The position numbers were made by a program, and so were the translations under genes. A stretch of 64,000 nucleotides of DNA from Sphingomonas jatrophae (GTDB taxonomy: Bacteria; Pseudomonadota; Alphaproteobacteria; Sphingomonadales; Sphingomonadaceae): the NCBI RefSeq assembly GCF_900113315.1, contig NZ_FOZG01000001.1, positions 1,240,001-1,304,000 of the forward strand, given 5' to 3'. The notes under the pieces were generated by a model. The model had not been told where the DNA came from. It made no database searches and saw only the letters and a list, made by a program, of their open reading frames with translations. Shown one piece after another: positions 1 to 64,000 of this stretch. Each line of letters starts with the position of its first letter. Position 1 is the first letter of the stretch.

Positions 1-66
1 GCGCCACGGCTGGCCGAGGATCGAGCGGGCAATGCCAAGAAGCGGCGGCGCCGCAAGGAGCGTCAT
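1..66 (-). CDS. recJ: Probable RecJ exonuclease, N-terminal fragment (runs off the window)
   Basis: Reading leftwards from an ATG at 66 the frame stays open to the window edge and gives 22 residues containing PLLGIARSILGQPWR. A start with a 'lGvxRSltGrpWrwR' pattern is characteristic of alphaproteobacterial RecJ, the single-strand-specific 5'-3' exonuclease used in recombination and mismatch repair. A modest AGG-containing ribosome site lies about ten bases upstream. Only the first turn of the protein is visible, so the family call rests on this short motif and is an inference. Confidence 0.5.
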   Translation of the reverse strand, partial: MTLLAAPPLLGIARSILGQPWR

Positions 67-138
67 CCCCGCGCCTGTCGCAGATGCAGGCGGGCGAGGG
101 AAGAGTCCGGCGGCGAAACGGCCGGGCAACGATGCCCT

Positions 139-225
139 GTCCCGTTCGTGCTGAGCCTGTCGAAGCACTGTCCTTCTCACGCGCGGAGAAGGGCGGCCCT
201 TCGACAGGCTCAGGGCGAACGGGAC
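139..225. repeat. Sphingomonad-type imperfect inverted repeat (REP-like)
   Basis: Two 27-base arms (139-165 and 199-225) are inverted copies matching at 25 of 27 positions. Each contains the CCTGTCGAAG / CTTCGACAGG core. A second inner hairpin (CCTTCTC at 172-178, GAGAAGG at 186-192) fills the loop. Elements with this core are scattered through sphingomonad intergenic regions. Here it lies just past the stop of the glutathione peroxidase gene, where the RNA hairpin could stop transcription or protect the 3' end. Confidence 0.8.
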
Positions 226-238
226 TGAGATCCCTATC

Positions 239-781
239 TTACCCCAGAGCCGCCTCGATCGCCTCCACCACCTTGGCGTCATCCGGCGCCAGGCTGGGTG
301 CGAAGCGGGCGGCCACCTTGCCGTCGCGGCCGATCAGGAACTTCTCGAAGTTCCACAGGATGCCCGGCGCCGGGTTCGGCTCCATGCCATATCCCTTCAG
401 CTTCTCGCGGAACTCGTCCGCCGGCCCGTCCACCTGCGGGTGCTCCGCGATCAGCGCGCGGTAGAGCGGGTGCGTGTTCTCGCCCGTCACCGCGATCTTG
501 GAGAACATGGGGAAATCGACGTCGAACGTCGTCGAGCAGAATTCGGCGATGTCCGCGTCCGTCCCGGGTTCCTGCGCGCCGAAATCGTTGGCGGGAAAAC
601 CGAGCACGACGAAGCCACGGTCGCGATACTGGCGGTACAGCTTCTCCAGCGCGTCATATTGCGGCGTCAGCCCGCATTTGGACGCGACGTTGACGACCAG
701 CGCCACCTGCCCGTCCCAGTCGGCCAGCTTGGCCGGCTTGCCGTCGATTGTGTTGACCGGGATGTCCTGGATCGCCGTCAC
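239..781 (-). CDS. Glutathione peroxidase (cysteine type)
   Basis: A 180-aa thioredoxin-fold peroxidase that reduces hydrogen and lipid peroxides using thiols. The active-site loop reads NVASKCGLTPQY near residue 35, with cysteine where animal enzymes have selenocysteine. The second signature, LGFPANDFGAQEPG, follows near residue 60, and a WNFEKFL tryptophan motif lies near residue 145. The start is GTG at 781, supported by GAGGAGAGG a few bases upstream. Length and motif order are typical of bacterial GPx/BtuE proteins. The gene stands alone between a hairpin upstream and the REP-like repeat downstream. No signal peptide is present, so it is cytoplasmic. Confidence 0.93.
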   Translation of the reverse strand: MTAIQDIPVNTIDGKPAKLADWDGQVALVVNVASKCGLTPQYDALEKLYRQYRDRGFVVLGFPANDFGAQEPGTDADIAEFCSTTFDVDFPMFSKIAVTGENTHPLYRALIAEHPQVDGPADEFREKLKGYGMEPNPAPGILWNFEKFLIGRDGKVAARFAPSLAPDDAKVVEAIEAALG

Positions 782-795
782 GTGCCTCTCCTCAT

Positions 796-829
796 GGCCG
801 ATGCGGGCGCACCCTGCCCCGCATCGGCC
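796..829 (-). terminator. 12-bp perfect hairpin between the 44-aa gene and glutathione peroxidase
   Basis: GGCCGATGCGGG (796-807) and CCCGCATCGGCC (818-829) form a perfect 12-bp stem with a 10-base loop. On the minus strand it follows the stop of the 44-aa gene and lies about 15 bases before the GPx start. There is no T-run, so it is not a canonical intrinsic terminator. It may block read-through or stabilise the short upstream mRNA. Confidence 0.5.
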
Positions 830-848
830 ACCAGGATCAAGCGCGCGC

Positions 849-983
849 TCAGATCGGGGACACGCCCATGAACTTCAGCAGACCCAGCACCAGGATCAGC
901 AGCGCGATGGCCGCGATCACGTTGGCCACGTTGAAGCTGCTGCGCTCCACCACCACCTTTTCGTCGCTGCGCACGTCGGACAT
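849..983 (-). CDS. Small single-span membrane protein (44 aa), general-stress promoter
   Basis: An open frame of 44 codons starts at ATG 983 behind an AAAGGG ribosome site. The first 22 residues are polar and charged (MSDVRSDEKVVVERSSF...). A hydrophobic helix of about 20 residues rich in A, I, L and V ends in KFMGVSPI, giving one membrane span near the C terminus. No family is recognised. A promoter matching GGAAC-N16-CGTT exactly ends 32 bases before the start codon, so the peptide is probably made under the EcfG general stress response. The frame is open further upstream, but that part runs through the promoter and lacks a ribosome site. Confidence 0.7.
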   Translation of the reverse strand: MSDVRSDEKVVVERSSFNVANVIAAIALLILVLGLLKFMGVSPI

Positions 984-1014
984 GGTCGGCCCTTTCTGAT
1001 TGTTGCCGACCCGG

Positions 1015-1039
1015 AACGCGTCCGATGCGGACCCGTTCC
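1015..1039 (-). promoter_or_regulatory. EcfG (general stress sigma factor) promoter, exact consensus
   Basis: Read on the minus strand: GGAAC (1039-1035), 16 bases, CGTT (1018-1015). This is the canonical EcfG -35/-10 pair of alphaproteobacteria. A transcript starting about seven bases downstream would carry a leader of roughly 25 bases with the ribosome site of the 44-aa gene. The same bases form a near-perfect hairpin because the two boxes and spacer are partly self-complementary. The -35 overlaps the stop codon of the DUF885 gene. Confidence 0.75.
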
Positions 1040-2853
1040 TAAGCCCGCATCGCCGCGATCCGCGCATCCACCCGCGCGTCGAACAAGGTCAGCGGCATCG
1101 CCCCTTCCTTCAGGATCTCGTGGAACTGGCGCGCGTCGAACTTCGGCCCCAGCGCCGCCTCGGCCTTGGCCCGCGCCCGCGCCCACGCCATGTGGCCGAT
1201 CTTGTAGCTGCACGCCTGCCCCGCCTGTGTGCAGTAACGCTCCACCTCGCGCTGCGACCGCGGCTGCGCAAAGCCCGTTGCCTTGACGAGGTAATCGGTC
1301 GCCTGTTCACGCGTCCAGCGCTTGGCGTGGATGCCCGTGTCCACCACCAGCCGCGCCGCGCGGAACAGGAAGGACTGGAGATAGCCCGCCTCCTCCACCG
1401 GCCCGGCATAGCCGCCGAGCGTCTTGGCCACCTCCTCGGCATAGAGCGCCCAGCCCTCGCCATAGGCCGACAGGAAGATGATCTTTCGCAGCATCGGCAT
1501 GTCGACTGCCTCCTGCGTCAGCGACAATTGCAGGTGATGCCCCGGCACGCCCTCGTGATAGCTGAGCGCCGGCAGCGTATATTTCGGCCAGTCGCCGACA
1601 TCCTTCAGGTTGATGAAGTAGATGGCCGGCCGCGATCCATCGAGCGCGGCGGTGCGGTAATAGCCGTTCGATGCGCCGTCCTGGATCTCCACCGGCACCG
1701 CGCGGATCTCCAGCGGCTGCGTCGGCAGCGTCGCAAAGGCTTGCGGCAGCTTCTTCTGCATCGCCGCCACGCCCTCGTTCAGCCCGGCGAGCAGCTCCGC
1801 GCGGCCCGCCTCGCTGTTGGCGTAGAGCTGCGCGGGCGACTTGTTGAGCGCGACCAGCCGCTCGCCAACGCTCCCTTTCGTCAGCCCCTGCCCCTTCAGG
1901 ATCGTGTCGAGCCGACCGCTGATCTCCGCCACCTGCTCGAGACCGGCGCGGTGCACCTCGTCGGGCGTCATGCTGGTCGTCGTCGCCTGCGCCAGCGCCA
2001 TGGCGTAGATCGCATCGCCCTGGCGCAGCCGCCACAGCCCGTCCCCCGGCGCGGTCGATCCCTTCAGCTGCTCGACCAGCGCGATCTGCCGGTCGAGCGC
2101 GGGGTAGACCTTGCCCTCGACGATCTTCGCCGCGCGGGCCTGCCAGTCACCCGCCACGCCCTTCGCCTGCGCGCGGGTCGCCAGCGACTGCGCCAGCGTG
2201 GACTCCGCCGCCGGCCTGCCGCGCAGCTTGCGCATCTGCCCCAGCGTCAGGTCGAGCGACCAGGCCGGCGCCACGAAGCCGCGCGCCGCCTCCTCGCGCT
2301 GCAAGCCCGTCTCGGTGTCGAGCAGCGGGCCGAACTGGTCCAGCCGCGCGAGGTAAGCCTCTGCATCCGCGGCGCTATCGATCGTGTGGGCGGAGTTGAG
2401 GAAGTCGGGCGTGGCGAAATAGGCGCCGCCCTGCTGGAACAGGCGATAGGGCCGGATCGCGCTCTCGATCCCGAACGCCTCGCGCGGCGCGATCTGCGTC
2501 TCCAGCCAGTAATCGATCACCGCGATGTTGCCGCGATCCGCATCGTTCAGCTTGGCCGAGGCGAACTTCGCCAGCGCCGCGCGGGCCGCCTTGTTCTCGG
2601 CCAGCCGCTCCGCCGCCGCGGTGCGTCCCTCGGCGTCCAGCTGCCCGCGCAGGCCGCTCAGCGCCCCCTTGTCGAGCCCCAGCGAGGTCGCCAGCTCCGG
2701 GCTCCGCCGCAGCCGCGCCTGGAAGATCCGGTCCAGCTCGGCGGCGACCTTCGGATCGCTGGGCGCCTGCGCGAAGGCGGCGGCAGGAGACAATGTTGTC
2801 GCAAGGGCAGCGGCCCCAGCGGAGGCGAGGAACTGGCGGCGGTCCATGGGCAT
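1039..2853 (-). CDS. DUF885 family protein, probable exported metallohydrolase
   Basis: A 604-aa protein starting at ATG 2853 (alternative ATG at 2847). The N terminus MPMDRRQFLASAGAAALAT is a twin-arginine signal followed by an A-rich segment ending in AFAQA, so the mature protein should be periplasmic. The DUF885 signature YHEGVPGHHLQ is present in the C-terminal third, a zinc-binding HE..GHH arrangement seen in this peptidase-like family. Length fits the family, about 550-620 aa. No substrate can be assigned. It is a single gene followed by the EcfG-driven small gene. Confidence 0.88.
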   Translation of the reverse strand: MPMDRRQFLASAGAAALATTLSPAAAFAQAPSDPKVAAELDRIFQARLRRSPELATSLGLDKGALSGLRGQLDAEGRTAAAERLAENKAARAALAKFASAKLNDADRGNIAVIDYWLETQIAPREAFGIESAIRPYRLFQQGGAYFATPDFLNSAHTIDSAADAEAYLARLDQFGPLLDTETGLQREEAARGFVAPAWSLDLTLGQMRKLRGRPAAESTLAQSLATRAQAKGVAGDWQARAAKIVEGKVYPALDRQIALVEQLKGSTAPGDGLWRLRQGDAIYAMALAQATTTSMTPDEVHRAGLEQVAEISGRLDTILKGQGLTKGSVGERLVALNKSPAQLYANSEAGRAELLAGLNEGVAAMQKKLPQAFATLPTQPLEIRAVPVEIQDGASNGYYRTAALDGSRPAIYFINLKDVGDWPKYTLPALSYHEGVPGHHLQLSLTQEAVDMPMLRKIIFLSAYGEGWALYAEEVAKTLGGYAGPVEEAGYLQSFLFRAARLVVDTGIHAKRWTREQATDYLVKATGFAQPRSQREVERYCTQAGQACSYKIGHMAWARARAKAEAALGPKFDARQFHEILKEGAMPLTLFDARVDARIAAMRA

Positions 2854-3056
2854 GTGTCCGTTTCTCGTTGATCCGCCAGCCTTAATCCGCCCGCTCTCAC
2901 CCGCGCCAGTGTCGTTCGTCGACGACGAAGCGAGCGGTCGTGGCCCAGTGGCGCGGCTCTGGCCTTGTCGGAAATCGCCCGCTACGCTCGGGATCGGCCG
3001 CTTTACACCGGATAGCCGCGTCAGTCTGCAGGACATTCAACAGCAAGGATTTTTTG

Positions 3057-3077
3057 AAAACAACCCGCTGGTCGGGT
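3057..3077 (-). terminator. Weak intrinsic terminator after the DUF815 gene
   Basis: On the minus strand ACCCG-ACCAG-CGGGT forms a 5-bp stem followed by TGTTTTC, about 40 bases past the stop of the DUF815 ATPase gene. The short stem makes this a moderate call. Confidence 0.4.
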
Positions 3078-3100
3078 CATGTCGGAAAAGGGCCTCTGAG

Positions 3101-3118
3101 TGTCAACTTTGTCAACTT
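3101..3118. repeat. Two tandem copies of TGTCAACTT
   Basis: TGTCAACTT occurs twice back to back (3101-3109, 3110-3118). It overlaps the last codons and stop of the DUF815 gene. The composition is AT-rich against its surroundings. Confidence 0.6.
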
Positions 3119-3932
3119 AAGCCATCGCCCTGCCCGCGCGCCCGGCCAGCTCCACCGCATATTGCCACGCCACCCGCCCTGATCGCCCGCCGCGCTGCGT
3201 CGCCCACAGGATCGCATCGGCCGGGTCGAACGGCAGCCCCGCCCGCATGGCATAGCGCTCCACCATCGCCAGATAGGTCGCCTGATCGACCACATGGAAG
3301 CCGAGGCTCAGCCCAAAGCGGTCCGCCAGCGCCAGCTTGTCGTCCATCGCATCCCTCGGGCTGAGCGCGTCCGCCTGCTCTGTCGCCTGCCGCGCCACAA
3401 TATGCCGCCGGTTCGCCGTCACGTAGAGCCGCACATTGTCCGGCCGCGCTTCCGCCCCGCCTTCCAGCAAGGACCGCAGCGCCCGCGGCGCATCCGCGCC
3501 CTCCTCGAAACCGAGGTCGTCGATGAACAGGATGAAGGCGCGGCGGACGCCCGCGATGGTCCGGAACAGCGCCGGCAACGCCTCCAGCCGATCCCCCGCC
3601 ACCTCGACCAGCGCGATGGCGTGCCCCTCCGCCTGGCACGCACCGACCACGCTCTTCACCAGCGCCGACTTGCCCGTTCCCCGCGCTCCCCACAGCAAGG
3701 CGTCATGCGCCGCATGCCCCGCCGCCAGCCGCCGCGTGTTCGCCAGCAGCGTCTCTTTCTGCGCATCGATCCCGGTCAGCAGCCCCAGCGGCAGCGGCGC
3801 AAAGGCCCGCGCTTCCTCCAGCCCGCCACGCTGCCAGACATAGGCCGGATGCACCGCGGGGTCGGCCACGGGCAGCGGCGGCGGCGCGATCCGCTCGAGA
3901 GCGGCAGCGATGCGAGCGAGATACTGGTCCAT
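3117..3932 (-). CDS. DUF815 family AAA-type ATPase
   Basis: A 271-aa protein from ATG 3932; the frame is open 18 codons further, but MDQYLARIAAALERIA is the typical family start. Walker A is GARGTGKSALVK near residue 90 and Walker B is FILFIDDLGFE near residue 135. A sensor-like region YVTANRRHIV follows near residue 170. This arrangement identifies the DUF815 family, distant relatives of AAA+ loaders such as DnaC. The biological role is not established. The gene is a single unit ending in the tandem TGTCAACTT repeat, and parE diverges upstream. Confidence 0.85.
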   Translation of the reverse strand: MDQYLARIAAALERIAPPPLPVADPAVHPAYVWQRGGLEEARAFAPLPLGLLTGIDAQKETLLANTRRLAAGHAAHDALLWGARGTGKSALVKSVVGACQAEGHAIALVEVAGDRLEALPALFRTIAGVRRAFILFIDDLGFEEGADAPRALRSLLEGGAEARPDNVRLYVTANRRHIVARQATEQADALSPRDAMDDKLALADRFGLSLGFHVVDQATYLAMVERYAMRAGLPFDPADAILWATQRGGRSGRVAWQYAVELAGRAGRAMA

Positions 3933-4003
3933 GCGCCGTGCTCTGACGCGCCCCCCGGCGAGCCGCAACCGCGGCAAGGCTGACATCCGCCTCCGTTCAC
4001 ACT

Positions 4004-5989
4004 ATGTCCTCCGCCATGGCCGACGATCTGTTCCAATCCCCCGCCACCCCGCAAAGCTATGACGCCTCGACGATCGAGGTGCTCGAGGGGCTGGAACCCG
4101 TCCGCCGCCGCCCGGGCATGTATATCGGAGGCACGGACGAGCGCGCGCTCCACCATCTCGCCGCCGAGGTGCTGGACAATGCGATGGACGAGGCGGTCGC
4201 CGGACACGCCACCCGCATCGAGGTGACGCTGTCCGCCGGCAATCGCCTCACCATCGTCGACAATGGCCGCGGCATCCCCGTCGATCCGCACCCCAAGTTC
4301 CCCGGCAAGTCGGCGCTGGAGGTGATCCTCACCACGCTCCACTCGGGCGGCAAGTTCGACGGCAAGGCCTATGCGACGAGCGGCGGCCTTCACGGCGTCG
4401 GCATCTCGGTCGTCAATGCGCTGTCGACCGAGACGGTGATCGAGGTGGCCCGCGATCGCGAGCTGTTCCGCCAGCGCTTCGCGCAAGGGCATGCCGCGAC
4501 CACGCTGGAAAAGGTCGGCGCCGCACCCAATCGTCGCGGCACGTCGGTCAGCTTCGTGCCGGACACCGCCATCTTTGGCGAGCTGGCGTTCAAGCCCGCC
4601 CGCCTGCACCGCCTCGCCCGCTCCAAGGCGTACCTCTACGCCGGCGTCGAGATCCGCTGGAAATGCGATCCATCGATCATCACGGACGACACGCCTGCGG
4701 AAGCGGTGTTCCAATTTCCCGGCGGTCTCGCCGATCATCTGAAGGAACAGGTCGGCGCGCGCGAATGCGCCACCAGCCAGTTCTTCTCCGGCCGACAGGA
4801 GTTCGCGAACGATCAGGGTTCAGTCGAGTGGGCGGTGGCGTGGCCGCTCTGGTCGGACGGCAGCTACAGCTATTACTGCAACACCATCCCGACGCCCGAT
4901 GGCGGCACGCACGAGGCGGGGCTGCGCGCCGCTTTGGTGAAGGGCATGCGCGGCTTTGCCGAGCTGACCGGTCAGAAAAAGGGCAAGGATCTCGCGCCCG
5001 AGGACGTGATGCAGGGGGCGGAGCTGATGCTCTCCGTCTTCATTCGCGATCCGCAATTCCAGTCGCAGACCAAGGATCGTCTGACCTCGCCCGACGCGGC
5101 CCGCCTGGTCGAAGGCGCGGTGCGCGACCATTTCGATCACTTCCTCAGCGACAATATGGAGCGCGGCAAGGCGCTGCTCGGCTACGTGCTCGACCGGATG
5201 GACGAGCGGCTACGCCGCAAGCAGGAGCGTGAGGTCAAGCGCAAGACCGCGGTCAACAAGCGCTCGCTGCGCCTGCCCGGCAAGCTGACCGACTGTGCCG
5301 CCGACGCGCCCGACGGCACCGAATTGTTCATCGTCGAGGGCGACTCCGCAGGCGGATCGGCGAAGCAGGCGCGCGACCGCAAGACACAGGCGATCCTGCC
5401 AATCCGCGGCAAGATCCTCAACGTCGCCTCAGCTAACTCCGCCAAGATTTTGGCGAATCAGGAAATTGCCGATCTGATCCAGGCGCTCGGTTGCGGCACG
5501 CGCGACAAATGCGATGCTTCGGCGCTACGCTACGAACGGGTCGTCATCATGACCGACGCCGATGTCGACGGCGCACACATCGCAACCTTGCTGATGACCT
5601 TCTTCTTCCAGGAGATGCCCGATCTCGTCCGCCGCGGGCACCTCTACCTCGCGCAGCCGCCGCTCTACCGCCTGGTTGCCGGTGCCAAGTCGCTCTACGC
5701 GCGCGACGATGCGCACCGTGCCGAGCTTGAACGGACCGAGTTCCGCGGCAAGAAGGTCGAGGTCAGCCGCTTCAAGGGGCTGGGCGAAATGAACCCGATG
5801 CAGCTGCGCGAAACGACGATGGATCCGGGCAAACGCAGCATGATCCGCATCACGCTTCCCGCCGAATATGAGGAGCGGGCAGCGGTGAAGGATCTCGTCT
5901 CGCGCCTGATGGGCACCAATCCGGCGCACCGCTTCGCCTTCATCCAGGAGAATGCGGCGCATGTGGAGGAGGATGCAATCGACGCCTGA
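4004..5989 (+). CDS. parE: DNA topoisomerase IV subunit B
   Basis: A 661-aa type IIA topoisomerase ATPase subunit. It pairs with ParC to decatenate daughter chromosomes. The GHKL ATPase motifs are present: EVLDNAMDEAVAG near residue 60, VDNGRGIPVD near residue 85 and SGGLHGVGISVVNALS near residue 125. The Toprim domain has LFIVEGDSAGGSAKQARDR near residue 445, and the C-terminal region includes RFKGLGEMNPMQLRETTMDP. The motif RRRPGMYIGG and the overall length fit ParE rather than GyrB, which is about 800 aa. The start is ATG 4004; ATG 4016 (MADDLFQ) is an alternative, and no strong ribosome site decides. Confidence 0.95.
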   Translation: MSSAMADDLFQSPATPQSYDASTIEVLEGLEPVRRRPGMYIGGTDERALHHLAAEVLDNAMDEAVAGHATRIEVTLSAGNRLTIVDNGRGIPVDPHPKFPGKSALEVILTTLHSGGKFDGKAYATSGGLHGVGISVVNALSTETVIEVARDRELFRQRFAQGHAATTLEKVGAAPNRRGTSVSFVPDTAIFGELAFKPARLHRLARSKAYLYAGVEIRWKCDPSIITDDTPAEAVFQFPGGLADHLKEQVGARECATSQFFSGRQEFANDQGSVEWAVAWPLWSDGSYSYYCNTIPTPDGGTHEAGLRAALVKGMRGFAELTGQKKGKDLAPEDVMQGAELMLSVFIRDPQFQSQTKDRLTSPDAARLVEGAVRDHFDHFLSDNMERGKALLGYVLDRMDERLRRKQEREVKRKTAVNKRSLRLPGKLTDCAADAPDGTELFIVEGDSAGGSAKQARDRKTQAILPIRGKILNVASANSAKILANQEIADLIQALGCGTRDKCDASALRYERVVIMTDADVDGAHIATLLMTFFFQEMPDLVRRGHLYLAQPPLYRLVAGAKSLYARDDAHRAELERTEFRGKKVEVSRFKGLGEMNPMQLRETTMDPGKRSMIRITLPAEYEERAAVKDLVSRLMGTNPAHRFAFIQENAAHVEEDAIDA

Positions 5990-6007
5990 GGCGCCGTCAG
6001 CATTCCG

Positions 6008-6799
6008 TCACTGCGTCAGCGCCGCGACCAGTGCCTTGACCTTCTTCTGCCGCCACTGCGGCACGGGCGCGACCAGCCAGTAAGCGAGCGGGCTCGGCTG
6101 CGGCTCGCCGCGGCTGACGACCCAGCCCGAGGCGAGGTCTGCCTCGGCGAGCAAAGCGGGTACGCACGCTTCGCCCATGCCGTTCGCCGCCGCATCAATG
6201 GCAAGGCCGGCATCGCCGACGCGCAGCGCAACCGGCTTGCCGTCCTCCGCCGGGCAGCCAGGCCATGCAATCGCCCCCTCAATCCCGTCCTCTGCCGCGA
6301 CTGTCACAAAACCGGATGCGCCGAGCTGCACCCCCTCAAGCTCACCCTTGCCGGGCGCGAGCCGGATGGCGAGATCGAGATTGGCCTGCGTGAAATCCAG
6401 CTCGTCGTCCGCCGCGACCATGACGAAGCTCAGCTCCGCATCGGTCTTGGCATAATCGGCCAGCCGCCGTGCCAGCCACTTGGCGGTGAAATCGCGCGGC
6501 GCAGCGATGGTCAGCGTCTTGGACGATTGCTGTGCCTGCATCGCGCGCACCGCCTCCTCGAACATCAGGAAACCGGCGCGCAGTGGCTCCAGCCCCGCCT
6601 CGCCTTCGGGCGTCAGCTCCAGCCCCTTGGCAGTGCGTCGGAACAGCACGACCCCGAGCGTATCCTCCAGCGCGCGGACCTGCTGGCCAACCGCCGCCGG
6701 CGTCACCGCCAGCTCGTCCGCCGCACGGGTGAAGGACAGGTGGCGCGCCGCGGCATCGAGTACGCGGAGGCCGTTGAGGGGCAGATGGGTGCGCTTCAT
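6008..6799 (-). CDS. LysR family transcriptional regulator, GcvA-like
   Basis: A 263-aa regulator. The N-terminal winged helix-turn-helix has LRVLDAAARHLSFTRAADEL and AVTPAAVGQQVRALE in the first 45 residues, the variant typical of GcvA and AmpR-like members. It is followed by a periplasmic-binding-protein-type effector domain. It is short for the family, which is usually about 300 aa, because the effector domain is compact. It converges on parE with an 18-base gap and has no obvious target gene beside it. Effector and targets cannot be read from the sequence. Confidence 0.85.
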   Translation of the reverse strand: MKRTHLPLNGLRVLDAAARHLSFTRAADELAVTPAAVGQQVRALEDTLGVVLFRRTAKGLELTPEGEAGLEPLRAGFLMFEEAVRAMQAQQSSKTLTIAAPRDFTAKWLARRLADYAKTDAELSFVMVAADDELDFTQANLDLAIRLAPGKGELEGVQLGASGFVTVAAEDGIEGAIAWPGCPAEDGKPVALRVGDAGLAIDAAANGMGEACVPALLAEADLASGWVVSRGEPQPSPLAYWLVAPVPQWRQKKVKALVAALTQ

Positions 6800-6834
6800 G
6801 GTGCGCCGTCTATAACGAACCCCGCGGCTCCGGC

Positions 6835-6855
6835 AAAAGGCGTCGCGAGACGGCC
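6835..6855 (-). terminator. Intrinsic terminator of the metZ-apaG operon
   Basis: On the minus strand GGC(C)GTC-TCGC-GACGCC forms a 6-bp stem with one bulged base and is followed directly by TTTT. It lies just past the apaG stop codon. Confidence 0.6.
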
Positions 6856-6857
6856 GA

Positions 6858-7256
6858 TCAGCGCGTCACCGCAGGCGCGATCAGCGAGAAGCGCGGAATG
6901 GCGGCATCGAAGGTCGATCCATCCTCGCTGGCCATGTGATAGCTGCCCTGCATCGTGCCGGTCGGCGTATCGAGCGGACAACCCGAGACATAATCATAGG
7001 AGCCACCGGGCGCGATCACCGGCTGCTCACCGACGACGCCGTCGCCTTGCACCTCGTGCCGCCCGCCACGACCATCGGTGATGATCCAGTGCCGGGTGAG
7101 CAACTGCACGCTGACCGGTCCCTCATTCTCCAGGCGGATGTGATAGGCCCAGAACCAGCGCCCACGCGCGGGGTCCGACTGTTCGGGCAGGAAGCTGACC
7201 GACACGCGCACGGCCAGCCCCCGCGTGGTCGCGACATGCGGGAACAGCGCCTTCAT
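6858..7256 (-). CDS. apaG: ApaG domain protein
   Basis: A 132-aa protein covering the full ApaG/DUF525 fibronectin-like fold. Diagnostic segments are FWAYHIRLENEG near residue 35, LLTRHWIITDGRG near residue 53, GEQPVIAPGGSYDYVSGCPL near residue 78 and GTMQGSYHM near residue 102. ApaG is linked to divalent-cation homeostasis and phosphate-compound binding; its exact biochemical role is unsettled. The gene starts three bases after the metZ stop, an arrangement conserved in alphaproteobacteria, so the two are surely co-transcribed. Confidence 0.95.
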   Translation of the reverse strand: MKALFPHVATTRGLAVRVSVSFLPEQSDPARGRWFWAYHIRLENEGPVSVQLLTRHWIITDGRGGRHEVQGDGVVGEQPVIAPGGSYDYVSGCPLDTPTGTMQGSYHMASEDGSTFDAAIPRFSLIAPAVTR

Positions 7257-7259
7257 GGT

Positions 7260-8471
7260 TCAGAGGCCGACCGTCTTCAGCGCGCGGTCGAAATCCTCGA
7301 TCAGGTCGTCCGGATCCTCAAGGCCGACGTTCAGCCGCAACATGCCCTCGGTCACGCCCATGCCCTCGCGCACGTCTGCGGACAGACCGCTGTGCGTGGT
7401 GGACGACGGATGCGTCATCAGCGAGCGCGAATCGCCGATATTGTTGGAGATATCGACCAGCTCCAGTGCGTCGAGCAGGCCGTGCGCCTGGGTTCGCCCC
7501 CCGTCGAGCACCAGCGCCAGGATGGTGCCGCCGACGTTGCCCATCTGCTGCATCGCCAACGCGTGCTGCTTGTGGCTGTCCAGCGCGGGATAGAGGATCG
7601 TCGGCACGCGACCTTCGAGGAAGCGCGCCACCTTCAGCGCGCTCTCGCTCTGGCGGCGGATGCGCATGTCGAGCGTCTCAAGCCCCTTCAGCACGACCCA
7701 GGCGTTGAAGGCGGAGAGCGTCGGCCCGGTGTTGCGGGTAAAGGGCAGCAGCTCGTTCAGGATGAAATCCTCGCTGCCGCACACCGCGCCGGCCAGCACG
7801 CGTCCCTGCCCGTCCATCATCTTGGTGGCGGAGTGGGCCACGATGTCCGCGCCATACTCCGCCGGGCGCTGCAGCGCAGGCGTGGCGAAGGCGTTGTCGA
7901 CGACGGTGCGCACCCCCGCCTCGCGCGCGATGCCGCACACAGCGGCGAGATCGACGATGTCGAGCGTGGGGTTGGCGGGCGTTTCGAAGAAGAACAGCTT
8001 GGTTTCAGGCCGGATCGCCGCGCGCCACTGATCGGGATCGCGCCCGTCGACGATGGTCGTGGCGACGCCGAAGCGCGGCAGCAGCGTGTCGGTCAGCCAG
8101 CGGCAGGAGCCGAATGCGGCGCGCCCCGCAACAACATGATCGCCGGCCTTGAGCTGGCACAGCAACGCCGCCGTCATCGCCGCCATGCCGCTGGCGGTGC
8201 AGCGTGCGGCCTCCATGCCCTCCATCAGCGCGATGCGCTGTTCGAGCATCTCGACGGTCGGGTTCTGCAGGCGCGAATAGGTCATGCCCGCCTGCTCGCC
8301 GGCGAAGCGGGCGGCGGCGTCTGCGGCGCAATCGTAAGCGTAGCCCGAGGTCAGGAACAACGCCTCGCTCGTCTCGCCGAACTCACTACGGCGGGTGCCG
8401 CCGCGCACCGCACGGGTGGCCGGGCGCCAGCAGGCGGTGATGTCGCGATCCTGTCCGGTATGCCGTTTCAT
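7260..8471 (-). CDS. metZ: O-succinylhomoserine sulfhydrylase
   Basis: A 403-aa PLP enzyme of the Cys/Met metabolism family. The Schiff-base lysine lies in HSATKMMDGQGR near residue 210. YSRLQNPTVEMLE near residue 65 and ETPANPTLDIVD near residue 160 are the family's substrate and cofactor loops. The C-terminal SRSLMTHPSSTTHS is the typical MetZ/MetB signature. It makes homocysteine directly from O-succinylhomoserine and sulfide. Co-occurrence with apaG and the family features favour metZ over cystathionine gamma-synthase (metB), but the two cannot be separated with certainty by eye. Confidence 0.9.
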   Translation of the reverse strand: MKRHTGQDRDITACWRPATRAVRGGTRRSEFGETSEALFLTSGYAYDCAADAAARFAGEQAGMTYSRLQNPTVEMLEQRIALMEGMEAARCTASGMAAMTAALLCQLKAGDHVVAGRAAFGSCRWLTDTLLPRFGVATTIVDGRDPDQWRAAIRPETKLFFFETPANPTLDIVDLAAVCGIAREAGVRTVVDNAFATPALQRPAEYGADIVAHSATKMMDGQGRVLAGAVCGSEDFILNELLPFTRNTGPTLSAFNAWVVLKGLETLDMRIRRQSESALKVARFLEGRVPTILYPALDSHKQHALAMQQMGNVGGTILALVLDGGRTQAHGLLDALELVDISNNIGDSRSLMTHPSSTTHSGLSADVREGMGVTEGMLRLNVGLEDPDDLIEDFDRALKTVGL

Positions 8472-8523
8472 GCCGCCTGCTTTGCAGCGTCGGCGCTGGT
8501 CTGTCCACCGACCGCCGCCAAGA

Positions 8524-9084
8524 TCAGGCCTTCAGCCACTCCGCCAGTAGACGGAACGTGTCGCGCGCCGCTGCGACGATCGCATCGCCCTCCGCCTCAT
8601 GCGCGTCGAGCATGCGGCGCATGTCCTGCCACATCGCCCCGGTGCGAGCGCCATAAGGATGGAAGAAGCCCGTTGGTGCGTCGGCGCCGAACCGCTCGCG
8701 CACGGTGCGGGCGATCAGCTGGCCACCCATCGTCGCCCCCTCGCTGACGTAGAGCGCCCCCAGCGCCTGCTCGCGCGTCAGCGGTGCGGCGGCGGGTTGG
8801 CAGAGCGGCAAGATGTCTGGCCGCGTCTGCCCGAGCGCGGCAAGATCCGCGGCCAGGGCTGGCAACTTCGTTCGGCCTTCCAGCGCCTCAGCGCCGAGAG
8901 CCTCGATCAGCCGCGGCTCGCGTGCAGCATGATACCCCCACCAGCGCTCGATCAGCTGGCGATAGCCGGCCGGCGTGGCGATTCGGCTTTCCCAATCGAC
9001 CGCGCCTTCGGCGTCATCGTGCAGATCGCGGGTCGCTTCGCGCAGGCGCAGCGCGAGGCCGCTCAAACCCGCACCGTGAAGCAC
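8524..9084 (-). CDS. bphO: Biliverdin-producing heme oxygenase (phytochrome-linked, BphO type)
   Basis: A 186-aa all-helical heme oxygenase. The proximal heme ligand is the histidine in LREATRDLHDDAEG near residue 22. The distal-helix glycines lie in YVSEGATMGGQLI near residue 118. The start is GTG at 9084, inside the end of the bacteriophytochrome gene (22-base overlap), so translation is coupled. It opens heme to biliverdin IXalpha, the chromophore of the neighbouring phytochrome, and the gene pair is a standard bphP-bphO unit. Confidence 0.92.
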   Translation of the reverse strand: MLHGAGLSGLALRLREATRDLHDDAEGAVDWESRIATPAGYRQLIERWWGYHAAREPRLIEALGAEALEGRTKLPALAADLAALGQTRPDILPLCQPAAAPLTREQALGALYVSEGATMGGQLIARTVRERFGADAPTGFFHPYGARTGAMWQDMRRMLDAHEAEGDAIVAAARDTFRLLAEWLKA

Positions 9085-11645
9085 GCCCCGCTCGGCTCCG
9101 CCGAGCCGACCTCAAGACGCGCATCGATCTGCTGCAGCATAGCGCGAATGATGCGCATGCCGAGGCCGCCGCCGGTCTTCTGCTCGGCGCGGCTCTCCCA
9201 CCCGTCCGGCAGGCCGCGGCCATTGTCGCAGACGCGCATCATGAGCCCCGGACCTTCCGGCGAGACGGACACGTCGACCCGGCCCGCTTCGCCCGGCGAA
9301 TAAGCGTATTTGAGTGCGTTGGTGACGAGTTCGGTCGCGATGAGCGACAGCGCCACCGCCGTCTGGCTGGACACCATCACCGGGTGATCGGCGTGGACGG
9401 CGACGGCAAGCCCCTCCCCCGCCATCCCGGCAAGCAGATCGTTGCACAGCTGGCGCAGCGTCTCACCGACATCGACGCTCTCCATGTCTTCGGTCTGCTG
9501 GAGGCTGTCATGGACGCGCGCCACGCTCATGACGCGGGCATAGGTTTCCTCGAGCGCCGCACGGGCGGTCGGCTCCTCCACCTTGCGCGCCTGCATCAGC
9601 ATGACTGCGGCGACGATCTGGAGCGAGTTCTTGACCCGGTGATCGACCTCGCGCGCCAGCACGTCCTTCTGAGTGAGGGCCTGGGTCAGCTCGGCCTGCT
9701 GCTCGGTCAGAACCTGGATGCGGCGGTTCTGGCGCAGGATCACGCCCTCGATCCCGCTGGCGAAGGCGGCAGCCGCGCTCAATTGCCACGGCTCCCAGGG
9801 ATCGGACCGGCCGCGCCGTTCCTCCACCCACCGCTCGAACGAGCGACGCGGCAGCACCACCTGCGCGGCGGCATCGCCCAGCACCGGCTTGTTCGGATCA
9901 CCGCCCCACGCGATCGTACCCGCCACCTCGCGGCGGAACCAGATCAGCAGGTGACGCCGATCGGCATCGATCGCCGCCGCGAGTAGGCCGCTCGCCACCT
10001 CGCGCCACGCTTCGGCCTCGGGGAACAGCTCCGGCAAGGCATCCGTGGCGAAGCTGGCGTCGCTTGCCAGCGGACCGCGCCGCAACCAGTCGGCCAGCGC
10101 GAGCACGGCCGCCTCGGACGGCGTGCCGCCGACTGCGCGCACCTCTCCGTCGCGCACCACGGCCGCGCCGTCGGCGACGAACAGGCCGACGAGCGTCCGT
10201 TCCTCGGTCAGGATGGCGTCGACATAATCGTCCGAGCTGGCCATCTGCTCGAACAGCTTCTGCTGCGTGGCGAGATGCTGCTGCCGCGCGTCCCACGCGG
10301 CGCGGCTTTCCAGCTCATGGACGCGCAGCGCAAAGCCCTGCGTCACCAGCGTCGCCAGCGCGCGCGTTTCCGGCTCGACATAGCGGGGGCGCCGGTGATG
10401 ACCGATGACGAGGCCCCACAACTTTCCCTCGACCACGATCGAGACGGACATGGAGCCGTTGACGCCGAGATTCCGCTGATATTCGAGGTGCACCGGCGAC
10501 AGCGCGCGGGACTGCGCAAAACTCAGATCCACAGGCCCGTTGCCTGCCTCCGGATCAGCGAGGAGCGGTGCCGGGCTGGCATCGCGATCGACGACGAAAC
10601 GCGCGGGCGCGCGGGTGTAGAGCGCCCGTGCCTGCGCCGGAATGTCCGACGCGGGGAAACGCAGCCCCTCCAGCCGGTCGCCCCAATCCTCGGCAACCGA
10701 TTCGGTGATCGCCTCGCCGTTCCAATCCTCGTCGAAGCGGTAGACCAGAACGCGGTCGAAGCCGGTCATGGCGCGCACTTCCTCGACGCACGCGACGGCG
10801 GCTGACACGAGATCAGGCGCGTCGCGCATCCGGGCGATGGCATCCTGCGCCTGAAGCGGCGTGGCCGCACCGAAATCCTCGGGCCGGTCGGGCAGCAGCT
10901 CCAGCTCGATCACCAGCCGACCGCCATGGCAATGCGCGGTCAGCTCATAGCGTGCCTCGCCCAACGCCACGCGCCCCCGCAGCGGCCGCGTCGGATCCTG
11001 CTTGTCGTCGGCGGCGGCAAACATCCGCAGCCGCTCGACGACATCCGCCGGCATGAGGTCGCGGACGTGGCAGCCGAGCAGCGCCGTCTTGGCCCGTCCG
11101 AACGGCTCGCCCGCATTGTCACTGCAGACTTCGACGATCAGGCTCTGGGGATTGAGCGCCAGCATCGCGGCATGCGGCTGCACCGCACCGGGCACATGGA
11201 TCGGCTCACGCTCGCAGATTGATGGATCGATCGGCTCGGCCCGAAGCCGCCGATCGACCGCCTCGGCCGCCAGCATCATCGAGCGCTGACGCGTCGGCGG
11301 CAGCACGCCGAGCGGGCGGATGTCGATCCGGTAGCGGCCGGGCGCATCGCCGTCCCGCATCGCCACCTCTGCGCGCACTGGCTGCGGATCGCAGCCGAAG
11401 ACGAACTCGAAATCGGCAGCGAGCCGGCCGAGCCGGACACCGGACAGGAACCGCCCGTGGAAGGCCGGCAGGTGGGTGCCCGGCGCCACGTCGCGGAACA
11501 GATCGCGCCCGATCAGCTCATCCGACGACATGCCCGCTGGCTCGCAGATCATCGAGTCGTGGCTGAGGATGCGCCCGGTGGCGTCCACCTCGAGGCGGCC
11601 GAATGGCAGGCGCGCGCAGGCCGGCTCCGGACCCACGTCAGGCAT
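9063..11645 (-). CDS. bphP: Bacteriophytochrome histidine kinase with an N-terminal PYP-like domain
   Basis: An 860-aa protein from ATG 11645 (MPDVGPEP); the frame is open to 11885 but the extra part looks non-coding. Domains in order: residues 12-112 align with photoactive yellow protein (LPFGRLEVDATGRIL; LIGRDLFRDVAPG). PAS2 follows, with the biliverdin-binding cysteine 144 in SICEREPIHVPGAVQPH. GAF has PASDIP at 331-336 and the chromophore-lactam histidine 384 in SPVHLEYQRNLGV. The PHY tongue has PRRSF at 599-603. The kinase is HisKA_2/HWE type with H669 in EVDHRVKNSLQIV, then an ATPase domain. The layout is that of Ppr proteins. In the PYP-like domain the chromophore cysteine position is Gly56. 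The red/far-red sensor should be functional; the PYP part should be chromophore-free. No cognate response regulator is adjacent. Confidence 0.93.
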   Translation of the reverse strand: MPDVGPEPACARLPFGRLEVDATGRILSHDSMICEPAGMSSDELIGRDLFRDVAPGTHLPAFHGRFLSGVRLGRLAADFEFVFGCDPQPVRAEVAMRDGDAPGRYRIDIRPLGVLPPTRQRSMMLAAEAVDRRLRAEPIDPSICEREPIHVPGAVQPHAAMLALNPQSLIVEVCSDNAGEPFGRAKTALLGCHVRDLMPADVVERLRMFAAADDKQDPTRPLRGRVALGEARYELTAHCHGGRLVIELELLPDRPEDFGAATPLQAQDAIARMRDAPDLVSAAVACVEEVRAMTGFDRVLVYRFDEDWNGEAITESVAEDWGDRLEGLRFPASDIPAQARALYTRAPARFVVDRDASPAPLLADPEAGNGPVDLSFAQSRALSPVHLEYQRNLGVNGSMSVSIVVEGKLWGLVIGHHRRPRYVEPETRALATLVTQGFALRVHELESRAAWDARQQHLATQQKLFEQMASSDDYVDAILTEERTLVGLFVADGAAVVRDGEVRAVGGTPSEAAVLALADWLRRGPLASDASFATDALPELFPEAEAWREVASGLLAAAIDADRRHLLIWFRREVAGTIAWGGDPNKPVLGDAAAQVVLPRRSFERWVEERRGRSDPWEPWQLSAAAAFASGIEGVILRQNRRIQVLTEQQAELTQALTQKDVLAREVDHRVKNSLQIVAAVMLMQARKVEEPTARAALEETYARVMSVARVHDSLQQTEDMESVDVGETLRQLCNDLLAGMAGEGLAVAVHADHPVMVSSQTAVALSLIATELVTNALKYAYSPGEAGRVDVSVSPEGPGLMMRVCDNGRGLPDGWESRAEQKTGGGLGMRIIRAMLQQIDARLEVGSAEPSGACFTVRV

Positions 11646-11833
11646 CGTCTGCTCGCTCCTCTCGTCTCCTAGCAAGCTTTTCAGCGCCTTCCGGTCGACA
11701 GAATCATAGCGTGCGCATGCGACATCGCTGCAAGCGCTACCGTTCCGGCGGCAAATAGGCAATTCCCGACTGTGCGTTTGCGCGCTCTGGCACCGGCACC
11801 GGGCTGGTTCTAAGGCGATGGTCGGAGGACCCG

Positions 11834-12763
11834 ATGACGCTGCTCGATCCGCTTGCTCGCCTGCCGCTGCCCGTAATCGGCGCACCGATGTTCATCATTT
11901 CGCAGCCGGAGCTGGTGCTCGCCCAGTGCCGCAGCGGCATGGTCGGCTCGTTCCCGTCGCTCAATGCACGCCCATCGGGCATGCTCGAGCAGTGGCTGCA
12001 ACGGCTGAATGACGAGCTGACGCCGAATGATGCCCCGTTCGCGGTCAACCTGATCGTCCACCGCACCAATGCGCGGCTGGAGGAAGACCTCGCCCTCTGC
12101 GTCAAATATCGCGTGCCGATCATCATAACCTCGCTCGGCGCGCGGCCGGAGGTGAATGACGCGATCCATTCCTATGGCGGCATCGTGCTGCACGACGTGA
12201 TCGACAACGTCTTCGCCCACAAGGCGATCGACAAGGGCGCCGACGGCCTGATCGCGGTGGCGGCGGGCGCCGGCGGCCATGCCGGCACGCTCTCGCCCTT
12301 CGCACTGGTTCAGGAGATCCGCGCCTGGTTCGACGGCCCGCTGGCTTTGTCCGGCGCAATCGCCAGCGGGGCGTCGATCGCCGCGGCGCAGGCGATGGGC
12401 GCGGATCTGGCCTATATCGGCTCCGCCTTCATCGCGACGGAGGAGGCGAATGCAGACCCTGCCTACAAGGCGATGGTGACGCAGCATGCCGCGGCGGACA
12501 TCGTTTATTCCAACCTGTTCACCGGTATCTACGGCAATTACCTGAAGCCCAGCATCGCCGCCGCCGGGCTCGACCCGGACAAGCTGGCCGGTGCCGATCC
12601 GACCGCAATGGATTTCGGCGACGGCCTGGCCAAGGCGTGGCGGGATATCTGGGGCTGCGGCCAGGGGATCGGCGCGGTCAGCGAGGTCGTGCCCGCGGCG
12701 ACGCTGGTCGACCGGCTGAAGCGCGAATATCGCGCCACGCTGGATCGGCTGCGCACGCTGTAA
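11834..12763 (+). CDS. Nitronate monooxygenase (2-nitropropane dioxygenase family)
   Basis: A 309-aa FMN-dependent TIM-barrel enzyme that oxidises alkyl nitronates such as propionate 3-nitronate. Family marks are PVIGAPMFIISQPELV near residue 12, FAVNLIVHRTN near residue 62, the phosphate- and flavin-binding GAGGHAGTLSP near residue 150, and LSGAIASGASIAAAQAMGAD near residue 175. A strong GGAGGA ribosome site lies six bases before ATG. The gene diverges from the bacteriophytochrome gene and is followed by the molybdoenzyme gene 80 bases on. Confidence 0.93.
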   Translation: MTLLDPLARLPLPVIGAPMFIISQPELVLAQCRSGMVGSFPSLNARPSGMLEQWLQRLNDELTPNDAPFAVNLIVHRTNARLEEDLALCVKYRVPIIITSLGARPEVNDAIHSYGGIVLHDVIDNVFAHKAIDKGADGLIAVAAGAGGHAGTLSPFALVQEIRAWFDGPLALSGAIASGASIAAAQAMGADLAYIGSAFIATEEANADPAYKAMVTQHAAADIVYSNLFTGIYGNYLKPSIAAAGLDPDKLAGADPTAMDFGDGLAKAWRDIWGCGQGIGAVSEVVPAATLVDRLKREYRATLDRLRTL

Positions 12764-12788
12764 CCTGCTCGGGTGACAGCAGTTTCAC

Positions 12789-12813
12789 GGAACGGCGGCT
12801 CCCGCGAAGGGTT
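12789..12813 (+). promoter_or_regulatory. EcfG-like promoter upstream of the molybdoenzyme gene
   Basis: GGAAC (12789-12793), 16 bases, GGTT (12810-12813). It matches the general-stress promoter except for G in place of C at the first -10 base. It lies about 30 bases before the start codon. Confidence 0.45.
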
Positions 12814-12843
12814 CGGTCGGTTCAAGGCGAGAGGATTGCCGCA

Positions 12844-15120
12844 ATGGCCGACGAGAAAGATACCGTCCACTATACCGGGTCGGAGGGCGGTTGGGGTTCG
12901 CTGCGCGGCATCACCGAGACCGCGCTTCGCGAACGGCCCTCGCCCGGTGCGCTGAACACGCTGCGGCGGCAGAACAAGGTCAAAGGCTTCATGTGCGTGT
13001 CCTGCGCATGGACCAAGCCTGCCGAGCCGCACGCCTTCGAATTTTGCGAAAACGGCGCCAAGGCAACCCTGTGGGAGCTGACCAGCCGCCGCGCCACGCC
13101 CGATTTCTTTGCCAATCACACGCTGGCCGAGCTGAAGGGCTGGACCGACCATCAGCTGGAGCAGACCGGCCGCCTGACGCACCCGATGCGCTACGACCGG
13201 CCGAGCGACAAATATGTGCCCTGCACTTGGGATGAGGCGTTCGCCGCGATCGGCAGCGAGCTGAAGGCGATCGATCCCAGCACATCCGTCTTCTACGCCT
13301 CCGGCCGCGCGAGCCTCGAGACGAGCTATCTTTATGCGCTGTTCGCCAGGCTCTACGGGCACAACAACCTGCCCGACAGCTCCAACATGTGCCATGAGAC
13401 GACCTCGGTCGCGCTGAAAGGCTCGATCGGGTCACCCGTCGGCACCAGCGTGCTGGCCGATTTCCACCTGTGCGACGCCATCTTCTTCTTCGGCCAGAAC
13501 CCCGGCACCAACTCGCCCCGTCTGCTCCATCCGCTTCAGGAAGCAGTGCAGCGCGGCTGCAAGATCGTCACGTTCAATCCGGTGCGGGAGAAGGGGCTGG
13601 AGACCTTCAAGAACCCGCAGAGCCCGGTTGAGATGCTGACGCCCAAGTCGACGCAGATCTCGACGCTCTACCTCCAGGTGAAGACGGGCGGCGACATCGC
13701 GGCGATCACCGGCATGATCAAGCATGTCCTCGCCCGCGAGGAGGCCTTGTGGGCGCGCGACAAGCGCCACGTGCTCGATGTGGACTTCATCGAGCAGCAC
13801 ACCACCGGCTTCGACGAGCTGAAGGCGAAGGTCGATGCGACCAGCTGGGCCGAGATCGAGCGCGAAAGCGGCCTTGCCCGCGCCGATATCGAGGCGGCGG
13901 CGGACATCTATTGCGACGCGGATCGCGCCATCGCGATGTACGGCATGGGGCTGACCCAGCATGTCGGCGGCGCGCGCAACATCAAGGCGCTGGTCAATCT
14001 CTGGCTGCTGCGCGGCAATATCGGCCGAGACGGCACCGGCGTGTCGCCCGTGCGCGGGCACAGCAACGTGCAGGGGCAGCGCACCGTCGGCATCTCTGAA
14101 AAGCCGGAGCTGGTGCCGCTCGACAAGCTGGCCGAGCAGTTCGGGTTCGAGCCGCCGCGCGACGAAGGCATGAACACCGTCAAGGCGTGCGAGAGGATCC
14201 TGACCGGTGAGGTCAAGGCGTTCATCGGCCTGGGCGGCAACTTCGTCCGCGCCATTCCCGAGCGCGACAAGATGGAAGCGGCATGGACGCGGCTGCGCCT
14301 CACCGTCCAGATCGCCACCAAGCTGAACCGCAGCCACCTGATCAACGGCGAGGTCGCCTATCTCCTCCCCTGCCTCGGCCGGTCGGAGGAGGACATGCAG
14401 GTGTCCGGGCGGCAGGCGGTGACGATGGAGGATTCGCTCTCCTGCATCCACGGCTCGATCGGCCGCAACACGCCCGCCTCGAAGCAGCTGCTGTCAGAGG
14501 TGGCGATCGTTGCCGGCATGGCGCGTGCCACGCTGCCGGAGAACCCGAAGGTGAAATGGGAGGAATGGACCGCCGACTATTCCAAGATCCGCAGCCTGAT
14601 CGCGGAAACCTATCCCGAGCAGTTTCACGACTTCAACGACCGCGTCTTCACCCCCGGCGGCTTCTATCGGGGCAATTCGGCACGTGAGCGCGTGTGGAAG
14701 ACCAAGAGCGGCAAGGCGCAGTTCACCGTACCCACCGCGCTCAACTCGATGGGCGTCGGTGAGGCGGAGGGTCGCTACCGCCTCATGACGATGCGCTCCA
14801 ACGATCAGTTCAACACCACCATCTACGGCTATTCCGACCGCCTGCGCGGCATCGAGGGCACGCGGGACGTGCTGCTGATGAACCCGGAGGATATCAAAGC
14901 GGCCGGACTGCGGGCCGGCCAGGTCGTCGGTCTCGCCAGCGACGCAGAGGATGGCGAGGATCGGCAGGTCGGCGGCCTGACGGTCACGCCCTTCCTGCTG
15001 CCGCGCGGCTGCCTCGGCGCCTACTATCCGGAGATGAACCCGCTGATGCCGCTCTGGTATCATGACGAGGAGTCGCACACGCCTGCAGCCAAGAGCGTGC
15101 CCGTTCGCATCGTTTCCTGA
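12844..15120 (+). CDS. FdhF/YdeP family molybdopterin oxidoreductase alpha subunit
   Basis: A 758-aa molybdopterin-dinucleotide enzyme. The start is ATG 12844 behind GAGAGG; the frame is open 69 codons upstream, but that stretch overlaps the nitronate monooxygenase gene. CVSCAWTKP...FC near residue 45 supplies iron-sulfur-type cysteines. The likely molybdenum ligand is the cysteine in SSNMCHETTSVAL near residue 180. GMGLTQHVGGARNI, RGHSNVQGQRTVGI and a C-terminal molybdopterin-binding domain (MTMRSNDQFNTTIYGY) complete the family pattern. It is related to formate dehydrogenase H and to E. coli YdeP, which is tied to acid stress. No partner subunit or maturation gene is nearby. Substrate unknown. 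Confidence 0.9.
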   Translation: MADEKDTVHYTGSEGGWGSLRGITETALRERPSPGALNTLRRQNKVKGFMCVSCAWTKPAEPHAFEFCENGAKATLWELTSRRATPDFFANHTLAELKGWTDHQLEQTGRLTHPMRYDRPSDKYVPCTWDEAFAAIGSELKAIDPSTSVFYASGRASLETSYLYALFARLYGHNNLPDSSNMCHETTSVALKGSIGSPVGTSVLADFHLCDAIFFFGQNPGTNSPRLLHPLQEAVQRGCKIVTFNPVREKGLETFKNPQSPVEMLTPKSTQISTLYLQVKTGGDIAAITGMIKHVLAREEALWARDKRHVLDVDFIEQHTTGFDELKAKVDATSWAEIERESGLARADIEAAADIYCDADRAIAMYGMGLTQHVGGARNIKALVNLWLLRGNIGRDGTGVSPVRGHSNVQGQRTVGISEKPELVPLDKLAEQFGFEPPRDEGMNTVKACERILTGEVKAFIGLGGNFVRAIPERDKMEAAWTRLRLTVQIATKLNRSHLINGEVAYLLPCLGRSEEDMQVSGRQAVTMEDSLSCIHGSIGRNTPASKQLLSEVAIVAGMARATLPENPKVKWEEWTADYSKIRSLIAETYPEQFHDFNDRVFTPGGFYRGNSARERVWKTKSGKAQFTVPTALNSMGVGEAEGRYRLMTMRSNDQFNTTIYGYSDRLRGIEGTRDVLLMNPEDIKAAGLRAGQVVGLASDAEDGEDRQVGGLTVTPFLLPRGCLGAYYPEMNPLMPLWYHDEESHTPAAKSVPVRIVS

Positions 15121-15127
15121 GGTCGGC

Positions 15128-15150
15128 GGGCCGCTTGACACGGGCGGCCC
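15128..15150 (+). terminator. Hairpin after the molybdoenzyme gene
   Basis: GGGCCGC (15128-15134) and GCGGCCC (15144-15150) form a perfect 7-bp stem with a 9-base loop, followed by TTCG. It sits eight bases past the stop codon. The T-run is poor, so it may be a weak or Rho-assisted terminator. Confidence 0.5.
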
Positions 15151-15168
15151 TTCGCCTGACCACAAGTT

Positions 15169-15192
15169 CGGGGTTCGACTCCCCGGTCCGGG
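15169..15192 (+). other. tRNA T-arm-like hairpin, no complete tRNA
   Basis: CGGGG-TTCGACT-CCCCG (15169-15185) has the exact form of a tRNA T-stem and T-loop and is followed by GTCCGGG. No matching 5' acceptor strand, D-arm or anticodon arm lies upstream in the correct order, and no CCA follows. It may be a tRNA relic, a tRNA-like fold in a transcript, or chance. Confidence 0.35.
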
Positions 15193-15282
15193 TCTCTCCC
15201 GAACGCGCATCGCTGGATGCGGCAGCACAGATGGGAGTGGCCCTTCGCTGTGGTAGCACGTGCTTCAAATGCACTGGATGAT

Positions 15283-15364
15283 CTTTCCGGCGCCGGCCTC
15301 CGGGCAGCCGTGGCGCGGCTCTGCGGGCTTCGGGCCCCCGCCGCGCTGCCGTGGCGCCGGAAAG
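15283..15364 (+). other. Long structured hairpin covering the ribosome site of the SPFH gene
   Basis: CTTTCCGGCGCC (15283-15294) and GGCGCCGGAAAG (15353-15364) are perfect 12-base inverted repeats. Inside them GGCAGC/GCTGCC and GCGGG/CCCGC add further stems. The right arm ends in GGAAAG, which is the ribosome site seven bases before ATG 15372. Folding would hide that site. A regulatory role in translation is an inference. Confidence 0.5.
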
Positions 15365-15371
15365 TGACCGC

Positions 15372-16163
15372 ATGACCGAGCTGCTCCTGATCGCCTTGGC
15401 GCTGGCGATCCTCGTGGCGGCGGCGGGGGCCTGGAGCCAGCGCCAGCACGTCACGATCTATCCCGGCAATACTGGCCTGCTCTACCGTGACGGCCGCTTC
15501 GTGCGGGAGCTGCCGCCCGGCCGCTATGGCTGGTGGAACATGGGCACCCGCTCGCGCGTGCTCACCGTCCCGACATTGCCGCTGCCTGTGACCGTGCCCG
15601 AGATGAGCGTGCTCTCGCGCGACCAGTTCGCCTTCCGATTGGTGCTAGTCCCGGTCGTGGCGGTGCAGGACGCTCGCCTGTTCGCCGAATCGCAGCCGAT
15701 TGCGGCGCCGCCAGCACACCTGCCAGAACTCCCGCTGTCTGCCGCCCACCCGGCGCTGCGTCCGCTTCTCGCTGCGGCGGCCCTGGAGGAGACCGGCCGG
15801 CACATGCTGGCCGACTTGATCGCCGAGCCCCAGCCGCTGGTCGAGGCGATCGCCGCGCGCCTTGCCGATGCACTGCCCGGTGCGGCGATCCCGCAGGTGC
15901 TGCTCACCGCAATCAATCTGCCGCCCGAGACGCGCAAGATGTTCACCGATGTCGCACGCGCAAAGGTGGAAGCGCAGGCGGCACTGGAACGTGCGCGCGG
16001 CGAGCAGGCCGCCTTGCGCGTGCTCGCCAATGCGGCGCGGCTCGTCACCGACAATCCGGCGCTGGCCAATCTGCGCCTCCTCCAGGCGATCGAGGCGACC
16101 AAGGGCGCGACAACGATCGTGCTGGGTGACGGCGCGCTGAAGGCGGCCGCCCGCCCGGACTGA
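15372..16163 (+). CDS. SPFH/band-7 domain protein, membrane anchored
   Basis: A 263-aa protein starting at ATG 15372 behind GGAAAG. Residues 3-22 form one hydrophobic N-terminal helix (LLLIALALAILVAAAGAW). A band-7/slipin-like beta domain follows (HVTIYPGNTGLLYRDGRF; LPPGRYGWW). A helical part from about residue 170 has the A/E/R-rich coiled-coil segment typical of SPFH proteins (VARAKVEAQAALERARGEQ). Such proteins oligomerise at membranes as scaffolds. It is a monocistronic gene, and its ribosome site lies in a strong RNA hairpin. Partner and function are unknown. Confidence 0.8.
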   Translation: MTELLLIALALAILVAAAGAWSQRQHVTIYPGNTGLLYRDGRFVRELPPGRYGWWNMGTRSRVLTVPTLPLPVTVPEMSVLSRDQFAFRLVLVPVVAVQDARLFAESQPIAAPPAHLPELPLSAAHPALRPLLAAAALEETGRHMLADLIAEPQPLVEAIAARLADALPGAAIPQVLLTAINLPPETRKMFTDVARAKVEAQAALERARGEQAALRVLANAARLVTDNPALANLRLLQAIEATKGATTIVLGDGALKAAARPD

Positions 16164-16241
16164 GGCAAGCGTCCGCCGCTCTGGCCATCGGCGCCGTCAA
16201 CCGGTAACGGGCGGGCCAATCCTTCCCTCCCGGAGCATCGA

Positions 16242-17339
16242 ATGGGTTTCCGCTGCGGCATCGTCGGCCTGCCGAACGTCGGCAAATCGACTCTCTTCAA
16301 CGCGCTGACGGAGACTGCCGCGGCGCAGGCGGCCAATTATCCTTTCTGCACGATCGAGCCGAATGTCGGCCAGGTTGCCGTGCCCGATCCGCGGCTGGAC
16401 CGCCTGTCCGAGATCGCCAAGTCGGCGCGGGTCGTGCCTACGCAGCTCGCCTTCGTCGACATCGCCGGCCTTGTCCGCGGCGCCAGCAAGGGCGAAGGCC
16501 TCGGCAACCAGTTCCTCGCCAACATCCGCGAGACGGACGCGATCATCCACGTGCTGCGCTGCTTCGAGGGCGAGGTGACGCACGTCGAGGGCAAGGTCGA
16601 TCCCATCGCCGATGCGGAGACGGTCGAGACCGAGCTGATGCTCGCCGACCTCGAAAGCCTCGAAAAGCGCGTGCCCGCACTCGCCAAGAAGGCGGCGCAG
16701 GGCGACAAGGAAGCAAAGGCTGCCGCCGGCGTGCTGGCGCAGGCGCTCGATCTTCTGCGCGACGGCAAGCCCGCCCGGCTGACCGTGCCGAAGGACGAGG
16801 ATGAGGCCCGCCACTTCGAACAGGCGCAGCTCATCACCGCCAAGCCCGTCCTCTATGTCTGCAACGTCGATGAGGGTGCGGCGGCCGATGGCAATGCGCT
16901 GTCCGCCCGCGTCTTCGAAAAGGCAGCGGCCGAAGGCGCAAAGGCGGTGGTCGTCTCCGCCGCGATCGAGGCGGAGATCGCCACCATGGCGCCCGAGGAC
17001 CGGCCCGACTTCCTCGCCGATCTGGGGCTGACCGAGACCGGCCTCGCCCGCGTGATCCGCGCGGGCTATGATCTGCTCCACCTGCTGACCTTCTTCACCG
17101 TTGGCCCCAAGGAAGCGCGCGCCTGGACGATCCCGGCCGGCTCCAAGGCGCCGCAGGCGGCAGGTGCGATCCACTCCGATTTCGAGCGCGGCTTCATCCG
17201 TGCCGAGACGATCGCCTATGACGATTACATCGCGACGGGCGGCGAGGCCGGTGCGCGTGAGGCCGGCAAGCTCCGCTCCGAAGGCAAGGACTATGTCGTG
17301 AAGGACGGCGACGTGCTGCTGTTCCGCTTCAATGTCTAA
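16242..17339 (+). CDS. ychF: Redox-regulated ATPase YchF/OLA1
   Basis: A 365-aa OBG-like P-loop NTPase that prefers ATP. G1 is GLPNVGKSTLFNAL at residues 8-21, G3 is DIAGLVRGASKGEGLGNQFL near residue 72, and the C-terminal TGS domain includes FFTVGPKEARAWTI. Length equals that of E. coli YchF (363 aa). YchF binds ribosomes and influences the oxidative stress response. The next gene starts inside its last codons (8-base overlap), so the two are translationally coupled. Confidence 0.96.
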   Translation: MGFRCGIVGLPNVGKSTLFNALTETAAAQAANYPFCTIEPNVGQVAVPDPRLDRLSEIAKSARVVPTQLAFVDIAGLVRGASKGEGLGNQFLANIRETDAIIHVLRCFEGEVTHVEGKVDPIADAETVETELMLADLESLEKRVPALAKKAAQGDKEAKAAAGVLAQALDLLRDGKPARLTVPKDEDEARHFEQAQLITAKPVLYVCNVDEGAAADGNALSARVFEKAAAEGAKAVVVSAAIEAEIATMAPEDRPDFLADLGLTETGLARVIRAGYDLLHLLTFFTVGPKEARAWTIPAGSKAPQAAGAIHSDFERGFIRAETIAYDDYIATGGEAGAREAGKLRSEGKDYVVKDGDVLLFRFNV

Positions 17340-18115
17340 AGCGCGGCTGTTCAGCTACGGCACGCTGCAGCGGCCCGAGGTGCAGCAGGCGCTGTTCGGT
17401 CGTCTGCTGGACGGCGCCCCGGCGGTGCTGACAGGCTTCTCCGCCGGCACGATCCAGCTGGACGATTCCCCCGCCACTGAGCTCGGCGGGGGCGGCACTT
17501 ATCCGATCCTCCGCCGCAGCCACGATCCGGCCGACCGCATCGAAGGCATGGTCTACGCGCTGAGCGAGGCGGACCTGCACGCCGCCGACGCTTACGAGAC
17601 CGACGCTTACGCCCGTATCCTCGTCTCGCTCGAAGACGGCTCCACCGCCTTCGTCTATGCGCATGCGGAGGAATGGCTGGACGATCTGCGCGTGGGAGAA
17701 ATCCGGCGCTTCGGCCGCTACGAAGTCGATCGCGACGAGGTGCTCGCCTTCGCCCGGGCCTACGATCCCCAGCCATTTCATCTCTCCGACGAAGCGGCGG
17801 CACGCACGCACTTCGGCCGCCTTGCCGCATCGGGCTGGCACACCTGCTCGATGGCGATGGCAATGACGGTTGAGGAGATCGATCGCACCGGCTTCCAGTC
17901 GCTCGGTGCCGGCGGCATCGACGAGCTGCGCTGGCACAAGCCCGTCTACCCCGGCGATGTGCTGAGCATGGAAACCGAGGTGCTTGAGGTCACCCCCTTC
18001 GCGCTCGCGCCCCGATATGGGCAGCTTTCGCCTGCGCAACGCGGTGCTGAACCAGCATGGGGAGCGCGTCTGCTCCTATATCGCGGGACCGATGGGGCGG
18101 CGGCGGCCGGGCTGA
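17332..18115 (+). pseudogene. AIG2/gamma-glutamylcyclotransferase-like domain fused to a MaoC dehydratase domain, frameshifted near the 3' end
   Basis: From ATG 17332 residues 1-110 match the AIG2 fold (LFSYGTLQRPEVQQALFG; EGMVYALSEADL). The same frame continues into a MaoC hot-dog domain (VGEIRRFGRYEVDRDEVLAF; FHLSDEAAARTHFG; ASGWHTCSMAM). At about 17993-17999 (CCCCCTT) one extra base shifts the frame. Removing one base restores SRSRPDMGSFRLRNAVLNQ..., which closely resembles the C terminus of the MaoC protein at 45879-46331, with a stop at 18113-18115. Uncorrected, the frame runs to 18579 as arginine- and serine-rich nonsense. This is either a sequencing indel or a real inactivating mutation. 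The AIG2-MaoC fusion itself is uncommon; two genes fused by a lost stop are possible. Confidence 0.75.
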
Positions 18116-18145
18116 GCCGAGCGCGTCCTCGCTACACCCGAAGGC

Positions 18146-18589
18146 TCAGCCAGGCGCCAGCCGCCCCGCCGAACCTGGGCATGCCGGCAACTTGGCACCC
18201 TGCGTCCATTCGATCGTCGCCATTCCCCCGTCCGTCCAGATGTGCGCCCAATAATGCTCGCCGCTCAACAGCGATGCAGCAGGCTCGCTCGTCATCCAGC
18301 CGGGCAGCGCCGCGCCGTAGAGGAGGATCGGACGCTGCGGCTCCCCGGCGCCGATCATCCGCGCGATCAGGCCATGATCCGGTGCACGGCTGTTCCAAAC
18401 CTGCTCGCCGCCGCCAATGTGCATCACCGTCACGCTCTTCGGCCGCGCGGGCGAGCTGCCGAACCAGCCAGCAGTCTCGCCGAGCGCGAAGCCAAGCCGA
18501 CCGCCTGCGTCGCAGGCCGCGCCCTCCACGTGCGGTGGCTGGCATCCCGCCAGCACAAGCAGCGCGGCCAGAGGCGTGAGACGCTTCAA
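18146..18589 (-). CDS. Hypothetical lipoprotein
   Basis: A 147-aa protein with a lipoprotein signal: MKRLTPLAALLVLAGC, cleavage before Cys16. The start is TTG at 18589, overlapping the apt stop as TTGA, so expression is coupled to apt and mtnP. The mature part has two further cysteines (ACDAGG; LPACPG) and no recognised domain. The final base of the +2 position after the lipid cysteine is Gln, which fits outer-membrane sorting. Function unknown. Confidence 0.75.
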   Translation of the reverse strand: MKRLTPLAALLVLAGCQPPHVEGAACDAGGRLGFALGETAGWFGSSPARPKSVTVMHIGGGEQVWNSRAPDHGLIARMIGAGEPQRPILLYGAALPGWMTSEPAASLLSGEHYWAHIWTDGGMATIEWTQGAKLPACPGSAGRLAPG

Positions 18590-19122
18590 TCCCCGTCGAA
18601 CGCCATCAGGCTGCGCGCCGGCACCCCGTCGGCGGCCAGCGCCTCTCCGCCGCCGAGATCGGGCAGGTCGATCACGAACGCCGCCGCCGCCACCTCGCCG
18701 CCTGCCAGCCGGATCAGCCGCGCGGCCGCAAGCGCGGTGCCGCCGGTCGCCAGCAGATCGTCCACCAGCAACACGCGTTGGCCGGGGATCACCGCATCCT
18801 CATGCATGGCGATGCGATCGCTGCCATATTCGAGCGCATAGTCGACCGCGACGGTCGCGCCCGGCAGCTTGCCGTCCTTGCGGATCAGGACGAGGCCGAC
18901 ACCCAGCCGTGCGGCGACAGCCGCCCCGAAGATGAAGCCCCGCGCCTCGATCCCGGCGACGAGATCGATTCCCTCGGGTGCGAGCGCCGTCAGCCGCTCA
19001 ACCGTCTGTGCGAGGCCCCATGGGTCCAGCAGAAGCGTGGTGATGTCGCGAAACTGGATGCCCGGCTTCGGAAAGTCGGGGATGGTGCGCACCAGTGCGC
19101 GCAAGTCTTGATTGTCGCTCAT
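18586..19122 (-). CDS. apt: Adenine phosphoribosyltransferase
   Basis: A 178-aa type I phosphoribosyltransferase that salvages adenine to AMP. The PRPP-binding motif is VLLVDDLLATGGTALAA near residue 123. DFPKPGIQFRDITTLLLDP near residue 15 and GIEARGFIFGAAVAARLG near residue 58 are diagnostic of APRT. The start is ATG 19122, overlapping the mtnP stop as ATGA. Coupling with mtnP is logical, because MTA phosphorylase releases the adenine that Apt recycles. Confidence 0.97.
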   Translation of the reverse strand: MSDNQDLRALVRTIPDFPKPGIQFRDITTLLLDPWGLAQTVERLTALAPEGIDLVAGIEARGFIFGAAVAARLGVGLVLIRKDGKLPGATVAVDYALEYGSDRIAMHEDAVIPGQRVLLVDDLLATGGTALAAARLIRLAGGEVAAAAFVIDLPDLGGGEALAADGVPARSLMAFDGD

Positions 19123-19982
19123 CCAAAACGCTCCTGGTTCAACAGGGCCAGCCGTGCGCGGCTCGCATCCGGCCACGCATCCCGCGCCGTGATCACCGCA
19201 TCGGTCAGCGCGTGGCGACACCCCTCGCCGCACGTCGCGCCTGAAGGCGTGGCCACCACTGCGGCGACGAGCGCCTGCGCGGTGCCGGCATTCGCCGCAA
19301 GCACGCGAACGATGTCGTCCGTGGAGACGGACGCGTCCGACCAGGCATCGTAATCCGTCACCATCGCCACGCTGGCGTAGCAAAGCTCCGCTTCACGGGC
19401 GAGCCGCGCCTCGGGCAGGCCGGTCATGCCAACCACATCCATGCCCCACGCCCGATGCAGCCGGCTTTCGGCGGCAGTGGAGAATTGCGGTCCCTCGATC
19501 ACCAGCATCGTGCCCGATGTGGCATGAGGCACGCCCAACTGGATCAGCGCGGCCGTTGCGAGCGCACCGAGGCGGGCGCAGGTCGGCCGCGCGAAGGAGA
19601 CATGGCCGACAATGCCGTCGCCGAAGAAGCTGCGCGGTTGGCGCACGGTGCGGTCGACCATCTGATCGACGACGACGAAGCTTCCGGGCGCCAGATCTTC
19701 GCGGAAGCTGCCGACAGCGGAGACGGCGAGCAGCTCGGTGCACCCCGCCGCTTTCAAGGCCGCAATGTTGGCTCTGGCGTTGATCTCGTCCGGCGCGATG
19801 CGGTGGCCGCGGCCATGGCGGGGCAGGAACACGATCTCCCGACCTGCTAGCGTTCCGAACAACAGCTGGTCGGACGGGTGACCCCACGCAGTCTCGACCG
19901 TCCGCCACGCTGCATCGGCCAGCCCGGGCATGCGGTAAAGCCCGCTGCCGCCGATGATGCCCAGCCTGCCGCTCGCCGTCAC
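19119..19982 (-). CDS. mtnP: S-methyl-5'-thioadenosine phosphorylase
   Basis: A 287-aa PNP-family trimeric phosphorylase that splits MTA into adenine and methylthioribose-1-phosphate. LGIIGGSGLYRMPGL at the start, FLPRHGRGHRIAPDEINARAN near residue 52 and the substrate region MDVVGMTGLPEARLAREAEL near residue 185 match the MTAP family. It heads the mtnP-apt-lipoprotein operon, each step overlapping by four bases. The unit lies downstream of petABC on the same strand, separated from it by an intrinsic terminator. Confidence 0.95.
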   Translation of the reverse strand: MTASGRLGIIGGSGLYRMPGLADAAWRTVETAWGHPSDQLLFGTLAGREIVFLPRHGRGHRIAPDEINARANIAALKAAGCTELLAVSAVGSFREDLAPGSFVVVDQMVDRTVRQPRSFFGDGIVGHVSFARPTCARLGALATAALIQLGVPHATSGTMLVIEGPQFSTAAESRLHRAWGMDVVGMTGLPEARLAREAELCYASVAMVTDYDAWSDASVSTDDIVRVLAANAGTAQALVAAVVATPSGATCGEGCRHALTDAVITARDAWPDASRARLALLNQERFG

Positions 19983-20033
19983 CTGTGCGCTCCTTGAGGG
20001 TGCGACTGCTGATGCGGCCGGCCCCGATCAAAC

Positions 20034-20068
20034 GAAAAGGGCGGAGCCATCGACCGATGCCCCCGCCC
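20034..20068 (-). terminator. Intrinsic terminator of the petABC operon
   Basis: On the minus strand GGGCGGGGGC and GGCTCCGCCC pair over about nine positions around a 10-base loop and are followed by TTTTCG. It lies 24 bases past the petC stop codon. Confidence 0.75.
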
Positions 20069-20091
20069 CGTTCCTGTCATGTGTCGAACGC

Positions 20092-20976
20092 TCAGGCGTC
20101 GGTCAGGCTGGTGCGCTTGCCGTGCTTCTTCTTGTCCCGCCAGATGTTCTGGTAGGCCATGTAGGCCAGCGTCGTCGCGATCAGCAGGAAGATGATCGTC
20201 GCCACGCCCGCCCGGTGACGGCCTTCCAGCTCCGGCTCGGCCGTCCAGACGAGGAAGGCGGAGACGTCCTTGGCGTAATTCTCGACCGTCGCAGGCGTAC
20301 CGTCCGTATAGGTCACCTGGCCGTTGGCGGTCAGCGGCGGCGGCATCGCGATGTTGAGGTTCGGGAAGTACGGGTTGAAGTGCAGACCTGCGGGCGGCTG
20401 GCCGTCGGCCGGCAGCGCTTCGCCATGCTCGTTCTTGTAGGTCTTCGGATCGCGATAGCCCGTCAGCAGCGAATAGACGTAGGGCGCATGGCCCTCGCGC
20501 GCCTTGGTAATCAGCGAAAGATCCGGCGGCAGCGCATTGTTGTTCGCAGCACGCGCGGCCGTCTCGTTCGCATAGGGGCTCGGCATGAAGTCCGACGGCA
20601 GCGCCTTGCGCGTCGCGGGCTCACCCGTGTCCGGATTGATCGACGGAACCTCGATCTGCCACTGGCTGGCGATCGCCTTCACCTCGGGTGCGGTGAAGCC
20701 GAGCGCTTCGAGGTGACGGAAGGCGACCAGCCGCATCGAGTGACAGGCCGCGCAAACCTCCTTGTAGACCTGGAAGCCGCGCTGCAGCTGCGCCCGGTCA
20801 TACTTGCCGAGCGGGCCATCGGACGCGAGCTTCAGCTCCTTATGCTCGAGGTGGAAGCGCTGCTGCGTGCTTTCCGGCTCCGACTCGTAGGAGGCGGTGA
20901 CGATCGCGAACAGCAGCGACAAGAGGAAGCCAAGGCCGACGATCGGCGCGATCAGCGGGGCGAACAGGCGGAACAT
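20092..20976 (-). CDS. petC: Ubiquinol-cytochrome c reductase, cytochrome c1
   Basis: A 294-aa heme c subunit of the bc1 complex (complex III). An N-terminal membrane or signal helix (LIAPIVGLGFLLSLLFAIV) leads to the heme site VCAACHSMRL near residue 75. The C-terminal anchor GVATIIFLLIATTLAYMAYQNIW fixes it in the inner membrane with the heme domain in the periplasm. It passes electrons from the Rieske protein to soluble cytochrome c. The start is ATG 20976. It is last in petABC, 22 bases after petB. Confidence 0.97.
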   Translation of the reverse strand: MFRLFAPLIAPIVGLGFLLSLLFAIVTASYESEPESTQQRFHLEHKELKLASDGPLGKYDRAQLQRGFQVYKEVCAACHSMRLVAFRHLEALGFTAPEVKAIASQWQIEVPSINPDTGEPATRKALPSDFMPSPYANETAARAANNNALPPDLSLITKAREGHAPYVYSLLTGYRDPKTYKNEHGEALPADGQPPAGLHFNPYFPNLNIAMPPPLTANGQVTYTDGTPATVENYAKDVSAFLVWTAEPELEGRHRAGVATIIFLLIATTLAYMAYQNIWRDKKKHGKRTSLTDA

Positions 20977-20998
20977 CGTGTGTGTCGCTCCTTGGGCT

Positions 20999-22327
20999 TC
21001 AGGCGGCGGGCTGCGGCGCGGGGCCGTGGCCTGCATGGCTGGCATCGGCGACGCCGTAGGGCGCGCTCTCCTCATCTTCGCCGTGCAGCACGGACTCGGA
21101 GATGGAGCGCGGCAGCGGCAGCGGCCGCTCGATCATCGAGACGATCGGCAGGATGATCAGGAAGTGCGCGAAATAATATCCGGCGCAGATCTGGCTCGCC
21201 AGCACCGTCTTCCAGTTCGGCTCCGCCTGGCCGAGATAGCCGAGCAGGATCACGTCGACCACCAGCACCCAGAAGAACTTCTTGTAGAGCGGGCGATAGT
21301 TGGACGAGCGGACCGGCGAGCGATCGATCCACGGCAGGAAGAACAGCAGCAGGATCGAGCCGAACATCGCCAGCACGCCCCACAGCTTCGCCGGGATCCA
21401 CAGGAAGTCGCCGGTGAAGGCCTTCAGGATCGCGTAGAAGGGTAGGAAGTACCATTCCGGCACGATGTGCGCGGGCGTCGAGAGCGGGTTGGCCGGGATA
21501 TAGTTGTCCGGGTGGCCGAGCGCGTTCGGCATGAAAAACAGGAACAGCGAGAAGACGAGCAGCGCAACGCCGACGCCGAAGCCGTCCTTGGCCGTGTAGT
21601 AAGGATGGAACGGCACCGTATCCTGCGGGCCCTTCACGTCCACGCCGGTCGGGTTGTTCGAGCCCGGAATGTGCAGCGCCCAGATGTGCAGGATGATGCA
21701 GCCGGCGATCACGAACGGCAGAAGATAGTGGAGCGAGAAGAAGCGGTTCAGCGCATCGTTATCCGGCGCATAGCCACCGAGCAGCCAGATGCGGATCGGC
21801 TCGCCCACCACCGGAATGGCGGAGAAGAAGCCGGTGATGACCTGCGCGCCCCAGAAGCTCATCTGACCCCAGGGGAGGACGTAGCCCATGAACGCCGTCG
21901 CCATCATCAGCAGGAAGATGACCACGCCGATCAGCCACACCATTTCGCGCGGCGCCTTGTAGGAGCCGTAATAGAGGCCGCGGAAGATGTGGATGTAGAC
22001 CACCGCGAGGAAGAAGCTGGCCCCGTTGGCGTGCGCGTAGCGGATGAACCAGCCCTGGTTCACGTCGCGCATGATCTTCTCGACCGAATCGAACGCGACC
22101 CCGCCGTTCGCGGCATAATGCATGCCCAGCACGACGCCCGTGACGATCTGGATCACCAGTGCCAGGCCGGCGAGCACGCCGAAGTTCCAGAAATAGTTGA
22201 GGTTACGCGGCACCGGATAGCCAGCGCCGATCGCATTGTAGACGAGGCGCGGCATCGGCAGCCGTTCGTCCAGCCAGCGCATCAGCGGGTGCTTGGGGGC
22301 GTAATGGGCGGCCCAGGGAAAGCTCAT
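20999..22327 (-). CDS. petB: Ubiquinol-cytochrome c reductase, cytochrome b
   Basis: A 442-aa polytopic subunit with eight membrane helices that carries two b hemes and both quinone sites. The Qo-site motif [12 protein letters not shown] near residue 290 and [19 protein letters not shown] near residue 145 are canonical. The heme histidines lie in helices B and D (GMHYAANG region; [18 protein letters not shown]). The C-terminal tail after the last helix is His-, Ala- and Pro-rich ([12 protein letters not shown]), longer than in many homologues. It sits 10 bases after petA. Confidence 0.98.
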
Positions 22328-22337
22328 CTCTCTTACC

Positions 22338-22913
22338 TCAGCCGATCTGGATCACGGTGTCGGACTTGAACGCATAGTCGGGGACGACCAGGTTCTTCGG
22401 CGCGGGGCCCTGCCGGATGCGGCCTGCCTCGTCATAGGCGGAGCCGTGGCACGGGCAGAAATAGCCGTTGAACGGGCCCTTATTCTCACCCTCGCCGATG
22501 CCGAGCGGGATGCAGCCGAGGTGGGTGCAGACGCCCAGCTGAACCAGCCAGTTCTGCTTGCCCTCCTTGGTCCGCTCCGCCAGCGTCTGCGGATCGCGGA
22601 GCGACGAGGCCGGCACCTTGTTCGCCGAGGCGACTTCGGCGGGCGTCAGGTTGCGGATGAAGACCGGCTGCTTGCGCCAGCTGGTCTTGATCCCCATCCC
22701 GGATTCGATCTTGGAGATGTCCACTTCGATCGAGGCGAGCGCGAGCACGTCGGCCGACGGGTTCATCTGGTTGACCAGCGGGATCACGATCGCCGCGGCA
22801 CCGACGCCGGCGAAGCTGACCGCGGCGACGTTCAGCCAGTCGCGGCGGCGCAGGCCATGTTCGGGCGGCGGCGCCTCACCCGGGGGAAGATCGGTCTGGT
22901 CGAGCGTCGCCAT
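22338..22913 (-). CDS. petA: Ubiquinol-cytochrome c reductase, Rieske iron-sulfur subunit
   Basis: A 191-aa protein with the 2Fe-2S ligands in [10 protein letters not shown] near residue 128 and [14 protein letters not shown] near residue 150. The N terminus [20 protein letters not shown] is a twin-arginine-type, uncleaved membrane anchor, as usual for Rieske proteins. The start is ATG 22913; an in-frame TTG directly precedes it. It is first in petABC. The 244-base gap upstream to trmL must hold the operon promoter, but I recognise no clear box. Confidence 0.97.
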
Positions 22914-23157
22914 CAAGGAAGCCCCATTAGAAACTCATTGCACGGACGGCAGGGCGGAGCATGCCGCTCCCCCTGCCGGAGTCCGGAACGGCGGTTCGGA
23001 TGTAAGAAGCCCCCGCCAAGGCCGGCTGATAGCGCTGCCGACGCGCGCTTGCCAACCCATGAATTGCCCGGTTCGCCGCGCTGCGTCATCGCGGGTTTAT
23101 CGCACGAGGGCAGCGGACGGCTTTTCCGCGGCTTCGCAGGGCGCTAGCAGCATCGTC

Positions 23158-23607
23158 ATGCGCCTCGCGCTTCATGAACCCGATATCGCCGGCAATGCCG
23201 GTACGATCCTGCGGCTGTCCGCCTGCTTCGGCGTGGGCGTCGACATCATTGAGCCCTGCGGTTTCGCTTTCTCCGACCGGGCGCTGCGGCGGGCGGGCAT
23301 GGACTATGCCGATCTCGCCGAATGGCGGCGGCATGCCGATTGGGCCGCGTTTCGCGCGGCCACGCCCGGCCGGCTGGTGCTGCTGACCACCCGCGGCACG
23401 ATGACGCACACCGAGGCCGAGTTCCGCGCCGACGATGTGCTGCTGCTGGGGTCCGAGAGCCGCGGTGCGCCCGACCATGTCCACGAAGCTGCCGATCTGC
23501 TCGTCCGCATCCCCCTCATGCCGGGGCGGCGCTCGCTCAACGTGGCGGTGGCGGCTGGGATCGCGCTTGGCGAGGCGCTGCGCCAGACAGGGCGCCTCCC
23601 CGCCTGA
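23158..23607 (+). CDS. trmL: tRNA (cytidine(34)-2'-O)-methyltransferase
   Basis: A 149-aa SPOUT-class methyltransferase that modifies the wobble base of tRNA-Leu species. The trefoil-knot SAM site is formed by LLLGSESRGAPDHV near residue 96 and RIPLMPGRRSLNVAVAAGIAL near residue 117. The N terminus MRLALHEPDIAGNAGTILRL is the family hallmark. Length fits TrmL (150-157 aa). The start is ATG 23158; the frame is open far upstream but crosses the petA promoter region. It diverges from petABC and precedes hemF by 48 bases. Confidence 0.94.
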   Translation: MRLALHEPDIAGNAGTILRLSACFGVGVDIIEPCGFAFSDRALRRAGMDYADLAEWRRHADWAAFRAATPGRLVLLTTRGTMTHTEAEFRADDVLLLGSESRGAPDHVHEAADLLVRIPLMPGRRSLNVAVAAGIALGEALRQTGRLPA

Positions 23608-23655
23608 GACAATTCGTCCCGTCGACAAGCGGCCAGCCGACGATAAGGAGGGGCC

Positions 23656-24498
23656 ATGCTCACTCTGGACACCGAACAGCAGGCCGCGCGCACCTGGTTC
23701 GAATCGCTGCGCGATCGCATCTGCGCCGCATTCGAGGCGATCGAGCGCGAAGCCGGCAGCGATGCCGCCTTCGACTTCACGCCCTGGGCGCGCGAGGGCG
23801 ACGAGGATGGCGGCGGCGGCATGCGCGGCGTGATGAAGGGCCGCGTGTTCGAGAAGGTGGGCGTCAACGTCTCCACCGTCGGCGGCGCCTTTGCGCCCGA
23901 TTTCGCGGGCACGATCAACGGCGCCAGCGCGGACGCACCGCACTTCTTCGCGACCGGCATCAGCCTGGTCGCGCACATGACGAACCCGCACGTGCCGGCG
24001 GTCCACATGAACACGCGCTTCCTGACCACAACCAAGCGCTGGTTCGGCGGCGGCGCGGACCTGAACCCGCCCTTGCCCTATGACGAGGATACGGCCGACT
24101 TCCACACCGCGCTCCGTACGGCGTGCGAGGCGCATGCACCGGTCGGCGACTATCCGCGCTTCAAGCAGTGGGCCGACGATTATTTCTGGATCCCCCACCG
24201 CAAGGTTCACCGCGGCGTCGGCGGCATCTTTTACGACCATCTCGACGCACCGTTCGACGAAGGTTTCGCCTTCACCCGCGCGGTGGGCGACGCGTTCCTC
24301 GCTATCTTCCCGAGGATCGTGCGGCGCCGCATGGGCCTGCCGGCCAGCGCCGCCGATGAAGCGGCAATGCTGGCGTTTCGCGGGCGTTATGCCGAGTTCA
24401 ACCTCGTCTACGATCGCGGCACGCTGTTCGGCCTCAAGACCGGCGGCAATATCGACGCCATCCTGATGAGCCTGCCGCCACGTGCGACATGGGCCTGA
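23656..24498 (+). CDS. hemF: Oxygen-dependent coproporphyrinogen III oxidase
   Basis: A 280-aa enzyme that converts coproporphyrinogen III to protoporphyrinogen IX with O2 in heme synthesis. Conserved blocks are GVNVSTVGGAFAPDFAG near residue 70, the histidine-containing HMTNPHVPAVHMNTRF near residue 105, WFGGGADLNP near residue 130 and EFNLVYDRGTLFGLKTGG near residue 247. The ribosome site AAGGAGG is strong. The position beside petABC is conserved in sphingomonads and fits heme supply to cytochromes. The next gene starts one base after its stop codon. Confidence 0.97.
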   Translation: MLTLDTEQQAARTWFESLRDRICAAFEAIEREAGSDAAFDFTPWAREGDEDGGGGMRGVMKGRVFEKVGVNVSTVGGAFAPDFAGTINGASADAPHFFATGISLVAHMTNPHVPAVHMNTRFLTTTKRWFGGGADLNPPLPYDEDTADFHTALRTACEAHAPVGDYPRFKQWADDYFWIPHRKVHRGVGGIFYDHLDAPFDEGFAFTRAVGDAFLAIFPRIVRRRMGLPASAADEAAMLAFRGRYAEFNLVYDRGTLFGLKTGGNIDAILMSLPPRATWA

Positions 24499-24499
24499 C

Positions 24500-25099
24500 A
24501 TGGCGGGCCTGACCGCAGTCTCCAACGGTGAGGTGGCGACGATCGTGACCTCGCTGGAGATGCTCGAGCGGCCGCGTCCTCGCCCCAGGCCCGCCGCGCC
24601 GCTCCGCCTGCGGCCTTGGCCCTCCCCCACCCCGTCCAGCTACCGGGCGTTGTTCGCGCGGGTCGGCAGCCCGTGGCTGTGGTTCTCGCGGCTGGTGATG
24701 GATGATGCCGCGCTAACCGCCATCATCCATGATCCGCTGGTCCAGATCCATGCGGTGGAGGATGTCGCCGGGCTGGAGGTGGGCATGCTGGAGCTCGACT
24801 TCCGCCATTCCGGCACGTGCGAGCTATCCTATGTCGGCCTCATTCCCGAACTGGCGGGCAAGGGGCTGGGCAGCTGGCTGATGGGTCATGCGCTGGCGCT
24901 GGCCTGGCGCAAGGGGATTGATCGGGTGTGGGTGCACACCTGCACGCTCGATCACCCCGGCGCGCTCCGCTTCTATCGCCGACACGGCTTCGTGCCGTTC
25001 GCGCGCGCCATCGAGACCTTCCCCGATCCGCGGCACAGCGGCATCCTGCCGATCGACGCGGCGCCGCAGATCCCGCTTCTGCCGCTAGACAAGCGCTAG
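24500..25099 (+). CDS. GNAT family N-acetyltransferase
   Basis: A 199-aa protein beginning at ATG 24500, immediately after the hemF stop. The acetyl-CoA site is [21 protein letters not shown] near residues 110-131. The following [21 protein letters not shown] is the usual GNAT C-terminal strand-helix pair. The first 50 residues are Arg- and Pro-rich and not part of the domain. The acceptor substrate is unknown. It ends in a four-base convergent overlap with the next gene. Confidence 0.88.
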
Positions 25100-25881
25100 G
25101 CGGCGCCTGCAAGCCGGCGGAACAGCATGGCCTGGAACACCAGCGACACTGCCTGCAGCAATGCAACCACGATCGCCGTCACCACCGCCGTCAGCACCAC
25201 GCCTGCCGCCGGCACACCCAACAAGCGCGTGACGAGCAACAGGATCGTGCCGAGACTGAACTGCAATGCCATCGTCACCAGCCCGGACGCCAGCGCATAG
25301 ACCAACGCCACCCACGCGATCCCGCCCGCATGACCGCGGGTGAGCGCGAAAGCGCGGCGGAGCGGCGCCAGCACGGCCAGGGTCGGCGGCTCCGCGGCGA
25401 GCAACGGCATCAACACCGCAAACCGCACCGCCAACCAGAGCGACAGCGGCAGGAACAGCAGCATCGATGCGGTCGCCGCCTGCGCCTCGCCCCCGCGCGC
25501 GAGCACGGCCACCAGAGCGCCGACCAGCGTGGCGGCAAGCAGCGCCGCCGTCATCGCGACACCGGCCAGCAGCATCGCCACCACCGCGCCGCCCAGCCGC
25601 CGCAGGCCGGCACGGAGGGCCTCGCCGACGCTGCCGCCGGAATTGAGCACGAGCGAACTGATCGACAGCGCGCCCAGCATCAGCAGCAGGAGCACGGGCA
25701 GCAGCACGATCGCCCACGGGCCGATCGGGATCTCACGCCCAGTCGGCTCGGGCACGGCAAGACCGTAGAGCAAGGTGGCCAGCCCCACGGTCGCCAGCGC
25801 CAGCGGGAAAAGCAGCGCTGCCTCGCGCGCGACAAAGCGTCGCGTGTCCTCCCACACGTCGCCCATCGCTGCCCGCGCCAT
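25096..25881 (-). CDS. Hypothetical integral membrane protein
   Basis: A 261-aa protein with about six hydrophobic segments. These include [18 protein letters not shown] near residue 25, [17 protein letters not shown] near residue 55 and [19 protein letters not shown] near residue 98. A conserved-looking charged loop, [18 protein letters not shown], sits between the fourth and fifth spans. This layout resembles the YciC / glycerophosphodiesterase membrane-domain type, but the family is not certain. It converges on the GNAT gene; no partner gene is visible. Confidence 0.75.
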
Positions 25882-25986
25882 GCCTGCTCCCTGGCAAATC
25901 CTCGAAGGGGCGCCCTATCCGCTCGGCGGGGGCGCGGCAATGTCGCGCCGCTTGCGGGCAACAACGCGGCAGGCCATTTCAACAGG

Positions 25987-26682
25987 ATGCCCCCGCTCTC
26001 CCAACCGTCATCGTCTCTGCCGACCGATCTGGAGTGGCGCGTTTCGCCAGGCCTGACGCCTTATCCGGTCGCGCTCGAGGAGATGACCGCACGGGCGGCC
26101 GCGGTGCGGGACGGCAGTGCGCGCGAGCTTGTCTGGCTGCTGGAACATCCGCCGCTCTACACCGCCGGCACCAGCGCGGTGGCGGGCGAGCTGCTCGTCC
26201 CCGATCGCTTCCCTGTCTACGCGGCGGGCCGCGGCGGGCGTTATACCTATCACGGGCCTGGTCAGCGGATCGGCTATCTCGTCATCGATTTGGCGGAGCG
26301 CGGGCGGGACGTGCGGCGCTTTGTCCATGCGATCGAAGCTTGGGTGATCGCCGCTTTGGCCGAGTTCGGCGTGCGGGCATGGGCCGAGCCCGAGCGTGTC
26401 GGCATCTGGACGAACGGTCCGCGGGGCGAAGCGAAGATCGGGGCGATCGGCGTGCGCGTGCGGCGCTGGGTCAGCTTTCACGGATTTTCGGTAAACATTG
26501 CGCCGGATCTGTCCCATTTTAACGGCATCGTCCCGTGTGGGCTCGATTTTCCCGTCACCAGCCTGGCGGAACTGGGGATACCGATCGGGCTTGAGGCGTT
26601 CGACATCGCGCTACGGCGAACCGGGCCCGCTTTTTTCGACCATCTTGGTGGCCGTTTCAGCGGCTTGCCGCAGATGGCTTGA
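25987..26682 (+). CDS. lipB: Lipoyl(octanoyl) transferase
   Basis: A 231-aa enzyme that transfers octanoyl from acyl carrier protein to lipoyl domains, the first step of lipoate synthesis. The signature [19 protein letters not shown] lies near residue 80. The catalytic lysine is in [15 protein letters not shown] near residue 148, and the catalytic cysteine is in [15 protein letters not shown] near residue 180. The start is ATG 25987, with an upstream AGG. No other lipoate gene is adjacent. Downstream is the methionine-rich lipoprotein gene. Confidence 0.96.
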
Positions 26683-26768
26683 GGGACGGAGTCTTTGAAG
26701 CTAATGTCCACCACGATTTGGGTATTAAGGGTCAACCCACTCCAAATCGGCACCTAGGGAGTCACCTC

Positions 26769-27065
26769 ATGCGCAACCTCGTTTCCAAGCTGATGACCGG
26801 CGGCATGATCGCTGGCGCGGCCCTCCTCGTTTCCGCTTGCGGCGGCAGCGAGACCGCCAACACCGCCGACACCAACATGGCGATGGACAACATGTCCATG
26901 GAGTCCGACATGGGCACCATGAACGACGTAAGCGCCGTCGACGCGGCGGGCGCGGACGCCAACATGTCGATGGACAACTCGTCCATGGGCATGGGCATGG
27001 ACAACTCGTCGATGGGCATGGACAACAGCGCCATGGCCGGCGACAACATGTCGAACGGCATGTAA
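26769..27065 (+). CDS. Methionine-rich low-complexity lipoprotein
   Basis: A 98-aa protein from ATG 26769 behind AGGGAG. A lipoprotein signal ends in LLVSACGGS, with the lipid cysteine near residue 24. The mature chain is almost entirely Met, Asn, Asp, Ser, Ala and Gly. It has repeats such as MSMDNSSMGMGMDNSSMGMD and about 20 methionines in some 75 residues. Met/Asp-rich exported chains can bind copper or silver, or act as methionine-sulfoxide sinks, but no function is shown here. The next transcript is separated by a clear terminator. Confidence 0.78.
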   Translation: MRNLVSKLMTGGMIAGAALLVSACGGSETANTADTNMAMDNMSMESDMGTMNDVSAVDAAGADANMSMDNSSMGMGMDNSSMGMDNSAMAGDNMSNGM

Positions 27066-27092
27066 GTCACTCGACATTTCGAGTTTCGGGAC

Positions 27093-27127
27093 GGGGCTGT
27101 CCGCAGCGATGCGGGCGGCCCCTTTCT
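27093..27127 (+). terminator. Intrinsic terminator of the Met-rich lipoprotein gene
   Basis: GGGGCTGTCCGC (27093-27104) pairs with GCGGGCGGCCCC (27111-27122) over 12 positions with two G-U pairs, around loop AGCGAT, followed by TTTCT. It lies 27 bases past the stop codon. Confidence 0.85.
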
Positions 27128-27259
27128 CGTTCCAATCGTTGCACCTCTTGCACGACGAAACGCCCCGACGACGAGTCGAGCCGTTAACGCGTTAGCCTGC
27201 GTCCGCTTTGCCCCCCTGCCCACGACAAGCTATTGGGACGGTTCGGGGAGACTACCATC

Positions 27260-27928
27260 ATGCCGCTTCGCCATGTCCTGCTCGCTGCGGTTACCGCAGC
27301 TGTCACCTTCACTGCGCCGGCTTCCAGCGCCGCTGCTTCCTATCTTTTCTGGGTTCCGCCCAATTTCAGCGGCTCCGCGGTGCGTGGAGATGAGCCCGGG
27401 ATTGCCCTGCCCATGCCGGGTGCGACCGACGCCGAACTGCGCTCACACCTCCTTTGGAACATGCGGGCCGGCCTCAACGTCGCGGCGCTGCAATGCCAAT
27501 TTTCCCCCGCGCTCGCGACGGTGAAGAATTACAACGTCCTGCTGTCACAGCATAACGCTGAGCTGGCCGATGCCTACAAGTCGGTCAGCGGCTACTTTAA
27601 GCGGACCGGCGGCAAGAAGTGGCAGACCGCGCTCGATCAATATACGACGCGCACCTATAACGGCTTCTCGACGCTGCACGCCCAGCTCGGCTTCTGCGAG
27701 GCTGCCGGATCGATCGGCCGCGCCGCCCTGGAGCAGCCGCGTGGCAAGCTGTTCGAGGTCGCTCAAGGGCGCATGCGCGAATTTCGCAACAGCCTCGTGC
27801 CCGTGGGCGACGGCCTCTTCGTCCGCCGCCCGGCGCCCGCCCACCTGCCGCTGCCGACGCTGGCGGAGGAATGCTGGGACAAGAAGGGTGTGATGAAGAA
27901 GAAGTGCTGGAGCCTGCCGCTCAGCTGA
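27260..27928 (+). CDS. Exported protein of unknown function
   Basis: A 222-aa protein from ATG 27260 with GGGGAG nine bases upstream. A signal peptide (HVLLAAVTAAVTFTAPASSAAA) precedes a mature domain. That domain has cysteines in LQCQFSP, GFCEAAG, EECWDKK and KKCWSLP, which could form two periplasmic disulfides. No family is recognised; it resembles uncharacterised exported proteins of sphingomonads. A 10-bp palindrome TAACGCGTTA lies 66 bases upstream and may be an operator. Confidence 0.75.
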   Translation: MPLRHVLLAAVTAAVTFTAPASSAAASYLFWVPPNFSGSAVRGDEPGIALPMPGATDAELRSHLLWNMRAGLNVAALQCQFSPALATVKNYNVLLSQHNAELADAYKSVSGYFKRTGGKKWQTALDQYTTRTYNGFSTLHAQLGFCEAAGSIGRAALEQPRGKLFEVAQGRMREFRNSLVPVGDGLFVRRPAPAHLPLPTLAEECWDKKGVMKKKCWSLPLS

Positions 27929-27982
27929 TCCGACGGTGAGGCGGGCGCCACCCGGCGCCTGCCTGCCGCCCTCTGGCTCCGG

Positions 27983-28984
27983 TCAGCGACGCCGAGAGGA
28001 CAGCGCACCGACGGTCAGCGCGGCAGCCGCGGCCGCCAGTCCGATTAAGCCAGGCCACTTCTGCAGCTGCAAGGCAAGGCTGCTCCGTCGTACGAAGACG
28101 TTCTGGCTGCCCCGCTTTTCCCCATCGGCGCGCGGCTCGTAGAGATTGTCGCGGCGGTGTGGATCCCCGGGGTCGCCGGGCTTCTGCTGGGCCGGCGTAC
28201 CGAATGCTTCCATGGCCTTGTCGGTCAGCCGGGGCGCAAGCTGCCCCATCACCGACGACAGCAGCCCGCCGCCCCCGACATAAAGCTCGCGCTTCGGATG
28301 GGCGCAGGCGAACAGCACGGCATCCGCCACGACATCGGGGTGATAGAGCGGCGGCGGCAGCCGCGGCGGCGCGTCCATGTAATTTCGCGCATGTTCGGGG
28401 AAGAGGGTGTGGATCGGGCCGGGCTTGATCAGCGTGACCGATATGCCCGCCTGTTCCCGCTCCAACTCCATGCGCAGCGCATCGGTCATGCCCTGCACCG
28501 CATGCTTGGCTGCGCAATAAGGCCCTTGCTGAAGGATCGCGCGATCGCCTAGCACTGAACCGATGTTGATGATCGCACCGCCCCGCCCGCGCAGGTGGCG
28601 CGCGGCGATCAGGCTGCCATAAAGCACGCCGAAATAGTTCACGTCGATCACGCGGCGATGATCCGCAACAGGCACCTGCTCCAGCGTGCCGTAGGTCGCC
28701 GCAGCGGCATTGTTCACCCAGCTGTCGAACCTGCCGAACGTATCGATCGCAGTCTGCGCGATGCGCTCAACGGCGGCTTCATCAGCGACGTCGGCCACAC
28801 AGATGGCGGCACGCCCGCCCGCCGCCTCGATCCGCGTCTTCACCGTCGTGAGCGCCGTCTCGTTGCGCGCGGCCAGCACGACCGCGGCCCCCTGCGCGGC
28901 CGCAGCTTCCGCAATGGCAAGGCCGTTGCCGCTGGTCGCCCCGGTGACGACGATCACCTGTTCCCGGATCGGCTTCAATCGCAC
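27983..28984 (-). CDS. Short-chain dehydrogenase with C-terminal membrane anchor
   Basis: A 333-aa SDR. GTG 28984 is preferred as the start because GGGAG lies eight bases before it and it begins MRLKPIREQVIVVTGATSGNG. The cofactor loop is TGATSGNG, with Asn in the usual Ile position. The NNAAAA motif, catalytic Ser (INIGSVLG) and YCAAK are all present. After the SDR core, a linker of about 90 residues ends in a hydrophobic helix (LIGLAAAAAALTVGAL) and RRR. This suggests a tail-anchored enzyme. The substrate is unknown. It stands alone downstream of the sugar operon with a 165-base gap. Confidence 0.85.
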   Translation of the reverse strand: MRLKPIREQVIVVTGATSGNGLAIAEAAAAQGAAVVLAARNETALTTVKTRIEAAGGRAAICVADVADEAAVERIAQTAIDTFGRFDSWVNNAAAATYGTLEQVPVADHRRVIDVNYFGVLYGSLIAARHLRGRGGAIINIGSVLGDRAILQQGPYCAAKHAVQGMTDALRMELEREQAGISVTLIKPGPIHTLFPEHARNYMDAPPRLPPPLYHPDVVADAVLFACAHPKRELYVGGGGLLSSVMGQLAPRLTDKAMEAFGTPAQQKPGDPGDPHRRDNLYEPRADGEKRGSQNVFVRRSSLALQLQKWPGLIGLAAAAAALTVGALSSRRR

Positions 28985-29149
28985 TGCTTCGTCTCCCGCC
29001 ACGCGCCCGGCGCGATGCGCGGTTTGAACCAGCCGCCGGTCCAAATGATCCGGATCCCAGCCACATGCCCGGAGCTAGAGCACGCGGACGCGACCAATCG
29101 ACGGAAGGTCGGGAGCGGCAGCGTTTAAGTTGCCATCGTAAGCGATGGG

Positions 29150-30202
29150 TTAGATCGTGATCGCGACAAAGACCGCACCGGTCTCATGCTTGCGCTCGGC
29201 CGTGTCGAATGCCTCGTTGATCCGATCGAGCGGGAAGCGGTGCGTGACCAGCTTCTTCACGTCGATCCGCCCCTTGGCGATCAGATCGAGCACCATGCCC
29301 TGCTCGCGGTAGATTTCGTGCATCGCGAAGCTTGCGCTCGGTACGATGCTGATCTCGCTCATCTGGATGCGCTGCCATTCGAGCGGGATGGAGGTCTCGC
29401 CCGCATCGAAGCCGCCGACGAGCACCACCTTGCCCGCGCGTCGCGCCATCTTCGTCGCCTGCGGCAGCGTCTGCGGCATCTGTTCGCCGCCGACGCATTC
29501 GAACACGATGTCCGCGCCGCGCCCGCCGGTGAATGCCTTGACGCGCTCCACCGGATCCTCGGCGGCGCTGTTCACGACCGCATCGGCGCCGACTTCGCGT
29601 GCAAGGGCCAGCGCGCTGTCCACCACATCGCAGATGATCACGTCCGCACCGCTGGCCTTGGCCAGCATCATCTGACCGAGACCGATCGGCCCCGCCCCGA
29701 TCACCGCCACCTTGTCGTTGATGCCCAGCCCCGACAGATGCTGCGCATGCAGGCAGACCGAGAAGGTGTCGATCAGCGAAGCTTCCTCAAAGCTGACATG
29801 ATCGGGCAGCTTGTAGAACTTCTCGGCGGGGCCGACGACATATTCGGCGTATGCGCGCGATACGTACCGGGTCCGCACGTCATACAGATGCTCGCAGATG
29901 TTATAGCGCTGGATGCGGCAATAGTCGCACACGCCGTCGCCCATCACCGTTTCGATCACCACCCGGTCGCCGGGCTTCACATTGGCGACGCCTTCGCCGA
30001 CCTCGACCACCTCGCCCGCCAGTTCATGCCCCATGATGTGGCATTCCAGCTCCGGCTCATGCTTCTTCCAGTGGCGCAGATCGGTGCCGCAGATGCCCGC
30101 CACGCGCACGCGGGCCAGCACGAAATTGGAGGCAGGGATGATCGGCCGCTCGGCCTCCCTGACTTCGAACGTGCCCTCGGCGGTCTTCAGCGCGGCTTTC
30201 AT
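29150..30202 (-). CDS. Zinc-dependent alcohol/polyol dehydrogenase (MDR family)
   Basis: A 350-aa medium-chain dehydrogenase. The catalytic zinc ligands are in VAGICGTDLRHW near residue 38 and GHELAGEVVEVGEG near residue 58. The structural-zinc cysteines partly remain (GVCDYCRIQRYNICEH near residue 90). The NAD-binding motif is VIGAGPIGLGQMM near residue 170. The family includes threonine, sorbitol and idonate dehydrogenases. The context, an operon with an SDR and a toroid-like protein and near a KdgK-type kinase, points to a sugar or polyol substrate. It is the last gene, 25 bases after the SDR. Confidence 0.88.
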   Translation of the reverse strand: MKAALKTAEGTFEVREAERPIIPASNFVLARVRVAGICGTDLRHWKKHEPELECHIMGHELAGEVVEVGEGVANVKPGDRVVIETVMGDGVCDYCRIQRYNICEHLYDVRTRYVSRAYAEYVVGPAEKFYKLPDHVSFEEASLIDTFSVCLHAQHLSGLGINDKVAVIGAGPIGLGQMMLAKASGADVIICDVVDSALALAREVGADAVVNSAAEDPVERVKAFTGGRGADIVFECVGGEQMPQTLPQATKMARRAGKVVLVGGFDAGETSIPLEWQRIQMSEISIVPSASFAMHEIYREQGMVLDLIAKGRIDVKKLVTHRFPLDRINEAFDTAERKHETGAVFVAITI

Positions 30203-30227
30203 GGCAACGCGGCTCCTTCGGGCAGGA

Positions 30228-30959
30228 TCAGCTCGTCTTCTGGATGCGCGGCTCGATGCGCAGGTTGACCACGTCGGTCGCGGCCGAGCGGGTCAGGACG
30301 AAGCGGATCGCATCGGCAATCTCATCCGCCTGGAGCATCTGGTGCCTGGCGATCGCCTCGCGTTTCTCCTCCTCGCTGCATTGCTGCATGTCGGTGTCGA
30401 TCGATCCGGGCTGGATCACGCTGACCTTGATGTTCTTCTCCGCCACTTCCTTGCGAAGTGTCTCGGCGAAGGCCTGGATGCCCGCCTTGGTCGCGGCATA
30501 GACGCTCTCGCCCGCGGCCTTGATCTCGGTACTGATCGAGCCGACGAACAGCAGGTGGCCGCCCTGCCCCTCCATCCGCTTGATCGCGCGCCGCGCGCTG
30601 GCGAGATAGCCGACAAGGTTCGTCTCGATCACGTTGCGCCAGGCATCCTCCTCCATCTCGTGGATCGGCTGCGCACCCAAGGCGGCGTTGGCGACCAGCA
30701 TGTCGAGGCCGCCCAACTGCGCATCCACCGCTTCGAACACCTGATCGATGCCCTCGCGGGTGGAGGCATCGGCGACGAGGCCGTGGACCTGACCGGTGGC
30801 GTTGGCCAGCGCATCGTCCAGCTCCTCCAGATGCCGGCCGAAGGTCAGCACGCGCGCGCCCTCGGCCGCCAGCAGCTCGACCGTGGCGCGGCCGATGCCG
30901 GTCGTGCCGCCGGAGACGAGGATGCGCTTGCCCGCAAGCGAGGTGAGTGAGATCGGCAT
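30228..30959 (-). CDS. Short-chain dehydrogenase in the sugar operon
   Basis: A 243-aa classical SDR. The cofactor loop is SGGTTGIGRATVELL near residue 15, the NAG-type motif is VANAALG near residue 88, and the catalytic serine is in VGSIS near residue 137. The catalytic pair YAATK near residue 151 completes the active site. The start is ATG 30959 behind GGGAG, two bases after the stop of the 738-aa gene, so the two are coupled. The cofactor residue after the second strand is Arg (TFGRHLEE), which suggests NADP(H) use. The substrate is inferred to be a carbohydrate from context. Confidence 0.88.
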   Translation of the reverse strand: MPISLTSLAGKRILVSGGTTGIGRATVELLAAEGARVLTFGRHLEELDDALANATGQVHGLVADASTREGIDQVFEAVDAQLGGLDMLVANAALGAQPIHEMEEDAWRNVIETNLVGYLASARRAIKRMEGQGGHLLFVGSISTEIKAAGESVYAATKAGIQAFAETLRKEVAEKNIKVSVIQPGSIDTDMQQCSEEEKREAIARHQMLQADEIADAIRFVLTRSAATDVVNLRIEPRIQKTS

Positions 30960-30961
30960 GG

Positions 30962-33178
30962 TTACTCCCACGTGAGGATGACCCGGCCGCTGGCCGGGAC
31001 ATGATAGTCGATGCGGTCGGCGGAGGTCGCGACCGGGCGGATCGTGTCGCCGCCTGCGGTCCGCAGGGTGCATTTCGGCAGCTTGCGCCGCTTCAGCCGC
31101 ACCAGCCGCAGATTGGCGGTGCAGGTCTCGCCGCCATCCAGCGTGATCGACAAAGCGTGGTCGCCACTGCGCTCGTTCGCCCGCAGGAAATGGTCGCAGT
31201 TCAGCCGGAAGGGCGCACCCTCGACATGGTGGAAGCCGCGCGTGGCGAAGATGAAGGCCGCGCCCGCACCGTAGACCTCCTGCCCGACCTGCCCCGCCGG
31301 CTGACCGTCGGGGTAGAGATCCTCAACGGGGAAGGAGAGCTTGCGGTCGATATGTCCGTTCGGCTCGCGCTGCTTCTCCGCCAGCGCCTCGGACGGCAGT
31401 GCGTCCGGATAATAATACCAGGCGCGCGAGAGAGCATATTTGCAATATTCGCCCACCAGCATGCGCGCGGCAGGATCCAGATCCGGGCCGCTATCGTCCA
31501 TGTAGCGTTCGAACGCGACGAAGCTGTCGAAGCATTCGTAGATCGCCATGTACGGTGCGTCCTGCAGGCAGGTCACGCCCATGAACGTCTCGTAATGCTC
31601 GGCATGGCCGAGCTTGCTTTCCCACATGACGCTATTGTGGAAGAAGCTGCCGAGATAGACGTAGCTCTGTTCCAGATAGACGGCTTCGTTGGTGATACGC
31701 CACAGCCGCATGCAGGCCGCGGCACCCCAGGCGGTCAGGTTCGCCTGGTAATTGACGTTGAAGCGCAGCCCCATTGCCGCATCGATCGCGGCGCGTGCCT
31801 CGTCGAGGTAGCGCTTGTCGTCGGTCAGCTCGAATGCCTGAAGCATCACCCAGGCATAGACACCGCTCACGTCCGTCTGCCCGCGTCCATCCGCAGGTGC
31901 CGTTTCCTCGATCACCGAAAAGTCGGTGACGTCATATTGAATGGGCCAGTGATAGTCGAAATGGTGCGCCGCGCGGATGCCGTAATCGATCGAGCGCAGG
32001 AACAGGTCGTGCGCCTGCTCATCTCCCCTGAGCGCAAGCAGGCCGAGGTTGAGCAGCGGGTGGTAGAGATACCAGCTGTCGACCGCGTCGGCATTCTTGT
32101 CCTTGCCGACGTTCGGCAGGTAGCGTCGCAGTGTCTTGAGCTTGGGGTCGTAGAACTTCTCCAGCCCCGCCTTAAGCTCCGCCTCCAGCGGCTGCGGCTC
32201 GTCCAGCCAGCGCGCCCAATCGTTGATGGCAGCGATCGTCGTCATCTGGACCATGATGTCCGGATATTCGGCGGCGGTATAAGGGTGGACGTAGCGGTGG
32301 CCGTAATGCCGGATCGTCGCCTCGGGCGCATCGTGCAGGTCGGCCAGCGTGCGCTCGGCGCGGCCGATCCAGTCGCGATAGTGGGTCGGAGGCAACTCGA
32401 TCATCGCATAGGCGGCCGCCATCATCTGGAGAAACTGGCGCGCGGACTCCCGCTCATGCGGCGGCGCATCGGCGCGGAAGACGAGGATGACGTCCGAGAG
32501 CGCCACCTCGCGGCCAGCCTCCAGTACCTTGGCCTCGTCGCCGTCGGGTGCGGGTGGCAGCCGCTGGCCAAGCTCGGGCCATTGCCCGCCGGCCGTGTCC
32601 TTCGGCGTCGTGCCGAGTGCTTTGTGATAGTCGTTAAGCGCGGTCAGGTTCTGGACGTAGAGAACGTTGCCGAATCTCGGCTCCTCCAAGCGGAAGTAGA
32701 CGAGTGCGGTATTCAGGCCCCGCTGCGTCGCCTCGACCCTGCCATGCGCCGCAAGCGGGTCGTCATCGTCGCCGAGGACATAAAGGTCGCGTGGCGAGAA
32801 AGCGGGGATGAGGGGCATGGCGGGCGTGAAGCGCACGGTTGCGCGCAGCCGCTCCAGCATGTCACTCGTCGTGGATAGGGTAATCCGGTGGAGGCCGAGC
32901 GGGCTTTCGACGCGGAAGCGCGCCGCCTCGCCCGGCTGCGCCCGCTCCTGTGTGCACGTGAACGGGCCTTCGAGCGACACCAACCTGAGCGCGACGCCGC
33001 CACGCCTCTCCCGCCGAACGATCGCCAGCACCGCGCCCGATATGCTCCTGACCTCGACCGAGAGGTCGCCGACTTCGAAGGCCGCGAGCGCGGGGTCATT
33101 CGTGCGCAGGGCTGCGCGGATACCGAGCACATGGGGGCTGACGCCCTGCACATTGCGGTCGACTGTCCTGGTCGCCAT
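30962..33178 (-). CDS. Large cytosolic protein of unknown function, probable (alpha/alpha)6-toroid enzyme
   Basis: A 738-aa protein from ATG 33178 behind GGAGAGG; no signal peptide. Residues 1-250 look beta-rich (GDLSVEVRSISGAVLAIV...). Residues 250-650 are helical with aromatic-acidic repeats typical of six-hairpin glycosidase or lyase folds (HYGHRYVHPYTAAEYPD; WYLYHPLLNLGLLALRGD; WGAAACMRLWRITNEAVY). The C-terminal 90 residues are beta again. I cannot name the family. It heads an operon with an SDR and a zinc dehydrogenase, behind an EcfG-like promoter. Candidates are a glycoside hydrolase, an epimerase or a uronate-acting enzyme. This is the least understood gene in the window. Confidence 0.8.
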   Translation of the reverse strand: MATRTVDRNVQGVSPHVLGIRAALRTNDPALAAFEVGDLSVEVRSISGAVLAIVRRERRGGVALRLVSLEGPFTCTQERAQPGEAARFRVESPLGLHRITLSTTSDMLERLRATVRFTPAMPLIPAFSPRDLYVLGDDDDPLAAHGRVEATQRGLNTALVYFRLEEPRFGNVLYVQNLTALNDYHKALGTTPKDTAGGQWPELGQRLPPAPDGDEAKVLEAGREVALSDVILVFRADAPPHERESARQFLQMMAAAYAMIELPPTHYRDWIGRAERTLADLHDAPEATIRHYGHRYVHPYTAAEYPDIMVQMTTIAAINDWARWLDEPQPLEAELKAGLEKFYDPKLKTLRRYLPNVGKDKNADAVDSWYLYHPLLNLGLLALRGDEQAHDLFLRSIDYGIRAAHHFDYHWPIQYDVTDFSVIEETAPADGRGQTDVSGVYAWVMLQAFELTDDKRYLDEARAAIDAAMGLRFNVNYQANLTAWGAAACMRLWRITNEAVYLEQSYVYLGSFFHNSVMWESKLGHAEHYETFMGVTCLQDAPYMAIYECFDSFVAFERYMDDSGPDLDPAARMLVGEYCKYALSRAWYYYPDALPSEALAEKQREPNGHIDRKLSFPVEDLYPDGQPAGQVGQEVYGAGAAFIFATRGFHHVEGAPFRLNCDHFLRANERSGDHALSITLDGGETCTANLRLVRLKRRKLPKCTLRTAGGDTIRPVATSADRIDYHVPASGRVILTWE

Positions 33179-33209
33179 CGGCCTCTCCAACAGGGTGTCG
33201 TGCCGCTCG

Positions 33210-33234
33210 AACCTCCTTTCCGGGTCTGGGTTCC
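33210..33234 (-). promoter_or_regulatory. EcfG-like promoter of the 738-aa protein/SDR/ADH operon
   Basis: On the minus strand: GGAAC (33234-33230), 16 bases, GGTT (33213-33210). One -10 base differs from the consensus. The implied start site near 33203 leaves a leader of about 25 bases containing the ribosome site of the 738-aa gene. Confidence 0.55.
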
Positions 33235-33371
33235 GCTCACGGATCAACAGCTTACATGGGTTAATCGATTCATGATGAAGAGCGTTGGCGCGCACCAGCA
33301 GGCGCCTGACGGGAACCTGTCGCTGCCGGCCTGCGCTCTAGCCAGGACAGGCCCGCATGGAGGATGAAGCG

Positions 33372-33656
33372 ATGACCGAAGCCACTTGGAGCGGCACCGC
33401 GGCAGGCGGCGAGATCGACTGGCGGATGAGCGCCTCGCTCGAGAACGTGCCGCGGGGCGACGAGGATCTTGCCGAAGTGACCAGTCTGGAGCGGGCGGTG
33501 CTGGCCTGGCAGGCGCTCGATCCGGAGCATCGCGCCGCAGCCGTCCTCACCGCCGAGCGGCCGATCCAGATCGACGGTGCGGCCATCACCCGCTTCACTG
33601 CCGACGGCATCGCCTCACTGGCCGAGCACCTTCCGGCCGCTCCCGACGCGAGTTGA
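33372..33656 (+). CDS. Hypothetical protein (94 aa)
   Basis: The start at ATG 33372 is chosen because GGAGGA lies eight bases before it; ATG 33357 is in frame but has no ribosome site. The protein is acidic with no membrane segment (ATWSGTAAGGEIDWRMSASL...; LERAVLAWQALDPEHRAAAV; ITRFTADGIASLAEHLP). No family is recognised. It diverges from the 738-aa operon. A poor EcfG-type match (GGAAC-N17-CGCT, 33312-33337) lies upstream. It may be a small stress-related protein, but that is a guess. Confidence 0.65.
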   Translation: MTEATWSGTAAGGEIDWRMSASLENVPRGDEDLAEVTSLERAVLAWQALDPEHRAAAVLTAERPIQIDGAAITRFTADGIASLAEHLPAAPDAS

Positions 33657-33683
33657 ACTATTCGAGAGGCCGAGCGCGCCCGC

Positions 33684-34694
33684 TCAGCGACGCACATCCA
33701 GGCCGCCGCTCCGGAACGCCGCAATGTCACGCTGCGTCGCCTGGCTGAAGTCGCCTGGCGTCGCGTGTTTCAGCGCAGCGACCGCCAAGCCGAGCGAGGC
33801 CGCCGCTTCTGGCCCATCGTCCAGACCGGCGAGCACGCCGGCGGCAAAGGCATCGCCCGTACCGATCCGATCGACGATGTCGGTGATGTCGAGCGCCGCC
33901 GTCTCGTGCCACGCCTCCCGCTCGTCAACCCGAGCGGACAGGCGATGATGGCCTGCGCTGAGGGCCTGCCTCGTGGTCGACGCGATGTGGGTCAGGCGTG
34001 GAAATCGCCCGAACGCAGCCAGAGCCGCTTCGCGCCGGCCATCCGGCTCGTCCCCGTCGAACGGACGGCCGAGCAGCAGCGCCACGTCGCGGTGGCTGCC
34101 GAACAGCAGATCCGCCTGCTCGACATACTCGGACAGGATCGCGCCGGGATCGTCGCACCATTCCGCCCACAGGCTCGGGCGGAAATTGCCGTCGAACGAT
34201 ATTCGCACGCCTGCCGCACGCGCCGCCTCGATCGCGGCCAGCCCGAGCTTGACGGCGTCAGGCCCGAGCGCCGGGATCACGCCCGACAGGTGCAGCCAGC
34301 TCGCGCCAACAAGCAGCGCAGGCCAATCGAAATCCTCCGGCCGGGCGCGCGCGAAGAGGCTATCGGCACGGTCGTAGATGATCGACGGTGCGCGCAGTCC
34401 CGCGCCCGGCGTCAGATAGTAGAGGCCGAGCCGCCCCTCGCCTCGACTGACGCCGGACACATCCACACCGTGCATCCGCACCGATGCGACCACGGCATCG
34501 CCGACCGCATCGTCCGGCACCACCGTGACGAGCGCTGCCGCGCGGCCGAGCTTCGCCAGCGCCACCGCCATGTTCGCCTCCGCCCCGGCAAAACGCGCCT
34601 CCAGCCGCGCGGACTGGAACAGCAACTCGCGATCCGGCGCGGCCAGACGCAGCAGCACCTCCCCGAAACAGACCGTGCGGCCCGGCTGGCCCAT
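33684..34694 (-). CDS. kdgK: PfkB family sugar kinase, probable 2-dehydro-3-deoxygluconokinase
   Basis: A 336-aa ribokinase-fold kinase. The substrate loop is FAGAEANMAVALAKLGR near residue 35. The catalytic and anion-hole motif is DRIGTGDAFAAGVLAGL near residue 285, where Asp is the base. FDGNFRPSLW near residue 170 is the form usual in KdgK-type members. It would phosphorylate KDG to KDPG, feeding the Entner-Doudoroff route. It follows the GH130 gene by 11 bases in one operon. Other PfkB substrates, such as fructose or a rarer keto-deoxy sugar, cannot be excluded. Confidence 0.8.
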   Translation of the reverse strand: MGQPGRTVCFGEVLLRLAAPDRELLFQSARLEARFAGAEANMAVALAKLGRAAALVTVVPDDAVGDAVVASVRMHGVDVSGVSRGEGRLGLYYLTPGAGLRAPSIIYDRADSLFARARPEDFDWPALLVGASWLHLSGVIPALGPDAVKLGLAAIEAARAAGVRISFDGNFRPSLWAEWCDDPGAILSEYVEQADLLFGSHRDVALLLGRPFDGDEPDGRREAALAAFGRFPRLTHIASTTRQALSAGHHRLSARVDEREAWHETAALDITDIVDRIGTGDAFAAGVLAGLDDGPEAAASLGLAVAALKHATPGDFSQATQRDIAAFRSGGLDVRR

Positions 34695-34705
34695 GCTCGC
34701 TTCCC

Positions 34706-36067
34706 TTATTCCATGGCCGCCAGCACACGATCGACCGGTGCCGTGGCGAAGGCGGTATAGCGATCGGACACGGCATAAGGCAGCAACAGGACGCGGTCAT
34801 GCACCAGCCCGCCGCAGCTATAGACGACATTCGGCACATAGCCGCCCCGCTCCTCGGGGTGCGGGCGCAAGAGCGGCTGCGGCGTCCGTGCCAGCACGCG
34901 CGTGGGATCGTTCTTGTCCAGCAGCACCGCGCCGATCGAATAGCTGCGCATCACGCCGACGCCATGCGTCAGCACCAGCCAGCCCTCGTCCAGTTCGATG
35001 GGAGAGCCGCAATTGCCGATCTGGACGAATTCCCAATCCTGCTGCGGCCGCAGCAACAGCTCCGCTTCCTCCCAGCGATAGGGGTCATTCGAGCGCATCA
35101 GGTAGATGTTCTCGTTATCGAGCCGGCTCAGCATGGCGAAGCGCCCGCCGATGCGCCGCGGGAACAGCGCCATGCCCTTGTTGCGCACGCATGCGCCGGT
35201 GAGGGGCCGCAGGGTGAAACAGTCGCCGTTCAGTGTCTCCAGCATCTCCGAACGCGCCTCGCGCCCGTCGAATGCCGTATAGGTGGCGAAGACGCGCGAG
35301 GAGCCATCCTCCTCGGTGAAGCGGACGAAGCGGGCATCCTCGATCCCCTGCCGCTGGCTGTCGGTCACGGGAAACAGGACGGCATCCGCCGGCGCGATCG
35401 ATTCTGGCCAGGAGAAGATCGTCCGATCCTCGACCTCATGCTCGACGATCGGCATCACCGCCCGCTCACCGACCGGATCGAGGATCGGCTCGCTCCCCGG
35501 CCGCCAGCGCAGCACGCGGAAGGTGACGGAGGAGATATGCCCCTCGCCGACACCGCGCAGCGACATGAGCAGCCGGATCTCTCCATCCGCAAGCCCTGCC
35601 TGATCGGGGTGCGGGATCACGCTCGGGTTGAACAGCGCCGCGGATTCGAAGGCATATTCCTGGCTGAAGTAAGCCCCTGCCAGCACCGCCCGCTGCGGAT
35701 CGAGGGCGGGCAGATCATGCGACCGGCGAACTGCCTCGAACCGCTCGCGCAGCCGCGCCTCGGGCTCGACCATCCGTTCGGCAAGGGGCCGGCGCAGGAG
35801 ACCGCAGAGGGCGTTCACCCGCTCGTCCGGCAGTCCGGCGATCCGGTCGGCGATGCGGCGCACACGCGGCACTTTCGCGCCCACGCCGGCCGGATCGCCC
35901 GGCTCGAACGGGCGGATCACCGTGCGGCGCGGATCGGGCTGGAGCGTCAGCTCGAGCTTGGTGACCACGTCCTGCGGACCGATCGACGTGTCTCGCACGT
36001 CGCCATGCGCCTCCGGCCGATCCTGTGACGAAGCCCGGTCTCCACCGATCATGCCGTTCTTCACCAC
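34706..36067 (-). CDS. Glycoside hydrolase family 130 protein (beta-mannoside phosphorylase-like)
   Basis: A 453-aa five-bladed beta-propeller enzyme without signal peptide. The general-acid motif is QGIEDARFVRF near residue 260; FNPSVIPHP, NKGMALFPRRIGGRFAMLSR and GNCGSPIELDEGWLVLTHGVG are the other family blocks. GH130 enzymes phosphorolyse or hydrolyse beta-mannosidic links in the cytoplasm. The start GTG 36067 has GGAG eight bases upstream; ATG 36052 is an alternative. It leads the GH130-kdgK operon and diverges from zwf, so mannose-1-phosphate or a related sugar may enter the adjacent central pathways. Confidence 0.85.
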   Translation of the reverse strand: MVKNGMIGGDRASSQDRPEAHGDVRDTSIGPQDVVTKLELTLQPDPRRTVIRPFEPGDPAGVGAKVPRVRRIADRIAGLPDERVNALCGLLRRPLAERMVEPEARLRERFEAVRRSHDLPALDPQRAVLAGAYFSQEYAFESAALFNPSVIPHPDQAGLADGEIRLLMSLRGVGEGHISSVTFRVLRWRPGSEPILDPVGERAVMPIVEHEVEDRTIFSWPESIAPADAVLFPVTDSQRQGIEDARFVRFTEEDGSSRVFATYTAFDGREARSEMLETLNGDCFTLRPLTGACVRNKGMALFPRRIGGRFAMLSRLDNENIYLMRSNDPYRWEEAELLLRPQQDWEFVQIGNCGSPIELDEGWLVLTHGVGVMRSYSIGAVLLDKNDPTRVLARTPQPLLRPHPEERGGYVPNVVYSCGGLVHDRVLLLPYAVSDRYTAFATAPVDRVLAAME

Positions 36068-36086
36068 CTATGTTACTCCGCCGCCG

Positions 36087-36112
36087 AACCCTTGCGCGGT
36101 GCGGCAAGTTCC
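36087..36112 (-). promoter_or_regulatory. EcfG-like promoter of the GH130-kdgK operon
   Basis: On the minus strand: GGAAC (36112-36108), 17 bases, GGTT (36090-36087). The predicted transcript would begin near 36080, almost at the ribosome site, giving a very short leader. That closeness lowers confidence. Confidence 0.4.
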
Positions 36113-36202
36113 GCCTGCGGCACGACGCGGCGAGGCCGGCGGCGCGGACACCTAACCGTGGCCGGACGTTCACCCGGCACCATCCCTCCGGAGTTCCCGC
36201 CA

Positions 36203-37693
36203 GTGCCGCCATCGTCCGACGCCGTCCTGCCGCCTGCGACCCTGGTGATCTTCGGCGCGACCGGCGACCTCACCGCGCGGCTGCTGATGCCGGCGCTGAC
36301 GACGTTGCGCCGCCAGGGCTATCTCGACGACGGTCACGGGGTTCTCGGCATCGGGCACAGCGAGGGCGATGCGACGATGCTGCGCGACAAGCTCGACGCC
36401 TTTCGCGCGGAAAAGGGTGGCGAGGGCGACGCGGACAAGGATGCGGCCTGGTCAGCCCTGCTCGATCAAGTCGATTATCTGAGCGGCGATTTCGAGGATG
36501 ACGCGCTCTATGCGTCTCTGGCGGAGCGGATCGAGGGCAATGTCGTCTTCTACCTCGCAGTGCCGCCGAAATTCTTCGCGCCCATCGTCGAAAAGCTCGC
36601 CTCATGCGGGCTGACCAAGGAGAGCGATGCGGGCTGGCGCCGCATCATCATCGAAAAGCCGTTCGGCCATGATCTTGAGTCCGCCGCGGCGCTGAACGCC
36701 CGCCTGCTCGCCTGCGTGCCGGAGACGCAGCTCTACCGGATCGACCATTTCCTCGGGAAGGAAACGGTGCAGAACATCGTCGTCGCACGCTTCGCCAACA
36801 CCATCATCGAGAAGATCTGGAACAGCGACTGCATCGATTCCGTGCAGATCACCGCCGCGGAGACGGTGGACGTGGGCACGCGCGGCTCCTTCTACGATGC
36901 GACGGGTGCGCTGCGCGACATGGTGCCGAACCACCTCTTCCAGATCCTCGCCACGCTGGCGATGGAGCCCCCGGCCAGCTTCGATGCTGAGTCGGTGCGT
37001 GACGAAAAGGCCAAGGTGCTGCGCGCCATCCGCCTCTACGATCCGGCGGAAGCGGCGGAGAACAGCGTGCGCGGCCGCTATGGCGCGGGGCGGATCGGCG
37101 ATCGCACGATCCCCGCCTATCGCGACACGCCCGACGTGGCGGCGGACAGCCGCACCGAAACCTATGCCGCGTTGAAGCTGATGGTGGACAGCTGGCGCTG
37201 GGCCGGCGTGCCCTTCTATCTGCGCACCGGCAAGGCACTCACCGCGCGGGACACGGAGGTCGTCGTCACCTTCCGCCAGGTGCCCTTCGCCCACTTCCCG
37301 CGCACCCGCGGCGCCGATCTGCCGGCAAACCGCATCGTCTTCCAGATCCAGCCCGACGAGGGCATCGACATGGACGTCTCGATCAAGCAGCCGGGCCCGG
37401 AAGTCGCCACCGAGGGCGCCACGCTCGCCTATCGCTATCCGCGCAGCGCCGATCTCGCGCATCTGACCGGCTACGAATCGCTGCTGCACGACGTGCTGAC
37501 GGGCGATCAGTCGCTGTTCCAGCGAGCCGATGCGATCGAGGCGGGCTGGCGCGCAGTCCAGCCGTTTCTCGACGCCTGGAGGGAAAGCGAGCCCGAGACA
37601 TACGAGCCGGGCGGCACGGGGCCCGCCGCCGCGGATCGGCTGATCGAGCGGGACGGGCGCCGCTGGCACAGCATCGCCCGGCCCGAGGGTTGA
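36203..37693 (+). CDS. zwf: Glucose-6-phosphate 1-dehydrogenase
   Basis: A 496-aa enzyme that oxidises glucose-6-phosphate and opens both the pentose phosphate and Entner-Doudoroff routes. The dinucleotide loop is IFGATGDLTARLLMPAL near residue 17. The substrate motif YRIDHFLGKETVQNIVVARF lies near residue 180 and contains the catalytic histidine region. The start is GTG 36203, with CCGGAG nine bases upstream; the frame is open earlier but lies in the divergent promoter region. It ends three bases from the convergent HAD gene. It is the only plus-strand gene inside the sugar region apart from the 94-aa gene. Confidence 0.96.
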   Translation: MPPSSDAVLPPATLVIFGATGDLTARLLMPALTTLRRQGYLDDGHGVLGIGHSEGDATMLRDKLDAFRAEKGGEGDADKDAAWSALLDQVDYLSGDFEDDALYASLAERIEGNVVFYLAVPPKFFAPIVEKLASCGLTKESDAGWRRIIIEKPFGHDLESAAALNARLLACVPETQLYRIDHFLGKETVQNIVVARFANTIIEKIWNSDCIDSVQITAAETVDVGTRGSFYDATGALRDMVPNHLFQILATLAMEPPASFDAESVRDEKAKVLRAIRLYDPAEAAENSVRGRYGAGRIGDRTIPAYRDTPDVAADSRTETYAALKLMVDSWRWAGVPFYLRTGKALTARDTEVVVTFRQVPFAHFPRTRGADLPANRIVFQIQPDEGIDMDVSIKQPGPEVATEGATLAYRYPRSADLAHLTGYESLLHDVLTGDQSLFQRADAIEAGWRAVQPFLDAWRESEPETYEPGGTGPAAADRLIERDGRRWHSIARPEG

Positions 37694-37696
37694 TCC

Positions 37697-38446
37697 TCAG
37701 CCGCTGAGGCAGGCAGTGATGGCGCGGATGACGTTCGCCGTTTCGGCCGGATCACGCACGGCGATGCTGTCGATCCCCGCCGCACGCACCGGATCGTCAT
37801 TGCCGCCGGGGTAGATGGCGTCGCCCATGAACAGGATCGCCGTCGCGGGCACGCCGCTATGCTCACACAGCCGCCGGATGGCATAGGCCTTGTCGATGCC
37901 CTTGCGCGTGATGTCGATCGAGGTCGATCCGCCGACCTTGACCGACAGGTCCGCCAGATCCGCCATCAACGCCTGCTGCAGCGACTTGCGCTTGGCAGTG
38001 TCCGGATCCCACGCCGTCTTGGCGTCGAGCGGCGCCTGCTGGCCCAGCGCCGAGAAGGTGATCTGGCTGCCACGATCCTCGATCTGCGGCCCCCACACCT
38101 GCTCCCGGTCGAACCCGAGCGATTTCACCGCCTTGTCCAACGCCACAAGGATACGGTCCCGCTCCGCCGCGGTGAACGTCTCCGCATAGACCTGCATCCA
38201 GGCGCCGCCCTGATGACGGTAGAGCTTGGCCCCCGTCGTCGGCATGATGAAAAGCCGGTCGAGACGGGTATTGCCGGGCAGGCGCGCGATCACTTGGCGC
38301 TCGAACTGCGGCCAATCGCCACCGGAAATCACCGCCACCATCGCGACGTCGAGCAGCTGCTTGATCAGCGCGGCCATGTCGGTGCCAAGTGGCTGCTTGC
38401 TCTGCGCCAGCGTGCCATCGAGGTCGAACGCGATGAGCGACTTCAT
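37697..38446 (-). CDS. HAD-IIB family phosphatase, sugar-phosphatase type (1)
   Basis: A 249-aa HAD hydrolase. Motif I is AFDLDGTLAQSK at residues 6-17 and motif II is VISGG near residue 40. The C-terminal motif IV is ILFMGDAIYPGGNDDPV near residue 207. A C2B cap between the motifs (TGAKLY region) places it with phosphomannomutase-like and sucrose-phosphatase-like members. It is the last gene of the rpiA-tkt-tal/pgi-gnd-HAD-HAD run and overlaps the previous gene by ATGA. It may dephosphorylate a sugar phosphate from the same pathway; the specific substrate is unknown. Confidence 0.85.
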   Translation of the reverse strand: MKSLIAFDLDGTLAQSKQPLGTDMAALIKQLLDVAMVAVISGGDWPQFERQVIARLPGNTRLDRLFIMPTTGAKLYRHQGGAWMQVYAETFTAAERDRILVALDKAVKSLGFDREQVWGPQIEDRGSQITFSALGQQAPLDAKTAWDPDTAKRKSLQQALMADLADLSVKVGGSTSIDITRKGIDKAYAIRRLCEHSGVPATAILFMGDAIYPGGNDDPVRAAGIDSIAVRDPAETANVIRAITACLSG

Positions 38447-39258
38447 GCCGCACCCCCGATCATGGGCAGCAGGATCGTCTCGATCGCCTGCGCCACGCCA
38501 TCCTCCTCGTTCGATGCGGTGACGCGGGCGGCTGCGTCCTTCACCTCCTGCGGCGCCTGCCCCATCGCGATGGCGAAGCCGGCGCGCGCGAACATGGCAA
38601 GATCGTTTCGCTGGTCGCCCGCCACCGCCACCTCGGCGAGCGTGACGCCCGCCGCGGCGGCCAGCGCGGCGATGCCGTCGCCCTTGTTCGCGCGCGGCGC
38701 GGTGATGTCGAGGTAATAAGGCTGGGACCGGATCACCGTCGCCTGCCCCGCCAGCGCCTCCGCCACGCGCCCTTCCAGCGCGGCGAGCGCCGCATGATCA
38801 GGGCTGACGGCGACGATCTTGTCCACCGCATCCAGCAGGGTCGACAGATCGGTGCCGATCACCGGATCCTGGTTCGCCGCGCGGCGCTCCCGATCGGTAT
38901 AATGATCGTCCAGCCGCTGCGCATGCCAGCACCCGGCATGAAACAGCCAGACGATCACCTCCGGCGCCGCGATCAATTCAAGCGCGCGTACGGCGACCTC
39001 GGGCGCCAGCCGCTCGGCAGACAGGACCTCCCCGTCCGGCCGCACCAGCGTGCCGCCGTTGAACGCCCCGAGCGCGCCGGACAGGCCCAGCCGCTCCGCG
39101 ATCCAGAGGATGCCGCTCGGCGGCCGCGCGCTGATCAGCGACACGGGCACGCCCGCTTCCTCAAGTCGCCGCACCGCCGCGATCACCGCATCGGACAGGC
39201 TCTTGTCCTCGCGGACCAGCGTGCCGTCGATATCGGAGACGAACAGCCGCGGCGTCAT
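38443..39258 (-). CDS. Cof-type HAD-IIB family hydrolase (2)
   Basis: A 271-aa HAD phosphatase of Cof/YidA type. Motif I is [16 protein letters not shown] near residue 7, motif II is [10 protein letters not shown] near residue 43, a lysine is in [10 protein letters not shown] near residue 195, and motif IV is [16 protein letters not shown] near residue 216. The start is ATG 39258, overlapping the gnd stop as ATGA. Two different HAD phosphatases in tandem at the end of a pentose phosphate operon is unusual. The pair could clear side-product sugar phosphates or make a free sugar or polyol. Confidence 0.87.
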
Positions 39259-40241
39259 TGCGGCAGTTCGACATGCCCGCCGAAGCCGAAGCGCATTGCG
39301 GACAACAGCTTCTCGCCGAACGTGTGATCCATCCGGCTGCGATACCGCGCGAACAATGCCGCGGAGAGGACGTGCACGGGCACAGCCTCCTCCATCGCCG
39401 CATCGATCGTCCAATGCCCCTCGCCCGAATCGGCGACGTGGCCGGAAAAGTGATCGAGCGCCGGATCCTCGGCGAGCGCCGCGGCGGAGAGATCGAGCAG
39501 CCAGGAGGAGATGACGCTGCCGCGCCGCCACACCTCGGCGATGTCGGTGAGGTTCAGGTCGAACCTTTCATCCTCCGCCAGCCGCTCCGACGCGCGGCCT
39601 TTCAATACGTCGAAGCCCTCGGCATAGGCCTGCATCAGGCCATATTCGATCCCGTTGTGCACCATCTTGACGAAGTGCCCCGATCCCGGCGGGCCGGCAT
39701 GGATATATCCCTTCTCGGCGCGCGGATCCTCATCCGGCTTCTTCTCGCGCGCGGCCGTGCGGGCGACGGTGCCGAGGCCCGGCGCCAGCGTGTCGAACAC
39801 GGGATCGAGCAGGTCGACCGCGTCCTTCTCCCCGCCGATCATCATGCAATAGCCGCGCTCGAGCCCCCAGACGCCGCCCGAGGTGCCGACATCGACATAA
39901 CGGACCTGCTTCTCGGCGCAGGCCTTGGCGCGCCGGATGTCGTCCTTGTAGAAGCTGTTGCCGCCATCGATGATGATGTCGCCGAGCCCGGCGAGGTCGA
40001 GCAGCGCCGTTACCGTCGCTTCCGTCGGCTCGCCTGCCGGAAGCATCACCCAGAAGATGCGCGGGCTCTCCAGCTTGGCCGCCACATCGTCCAGCGAGGC
40101 CGCCGCCGTCGCGCCCTCGGCCGCAAGTGCCTCGATCGCCTTGGCGTCGCGATCAAAGGCGACGACTTCATGCCCGCCGCGCATCAGCCGCCGGGCGATA
40201 TTGGCCCCCATGCGGCCCAGCCCGATCATCGCAAGACGCAT
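39255..40241 (-). CDS. gnd: 6-phosphogluconate dehydrogenase, decarboxylating, short NAD-type
   Basis: A 328-aa enzyme that makes ribulose-5-phosphate and CO2 from 6-phosphogluconate. The nucleotide motif is [14 protein letters not shown] near residue 7, followed by FDRDAKAIE, where Asp suggests NAD preference. The catalytic block [20 protein letters not shown] near residue 175 contains the conserved Lys and His. It is of the GndA/YqeC short type rather than the 470-aa form. The start is ATG 40241 behind AAGGA; an in-frame TTG lies upstream. It follows tal/pgi by 24 bases. Confidence 0.94.
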
Positions 40242-40265
40242 CCGCTTGTTCCTTTCAACCAATCG

Positions 40266-43049
40266 TCAGAGCGCGGCGATGACCGCGTCGCGCAGGGCGG
40301 CGATGCCGCCGCCACCCGCCTTCAGGTGGACGCGCAGCACGCGCCGCCCGCGTGCCGCCAGCACGTCGCTATCCCCGCGCGCCTGGGCGACCTGCACCGT
40401 GCCGAAGCTCGCCTTTCGGCCGGGCACCGCCAGATCGGGCTCGGGATCGCGCGTGATCGTCAGGAACGCGCCGCCTGACGGCCCGCCCTTATAGGCCTGC
40501 CCGGTCGAGTGCAGGAAACGCGGGCCGAAGCCGGCGACCGTCGCCACGTGGCGCCTGTCCCGCACCGCCGCGCGCATCACCGCGATCGCCGCCGCATCCG
40601 CCTCATTCCGTTCGACATAGGCGAGGAAGCCGGCATAGCCGCCCGCCTCAAGGGCCGCGAAGTGGGCGCGCAGCAGCGATGCTGCATCGCCCGTCGTGCC
40701 GGCGGGCGCGAACAGCGCGAAGTCGCTCGTCTCGGCGAGGGGCGTCTCCGGATCGAGCTTGCCCGCCTGCTCATAGGCATCGACCAGCTTGCGCGTGGCG
40801 ACCTTGGCTTCCTCCACGTCCGGCTGGTCGAACGGGTCGATGCCGATGATCGCACCGGCGACTGCGGTGGCGATCTCCCAGCGGAAGAACTCCTGCCCGA
40901 TCAGGTCGGGCCGCGCGATGCGGATGGTGACCACGGGCTGGCCCGCCGCGCGCAGGGCGGAAAGCCTGGCATCGTCGTCGCTGTCACCGGCCAGCGTGAG
41001 GTGAACGAACAGCCGGTCCTCGCCATAGCTGTCCGGCTGGCCGAGCGGCTCCAGATCGACGGGCACGATGCCGCGTCCCTCCTTGCCGGTCGATTCGGCC
41101 AGCAGCTGCTCCAGCCACCCGCCGAACGCGCGCAGCTTCGGAGAGGTGACGATGGTCAGCTTGTCGCGGCCCGCCACGGCCGCTTCGCCGATGATCGCGC
41201 CCAGCCGGATGCCGGGATTCGCCGCCGGCGGCACGTCACCGCCGCAGGAGAAGACCATTGGCGCCGTCGCCTCGAAGAAAGCGTGCGTGTCGATCCCGAT
41301 CGCGGCGGCCGGCACCATGCCGAAGGCGGACAGCACCGAATAGCGCCCGCCGATCGCCGGATCGCCCGGAACGACGTGCGCGAAGCCGTCTGCCCTAGCG
41401 GTCTTCTCCAGCCCCGAACCCGGATCGGTCACCGCGATGAAGTGATCGCCGCGGCGGCCGCTCTTGTCGAAGAAGTAGGCGCGCAGCAGTTCGGGCTCCA
41501 TCGTCGAGCCCGACTTGGACGAGACGATGAACAACGTCTCCGCCGGGTCGATCTGCGCTTCCACCGTGGCGATCTGCCCCGGATCGGTCGTGTCGAGCAC
41601 ATGAAGCACCGGGCTGCCCTCGCCCGAGCCGAGGATCTCCGCCAGCACCTCTGGCCCGAGGCTCGATCCGCCCATGCCGAGCAGCACCGCATGGCGAAAC
41701 CGCTTCGCCTCGCGGGCGATCTGCGCGAGCACGGCAGGGTCCACCTGATTGCCCCGTGCGGCGGACAGCCAGCCGAGCCACCTGGCCTCGTCCCCGCCCG
41801 TCCACAGCGATGCGTCTTCCCGCCACAGCCGGCGCGCCCAGCCCTCGGCACGCGCCGTCTCCAGCCTCTTCTTCCCCGCCTGCTGCAGCGCATCCGGCAG
41901 CGCGGCTTCGAGCGAATTGAGGCGATCGCCGAGCAACGCCTCGCGCTTGCCCGCAACCGCACCCAGCAGCGCATCCGCCGCGTCGGCGAACAGGCGCACG
42001 CCGTCCGGCACGAGCGCCTCGGTGACCCCGGCCAGGTCCAGGCCCAGCCGCTCGGCCTCGGCCAGCACGTGACGCGCTTCGTCGAGATCCGCGGTCAGCG
42101 ACTGCGCCACGCTGCCATGGTCTCGAAAGGCGACCATCGTCTTGGGCGGCATGGTGTTGACCGTATCCGGCCCGATCAGCTGATCGACGTAGAGCGTGTC
42201 CGGATAGGCGGGATCCTTGGTGCCGGTGGACGCCCACAGCAGCCGCTGCGGCATGGCGCCTTTCGCTGCCAGCGCCTGCCAGCGCGGGCTGGCGATCATC
42301 TGTTGATACCAAGCATAAGCGAGCTTGGCGTTGGCGATCGCCACTTTGCCGCGGAGCGCCTTCAGCGCGTCGGCCTCGTTGTCGCCCGACTTCACCCGTG
42401 CGTCGATCGCCTTGTCGATCTGCGCATCGATGCGGCTGATGAAGAAACTGGCGACGCTGGCGATCCGGTCGATCGGCTCGCCGCGCTCCACCCGCGCCTC
42501 CAGCCCGGCCATATAGGCCTCCGCCACCGCTTGGTAAGCAGGGATGGAGAAGAGCAGGGTGACGTTGATGTTGAAGCCGTCGGCGATCAGCTGGCGGATT
42601 GCAGGCACGCCGGCCTTTGTGCCGGGCACCTTCACCATCAGGTTCGGCTCGTCCACCGCCGCCCACAGGCGTTGTGCCTCCTCTACCGTCTCCTCGGTCC
42701 CGTCGGCGAGATAGGGGGAGACCTCGAGGCTTACATAGCCGTCACGGCCATCCAGCCGGTCGTAGACGGGGCGGAGGTCGGCTGCCGCCGCCTTGATGTC
42801 GGCAATGGCCTGGCTCTCATACGTGTCCTGGACGCTGGCATCGGCCTTGCCGAGAAAGGTGCCGAAGCCTTCGTCATAGGCATCGCCATGCCCCATCGCC
42901 TTCTCGAAGATCGACGGGTTGGAGGTGACGCCGGTCAGGCCATCCTCCGCCACCAGCGTCTTCAGCCCGCCCTCGTGCAGGAAGCCACGGTCGACGAAGT
43001 CGAGCCACACCGCCTGACCGGCGCGCCCCAGATCCGCCAGCCGGCTCAC
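40266..43049 (-). CDS. Bifunctional transaldolase / glucose-6-phosphate isomerase
   Basis: A 927-aa natural fusion. Residues 1-370 are transaldolase: LTGVTSNPSIFEKAM near residue 39, the Schiff-base lysine in NLMVKVPGTKAG near residue 140, and NINVTLLFS. Residues 400-927 are glucose-6-phosphate isomerase: GMGGSSLGPEV near residue 465 and FIVSSKSGSTMEPEL near residue 507. The start is GTG 43049, overlapping the tkt stop as GTGA. Fusions of this type occur in several alphaproteobacteria and some actinobacteria. They join the non-oxidative pentose pathway to the hexose phosphate pool. Confidence 0.95.
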   Translation of the reverse strand: MSRLADLGRAGQAVWLDFVDRGFLHEGGLKTLVAEDGLTGVTSNPSIFEKAMGHGDAYDEGFGTFLGKADASVQDTYESQAIADIKAAAADLRPVYDRLDGRDGYVSLEVSPYLADGTEETVEEAQRLWAAVDEPNLMVKVPGTKAGVPAIRQLIADGFNINVTLLFSIPAYQAVAEAYMAGLEARVERGEPIDRIASVASFFISRIDAQIDKAIDARVKSGDNEADALKALRGKVAIANAKLAYAWYQQMIASPRWQALAAKGAMPQRLLWASTGTKDPAYPDTLYVDQLIGPDTVNTMPPKTMVAFRDHGSVAQSLTADLDEARHVLAEAERLGLDLAGVTEALVPDGVRLFADAADALLGAVAGKREALLGDRLNSLEAALPDALQQAGKKRLETARAEGWARRLWREDASLWTGGDEARWLGWLSAARGNQVDPAVLAQIAREAKRFRHAVLLGMGGSSLGPEVLAEILGSGEGSPVLHVLDTTDPGQIATVEAQIDPAETLFIVSSKSGSTMEPELLRAYFFDKSGRRGDHFIAVTDPGSGLEKTARADGFAHVVPGDPAIGGRYSVLSAFGMVPAAAIGIDTHAFFEATAPMVFSCGGDVPPAANPGIRLGAIIGEAAVAGRDKLTIVTSPKLRAFGGWLEQLLAESTGKEGRGIVPVDLEPLGQPDSYGEDRLFVHLTLAGDSDDDARLSALRAAGQPVVTIRIARPDLIGQEFFRWEIATAVAGAIIGIDPFDQPDVEEAKVATRKLVDAYEQAGKLDPETPLAETSDFALFAPAGTTGDAASLLRAHFAALEAGGYAGFLAYVERNEADAAAIAVMRAAVRDRRHVATVAGFGPRFLHSTGQAYKGGPSGGAFLTITRDPEPDLAVPGRKASFGTVQVAQARGDSDVLAARGRRVLRVHLKAGGGGIAALRDAVIAAL

Positions 43050-45112
43050 TTCGCCTGCTCCACCAGCTCGCGCGCCAGCTTGCAGACATTGTCGACGGTG
43101 AAGCCGTATTTCTCCTGCAGCTTGGCGATCGGGGCGGAGGCGCCGAAGGTGGACATGGCGATCGTCCGGCCGGAGCGGCCGACATAGCGATCCCAGCCGA
43201 TCGCCCCGCCCTGCTCCACCGCCAGCCGCGCATCCACCTCGGGCGGCAGCACGCTGTCGCGGTAAGCCTGATCCTGCTTCTCGAACAGATACCAGCTGGG
43301 CAGCGACACGACGCGCGACTTCACCCCCTCCGCCACCAGCTTCTCATGCGCCGCGGCGACGAGCGGCAGTTCGGAGCCGGTGCCGATCAGGATGACCTCG
43401 GGCGCGCCGTCCGAATCCGCGAGGATGTAGCCACCTTTTTCGACCCCATCAGCGGAGGCGTAGCGGCCGCGGTCGAGCGTCGGGATGGCCTGGCGCGAGA
43501 AGATCAGGGCGGTCGGCTCGTGCGTGTGGCTGAGCGCCACCTTCCACGCGGCCGCCACCTCGTTCGCATCGCCCGGCCGGATCGTGTCGAGCCCCGGAAT
43601 GGCGCGGAGCGCCGCCAGCTGCTCGATCGGCTGGTGCGTCGGCCCGTCCTCGCCCACGCCGATGCTGTCGTGCGTGAAGATGAAGATGACGGGCAGCTCC
43701 ATGATCGCGGCAAGCCGGATGGGCGGCCGCATATAATCGGAGAAGACCATGAACGTGCCGGTGTAGGGGCGCAGATAGGTCAGCGCTATGCCGTTGGCGA
43801 TCGCGCCCATGGCATGTTCGCGCACGCCGAAATGCATGTTGCGCCCGCCCGGGCTCGCCGCCTCGAGCGAGGGTGCGTCCTTGATCTCCGTCTTGGTCGA
43901 GGGCGACAGATCCGCCGCGCCGCCGATCAGCCACGGCGCATGCGCGGCGATGGCGTTGAGCACCTTGCCGCCCGCCTCGCGGCTGGCGATGCCCTTTTCG
44001 TCCGCCTCGAACGTGGGCAGCGCATCTTCCCAGCCGCCCGGCAGGCGGCCGCGGCGCAGCTCATCGAGCGAGCGGGCGAGATCCGGATAGGCCTCGCGAT
44101 AGCGGGCGAACGTCGCCTCCCACGCCTCGCGCAGCGGCCGGCCGCGGCCCGCGACCGCGTTCGTCACCTCTGCCTTGGCCTCTTCGGGCACGAGGAACTG
44201 CGCGTCTTCCGGCCAGCCATAGCTGCGCTTGGCGCCGCGTATCTCCTCTTCGCCGGGCGCGTCGCTATGCGCCTTGTGCGTGCCGGCGCGCGTCGGAAAG
44301 CCGATGCCGATGATCGAGCGGACGACGATCAGCGTCGGCCGATCGTCCGTCGCGCGGAACTGCTCGAGCGCCTGCGCGAAGGCTTCGGTGTCCTCGGCAT
44401 CGGGCAGCACGATCGTGTTCCAGCCATAGGCCTCGAACCGTTTCGCCACATCCTCGTCGAAGGCGAGATCGGTGCCGCCCTCGATTGTGATGCTGTTGCT
44501 GTCGAACACCCAGCACAGGTTGGCGAGCTTGAGGTGCCCCGCCATCGACGCCGCCTCGCTGGCGACACCCTCCATCAGGTCACCATCCGAGCAGATGACG
44601 TAGACGTCATTGTCGAACAGGGTGAAGCCGTCGCGGTTGAACGTCTCGCCCAGCCAGCGCGCGGCGATCGCCATGCCGACCGAATTGCCGCAGCCCTGGC
44701 CGAGCGGGCCGGTCGTCGTCTCCACGCCCGTCGTCATGCGATATTCGGGATGACCCGGCGTCTTGGAATCCATCTGCCGGAACTGCTTGATATCGTCGAG
44801 GCTGACCGCGGGCTTGCCCGTCGGCTGCCCATCGGCATCGATCTCCTGCACGTCGGCCAGGTGCAGCAGCGCATAGAGCAGCATCGACGCATGGCCGCAC
44901 GACAGCACGAAGCGGTCGCGATTGGGCCAGTCGGGCGCGTAGGGATCGTAGCGCAGGAAGCGCGTCCAGAGCGTGTGCGCGATGGGCGCGAGCGCCATGG
45001 GCGTGCCGGGATGGCCGGAATTGGCCTTCTGCACCGCATCCATGGCGAGGGTACGGATTGTATCGATGGCGATGCGCTCGGGCGAGCGCGCGGCGGCGGG
45101 CTGATCGGTCAC
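43046..45112 (-). CDS. tkt: Transketolase
   Basis: A 688-aa thiamine diphosphate enzyme of the non-oxidative pentose phosphate pathway. The N-terminal part has ANSGHPGTPMALAPIAHTLW near residue 28 and GPLGQGCGNSVGMAIA near residue 115. The cofactor motif is CSDGDLMEGVASEAA near residue 155, and the pyrimidine domain has FIFTHDSIGVGEDGPTHQP near residue 470. The start is GTG 45112 (VTDQPAAARSP), with GGAAGA seven bases upstream. The stop overlaps the start of tal/pgi. The gap to rpiA upstream is 80 bases. Confidence 0.97.
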   Translation of the reverse strand: MTDQPAAARSPERIAIDTIRTLAMDAVQKANSGHPGTPMALAPIAHTLWTRFLRYDPYAPDWPNRDRFVLSCGHASMLLYALLHLADVQEIDADGQPTGKPAVSLDDIKQFRQMDSKTPGHPEYRMTTGVETTTGPLGQGCGNSVGMAIAARWLGETFNRDGFTLFDNDVYVICSDGDLMEGVASEAASMAGHLKLANLCWVFDSNSITIEGGTDLAFDEDVAKRFEAYGWNTIVLPDAEDTEAFAQALEQFRATDDRPTLIVVRSIIGIGFPTRAGTHKAHSDAPGEEEIRGAKRSYGWPEDAQFLVPEEAKAEVTNAVAGRGRPLREAWEATFARYREAYPDLARSLDELRRGRLPGGWEDALPTFEADEKGIASREAGGKVLNAIAAHAPWLIGGAADLSPSTKTEIKDAPSLEAASPGGRNMHFGVREHAMGAIANGIALTYLRPYTGTFMVFSDYMRPPIRLAAIMELPVIFIFTHDSIGVGEDGPTHQPIEQLAALRAIPGLDTIRPGDANEVAAAWKVALSHTHEPTALIFSRQAIPTLDRGRYASADGVEKGGYILADSDGAPEVILIGTGSELPLVAAAHEKLVAEGVKSRVVSLPSWYLFEKQDQAYRDSVLPPEVDARLAVEQGGAIGWDRYVGRSGRTIAMSTFGASAPIAKLQEKYGFTVDNVCKLARELVEQAK

Positions 45113-45192
45113 GCTGGGTCTTCCACAGCAACAGGGCAGCAACGCAAACGCGGGCGGACGCGTAAGGATGCTGCGCTGCGACGGACGGCCCG

Positions 45193-45918
45193 TCAGGCGC
45201 GCCGGTTGCGCTGGATCAAGCCGTCGGGCGTGCCGAGGTAGAGTGCATCCACCTCGGTGACGAACAGGCCGTGGCCGAGCACGCCGGGGATCGCGGCCAG
45301 CTCCGCTGCCAGCGCGGCCGGGTCGGCGATCGCGCCGAAGTGGCAATCGAGGATGGGATTGCCCTGATCCGTCCGCACCGGAGCGCCGGAAGACACACGC
45401 AGCACCGCCTCGCCGCCCAACCGCATGACGGACGCGGTGATGAAGGCGCGAGCGGGTGCGAGCAGCTCGACCGGCACCGGTCGCGCGCCGAGTGCCTCTA
45501 CCGCTTTCGAGGCGTCCGCAATCGCGATCATGCGCGTGGCGGCCGTCGCCACCAGCTTCTCGCGCAGCATGGCGCCGCCCGCGCCCTTGATCGCGCGGAA
45601 CCGGGGATCGATCTCGTCCACGCCGTCGATGGCGAGATCGAGCGCGCTGACCTCTGCCATGTCGCGCACAGGAATGCCCCCGGTCCGCGCGGCGACCGCC
45701 GTCCGGTCCGACGTGACGACCGTGGTGACGCTCAAGCCCTCCGCCACGCGCGCCGCCAGCGCGGCGATGGCATAAGCCGCGGTCGATCCGGTGCCGAGAC
45801 CGACGAGCATGCCGGGCTGCACCTCAGCCACCGCGGCCTCCGCCGCGATGCTTTTCTGTCGCTCGGTCTCCGCCGCGGTCAGGCGGCGCTTCCCTTGATC
45901 AGCGCCATGCGCAGGCAC
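45193..45918 (-). CDS. rpiA: Ribose-5-phosphate isomerase A
   Basis: About 241 aa from ATG 45918. Family motifs are MLVGLGTGSTAAYAIAAL near residue 37, DLAIDGVDEID near residue 93 with the catalytic acid, and AIKGAGGAMLREK near residue 108. The C-terminal PILDCHFG is also typical. The ATG lies 40 bases inside the MaoC gene. The conserved protein begins only near 45890, so the true start could be a later weak codon; no better ribosome site is visible. The overlap implies co-transcription with the leucine operon. Confidence 0.94.
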   Translation of the reverse strand: MPAHGADQGKRRLTAAETERQKSIAAEAAVAEVQPGMLVGLGTGSTAAYAIAALAARVAEGLSVTTVVTSDRTAVAARTGGIPVRDMAEVSALDLAIDGVDEIDPRFRAIKGAGGAMLREKLVATAATRMIAIADASKAVEALGARPVPVELLAPARAFITASVMRLGGEAVLRVSSGAPVRTDQGNPILDCHFGAIADPAALAAELAAIPGVLGHGLFVTEVDALYLGTPDGLIQRNRRA

Positions 45919-46330
45919 TGGCAGACGACCTCGTCCCGCTGGTTGAGCAGGCGGTGGGTGAAGGTGACGATGCCGGCACCCGGGCGCGACCTGCTCGGCT
46001 TCAGCTCGGTCACCTCGGTCTCGGCGCGGAGCGTGTCGCCGATGAAGACGGGCTTCGGCATGACCAGCTTGTCATAGCCGAGATTGGCGACGAGCGTGCC
46101 CAGCGTCGTATCGCCGACAGACAGGCCGACCATCAGCGCGAAGGTGAAGGTGCCGTTGACGAGGATCTGGCCGAACTCGCTCGCCTTCGCCGCCTCCGCA
46201 TCGAGGTGCAGCGGCTGCGGATTGTGCGTCATGGTGGAGAAGAGGAGATTGTCCGTCTCCGTCACCGTGCGGCGGATCTCGTGGACCAGCCGATCACCGA
46301 CGGTCCACTGATCGTAGAAGCGCCCCGCCA

Positions 46331-46331
<1 letters not shown>
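45879..46331 (-). CDS. MaoC family dehydratase
   Basis: A 150-aa hot-dog-fold protein. The hydratase motif is SFTMTHNPQPLHLDAEAA-like (FSTMTHNPQPLHLD) near residue 32, with the Asn/His pair seen in R-hydratases. The start is ATG 46331, overlapping the carboxylase alpha stop as TGATG. The position inside the leucine operon, where an enoyl-CoA hydratase (liuC) is expected, suggests it hydrates 3-methylglutaconyl-CoA; that is an inference. Its C terminus (PSRSRPGAGIVTFTHRLLNQ) resembles the frame-restored end of the 17.3-kb fusion gene. Confidence 0.88.
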
Positions 46332-48168
<1,837 letters not shown>

Positions 48169-48172
<4 letters not shown>

Positions 48173-48282
48173 CGCGCGGTATCCTTATACCCGAAGGTCA
48201 CGAAAGTCGCACCAACGACGCGGTTTTCTACGTGCTCCCGGCCAACTGCTCCGGCGCTCATGTAACCGATATGGTTCACCAT
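48169..48282 (-). CDS. Small ORF (37 aa) between the carboxylase subunit genes
   Basis: ATG 48282 is preceded by TGAGG six bases upstream, directly after the beta-subunit stop. The frame ends in an ATGA overlap with the alpha-subunit start. The product begins MVNHIGYMSAGAVGREHVE and has no membrane segment or known family. It could be a real peptide or just a leader that carries ribosomes across the 118-base gap to the alpha-subunit gene. Coupled start and stop signals support translation; no homology is known to me. Confidence 0.4.
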
Positions 48283-48290
48283 GACAAGCC

Positions 48291-49892
48291 TCACATCCGG
48301 AAGATGCCGAAGCGCGGCGCCTCGGGCATGGGGGCGTTCAGCGTGGCGGCGAGCGCGACACCCAGCGCGTCGCGCGTCTGGACGGGATCGACGATGCCGT
48401 CGTCCCACAGCCGCGCGGTGGCGTAATAGGGGTTGCCCTCATCCTCATATTTCTGGCGGATCGGCGCCTTGAAAGCTTCAGCCTGATCGGGCGTCCAGCT
48501 CTTCGCGTCGCGGTGCACCGTCGCCAGCACGGCGGCGGCCTGCTCGCCCCCCATCACGCTGATCCGCGCATTCGGCCAGGTGAACAGGAAGCGCGGCTGA
48601 TAGGCGCGGCCGCACATGCCGTAATTGCCGGCACCGAAGCTGCCGCCGATCAGCACGGTGATCTTCGGCACCTGCGCCGTCGCCACCGCCGTCACCAGCT
48701 TGGCGCCGTTCTTCGCAATGCCTTCCGCCTCATATTTGCCGCCGACCATGAAGCCGGAGATGTTCTGGAGGAACAGCAAGGGGATACGGCGCTGGCACGC
48801 CAGCTCGATGAAGTGCGCGCCCTTCAGCGCGCTCTCGCTGAACAGCACGCCGTTATTGGCGAGGATCGCGACCGGCATGCCCCAGATGTGCGCGAAGCCG
48901 CAGACGAGCGTGGTGCCGTAGAGCGCCTTGAACTCGTGAAACTCGGACCCGTCGACCAGCCGCGCGATCACCTCGCGCACGTCATAGGGCGCGCGCACGT
49001 CCTGCGGCACGATGCCGTACAGCTCCTCCGCCGCGAACTTCGGCGGCACGGGATCGCGCAGGTTGAGATCCGGCTTGAGATCGGGCTGGAGCGTCGAGAC
49101 GATGTCGCGGACGATGGTCAGCGCATGCTCGTCATTCTCGGCGACATGATCGACCACGCCCGAGCGGCGCCCGTGCAGATCGCCGCCGCCCAGATCCTCG
49201 GCCGAGATCACCTCGCCCGTCGCCGCCTGCACCAGCGGCGGGCCGGCGAGGAAGATCGTGCCCTGATTGCGCACGATCACCGTCTCATCCGACATGGCGG
49301 GCACATAGGCGCCGCCCGCGGTGCAGCTGCCCATGACGCAGGCGATCTGCGGGATGCCGCGCGCGGACATGTTCGCCTGATTGTAGAAGATGCGGCCGAA
49401 ATGCTCCTTGTCGGGGAACACCTCCGCCTGATTGGGCAGATTCGCGCCGCCGCTGTCGACGAGGTAGATGCAGGGCAGCCGGTTCTCGAGCGCGATCTCC
49501 TGCGCGCGAAGATGCTTCTTGACGGTCATCGGGTAGTAGGTGCCGCCCTTCACCGTCGCGTCGTTGCAGGCGATCATCACCTGCCGGCCGGAGACGCGGC
49601 CGATGCCGGCGATGATGCCGGCGCCCGGCACCTCGTCGCCATAGAGTCCGTTCGCCGCCAACTGGCCGACCTCGAGGAACGGACTGCCGGGGTCGAGCAG
49701 CCGCTCCACCCGCTCGCGCGGCAGCAGCTTGCCGCGGGCGACATGCTTCGCGCGCGACGCCTCGTTTCCGCCGGTCGCCGCCTCCGCCACTTTCGCGCGC
49801 AGCGCCTCGGCGAGCGCGCGGTTGTGCGCGGCATTGGCCTGGAACCCTGCGTCGGACGGCGACAGCTTCGTATCGAGGACGGGCGCGCTCAC
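48291..49892 (-). CDS. mccB: Methylcrotonyl-CoA carboxylase carboxyltransferase beta subunit
   Basis: A 533-aa carboxyltransferase of the crotonase-like fold. It transfers CO2 from carboxybiotin to 3-methylcrotonyl-CoA. Markers are [20 protein letters not shown] near residue 145, [19 protein letters not shown] near residue 185, [12 protein letters not shown] near residue 225 and [20 protein letters not shown] near residue 415. The start is GTG 49892, overlapping the isovaleryl-CoA dehydrogenase stop as GTGA. Length matches MCC beta (about 535 aa). Confidence 0.94.
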
Positions 49893-51052
49893 TGCGCCAC
49901 CCGTTCCGGCGCGCCGATCAGCTCGCGGCCGATCAGCATGCGGCGGATCTCGTTCGTGCCCGCGCCGATGTCGAGCAGCTTGGCGTCGCGCATGTAGCGC
50001 TCGACCGGCCAGTCCCGGGTGTAGCCCGCGCCGCCGAGCGCCTGCACCGCCTCCAGCGCCGTCTTCATCGCATTTTCCGAGGCGAGCAGGATCGCGCCTG
50101 CCGCGTCGAACCGCGTCGTCTTGCCCGCATCGCAGGCGCGGGCGACGGCATAGACATAGGCCCGCGCGCTGTTCAGCGCGACATACATGTCCGCCACCTT
50201 CGCCTGCATCAGCTGGAAGCTGCCGATCGGCTTGCCGAATTGCTTGCGCTCGCGAACATAGGGCAGGACCACGTCGAGGCACGCCTGCATGATGCCGAGC
50301 TGGATGCCCGAGAGCACCGTCCGCTCATAATCGAGGCCGCTCATCAGCACGCCCGCGCCGCCGTTCAGCGGGCCCATGACGTTCTCCTCCGGCACCTCGC
50401 AGTCGTCGAACACCAGCTCGGCCGTCGGCGATCCGCGCATGCCCATCTTGTCGATCTTCTGGCCGATGGAGAAGCCCTTGAACTCCTTCTCGATCAGGAA
50501 GGTGGTGATCCCCTTCGATCCCTCGCCCGTCTTGGCATAGACGACCAAAGTGTCGGCATAAGGCGCGTTGGTGATCCAGAACTTCGTGCCGTTCAGCACG
50601 TAGCGGTCGCCCTTCTTCTCCGCCTTGAGCTTCATCGACACGACATCGGAGCCGGCCCCCGCCTCGGACATGGCGAGGCTGCCGACATGCTCGCCCGAGA
50701 TCAGCTTCGGCAGATATTTCGCGCGCTGTTCGGCATTGCCCCAGCGGGCGATCTGGTTGACGCAGAGGTTGGAGTGGGCGCCGTAGCTGAGGCCGATCGA
50801 GGCGGAGGCGCGCGCCACTTCCTCCTGCGCGACGACATGTTCGAGATAACCGAGACCCAGGCCCCCATCCGCCTCCGGCACGGTGATGCCGTGCAGGCCG
50901 AGCGCCCCCATTTCCGGCCACAGATCGCGCGGAAACCAGTCCTTGGCGTCGATCTCCGCCGCCAGCGGGGCGATGCGGTCGGTCGAGAAGCGGTGCGCGC
51001 TCTCGCGGATCATGTCGGCATTCTCGCCGAGCGCGAAATCGAAGTCGGTCAT
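49889..51052 (-). CDS. ivd: Isovaleryl-CoA dehydrogenase
   Basis: A 387-aa FAD-dependent acyl-CoA dehydrogenase that makes 3-methylcrotonyl-CoA. Typical blocks are [20 protein letters not shown] near residue 130, [18 protein letters not shown] near residue 160 and [20 protein letters not shown] near residue 355. The catalytic glutamate of isovaleryl-CoA dehydrogenases sits in the [10 protein letters not shown] region near residue 250. The start is ATG 51052 behind AGGAGAG. It is the first gene of the operon and diverges from a LysR gene. Confidence 0.93.
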
Positions 51053-51153
51053 GGGTGGCTCTCTCCTGCGACGACCGGGCGTAGCGCATCGCGGAGCTTC
51101 GCCAAAATTGAACTTTCCATAACAAGTCCATTGACGATATCTATGCATCCGCG
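51053..51153. promoter_or_regulatory. Divergent promoter region between the leucine operon and a LysR gene
   Basis: A 101-base gap, markedly AT-rich in its right half (51100-51145), that must hold both promoters. GATATC and ATGCAT palindromes lie close together near 51134-51148, where a LysR dimer could bind. No box is certain. Confidence 0.4.
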
Positions 51154-52053
51154 ATGCTCGATCGATATCTGCTCCGCTACGCCATCGCGGTGGTCGACCA
51201 GGGCAATTTCTCGCGCGCGGCGGCCGCCTGCAACGTGTCGCAGCCGACGCTGTCCGTCGGCATCGCCAAGCTGGAGCGCGAGCTTGGCCAGCAGTTGTTC
51301 GTCCGCTCCAACCAGCGCGTCGAGCTGACCGATGCCGGCGCACGCTTCCTGCCGCATGCCCGCCGGATCGAGGCGGAGTTCAACGTCGCGCTCCAGGCGA
51401 TGGGCCGCGCCACCGACCTGCCGCCGCTCCGCCTCGGCGTGCTGGGCAGCCTGCCCGCTGCCATCGTCGCGCAGGCGGTAGCTGGGACGCGCCCGGGCGA
51501 GCAGCACCGCTTCGAACTGCTGTTCGGCAATGAGCGCGAGCTGGCCGGGCATCTCGCCAAGGGCCGCATCGATCTGGCGCTCACCCTCGTCGGCCGCGGC
51601 GCCGAGCGGTTCGCGGAGCGCGCGGTGATGAGCGAGGGCTATTCACTCGCGCTCGCCGCCGATCATCCGCTGGCCGACGCGGGCGAGATCGCGCCGGAGC
51701 GGCTGGCGAACGAGGCCATGATCGTGCGCCGCCACTGCGAGGCCCTGTCGGAGACCAGCCGCTATTTCACCGAGCGCGGCGTGCGCCCGCACTTCGCGCT
51801 CCGATCGACCAATGACGAGCGTGTGCTGGACATGGTGGCCGCGGGGCTCGGCCTCACCGTCATGCCCGATTGCTATGCCCATGCGGACGTCCGCCGGCCG
51901 CGGCTGACCGGTTTCGACGCGCGCCGCACCATCGGCTGGGCGGCGGCGCATCACGGCGAGCATCTGCTGGCCGCGCCGCTCCCGCTGATGACCGCCGTCG
52001 AGCAGGGCCTGACCGTGCAACACGCCCCTGCCGCGGACGTTGCCGCGCCATGA
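51154..52053 (+). CDS. LysR family transcriptional regulator
   Basis: A 299-aa regulator. The N-terminal helix-turn-helix is YLLRYAIAVVDQGNFSRAAAAC and VSQPTLSVGIAKLERELGQQ in the first 50 residues. It is followed by a two-lobe effector domain. The divergent position next to isovaleryl-CoA dehydrogenase suggests control of leucine degradation, though most proteobacterial liu operons use a MerR regulator (LiuR) or TetR (LiuQ). The stop overlaps the start of the next hydrolase gene as ATGA, so it may instead serve that gene. Confidence 0.88.
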   Translation: MLDRYLLRYAIAVVDQGNFSRAAAACNVSQPTLSVGIAKLERELGQQLFVRSNQRVELTDAGARFLPHARRIEAEFNVALQAMGRATDLPPLRLGVLGSLPAAIVAQAVAGTRPGEQHRFELLFGNERELAGHLAKGRIDLALTLVGRGAERFAERAVMSEGYSLALAADHPLADAGEIAPERLANEAMIVRRHCEALSETSRYFTERGVRPHFALRSTNDERVLDMVAAGLGLTVMPDCYAHADVRRPRLTGFDARRTIGWAAAHHGEHLLAAPLPLMTAVEQGLTVQHAPAADVAAP

Positions 52054-52958
52054 GCGCACGATCTTCCGACGACGACCTGCTCCAGCCCGGCTGGCGGTCT
52101 TCACGCCGCAAGGTGGGCGCGGTGACGCTGCATGTGGTGGAGGCGGGCAAGGCCGGCGCGCCGCTCGTCATCCTGCTGCACGGCTTTCCCGAGTTCTGGT
52201 GGGCATGGCGCCACCAGATCGGCCCGCTCGCCGCCGCGGGCTTCCACGTCGTCGTGCCCGATCTGCGCGGCTACAATCTGAGCGACGTGCCGGATGGCAT
52301 AGACGATTACCGGCTCGACACGCTGGCGGCCGACGTGGTCGCGCTGGCGGACACGTTCGGCGCGGAGCGGTTCCACCTCGTCGGGCATGACTGGGGCGCG
52401 GTGATCGGCTGGTGGGTCGCCGCCCTTCATGCCACGCGGCTAGACCAAGTCGTGCTGATGGACGGGCCGCATCCGGACGTCTGGGGCGCACAGATGCTGA
52501 AGCATCCGAGCCAGGCGCTGCGCAGCACCTATGCCGCCTTCTTCCAGCTGCCCTGGCTGCCCGAGGCGACGCTCGGCAGCTTCGACCATGCGGGCCTGCG
52601 CACCATGCTCCAGGGCAGCGGCAAGGCGGACACGTTCGAGCCGGGTGCGCTGAATCGCTATGTCGCGGCGTGGCGCAATGCCGGGTCGCTCACCGGCATG
52701 CTCAATTACTACCGCGCGCTGCGCCGGCGGGAGCGGCCGGCAGCGCCCGCCCGGATCACGCCGCCGACGCTGATCCTGTGGGCGGAGGAGGACCGCTTCC
52801 TCGAGCGCCACATCGCCGAGGCGAGCCTCGCCCAGTGCGACGACGCGCGGCTGGAGATGATCGCGGACGCGACCCACTGGCTGCATCTGGAGCAGCCGGC
52901 GCGGATCAACGCCCGCATCATCGCCTGGCTGAGCGAGGCGCCCGCTCAGAAGCGGTAG
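52050..52958 (+). CDS. Alpha/beta hydrolase, epoxide hydrolase or dehalogenase type
   Basis: A 302-aa alpha/beta hydrolase. The oxyanion motif is LLHGFPEFWWAWRHQI near residue 42. The nucleophile elbow is VGHDWGAVIGWW near residue 112 and carries aspartate. The acid is in WAEEDRFL and the histidine is in ATHWLHLEQP near residue 278. An aspartate nucleophile with the HGFPEFW motif is characteristic of epoxide hydrolases and haloalkane or fluoroacetate dehalogenases. It is translationally coupled to the LysR gene. Its 3' end overlaps the convergent TonB receptor gene by 13 bases. Confidence 0.88.
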   Translation: MSARSSDDDLLQPGWRSSRRKVGAVTLHVVEAGKAGAPLVILLHGFPEFWWAWRHQIGPLAAAGFHVVVPDLRGYNLSDVPDGIDDYRLDTLAADVVALADTFGAERFHLVGHDWGAVIGWWVAALHATRLDQVVLMDGPHPDVWGAQMLKHPSQALRSTYAAFFQLPWLPEATLGSFDHAGLRTMLQGSGKADTFEPGALNRYVAAWRNAGSLTGMLNYYRALRRRERPAAPARITPPTLILWAEEDRFLERHIAEASLAQCDDARLEMIADATHWLHLEQPARINARIIAWLSEAPAQKR

Positions 52959-55009
52959 GAGATTGTGCCCATCACGTTGCGCGGTGCGCCCATGAAGCAG
53001 TCGCCCCGCGACAGACACGAGGCGTAGAACTTGTCGCCGAGCAGGTTGGTGGCGTTGACGGCGAAGCGCCACTGGCGCCACGTCACCTCCGCCAGCGCAT
53101 CGACCAAGGTGTTGTCCCCCGTCACCAGCGTCCAGGCCGGGCCGATCGAGGTCCGCTTGCCGGTATAGCGCACGCCCGCACCGCCGCGGATCGACACGTC
53201 CTCGCTCAGCTGCACCGTCTTGGTCGACCAGATGGAGGCATTGTGCTTCGGCAGATAGTCGAAGAACTGCGTGTCGCGCGGGGTCAGCTTGTTGTAGCCG
53301 TAATTGACCAGCAGCTCGAAATTGCCCGGCAGCGTGCGGCTCGCCTCCAGCTCGATGCCCTTGGTGGTCAGCACACCCGCCTGCGTCACGATCGATCCCG
53401 GCCCGAACAGCGGCCGTCCATTCTCCTTGATGTGGAAGCCCGTGACGGTGACGAGGGTGCGCGCATCCGGCTGCCACTTCACGCCCGCCTCATACTGGCG
53501 ACCGGTCTGCGGCTTCAGCGCGCCGTTCCCGGTGCCGGCGATCGGCAGGAAGCTTTCGGTATAGCTGAAGAAGGGCGACAGGCCCGCGCCGATCTCGCCG
53601 ATGATGCCCGCGCGGAAGGTGGTGGCCTTGTCGACCGTGTTGACGCGCAGGCTGCGATCCGCCGTCACGCTGTCGCTGCGCACCCGATCACGGCGCACGC
53701 CGAGCACGACGGAGACGCGATCGAAGAAGCGGATCTGATCCTGCACGTAGATGCCGAGCTGCTTCTGCGTGTCGCGGCTGAAGTCCGCCGAAACGCTCGG
53801 CAGCACCAGGGCGTCATAGTCGATGTCGTACAGGTCGATCTGTTCGACGCCGAAGTTGCTGCTCTTGCGCACCTTGTTCCAGCTGTAATCGATGCCGGCG
53901 AGCAGGACGTGCGAGATGTTCGCACCGGTGTCGAACTTGAACTGCACATTGTTGTCGGTCGAGAAGACGTTGAGCCGCGCGAGGCTGGCTTCGCTGTAGA
54001 GCCGGATCTGGCGGCGCGCGGCATCCAGATAGGGGTTGGTCGGGTTGGTGTAGCTGTCGGTGTAGTGGGTGAAATAGGTGAGGTCGCTGTCGATGTAGCG
54101 GGCCTTCAGGTTCACCGAGACAGTCTCGCCGAACCGCTGCGAGATGCTGCCGCCGCCCTGCAGCAGGCGCCCGTCATACCGGTCCCACCCCGGCTTGCCG
54201 ACGAACAGGTAACGGTCGAGCCGCGGGTTCGTCCCGTTCGGCAGGTTGGTGCCGACGACCGGCAGGAATTGCGACGTCGAGCCGGTATCGTCCTCCTGAT
54301 AGAGGCCGAGCAGCGTGATGTCGGTATCCGGCGTCGGCCGCCAGCGGACGGACGGCGCGAACATCACGCGATCGTCGGGCACGTGATCGACATAGGTGTC
54401 CGCATCGCGCGCACGGCCGACGGCGCGGATCGCGAAAGTGTCGTCCACCGCCAGATTGACGTCGCCGAGCAGCTCCTTGCGATCATAGCTGCCATAGACG
54501 GCGCTCAGCTCGCCGCCCGTCTCGAACTGCGGCGTCTTGGAGACGAGATTGACGAGGCCGCCGATCGAACCCTGCCCGAACAGCACCGAGGCCGGCCCGC
54601 GCACGATCTCCACGCGCGAGAAGTTGTAGGGGTCCGCCGCGGCGGACGCGTAGAAGCTGAAGATGTCGCGCATGCCGTCGCGGAATTGCAGCGCGTCGAT
54701 GCCGCGGATGACGAAGCTGTCGACACGCGTGTCGCGGCCATAGGCGTTGGCGGTGACGCCCGCGGCATAACGCACCGTATCGCTGATCGAGATCGCGCCC
54801 TGCGACAGGAAAGTCGCGTCGCTGATGACGGTGATCGGCTGCGGCGTCTGGATCAGGGGCGTGTCGGTCTTGGTGCCGGCGAACGAGTCGGTCCGATTGG
54901 CGGTGACGACGATGGTCTCGTCGGCGGGCGCAGGCGCTTCGGCCTCGGCGGCGAAGGCAGCGTTCGGCGCAATCAGCATCGCCGCGCCGGCCAGCGTCAT
55001 CAGTTTCAC
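52946..55009 (-). CDS. TonB-dependent siderophore receptor
   Basis: A 687-aa outer-membrane receptor. The start GTG 55009 has AAGGGG upstream and is followed by a signal peptide (LMTLAGAAMLIAPNAAFAA). The TonB box-like ETIVVTANR near residue 32 precedes a plug domain (PQPITVISDATFLSQGAI; VEIVRGPASVLFGQGSIGGL). A beta-barrel ends in ISYRF, as required for outer-membrane insertion. Family features fit ferrisiderophore receptors such as FhuE or FoxA. A Fur-like site lies upstream, and the divergent PepSY cluster fits reductive iron release. Confidence 0.93.
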   Translation of the reverse strand: MKLMTLAGAAMLIAPNAAFAAEAEAPAPADETIVVTANRTDSFAGTKTDTPLIQTPQPITVISDATFLSQGAISISDTVRYAAGVTANAYGRDTRVDSFVIRGIDALQFRDGMRDIFSFYASAAADPYNFSRVEIVRGPASVLFGQGSIGGLVNLVSKTPQFETGGELSAVYGSYDRKELLGDVNLAVDDTFAIRAVGRARDADTYVDHVPDDRVMFAPSVRWRPTPDTDITLLGLYQEDDTGSTSQFLPVVGTNLPNGTNPRLDRYLFVGKPGWDRYDGRLLQGGGSISQRFGETVSVNLKARYIDSDLTYFTHYTDSYTNPTNPYLDAARRQIRLYSEASLARLNVFSTDNNVQFKFDTGANISHVLLAGIDYSWNKVRKSSNFGVEQIDLYDIDYDALVLPSVSADFSRDTQKQLGIYVQDQIRFFDRVSVVLGVRRDRVRSDSVTADRSLRVNTVDKATTFRAGIIGEIGAGLSPFFSYTESFLPIAGTGNGALKPQTGRQYEAGVKWQPDARTLVTVTGFHIKENGRPLFGPGSIVTQAGVLTTKGIELEASRTLPGNFELLVNYGYNKLTPRDTQFFDYLPKHNASIWSTKTVQLSEDVSIRGGAGVRYTGKRTSIGPAWTLVTGDNTLVDALAEVTWRQWRFAVNATNLLGDKFYASCLSRGDCFMGAPRNVMGTISYRF

Positions 55010-55053
55010 TCGGATGCCCCTTGATCTGGAATAACCGCGGCGCGCTATAAACA

Positions 55054-55073
55054 GTTGCGAACGACTCTCAATA
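55054..55073. promoter_or_regulatory. Fur-like box
   Basis: GTTGCGAACGACTCTCAATA resembles the GCAAATGATTCTCAATA form of the Fur site. It lies in the gap between the receptor gene and the divergent membrane genes, suitable for repressing both when iron is plentiful. Confidence 0.6.
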
Positions 55074-55124
55074 GCGTTTATTGCGAGCGCTCAACGACGG
55101 GTTCCCGGTTTGGCGGAGCGGTGG

Positions 55125-55421
55125 ATGAGCGGATCGCAGGGCAGATGGGCGCGCATCCTGCTGGCAGGGCCGGGCGCGGTCCTGGTCGCGCTGGTGGTGA
55201 TGGCCGGCATGACGCGCTGGGTGCCGCCCGGCCCCGCCGGCATCGACAATCTCGTCGTGCCGCTGGTGCTGGTGCCACTGATCTGGGCCGCGCTGTTCTT
55301 CCACGCCTGCCTCGATCGAAGCATCGCGCGAGTGGCGATCGTGGCGTTCGGACTGCTGGCGCTTCACGGCGGGCTGGTGGCGCAGGCCTTCCTGCGTCCG
55401 TCGATGGAGCAGGCGCGATGA
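55125..55421 (+). CDS. Small membrane protein of the siderophore-receptor locus (possible DUF3649)
   Basis: A 98-aa protein from ATG 55125 behind GGAG. Three hydrophobic segments are visible: ILLAGPGAVLVALVVMAGM, LVVPLVLVPLIWAALFFHAC and VAIVAFGLLALHGGLVA. Similar small proteins (DUF3649 and relatives) sit beside PepSY proteins and TonB receptors in many proteobacteria, but I am not certain of the family. The stop overlaps the PepSY start as ATGA. A role in inner-membrane handling of iron-siderophores is inferred from context. Confidence 0.75.
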   Translation: MSGSQGRWARILLAGPGAVLVALVVMAGMTRWVPPGPAGIDNLVVPLVLVPLIWAALFFHACLDRSIARVAIVAFGLLALHGGLVAQAFLRPSMEQAR

Positions 55422-56998
55422 TCCATCTGTCGAAGGAAAAGACCAAGCTGATGGTCGCGGTGCACGGCTGGTCCGGCATCCTGCTCGGCCTGCTGCTCTA
55501 CGCCGTCGTGCTGACCGGCACCGCCGCCGTCTTCGCCGAGGAGGTCGGCATCTGGTCGGCGGGCCACGTCCGCACCACCAGCGCCTTCGCCCGCCCGCTC
55601 GACAGCGCCATCCGCGACCTTGCCGCGCACACGCCCGAACGCTTCCACGAGGGCGTGAACCTGTTCGAGATGGGCGACCACGATCTCGGCGTCTATTTTC
55701 ACCGCGACGAGATGGCCGGCGGGCGCCCGATCACGCGAGGCGTCTATTACCGCATCGACGCCGAGGGCCGGCTCGCCTCCGCGCAGCGGGGCACGGACGA
55801 GGAGATATTCGGGCCCAGCAACGACGACGCGCTGAAGACCTTCCTGGTCGACACCCACGTCCGCCTGCACCTGCCGAACCCGTGGGGGCTGCTGCTGACC
55901 GGCATCCTCGGCCTGGCCATGCTGGTCGCCGCGATTTCCGGCCTGCTGATCCACCGCCATCTGCTGAAGGACATCTTCACGCTGCGCCGGAGCGCCAATC
56001 CGGTGCTGGTGGATCGCGACCGGCACAGCGTGGCGGGCACGTGGAGTCTGCCCTTCGCCTTCGTGCTGGCCTTTACCGGCAGCTTCTTCTCCTTCTACGG
56101 CACGGTGGGCGTGCCGATCGTCGCGATGGCGGCGTTCGGCGGCGACGTCGGCGCGCTGAACGAGACGGTCTATGGCAATCCCGGCAAGGCCGATCCCCGC
56201 CCTGCCCCGGTCGGCAATCTGGACCGGATCATGGCGGATGCGACGCGGCGCGCGGGCGGTGTGCCGACCTTTGTCGGCATCGAGAAGTTCGGCCGCGCCG
56301 ATGCGGAGATCACCAGCTACCACCAGCCTGCCGCCGGCGATCTCGAGCCTGCGACCCTGCTCTATCGCGGGGCGACGGGGCAGTTCGAGCGGGTGAAGCC
56401 GGCCATCGGCACGCGCGCATCGGCGGGCGGATCGCTGGTCGGCATCATGGCGCCGATGCACTTCGGCAATTTTGCCGGGCTGCTGTCGAAGGCGGTGTGG
56501 TTCGCGCTCGGTTTCGCCATGTGCTACGTGTCGCTGACCGGTTTCCGGCTGTGGCTCGTCCGGCGACGGGGCGAGGCGCGCTCGCTCGACTGGCTGGATC
56601 GGACGGTGACAACGGTGGCTGTCGGCCTGCCCGTCGCGCTGATCGCCTCCGCCGTCGCCTTCATCATCGCCATGCCGGAGGGGACCGCCGTGTTCTGGAC
56701 GCCCGCCGCGTTCGTCATCGCCTCGGCGGCCGTCATCGCCGGCGCGGCGCTGATGCGATCGCCTGCCGCGTTCGAGCGGGCGCTGTGGCTCGCCATGGCG
56801 ATCGGCATGCTGATCCTGCCGCCGCTCCGGCTGGCGCTGGGCGGCCCCGGCTGGGCCGCGGCGATCGACGCGGGGCAGCCGATCATCCCTGCGCTCGACC
56901 TCGCCTTCCTGGCTGCCGGCGGATGGCTGACGTGGCGGACGAAGCCGCGCCGCGCCGTCACGTCCGAACCGCTCGCCACCCTGATGCCGGCGGAGTGA
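55418..56998 (+). CDS. PepSY-associated transmembrane protein, putative siderophore iron reductase
   Basis: A 526-aa inner-membrane protein. The first helix, LMVAVHGWSGILLGLLLYAVV, carries a histidine seen in PepSY-TM proteins. A periplasmic domain follows, then LLLTGILGLAMLVAAISGLLIHRHL near residue 160 with two more histidines. Further spans near residues 205, 350, 385, 415 and 445 are present. Relatives of the PiuB/FegB type reduce iron in siderophores at the inner membrane. It is encoded between the small membrane protein gene and DUF3325, divergent from the receptor. Confidence 0.88.
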   Translation: MIHLSKEKTKLMVAVHGWSGILLGLLLYAVVLTGTAAVFAEEVGIWSAGHVRTTSAFARPLDSAIRDLAAHTPERFHEGVNLFEMGDHDLGVYFHRDEMAGGRPITRGVYYRIDAEGRLASAQRGTDEEIFGPSNDDALKTFLVDTHVRLHLPNPWGLLLTGILGLAMLVAAISGLLIHRHLLKDIFTLRRSANPVLVDRDRHSVAGTWSLPFAFVLAFTGSFFSFYGTVGVPIVAMAAFGGDVGALNETVYGNPGKADPRPAPVGNLDRIMADATRRAGGVPTFVGIEKFGRADAEITSYHQPAAGDLEPATLLYRGATGQFERVKPAIGTRASAGGSLVGIMAPMHFGNFAGLLSKAVWFALGFAMCYVSLTGFRLWLVRRRGEARSLDWLDRTVTTVAVGLPVALIASAVAFIIAMPEGTAVFWTPAAFVIASAAVIAGAALMRSPAAFERALWLAMAIGMLILPPLRLALGGPGWAAAIDAGQPIIPALDLAFLAAGGWLTWRTKPRRAVTSEPLATLMPAE

Positions 56999-57000
56999 CG

Positions 57001-57264
57001 ATGCTCCCCTTCCTCGCCATCCTCGTCTCCTGGGCGCTGATCGCATCGCTCTGCGCGGGCGATCCGAAGCGGCGCCGCGCATTGCGGACGACGGGCGGCC
57101 AGACGCCGGCGACGCGCCGACTGATCGCCGCGGCGGCGTGCCTGCCCGGCCTGCTGTGCCTCGCCGCGGGCGATCCGGCGGCCTTCCTGATCTGGCTGGG
57201 CGGCAGCGGCCTGGCGGGTTGGGCGACCGCCTTGTGGTTCAACCGCGCCGCCGCACCCCGTTAG
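57001..57264 (+). CDS. DUF3325-like small membrane protein
   Basis: An 87-aa protein from ATG 57001, two bases after the PepSY stop. Hydrophobic segments are LPFLAILVSWALIASLCAG and LIAAAACLPGLLCLAA, with a third near the C terminus. The pattern, with a basic loop (DPKRRRALR) after the first helix, is that of DUF3325, which regularly follows PepSY reductase genes in siderophore loci. The 3' end overlaps the convergent lyase gene by four bases. Confidence 0.75.
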   Translation: MLPFLAILVSWALIASLCAGDPKRRRALRTTGGQTPATRRLIAAAACLPGLLCLAAGDPAAFLIWLGGSGLAGWATALWFNRAAAPR

Positions 57265-58160
57265 CCGAGACGCGCGAGCAGCCGCTCCGCCTGGCGCAGG
57301 TGCGGCCGGTCGATCATCTTGCCGTCCAGCGTCAGCACGCCCGCGCCCGGTGCCGCCGCAAAGGCAGCGCAAACCGCACGCGCATGCGCAATGGCCGCAT
57401 CGGACGGCGTGAAGGCGGCGTTGATGATCGGCACCTGATCGGGGTGCAGCGCCATCATGCCGGTAAAGCCGTCGCGGCTGCCGCGCTCGGCATAGGCGCG
57501 CAGGCCCTCAGAATCGCGGATGGCGGGAAACACCGTCTCGATCGGCGCGACATCGGCGGCGGCGGCGGCGAACAGGGTAAGCGCGCGCACCATCTCGTAA
57601 GGCGGCGTATAGCTGCCGTCCGGCTGGCGGGAGGAGAGCGCGCCGATGGCGGCGGGCAGATCCTCCGCACCCCACGTCAGCCCGGCGAGACGCGGCGTGC
57701 CGGGCGCATAGTCGCCAAGGCGGAAGATGGCGCGCGGCGTCTCCGTCGCGATCGGCAGGACGAGGGCGTCCTCATTCCCGCGGGCGCGCAGGCGGGCATT
57801 GAGATCGGCGAGCGAGGCCGCCCCCTCCGCCTTGGGCAGGACGATCCCGGTCGGCCGCGCCGGCAGCACCGCAGCGAGATCGGTATCCGCCAGCCCGCCG
57901 TCGAGCGGATTGATGCGGACGAACAGCGGCACCGCCCGCCCCGCCTCCGCCAGGAACGCCGCGACCGCCGCCCGTGCGCCCTCCTTGGCGGACAGCGCGA
58001 CCGAATCCTCAAGATCGAGGATCAGCGCATCCGCCCCGACCGTCAGCGCCTTGCGCATCCGCTCGGGCCGGTCGCCGGGCACGAACAGCAGCGAGCGCAG
58101 GCGCAGCGGCGCCCTGCCCGCCTGATCCGCACCGCCTTGCCCGTCGCTCGCCATCCTCAT
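57261..58160 (-). CDS. HpcH/HpaI aldolase family, CitE-like CoA ester lyase
   Basis: A 299-aa TIM-barrel enzyme. RSLLFVPGDRPERMRKAL near residue 22 and the acidic metal-binding DALILDLEDSVALSAK near residue 45 are diagnostic of CitE and malyl-/citramalyl-CoA lyases. VLPKAEGAASLADL near residue 110 and LTWGAEDLPAAIGA near residue 170 follow. It cleaves a beta-hydroxyacyl-CoA such as citramalyl- or malyl-CoA; which one cannot be read. It is the last gene of the NAD-salvage operon, six bases after pncB, with no obvious metabolic link to it. Confidence 0.88.
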   Translation of the reverse strand: MRMASDGQGGADQAGRAPLRLRSLLFVPGDRPERMRKALTVGADALILDLEDSVALSAKEGARAAVAAFLAEAGRAVPLFVRINPLDGGLADTDLAAVLPARPTGIVLPKAEGAASLADLNARLRARGNEDALVLPIATETPRAIFRLGDYAPGTPRLAGLTWGAEDLPAAIGALSSRQPDGSYTPPYEMVRALTLFAAAAADVAPIETVFPAIRDSEGLRAYAERGSRDGFTGMMALHPDQVPIINAAFTPSDAAIAHARAVCAAFAAAPGAGVLTLDGKMIDRPHLRQAERLLARLG

Positions 58161-58166
58161 TCCCCC

Positions 58167-59471
58167 TCACACCCGCACGGCCGAGGCCGACTGCCCCGAC
58201 GCGCCGAAGATCCGCAGATAGCGCGCAATCTCCGCCGGGTCGCCCGTCGCCTTGGCCGGATTGTCGGACAGCTTGACCGCCGGCCGGCCGTTCGCCTCGA
58301 TCACCTTGGCGACGAGAGAGATCGGCTCCAGCGCGGTGCCGCCATCGGGGTCGCAGCCGCGGAAGTCGTTGGTCAGGTTCGTGCCCCAGCCGAAGCTCAT
58401 CCGCACGCGGCCCTGAAAGCGGCGATAGACCGTTTCGATGCTGTCCACGTCCATGCCGTCGGAGAAGATCAGCAGCTTGCTCTTGGGATCGCGCCCGCGC
58501 TCCTGCCACCAGCGGATGATCTGCTCGCCCCCCTCGATCGGCGGCGCGCTGTCGGGGCGGAAGCCGGTCCAGTCGGCCACCCAGTCGGGCGCATGCTCGA
58601 GGAAGGCCGCGGTGCCGAACGCATCGGGCAGCACGATCAGCAGATTGCCGCCATAATGCGCCTTCCACTCCTCCAGCACGCGATAGGGCGACGCGGCGAC
58701 CGCCTCGTCGCTGTCGGCCAGCGCCGCCATCACCATCGGCAGTTCGTGCGCGTTGGTGCCGATCGCCTCCAGGTCGTTATCCATCGCCAGCAGCACGTTG
58801 GACGTGCCGATGAAGCGCCGGCCCAGCCCTTCCTTCAGCGCCTCCACGCACCAGCGCTGCCACAGGAAGCCATGCCGCCGCCGCGTGCCGAAATCGGAAA
58901 TGGCAAGATCGGGCAGCGCGCGCAGGCGCTCCACCTTCTCCCACAGCCGCGCCTTGGCCCGTGCGTAGAGCACGTCCAGCGCGAACCGTCCCTTGTCCCG
59001 CATCGCCGCTCGCGCACGCAGTTCGTTGATGATGGAGAGCGCCGGGATCTCCCACATCGTCGTGTGGGTCCACGGCCCCTCGAAGCGGAGGCGATACTGG
59101 CCGTCGATCGCCTGCAATTCATATTCAGGCAGGCGGAAGTCGGCCAGCCAGGCGATGAAATCGGGCGAGAACATGCGCTGCTGGCCATAGAAGCTGTTGC
59201 CCGCCAGCCAGATCAGCTCCTTCTTGGAGAAGCGCAAAGTGCGCGCATGATCCAGCTGCGCGCGCAGCTCCCCCTCGTCGATCACGTCCGCCAGCCGGAT
59301 CGAGGTGGAGCGGTTGATCAGCGAGAATGTGGCGCGCACGTCCGAATGCAGGTGGCGGATCATCTGCAGCATCAGCAGCTTGTAGAAATCCGTATCCAGC
59401 AGGCTGCGCACGATCGGATCGAGCCGCCAGCCATGATCGTAGGTGCGTGTCGCGATGTCCGTCACGGCCAT
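58167..59471 (-). CDS. pncB: Nicotinate phosphoribosyltransferase
   Basis: A 434-aa enzyme of the Preiss-Handler pathway that forms nicotinate mononucleotide from nicotinate and PRPP. The start region [17 protein letters not shown] near residue 22 and [15 protein letters not shown] near residue 193, which contains the phosphoribosyl-site arginines and the regulatory histidine, are typical. [19 protein letters not shown] near residue 250, and [16 protein letters not shown] with [11 protein letters not shown] near residue 365 complete the family pattern. The gene lies 17 bases after the NAD-kinase-like gene. Confidence 0.96.
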
Positions 59472-59488
59472 GCCGCTTATTCCCTTCC

Positions 59489-60382
59489 TCAGCCGACGAT
59501 CAGGTTGAGCGCGCGATCCGCCCGCCCGATCGTCGCACGATTGCCCCAGTCGAACGGCAGATAATCCTGCTCCATGCCATCCGCGAACAGCACGCCGCCA
59601 TCGTTCATCCGCGACGTGATGGCGAGCGGCGCTCCGCTGAGCCGGCCGTAGCGCAGCGCGGTGCCGGTGGCGCGGCTCGGAAACGGTTCGCGCACCAGAA
59701 AAGCGGCGGCAGGCTCCTGCGGGTCGAGCGGCAGGCTGGCGCCCGCGACGCCGAGGATCGAGCGGGCCCAGCCGGTGGCGCCCGTGCCCGACGCGACGAT
59801 CACGCCGCTCGACGCCTGATCCTCGCGCGCACCCTCTGCCTCGATCGTGTAGCGGGCCGACTGGTGGCTGCGATGGCCGACGAACACCTCGTTCAATGCC
59901 AGCAGCCGCTCGCCCGTGTCGAGCGTCGCCGCCACCATCGTCCGCCGCTCCGCCGGCGCATCGCCCGAGAGCGCGGCCGGCAGCAGCTTCGCCAGCCTCG
60001 CCAGCGGCACGCGCACCAGCACGCCGTCATACAGATCGGGCGACGGATTGATGCCGAGGACGGGCTGTCCATCGAGATATTTGGCGACGTTGGCGACGAG
60101 CCCGTCCTGCCCCACCGCGATCACCACATCCTCCGGCCCGAACAGGAAGCGGTCGAGGTCGGCGCGATGCACCTCGGCCTGCCGCCACTCGCCGGGCACT
60201 GCGGCGCGGGCCGAACGCAGCGCTGCCTGCTGCTCGGCATCGCGCCGCTCCAGATCCTCGATCCGCTGCCCGCGCGTCTCCAGGAAGAAGCGGGCCTGCT
60301 CACGCGTGGCGTGGCGGGCGAGCAGGCGGGCGAGGTCGGTCTCGCGCGTGACGAACACCGCGCGGGGGCGGATCGTCGCCAC
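59489..60382 (-). CDS. NAD kinase-like protein (divergent)
   Basis: A 297-aa protein of the NAD/diacylglycerol-kinase superfamily. The start is GTG 60382, four bases after the SPFH stop. The motif that is GGDGT in true NAD kinases reads [18 protein letters not shown] near residue 90, so the second Gly is Gln and the Thr is Leu. The NE motif ([14 protein letters not shown] near residue 163) and the glycine-rich [19 protein letters not shown] near residue 195 remain. It may bind NAD and have changed activity. The 60-residue N-terminal helical part has [18 protein letters not shown]. An operon with pncB supports an NAD-linked role. Confidence 0.8.
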
Positions 60383-60385
60383 CGC

Positions 60386-61366
60386 TCAGCGCTCCACCAG
60401 CGCGGGCGCGCGGCGAAACTCGCCGATCAGCGTCGCCAGCAGATCGGGGGTGACGTTCAGGTGCTCGATCGTGTCGAGCTTGCCCGCAAGCTCGCGCGCG
60501 GCGAGGCCCAGCATCACCGCGGGCGGCAGATCGCGGTAGATGGCGAAGTGCGCCGCCTCGGTCTCCGCGCGCGCGCCTTCGACGGTGCGGATGCGCGTCG
60601 CCTCCGCCCCCGCCTCCAGCGCGCTCGCATCGGCGAGGCCCGCCGCCCGGTCGCGCGCATTGTCCGCCTCCTGCGCGATCAGCTGCTTCTCGCGACGGGC
60701 CAGCTCGATCTTGTTGGCCAGTTCGTTCTCGGCGATGGCGCGCTCCTTCTCCACCGCCAGCGCACGCCGCTCGAACGTCGCCTCGTCGGCCTTTTGCTGG
60801 AGCGCCTCGAAGGTCGGCGTGCGCAGCGCGCGTTCGAGCTCGCTCGTCGGCGCGAGGTCAGTCAGGCGGATGGCGACGATCTCCAGCCCGATATCGCGGA
60901 GTGCGGCCTCGCCGGCCAGCGCCGCCTCCAGCCGGTTGCGCAGCGGCTCGGGCCCGGCATCGAGCAGGGTGCGCACCGGCGCCTGCGCGAGATATTGCAG
61001 CGCCGCCTGGTTGACCAGGCCCGCCAGCCGCGTCTCGATCCGCTGGATCGGCTCGCCGTTCAGCGCGCCGGTGACGAGGCCGATGCTGAAATCGACCCGG
61101 CTGGCGAGCAGCTCCGGATCGGCCACGCGCCACGTCAGCGTGCCCTGCACCGCGACCATCTGGAAATCCTGGCTGCGCCCCTTCACGAACACCGCCATTT
61201 CGCGGTCGTCCATCGGCACTTCCGCGATGCTGGCGGTTTCGGGCACGAACCAGAAGACGAGACCGCGGCCGCTCTGCCGCAGGCGGCCGCTGCGATAGCG
61301 GATGACGTGCGCGCTGGCGTCGCTGCGCAGCTGGGCGACGAAACCGAGATTCTTGATGTGCGCCAT
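60386..61366 (-). CDS. Soluble SPFH/band-7 protein of the NAD-salvage operon
   Basis: A 326-aa protein from ATG 61366 behind AGGAGAAG. Unlike most SPFH proteins it has no N-terminal membrane helix. The SPFH beta domain spans roughly residues 15-165 (FWFVPETASIAEVPMDDREM; AVQGTLTWRVADPELL). A coiled coil from about 190 to 260 is rich in Glu, Ala and Arg (LAVEKERAIAENELANKIEL). It should form ring-like oligomers in the cytoplasm or at a membrane through a partner. Its placement between an NAD regulator and an NAD-kinase-like gene is the only clue to function. Confidence 0.88.
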   Translation of the reverse strand: MAHIKNLGFVAQLRSDASAHVIRYRSGRLRQSGRGLVFWFVPETASIAEVPMDDREMAVFVKGRSQDFQMVAVQGTLTWRVADPELLASRVDFSIGLVTGALNGEPIQRIETRLAGLVNQAALQYLAQAPVRTLLDAGPEPLRNRLEAALAGEAALRDIGLEIVAIRLTDLAPTSELERALRTPTFEALQQKADEATFERRALAVEKERAIAENELANKIELARREKQLIAQEADNARDRAAGLADASALEAGAEATRIRTVEGARAETEAAHFAIYRDLPPAVMLGLAARELAGKLDTIEHLNVTPDLLATLIGEFRRAPALVER

Positions 61367-61377
61367 GGATCTTCTCC

Positions 61378-62103
61378 TCAGGCGGTTGCACGGAAACGAT
61401 AGAGTTCGGGCGGGCGGAACGAGGTGCCCACCTCGCGCTCCCCGGTCGGCTCCAGCCAGCCGCGGTCGAGCATGCGGCGGCGGAAAGCGGGCTTGTTGAG
61501 CGGGGCGCCGAGGATCGCCTCGTGCACCGATTGCAGCGCCCGCAGCGTGAACCGCTCGGGCAGCAGCGCGAAGGCGACCGCGGAATAATCGAGCTTGCCG
61601 CGCAGCCGCAGCACGGCAAGGCCCAGCATGTCGCCATGATCGAAAGCGAGCGGCAGTGGCGTGCCGTCCGGCGCCAGCGCCTCCACCGGCCCGCCCGCCT
61701 CGCCGGCCCAGGGCACGGCGATGCGGGCGAGGGTGAGATCGTCGCCCGCCGCCATCGCCGCGGCGAAGCGATCCGCCGGCAGCAGCGCGAAGTAAGCGAC
61801 GCTGATGATGCGGGTGCGAGGATCGCGGTCGGGCGCGCCGAACGTATAGAGCTGCTCGACATAGGCGCCCTGCATGCGCGCCTTTTCGCGCAGCAGGCGG
61901 TGCGCCGCCTCGTCCAGCGACTCGGCCATGCCGACGAAGCCGCCGGGGCAGGCCCAGCAGCCCTGCTGCGGCGGCGCGGGCCGGCGCATCAGCAGCGCGG
62001 CAGGGGCGCCGTCGACCACCGTCATCAGCACCAGATCGACCGCCACCGAGGGGCGTTCGAAGGCGTTCGGATCATAGTCGGCGAGGAAGGCTGCGTCGTC
62101 CAT
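61378..62103 (-). CDS. nrtR: NrtR-type Nudix-related transcriptional regulator of NAD metabolism
   Basis: A 241-aa protein. The Nudix-like domain at residues 15-145 has GCWACPGGFVGMAESLDEAA followed by LLREKARMQG, so the catalytic REUXEE glutamates of true Nudix hydrolases are lost. The C-terminal winged helix (residues 165-240) includes FTLRALQSVHEAILGAPLNK and FRRRMLDRGWLEPTG, the NrtR DNA-binding pattern. NrtR repressors sense ADP-ribose and control NAD salvage. It is the first gene of the operon and diverges from the nicotinamidase gene. Confidence 0.9.
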   Translation of the reverse strand: MDDAAFLADYDPNAFERPSVAVDLVLMTVVDGAPAALLMRRPAPPQQGCWACPGGFVGMAESLDEAAHRLLREKARMQGAYVEQLYTFGAPDRDPRTRIISVAYFALLPADRFAAAMAAGDDLTLARIAVPWAGEAGGPVEALAPDGTPLPLAFDHGDMLGLAVLRLRGKLDYSAVAFALLPERFTLRALQSVHEAILGAPLNKPAFRRRMLDRGWLEPTGEREVGTSFRPPELYRFRATA

Positions 62104-62183
62104 CTGCCACCTTATGTTCGTTATGCACTTTACTTATGTGCGAGTCGCGACTAAGTCAAGCGCAGCAAGCAAGGAGCAGGATG
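62104..62183. promoter_or_regulatory. Divergent nrtR/nicotinamidase promoter region with operator candidates
   Basis: An 80-base gap that is AT-rich in 62110-62140. It contains TTATG three times (62112, 62121, 62135), a perfect 10-bp palindrome AGTCGCGACT (62143-62152), and ACTTA/TAAGT inverted halves (62132-62136 / 62152-62156). One of these is likely the NrtR operator; which one is not decidable by eye. Confidence 0.55.
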
Positions 62184-62768
62184 ATGCGCAGCTTCGTGAT
62201 CGTGGTGGATGCCCAGGGCGATTTCGTGCGGGCCGATGGCGCGCTGTCGGTTGCAGGCGCGGATGCGCTGGTCGGGCCGATGAACGCGTGGCTGGCGGCG
62301 CTGACGCCCGAGGAGACGGCGGGCGTGCTGTTCACCTTCGACACGCATGAGGAGGAGATCTACCGCGGCTCCAAAGAAGCGGAGCAGTTCCGCCTTCACT
62401 GCGTGCGCGGCACGGCCGGGTGGAACACGGTGCTCGATCCCGGTGCGATCGACGCGCGTATCCCGCTCTACCGGCTGGAAAAGGGCGTGTTCGACATGTG
62501 GGAAGAGGCGGACGTCTGCATCGAGCCGATGCGGGGCGGCGCCGCCACGCCGCGCGACCGCTTCTTCGAGACGCTCAAGACCGAGGGCGTCACCCACGTG
62601 ACGGTGATCGGGGTCGCTGCCGATTATTGCGTGCGCTGGGCGATCCAGGGGCTGGTCGATCGCGGTTTCGCGGTGACGGTGCCGGGCGAGCTCACCCGCG
62701 GCATTGCGCGGCAGATGCCGCAGGTGCTGGGCGAGGATTTTGCGGGCAAGCCGGTGGCGCTCGCCTGA
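62184..62768 (+). CDS. pncA: Nicotinamidase / isochorismatase-fold cysteine hydrolase
   Basis: A 194-aa cysteine hydrolase. The catalytic triad is visible: Asp in IVVDAQGDFV near residue 9, Lys in YRLEKGVFDMW near residue 99, and Cys in GVAADYCVRWAIQGL near residue 149. The metal-site histidine is in FDTHEEE near residue 51. It deamidates nicotinamide to nicotinate, the substrate of the pncB product across the divergent promoter. ATG 62184 gives the best spacing to AAGGAG; ATG 62181 is adjacent. Isochorismatase activity is a weaker alternative, given the context. Confidence 0.9.
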   Translation: MRSFVIVVDAQGDFVRADGALSVAGADALVGPMNAWLAALTPEETAGVLFTFDTHEEEIYRGSKEAEQFRLHCVRGTAGWNTVLDPGAIDARIPLYRLEKGVFDMWEEADVCIEPMRGGAATPRDRFFETLKTEGVTHVTVIGVAADYCVRWAIQGLVDRGFAVTVPGELTRGIARQMPQVLGEDFAGKPVALA

Positions 62769-62771
62769 TCG

Positions 62772-64000
62772 TCACGCCGCCCGTGCGAACCGGCCGCGAA
62801 CGCGCTGGGCGAAGCCGTGGATCTGGTCGTCCAGCCGAGCGGCCGTGGCGCCCCGCTCACTTCCAAGCGCCGCGTAGCGCGGGCGTGGCGCGCGCCAGCC
62901 GAGCGCCTCGCCCGCGACCGGGATGACGAGCGCCGGGTTGAGATCGCACGCCCGCGCCACGCGCAACGCGAACTCGGCCCAGCTGACCGCGTCGCTGCCG
63001 GCGATGTGCCAGATGCCCTCTGCCCCGTCGATCAGCAGGTCGAGCCCGGTATCGACCAGCGCCGGCACGAAGGTGGGCGTGACGACATGATCGGCTGCCG
63101 CGACGAACCGCTGCCCGCGGGACAGCGTGTCGGCCAGGCTCCACGCGAAATTGTGCGGATCGTCGGCGGAGAAGAAGGCTGCGGTGCGCGCCACCAGCAC
63201 GCCCGGCAGCCCGGCGCAGCCCGCCTCCAGCGCCGCCTTGCTGCGGCCATAGGCGCTGAGCGGCCGCGGCGCATCGGACTCGACATAGGGCCGGGCCTGC
63301 GCGCCATCGAAGACGAGGTCGCTGGAAAAGCCGAGGCAGGCGATCCCACGATCCGCGCAGGCCTGCGCCAGCGCGACCGCGCCGGTGGCGTTGACGCGCA
63401 TGCACGCCGCCTCCTCCGCCTCCGCATCGTCGACGCGCACCCAGCCCGTCGCATTCACCACGCCCCAGGGGCGCAGCCGGTCGAGCGTTCCGGCGATCGT
63501 GTCGGGCCGCTCCAGATCGATCGTGTCACGGGCGGTCACGACATGGCGGATGCCGCGGGCGGCGCAGGCGCGCGCGAACGCCTGGCCCAGCGTGCCCGTC
63601 GCGCCGCAGATCAGCAGCACGCGCTCATCCTGCGTCTGCACCGCCGGCGCCACGCCCGATGGCCGCGTCAGCGTGCGGTGGAGCAGGCGTTCGGGCCGGT
63701 GCCACCAGCCCGTCTCCGACGCGACGGGATGGCGCGGACCGCCTGTCGGCAAGGCACGCCACAGAGAGGCCAGCGCCGTCGGCCGAGGCGCACCGCCCGA
63801 AATGTCGAACACGCCCGTTTCATAGATGCCGGGCGCCGTCAGCAGCGTGTTCCAGCCCTGGCTGCCGAGCAGCGCCCAGGCGGTGACCGCCTCGATCTGC
63901 CCGCCCGATGCGCGGAAGGCGAGCGCCGTATCCCACGCCTCCGCCGCCCAGCGGAGCTGTTCCTCGCGGGTGCAGCCATTGTGGACCTCGGTGATCGCCA
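62772..64000 (-). CDS. GH1 beta-glycosidase-like / RmlD reductase fusion, 5' part beyond the window
   Basis: The frame is open to the window edge, giving 409 residues of the C-terminal part. The first visible residues include ITEVHNGCTREEQLRWAAEA; ITE carries the family-1 glycosidase nucleophile glutamate. TAWALLGSQGWNTLL follows. After a linker (VAPAVQTQDER) an NAD(P)-binding domain starts with LLICGATGTLGQAFARACA and continues through FSSDLVFDG and YGRSKAALE to the C terminus. This is the dTDP-4-dehydrorhamnose reductase fold. Fusions annotated as family 1 glycosylhydrolase plus sugar-nucleotide-binding protein occur in Sphingomonas. Substrate unknown. Confidence 0.88.
   Translation of the reverse strand, partial: AITEVHNGCTREEQLRWAAEAWDTALAFRASGGQIEAVTAWALLGSQGWNTLLTAPGIYETGVFDISGGAPRPTALASLWRALPTGGPRHPVASETGWWHRPERLLHRTLTRPSGVAPAVQTQDERVLLICGATGTLGQAFARACAARGIRHVVTARDTIDLERPDTIAGTLDRLRPWGVVNATGWVRVDDAEAEEAACMRVNATGAVALAQACADRGIACLGFSSDLVFDGAQARPYVESDAPRPLSAYGRSKAALEAGCAGLPGVLVARTAAFFSADDPHNFAWSLADTLSRGQRFVAAADHVVTPTFVPALVDTGLDLLIDGAEGIWHIAGSDAVSWAEFALRVARACDLNPALVIPVAGEALGWRAPRPRYAALGSERGATAARLDDQIHGFAQRVRGRFARAA

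Follow-up and report, generated by a model that had tools for sequence, protein, structure and literature searches.

We found that the window, the whole stretch of 64,000 nucleotides analysed here, encodes a PYP-phytochrome-kinase (Ppr-type) protein whose N-terminal domain has the fold of photoactive yellow protein (PYP) and lacks the residues that bind p-coumarate. Ppr proteins devoid of the chromophore cysteine, Cys69, were already described in methylobacteria (Xing et al. 2022; excerpts of PMC9664959). New here is that, on our trees, the losses of Cys69 in the window protein, in Caulobacteraceae metagenome-assembled genomes (MAGs) and in Methylobacterium are separate events. With about even confidence, we propose that a blue-blind PYP scaffold caps a red-light kinase and is kept for this structural or allosteric role, its photochemistry having been lost in the protein's own lineage.

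The Ppr-type gene and its phytochrome half

The gene for the 860-residue protein, which joins a PYP-fold domain to a PAS-GAF-PHY bacteriophytochrome and a HisKA_2 histidine kinase, occupies positions 9063..11645, exactly as an earlier sequence-only reading had placed it; translation assigns it to the minus strand, from the ATG at 11645 to the stop at 9063. The GC content by codon position of residues 1-120 (0.77/0.52/0.88) resembles that of the remainder of the protein (0.76/0.48/0.85), in contrast to the open frame that precedes the ATG (0.65/0.62/0.62), so that the PYP segment very likely codes for protein, and M1 is a plausible start. A start inside the linker, at Met123/Met124, would leave the PYP part untranslated and lie about 20 residues ahead of Cys144, as in ordinary phytochromes; given the codon composition of residues 1-120 and the purine-rich ggagacgagaggagcgag that precedes the ATG at 11645, we regard such a start as extremely improbable. 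The start of a heme oxygenase gene (bphO, 8524..9084, minus strand; Pfam PF01126, 40.3 bits), the presumed source of biliverdin, shares 22 bases with the end of ppr. The window gene thus has the heme oxygenase neighbour that, according to the excerpts of PMC9664959, is always present for Ppr. Clear relatives of bphO lie downstream of ppr at L193, L194, L034 and L036; the match is weak at L039/L040, and none was found in the sequence stretches around the L031 and L237 ppr genes.

The domain order PYP, PAS, GAF, PHY, histidine kinase is that of Ppr. All domains lie on the minus strand. The phytochrome PAS_2 domain (residues 144-249, 10899..11216; PF08446, 62.9 bits) begins with Cys144 (11214..11216), the presumed biliverdin attachment cysteine, and is followed by the GAF domain (residues 284-436, 10338..10796; PF01590, 46.7 bits) with PASDIP, H386 and H416, and by the PHY domain (residues 459-639, 9729..10271; PF00360, 161.5 bits) with the tongue motif PRRSF. 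The bacteriophytochrome signature is thus present, consisting of Cys144, D334 (DIP), H386 and H416, and R600 and S602 (PRxSF tongue). Each of the sites Cys144, D334, H386, H416 and PRRSF carries the same residue in 78/79 or 79/79 aligned phytochrome rows, a set that includes the window protein and some near-duplicates (Cys144, R600 and S602 in 79/79). The earlier list of residues retained in the phytochrome half therefore stands for Cys144, PASDIP and PRRSF, but not for "His384", since residue 384 is a proline and the conserved histidine is H386. The output module consists of a HisKA_2 dimerisation and phosphoacceptor domain (residues 666-738, 9432..9650; PF07568, 77.8 bits) and a HATPase_c domain (residues 764-859, 9069..9356; PF02518, 49.4 bits). 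His669 of the former is a histidine in all 55 rows that reach this position. Assignment as an HWE kinase was rejected on score (HWE_HK, 32.8 bits vs 77.8 bits for HisKA_2).

A PYP-fold domain with substituted photocycle residues

The N-terminal domain spans residues 12-112 (11310..11612, minus strand). TIGR02373, the photoactive yellow protein model, matched residues 11-109 with 73.3 bits (E 1.8e-20), whereas the same region scored 19.4 bits with Pfam PAS and 16.4 bits with S-box; the top PDB match was the PYP domain of Rhodocista centenaria (R. centenum) Ppr, 1mzu (E 7.5e-19), aligned without gaps over residues 12-110. These scores exclude a chance match and make a generic PAS domain the worse model. 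The TIGR02373 score lies below the curated cut-off of the model, 143 bits, indicating a PYP homologue rather than an equivalog. Moreover, the AlphaFold2 model of the domain (pLDDT 86) gave PYP or PYP derivatives as its best 41 PDB matches in Foldseek. Thus, the proposed kinship of residues 12-112 with PYP was borne out by the profile and structure comparisons alike, and a generic PAS identity was rejected.

With a constant offset of 13 and no gaps, H29 corresponds to Y42, I33 to E46, A37 to T50, M39 to R52 and G56 to C69, the Gly56 codon (11478..11480, minus strand) taking the position of the chromophore cysteine in both the 1mzu/PYP and the family alignments. All five photocycle residues named in the sequence-only reading are indeed substituted; at position 50 the replacement by alanine holds, but the reference residue is serine rather than threonine in most Cys-positive Ppr relatives. 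Cys69 is the defining residue of a functional PYP photoreceptor (excerpts of PMC9664959), and of the set Cys69, Tyr42 and Glu46 the window domain retains none, having Gly56, His29 and Ile33 instead. Binding of p-coumarate (pCA) would thus be lost.

The substitutions concentrate in the pocket. Among the 11 testable pocket or photocycle positions 8 are lost, vs 8 of 31 conserved positions elsewhere (p 0.01), on a list of 13 in which we counted positions 50, 52, 98 and 100 as presumed pocket or photocycle sites. The other nine positions of this list come from the excerpts of PMC12826048. On the 13-position list the other two Cys-less lineages show the same trend, and positions 42, 46, 52, 69 and 98 are altered in all three lineages (permutation p 0.002); the published nine-residue list gives no significant enrichment (p 0.22, 0.08 and 0.09). 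A pocket list of 15 positions gave the same 11 testable positions as lost or kept in the window domain. The 8/31 losses outside the pocket compare with mostly 0-6 in Cys-positive controls and 12/37 in the distant L195; they include the mostly conserved Trp119, which is an arginine here, and are compatible with relaxed constraint. The PYP domain of the window protein is 41% identical to that of L034, vs 61% for L193 (48% vs 60% to L031), while the other domains show similar values for window protein and L193 (identity to L034: PAS 45/40, GAF 63/63, PHY 52/52, HK 60/54%). By these identities, faster change in the window protein is limited to its PYP domain.

Separate losses and retention among relatives

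The earlier view that the cysteine is retained in all known Ppr proteins proved wrong: methylobacterial cases without it are published, and 75 of the 93 Ppr-type PYP domains fetched from the genus Methylobacterium lack Cys69 (95 fetched, minus L158 and L159, which are not Ppr and have no phytochrome motif in the available stretch; L119 and L120 are identical). At positions 42/46/50/52/69 the window domain has H/I/A/M/G, the Caulobacteraceae MAG domains W/Q/S/V/E, and the Methylobacterium domains mostly F or C/A/S or C/L/G or S. Searches of 396 order-level genomes, 397 of the family and 297 relatives (overlapping samples) turned up no relative sharing the Cys-less state of the window protein.

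Trees were built from the phytochrome and kinase part alone, with the PYP domain excluded. The first had 71 rows, leaving out L085, L042 and L145 by choice, L152 (no anchor motif) and near-duplicates, and was thinned to 45 and then 35 rows, with L195 and L080 in neither. In all three the window protein groups within Ppr, and it is the sister of the Cys69-positive L193/L194 with support of 100/99 (45 rows) and 100/100 (35 rows). In the 35-row tree, which includes a Cys-positive Indioceanicola Ppr, the starred branches force three changes (bootstrap 5-95% range, 3 to 3); the unrooted 45-row tree, lacking the Indioceanicola row, forces only two. AU tests rejected a single clade of all Cys-less rows (p 4.5e-83), as well as clades of the window protein with the Caulobacteraceae pair (p 0.0016) and with the Cys-less Methylobacterium rows (p 6.3e-8). 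Warnings of long-branch joining were raised for the window protein with L193/L194 (71- and 45-row trees), L195 with L039 (71 rows) and L039/L040 with L237 (35 rows).

The Cys-less state of the window domain is known from one sequence, and selection was estimated in relatives. Their Cys-less PYP domains gave a pooled pN/pS of 0.26 (15 partly non-independent pairs: 14 Methylobacterium, with L156 in two, and 1 Caulobacteraceae-MAG), compared with 0.20 for Cys-positive PYP domains (5 pairs) and 0.24 for the Cys-less pairs' own PAS domains; one pair lacked the HK domain. Judged by these ratios, the Cys-less domains of relatives are under purifying selection, with exceptions among the methylobacterial pairs (PYP dN/dS 1.39 for L153/L154 and 0.54 for another). 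A PYP match preceded 91 of 92 phytochrome-half matches among the best ten candidates of each of 111 Methylobacterium-genus genomes, the exception being a 498-residue partial row; as this scoring passed over two Ppr rows seen in another search (G1110 and G1059), a PYP-less orthologue may have escaped the count. Eleven linker-region rows, considered as Ppr orthologues that had dropped PYP, turned out to belong to different phytochromes (31-34% identity to the window protein) and are not evidence for domain loss. Separately, we observed eleven short PYP-like rows (120-196 residues), five of them with internal stops.

A proposed role for the blinded domain and comparison with known systems

The sequence-only reading took the domain to have been converted to a ligand, redox or dimerisation module; purifying selection on the relatives' Cys-less domains, together with the partly kept scaffold, suggests that some function, perhaps one of these, is retained. 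Since the same blinding arose separately in related bacteria, the blinded domain probably still serves some purpose. In the mechanism that we propose, the Ppr of this probable Sphingomonadales bacterium would have lost p-coumarate photochemistry in its own lineage after its split from relatives with intact residues, and would then sense only red/far-red light, with biliverdin supplied through the overlapping heme oxygenase gene. The folded PYP domain would stay as an N-terminal cap, joined to the biliverdin-cysteine segment by a short helix predicted with low confidence (residues 120-132; 11250..11288, minus strand), and would most likely tune the phytochrome dimer or kinase output. The full-length AlphaFold2 model, from which this helix comes, does not place the PYP domain confidently (pTM 0.61; pLDDT <50 over residues 116-152). 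Output may pass through the HisKA_2 kinase, of the type feeding the alphaproteobacterial general stress response; NepR is present.

Instead of acting as a cap, the emptied pocket might bind another small molecule or sense redox state, and the red-light kinase would then receive a signal other than light. Cys34 and Cys85 of the window domain (PYP positions 47 and 98) are possible redox cysteines, the scaffold is partly retained, and redox sensing was proposed for a methylobacterial Ppr with Y42C and S50C beside a DLD gene (Xing et al. 2022; excerpts of PMC9664959). However, Cys42 and Cys50 occur together in only 16 of 75 Cys-less methylobacterial domains, so a disulfide there cannot account for most cases; the window domain has His29 and Ala37 at these positions, and no DLD was found among the five neighbouring proteins scanned. 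As the residues at 42/46/50/52/69 are also lineage specific, unlike what one common new ligand would suggest, we consider such repurposing unlikely. That the domain is a slowly decaying passenger, hard to drop because it lies in frame ahead of the phytochrome, would agree with the acceleration confined to PYP and with the 8/31 non-pocket losses, Trp119 included; the pooled pN/pS of 0.26 in relatives, the persistence of PYP in 91/92 of the best-ten-candidate matches and the predicted PYP fold of the window domain (pLDDT 86) make this rather unlikely.

Weak residual photoactivity through a non-covalent hydroxycinnamate or related ligand appears very unlikely. FAST proteins, engineered PYP derivatives found among the PDB/Foldseek matches, carry C69G and bind fluorogens non-covalently, but Tyr42, Glu46 and Arg52, which hold hydroxycinnamate-type ligands in PYP, are likewise substituted in the window domain. 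A PF00221 search found no aromatic ammonia lyase in the window genome; the family was not found in G000, G1003 and G1004, the latter two being MAGs of unstated completeness, and was found in the other five genomes searched, all with Cys-positive PYP. In three sphingomonad relatives the lyases, and in each of two Methylobacterium genomes one lyase, carry ..LSHxxG, which we take to be a histidine-type motif, and only the second G1001 lyase deviates from it. Lyase presence was thus rejected as a test of chromophore supply, since the enzymes of the Cys-positive sphingomonads look like histidine ammonia lyases, and with MAG completeness unstated we give the absence little weight.

Beyond the cap proposed for the window protein, repeated blinding and retention under selection would point to a light-independent job for the PYP fold in these kinases. 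We tentatively suggest that front PYP domains of bacteriophytochrome kinases were selectively blinded in three lineages, each time at the same five pocket positions, and that selection then preserved them for a role in dimerisation or kinase tone that outlived blue sensing. Natural proteins that lost the pocket and kept the domain, beside intact relatives (55% identical), offer ready-made comparisons for the poorly understood contribution of PYP, as features common to blinded and intact hybrids would be its light-independent share. The recurrent loss also advises caution before such proteins are labelled dual sensors of blue and red light.

An ordinary phytochrome, L080, is 34% identical to the window protein. 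The PYP-phytochrome-kinase Ppr of R. centenum (excerpts of PMC2993699) shares its domain order and ungapped PYP alignment over residues 12-110, but has the Tyr42, Glu46 and Cys69 that the window protein lacks. In Ppd of Thermochromatium tepidum, PYP, an E46Q light-sensor variant, likewise precedes the phytochrome, whereas output is through GGDEF/EAL and c-di-GMP instead of a histidine kinase (excerpts of PMC12826048 and PMC9664959). The methylobacterial Cys69-less Ppr proteins resemble the window protein in architecture (~49-54% full-length identity), in the loss of Cys69 and Glu46 and in their intact phytochrome residues, but lost Cys69 separately, and the window protein has no Tyr42Cys/Ser50Cys pair. 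Similarly, the Caulobacteraceae/Proteobacteria MAG proteins L039 and L040 (50% identity) are Cys69-less, with Trp42, Gln46, Val52 and Glu69 from a separate loss. The closest relatives, the sphingomonad Ppr proteins L193 and L194 (genomes G190 and G364; 54-55% identity), also have bphO downstream and, unlike the window protein, retain Tyr42, Glu46, Ser50, Arg52 and Cys69.

A PYP domain ahead of a phytochrome kinase

The ppr gene lies on the minus strand of the window, with its ATG at 11645 and its stop at 9063, and encodes 860 aa at the coordinates (9063-11645) of the sequence-only reading. Pfam gave the domain order PAS_2, GAF, PHY, HisKA_2 and HATPase_c, and the gene was the sole PHY-domain match and the sole PYP-model match in its own genome at the thresholds used. 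Codon-position GC indicates that the PYP segment is real coding sequence. The genus label given in the sequence-only reading, Sphingomonas, agrees with what the searches returned. The divergent neighbour of ppr (11834-12763, plus strand) encodes a FabK-like protein, with a TIGR03151 score of 82 bits, far under the cut-off of 453.

The N-terminal domain had been read as PYP rather than generic PAS, and this was upheld. The NCBIfam photoactive yellow protein model matched the first 110 residues with 73 bits, where Pfam PAS reached 19 bits and S-box 16; by sequence, the nearest solved relative was the R. centenum Ppr PYP domain. Moreover, the 41 best PDB matches of an AlphaFold2 model of residues 1-125 (alignment of 54 sequences, pLDDT 86) were all PYP or PYP derivatives, from E 5e-11, and the first non-PYP PAS domain appeared at E 7e-6.

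We also found the five photocycle replacements as previously named, with His, Ile, Ala, Met and Gly at the sites of Tyr42, Glu46, Thr50, Arg52 and Cys69. The sites of Asn43, Phe62, Tyr/Phe98 and Trp119 were altered as well, and we infer from the residues that PYP photochemistry was lost. The phytochrome half is intact in its signature residues: Cys144, D334, H416, R600 and S602 were common to 79/79 aligned phytochrome rows and H386 to 78/79. The earlier claim that this half keeps its key residues stood, with the noted "His384" corrected to H386.

Separate losses of Cys69

The window protein is not the first Cys69-less Ppr, which corrects the claim of uniqueness. That known Ppr proteins keep the cysteine was wrong, since Xing, Gumerov and Zhulin (2022) described methylobacterial Ppr homologues in which Cys69 is substituted (PMC9664959), and most domains in our own sample lacked it. 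Among 111 genomes of the genus Methylobacterium (that of locus L031), 100 had a match of some kind to the Ppr N-terminus and 89 had Ppr-type PYP domains, 93 in total; Cys69 was kept in 18 and missing from 75 (42 Gly, 29 Ser, 4 Ala). Redox sensing was proposed for some substituted proteins with Y42C and S50C (PMC9664959); Cys42 and Cys50 occurred together in only 16/75 Cys-less domains. The 984 homologues analysed by Dohmen et al. (2025) were restricted to Cys69-containing ones, so Cys69-less ones were left aside in that set (PMC12826048).

Some genomes of the genus carry two Ppr paralogues (G1066, G1126, G1133, G1136; loci L149, L150, L153-L156), and a separate diverged group of paralogues has lost nearly all pocket residues (Ala42, Ala46, Leu50, Gly69; 52 variable). 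Short PYP-like matches with 25-31% identity and 1-2 internal TGA codons (G1127:C42, G1136:C43, G1139:C241, G1088:C122, G1115:C61) are possibly decayed stand-alone copies.

The window's family also contains PYP-phytochrome kinases, L193 and L194, which are 54-55% identical to the window protein but, unlike it, keep the PYP residues. Another Cys-less version (Trp42, Gln46, Val52, Glu69) was found in two MAGs, labelled Caulobacteraceae and Proteobacteria. In a 45-row tree built from the phytochrome and kinase part only, Cys-positive L193/L194 were the sister of the window protein (support 100/99); this tree by itself forces two changes of Cys state (2-3 over bootstrap trees). Adding the Cys-positive Ppr of Indioceanicola profundi (L237) forced three (3-3, 5-95% range of bootstrap trees), as did a first, quick tree with the distant Cys-positive L195. 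AU tests rejected a single clade of all Cys-less rows (p 4.5e-83) and clades of the window protein with the Caulobacteraceae pair (p 0.0016) or with Cys-less Methylobacterium (p 6e-8). The changes could be three losses or repeated regain; losses are far likelier, because the Cys-positive Ppr rows of these lineages have the same Tyr42, Glu46, Ser50, Arg52 and Cys69. The observation of a blind domain is confirmed and recast: on these trees PYP was blinded in Ppr kinases at least three separate times, once in the line of the window protein. What is new is the sphingomonad and Caulobacteraceae-MAG versions, separate from and beside the Methylobacterium one. Our literature search found no paper joining photoactive yellow protein, bacteriophytochrome and Sphingomonas, and "Sphingom" is absent from the main text of both PYP surveys (PMC9664959, PMC12826048).

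Acceleration in the window protein is confined to the PYP domain, whose identity to the relative L034 was 41% versus 61% for L193; the window/L193 values for PAS, GAF, PHY and HK were 45/40, 63/63, 52/52 and 60/54. We then considered the 42 positions at which representative Cys-positive Ppr proteins are conserved, 11 pocket/photocycle and 31 others. Losses were 8/11 versus 8/31 in the window protein (p 0.01), 6/11 versus 4/31 in the Caulobacteraceae pair (p 0.01) and 8/11 versus 6/31 in Cys-less Methylobacterium (p 0.0025). Each of six Cys-positive controls had lost no more than one of 11 pocket positions and 0-6 of 31-36 others, save L195 with 12/37 others. Positions 42, 46, 52, 69 and 98 were gone in all three lineages (permutation p 0.002, ignoring between-site differences in mutability). 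The published nine-residue pocket alone gave the same trend without significance (0.22 window, 0.08 Caulobacteraceae pair, 0.09 Methylobacterium).

Other PYP variants were observed. Small stand-alone PYPs in the window's family (L013, L014, L015, L016) have the chromophore motif AQC instead of APC (Gln68), Leu52 and the common stretch CMNNFMVAQRFEDEP, and retain Tyr42, Glu46 and Cys69. In L026, L027 and L028 the PYP domain ends a long open frame C-terminally, with Gln46, Ile68 and a retained Cys69 in L026/L027. L237 (NZ_CP030128.1), with intact PYP residues, lies on a 454 kb plasmid, where genes for a response regulator and a PAS sensor immediately precede it and no heme oxygenase is annotated near it.

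Retention and probable working of the blind domain

Selection was estimated from close pairs, 15 Cys-less (14 Methylobacterium, 1 Caulobacteraceae-MAG) and 5 Cys-positive. In the Cys-less pairs pooled pN/pS was 0.26 for the PYP domain (190 nonsynonymous, 273 synonymous differences) and 0.24 for the PAS domain, and PYP of the Cys-positive pairs had 0.20; one pair reached a PYP dN/dS of 1.39 and another 0.54. A phytochrome-half query gave 92 matches across 87/111 Methylobacterium-genus genomes, and a PYP match preceded 91 of them, all within open frames of at least 867 aa; the one other match is a 498-aa partial row. The pooled pN/pS and this retention show that relatives of the window protein keep the blind domain. 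No Cys-less sibling of the window protein was found in 396 order, 397 family and 297 relative genomes (overlapping samples covering part of the family).

Biliverdin on Cys144 probably reads red/far-red light, and presumably comes from the heme oxygenase gene bphO (8524-9084), whose start overlaps the ppr end by 22 bases. A bphO relative lies downstream of ppr also in L193, L194, L034 and L036, with a weak match in the Caulobacteraceae pair (L039/L040); none was found in the sequenced stretches examined around L031 and L237. The PYP domain directly precedes the Cys144-bearing segment, with a linking helix predicted at residues 120-132 (local confidence low), and such a folded cap could sway dimer and chromophore environment without sensing light itself.

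The kinase part is of the HisKA_2 type and scored 115 bits against the PhyK model, short of its 750-bit cut-off; a NepR gene was found in the genome. Since HWE/HisKA2 kinases are tied to the general stress response in the literature, output to that response is plausible by analogy. The Ppr of R. centenum, whose PYP domain aligns with that of the window protein without gaps over residues 12-110, has been linked to polyketide synthesis and, via CheW, to chemotaxis (PMC2993699).
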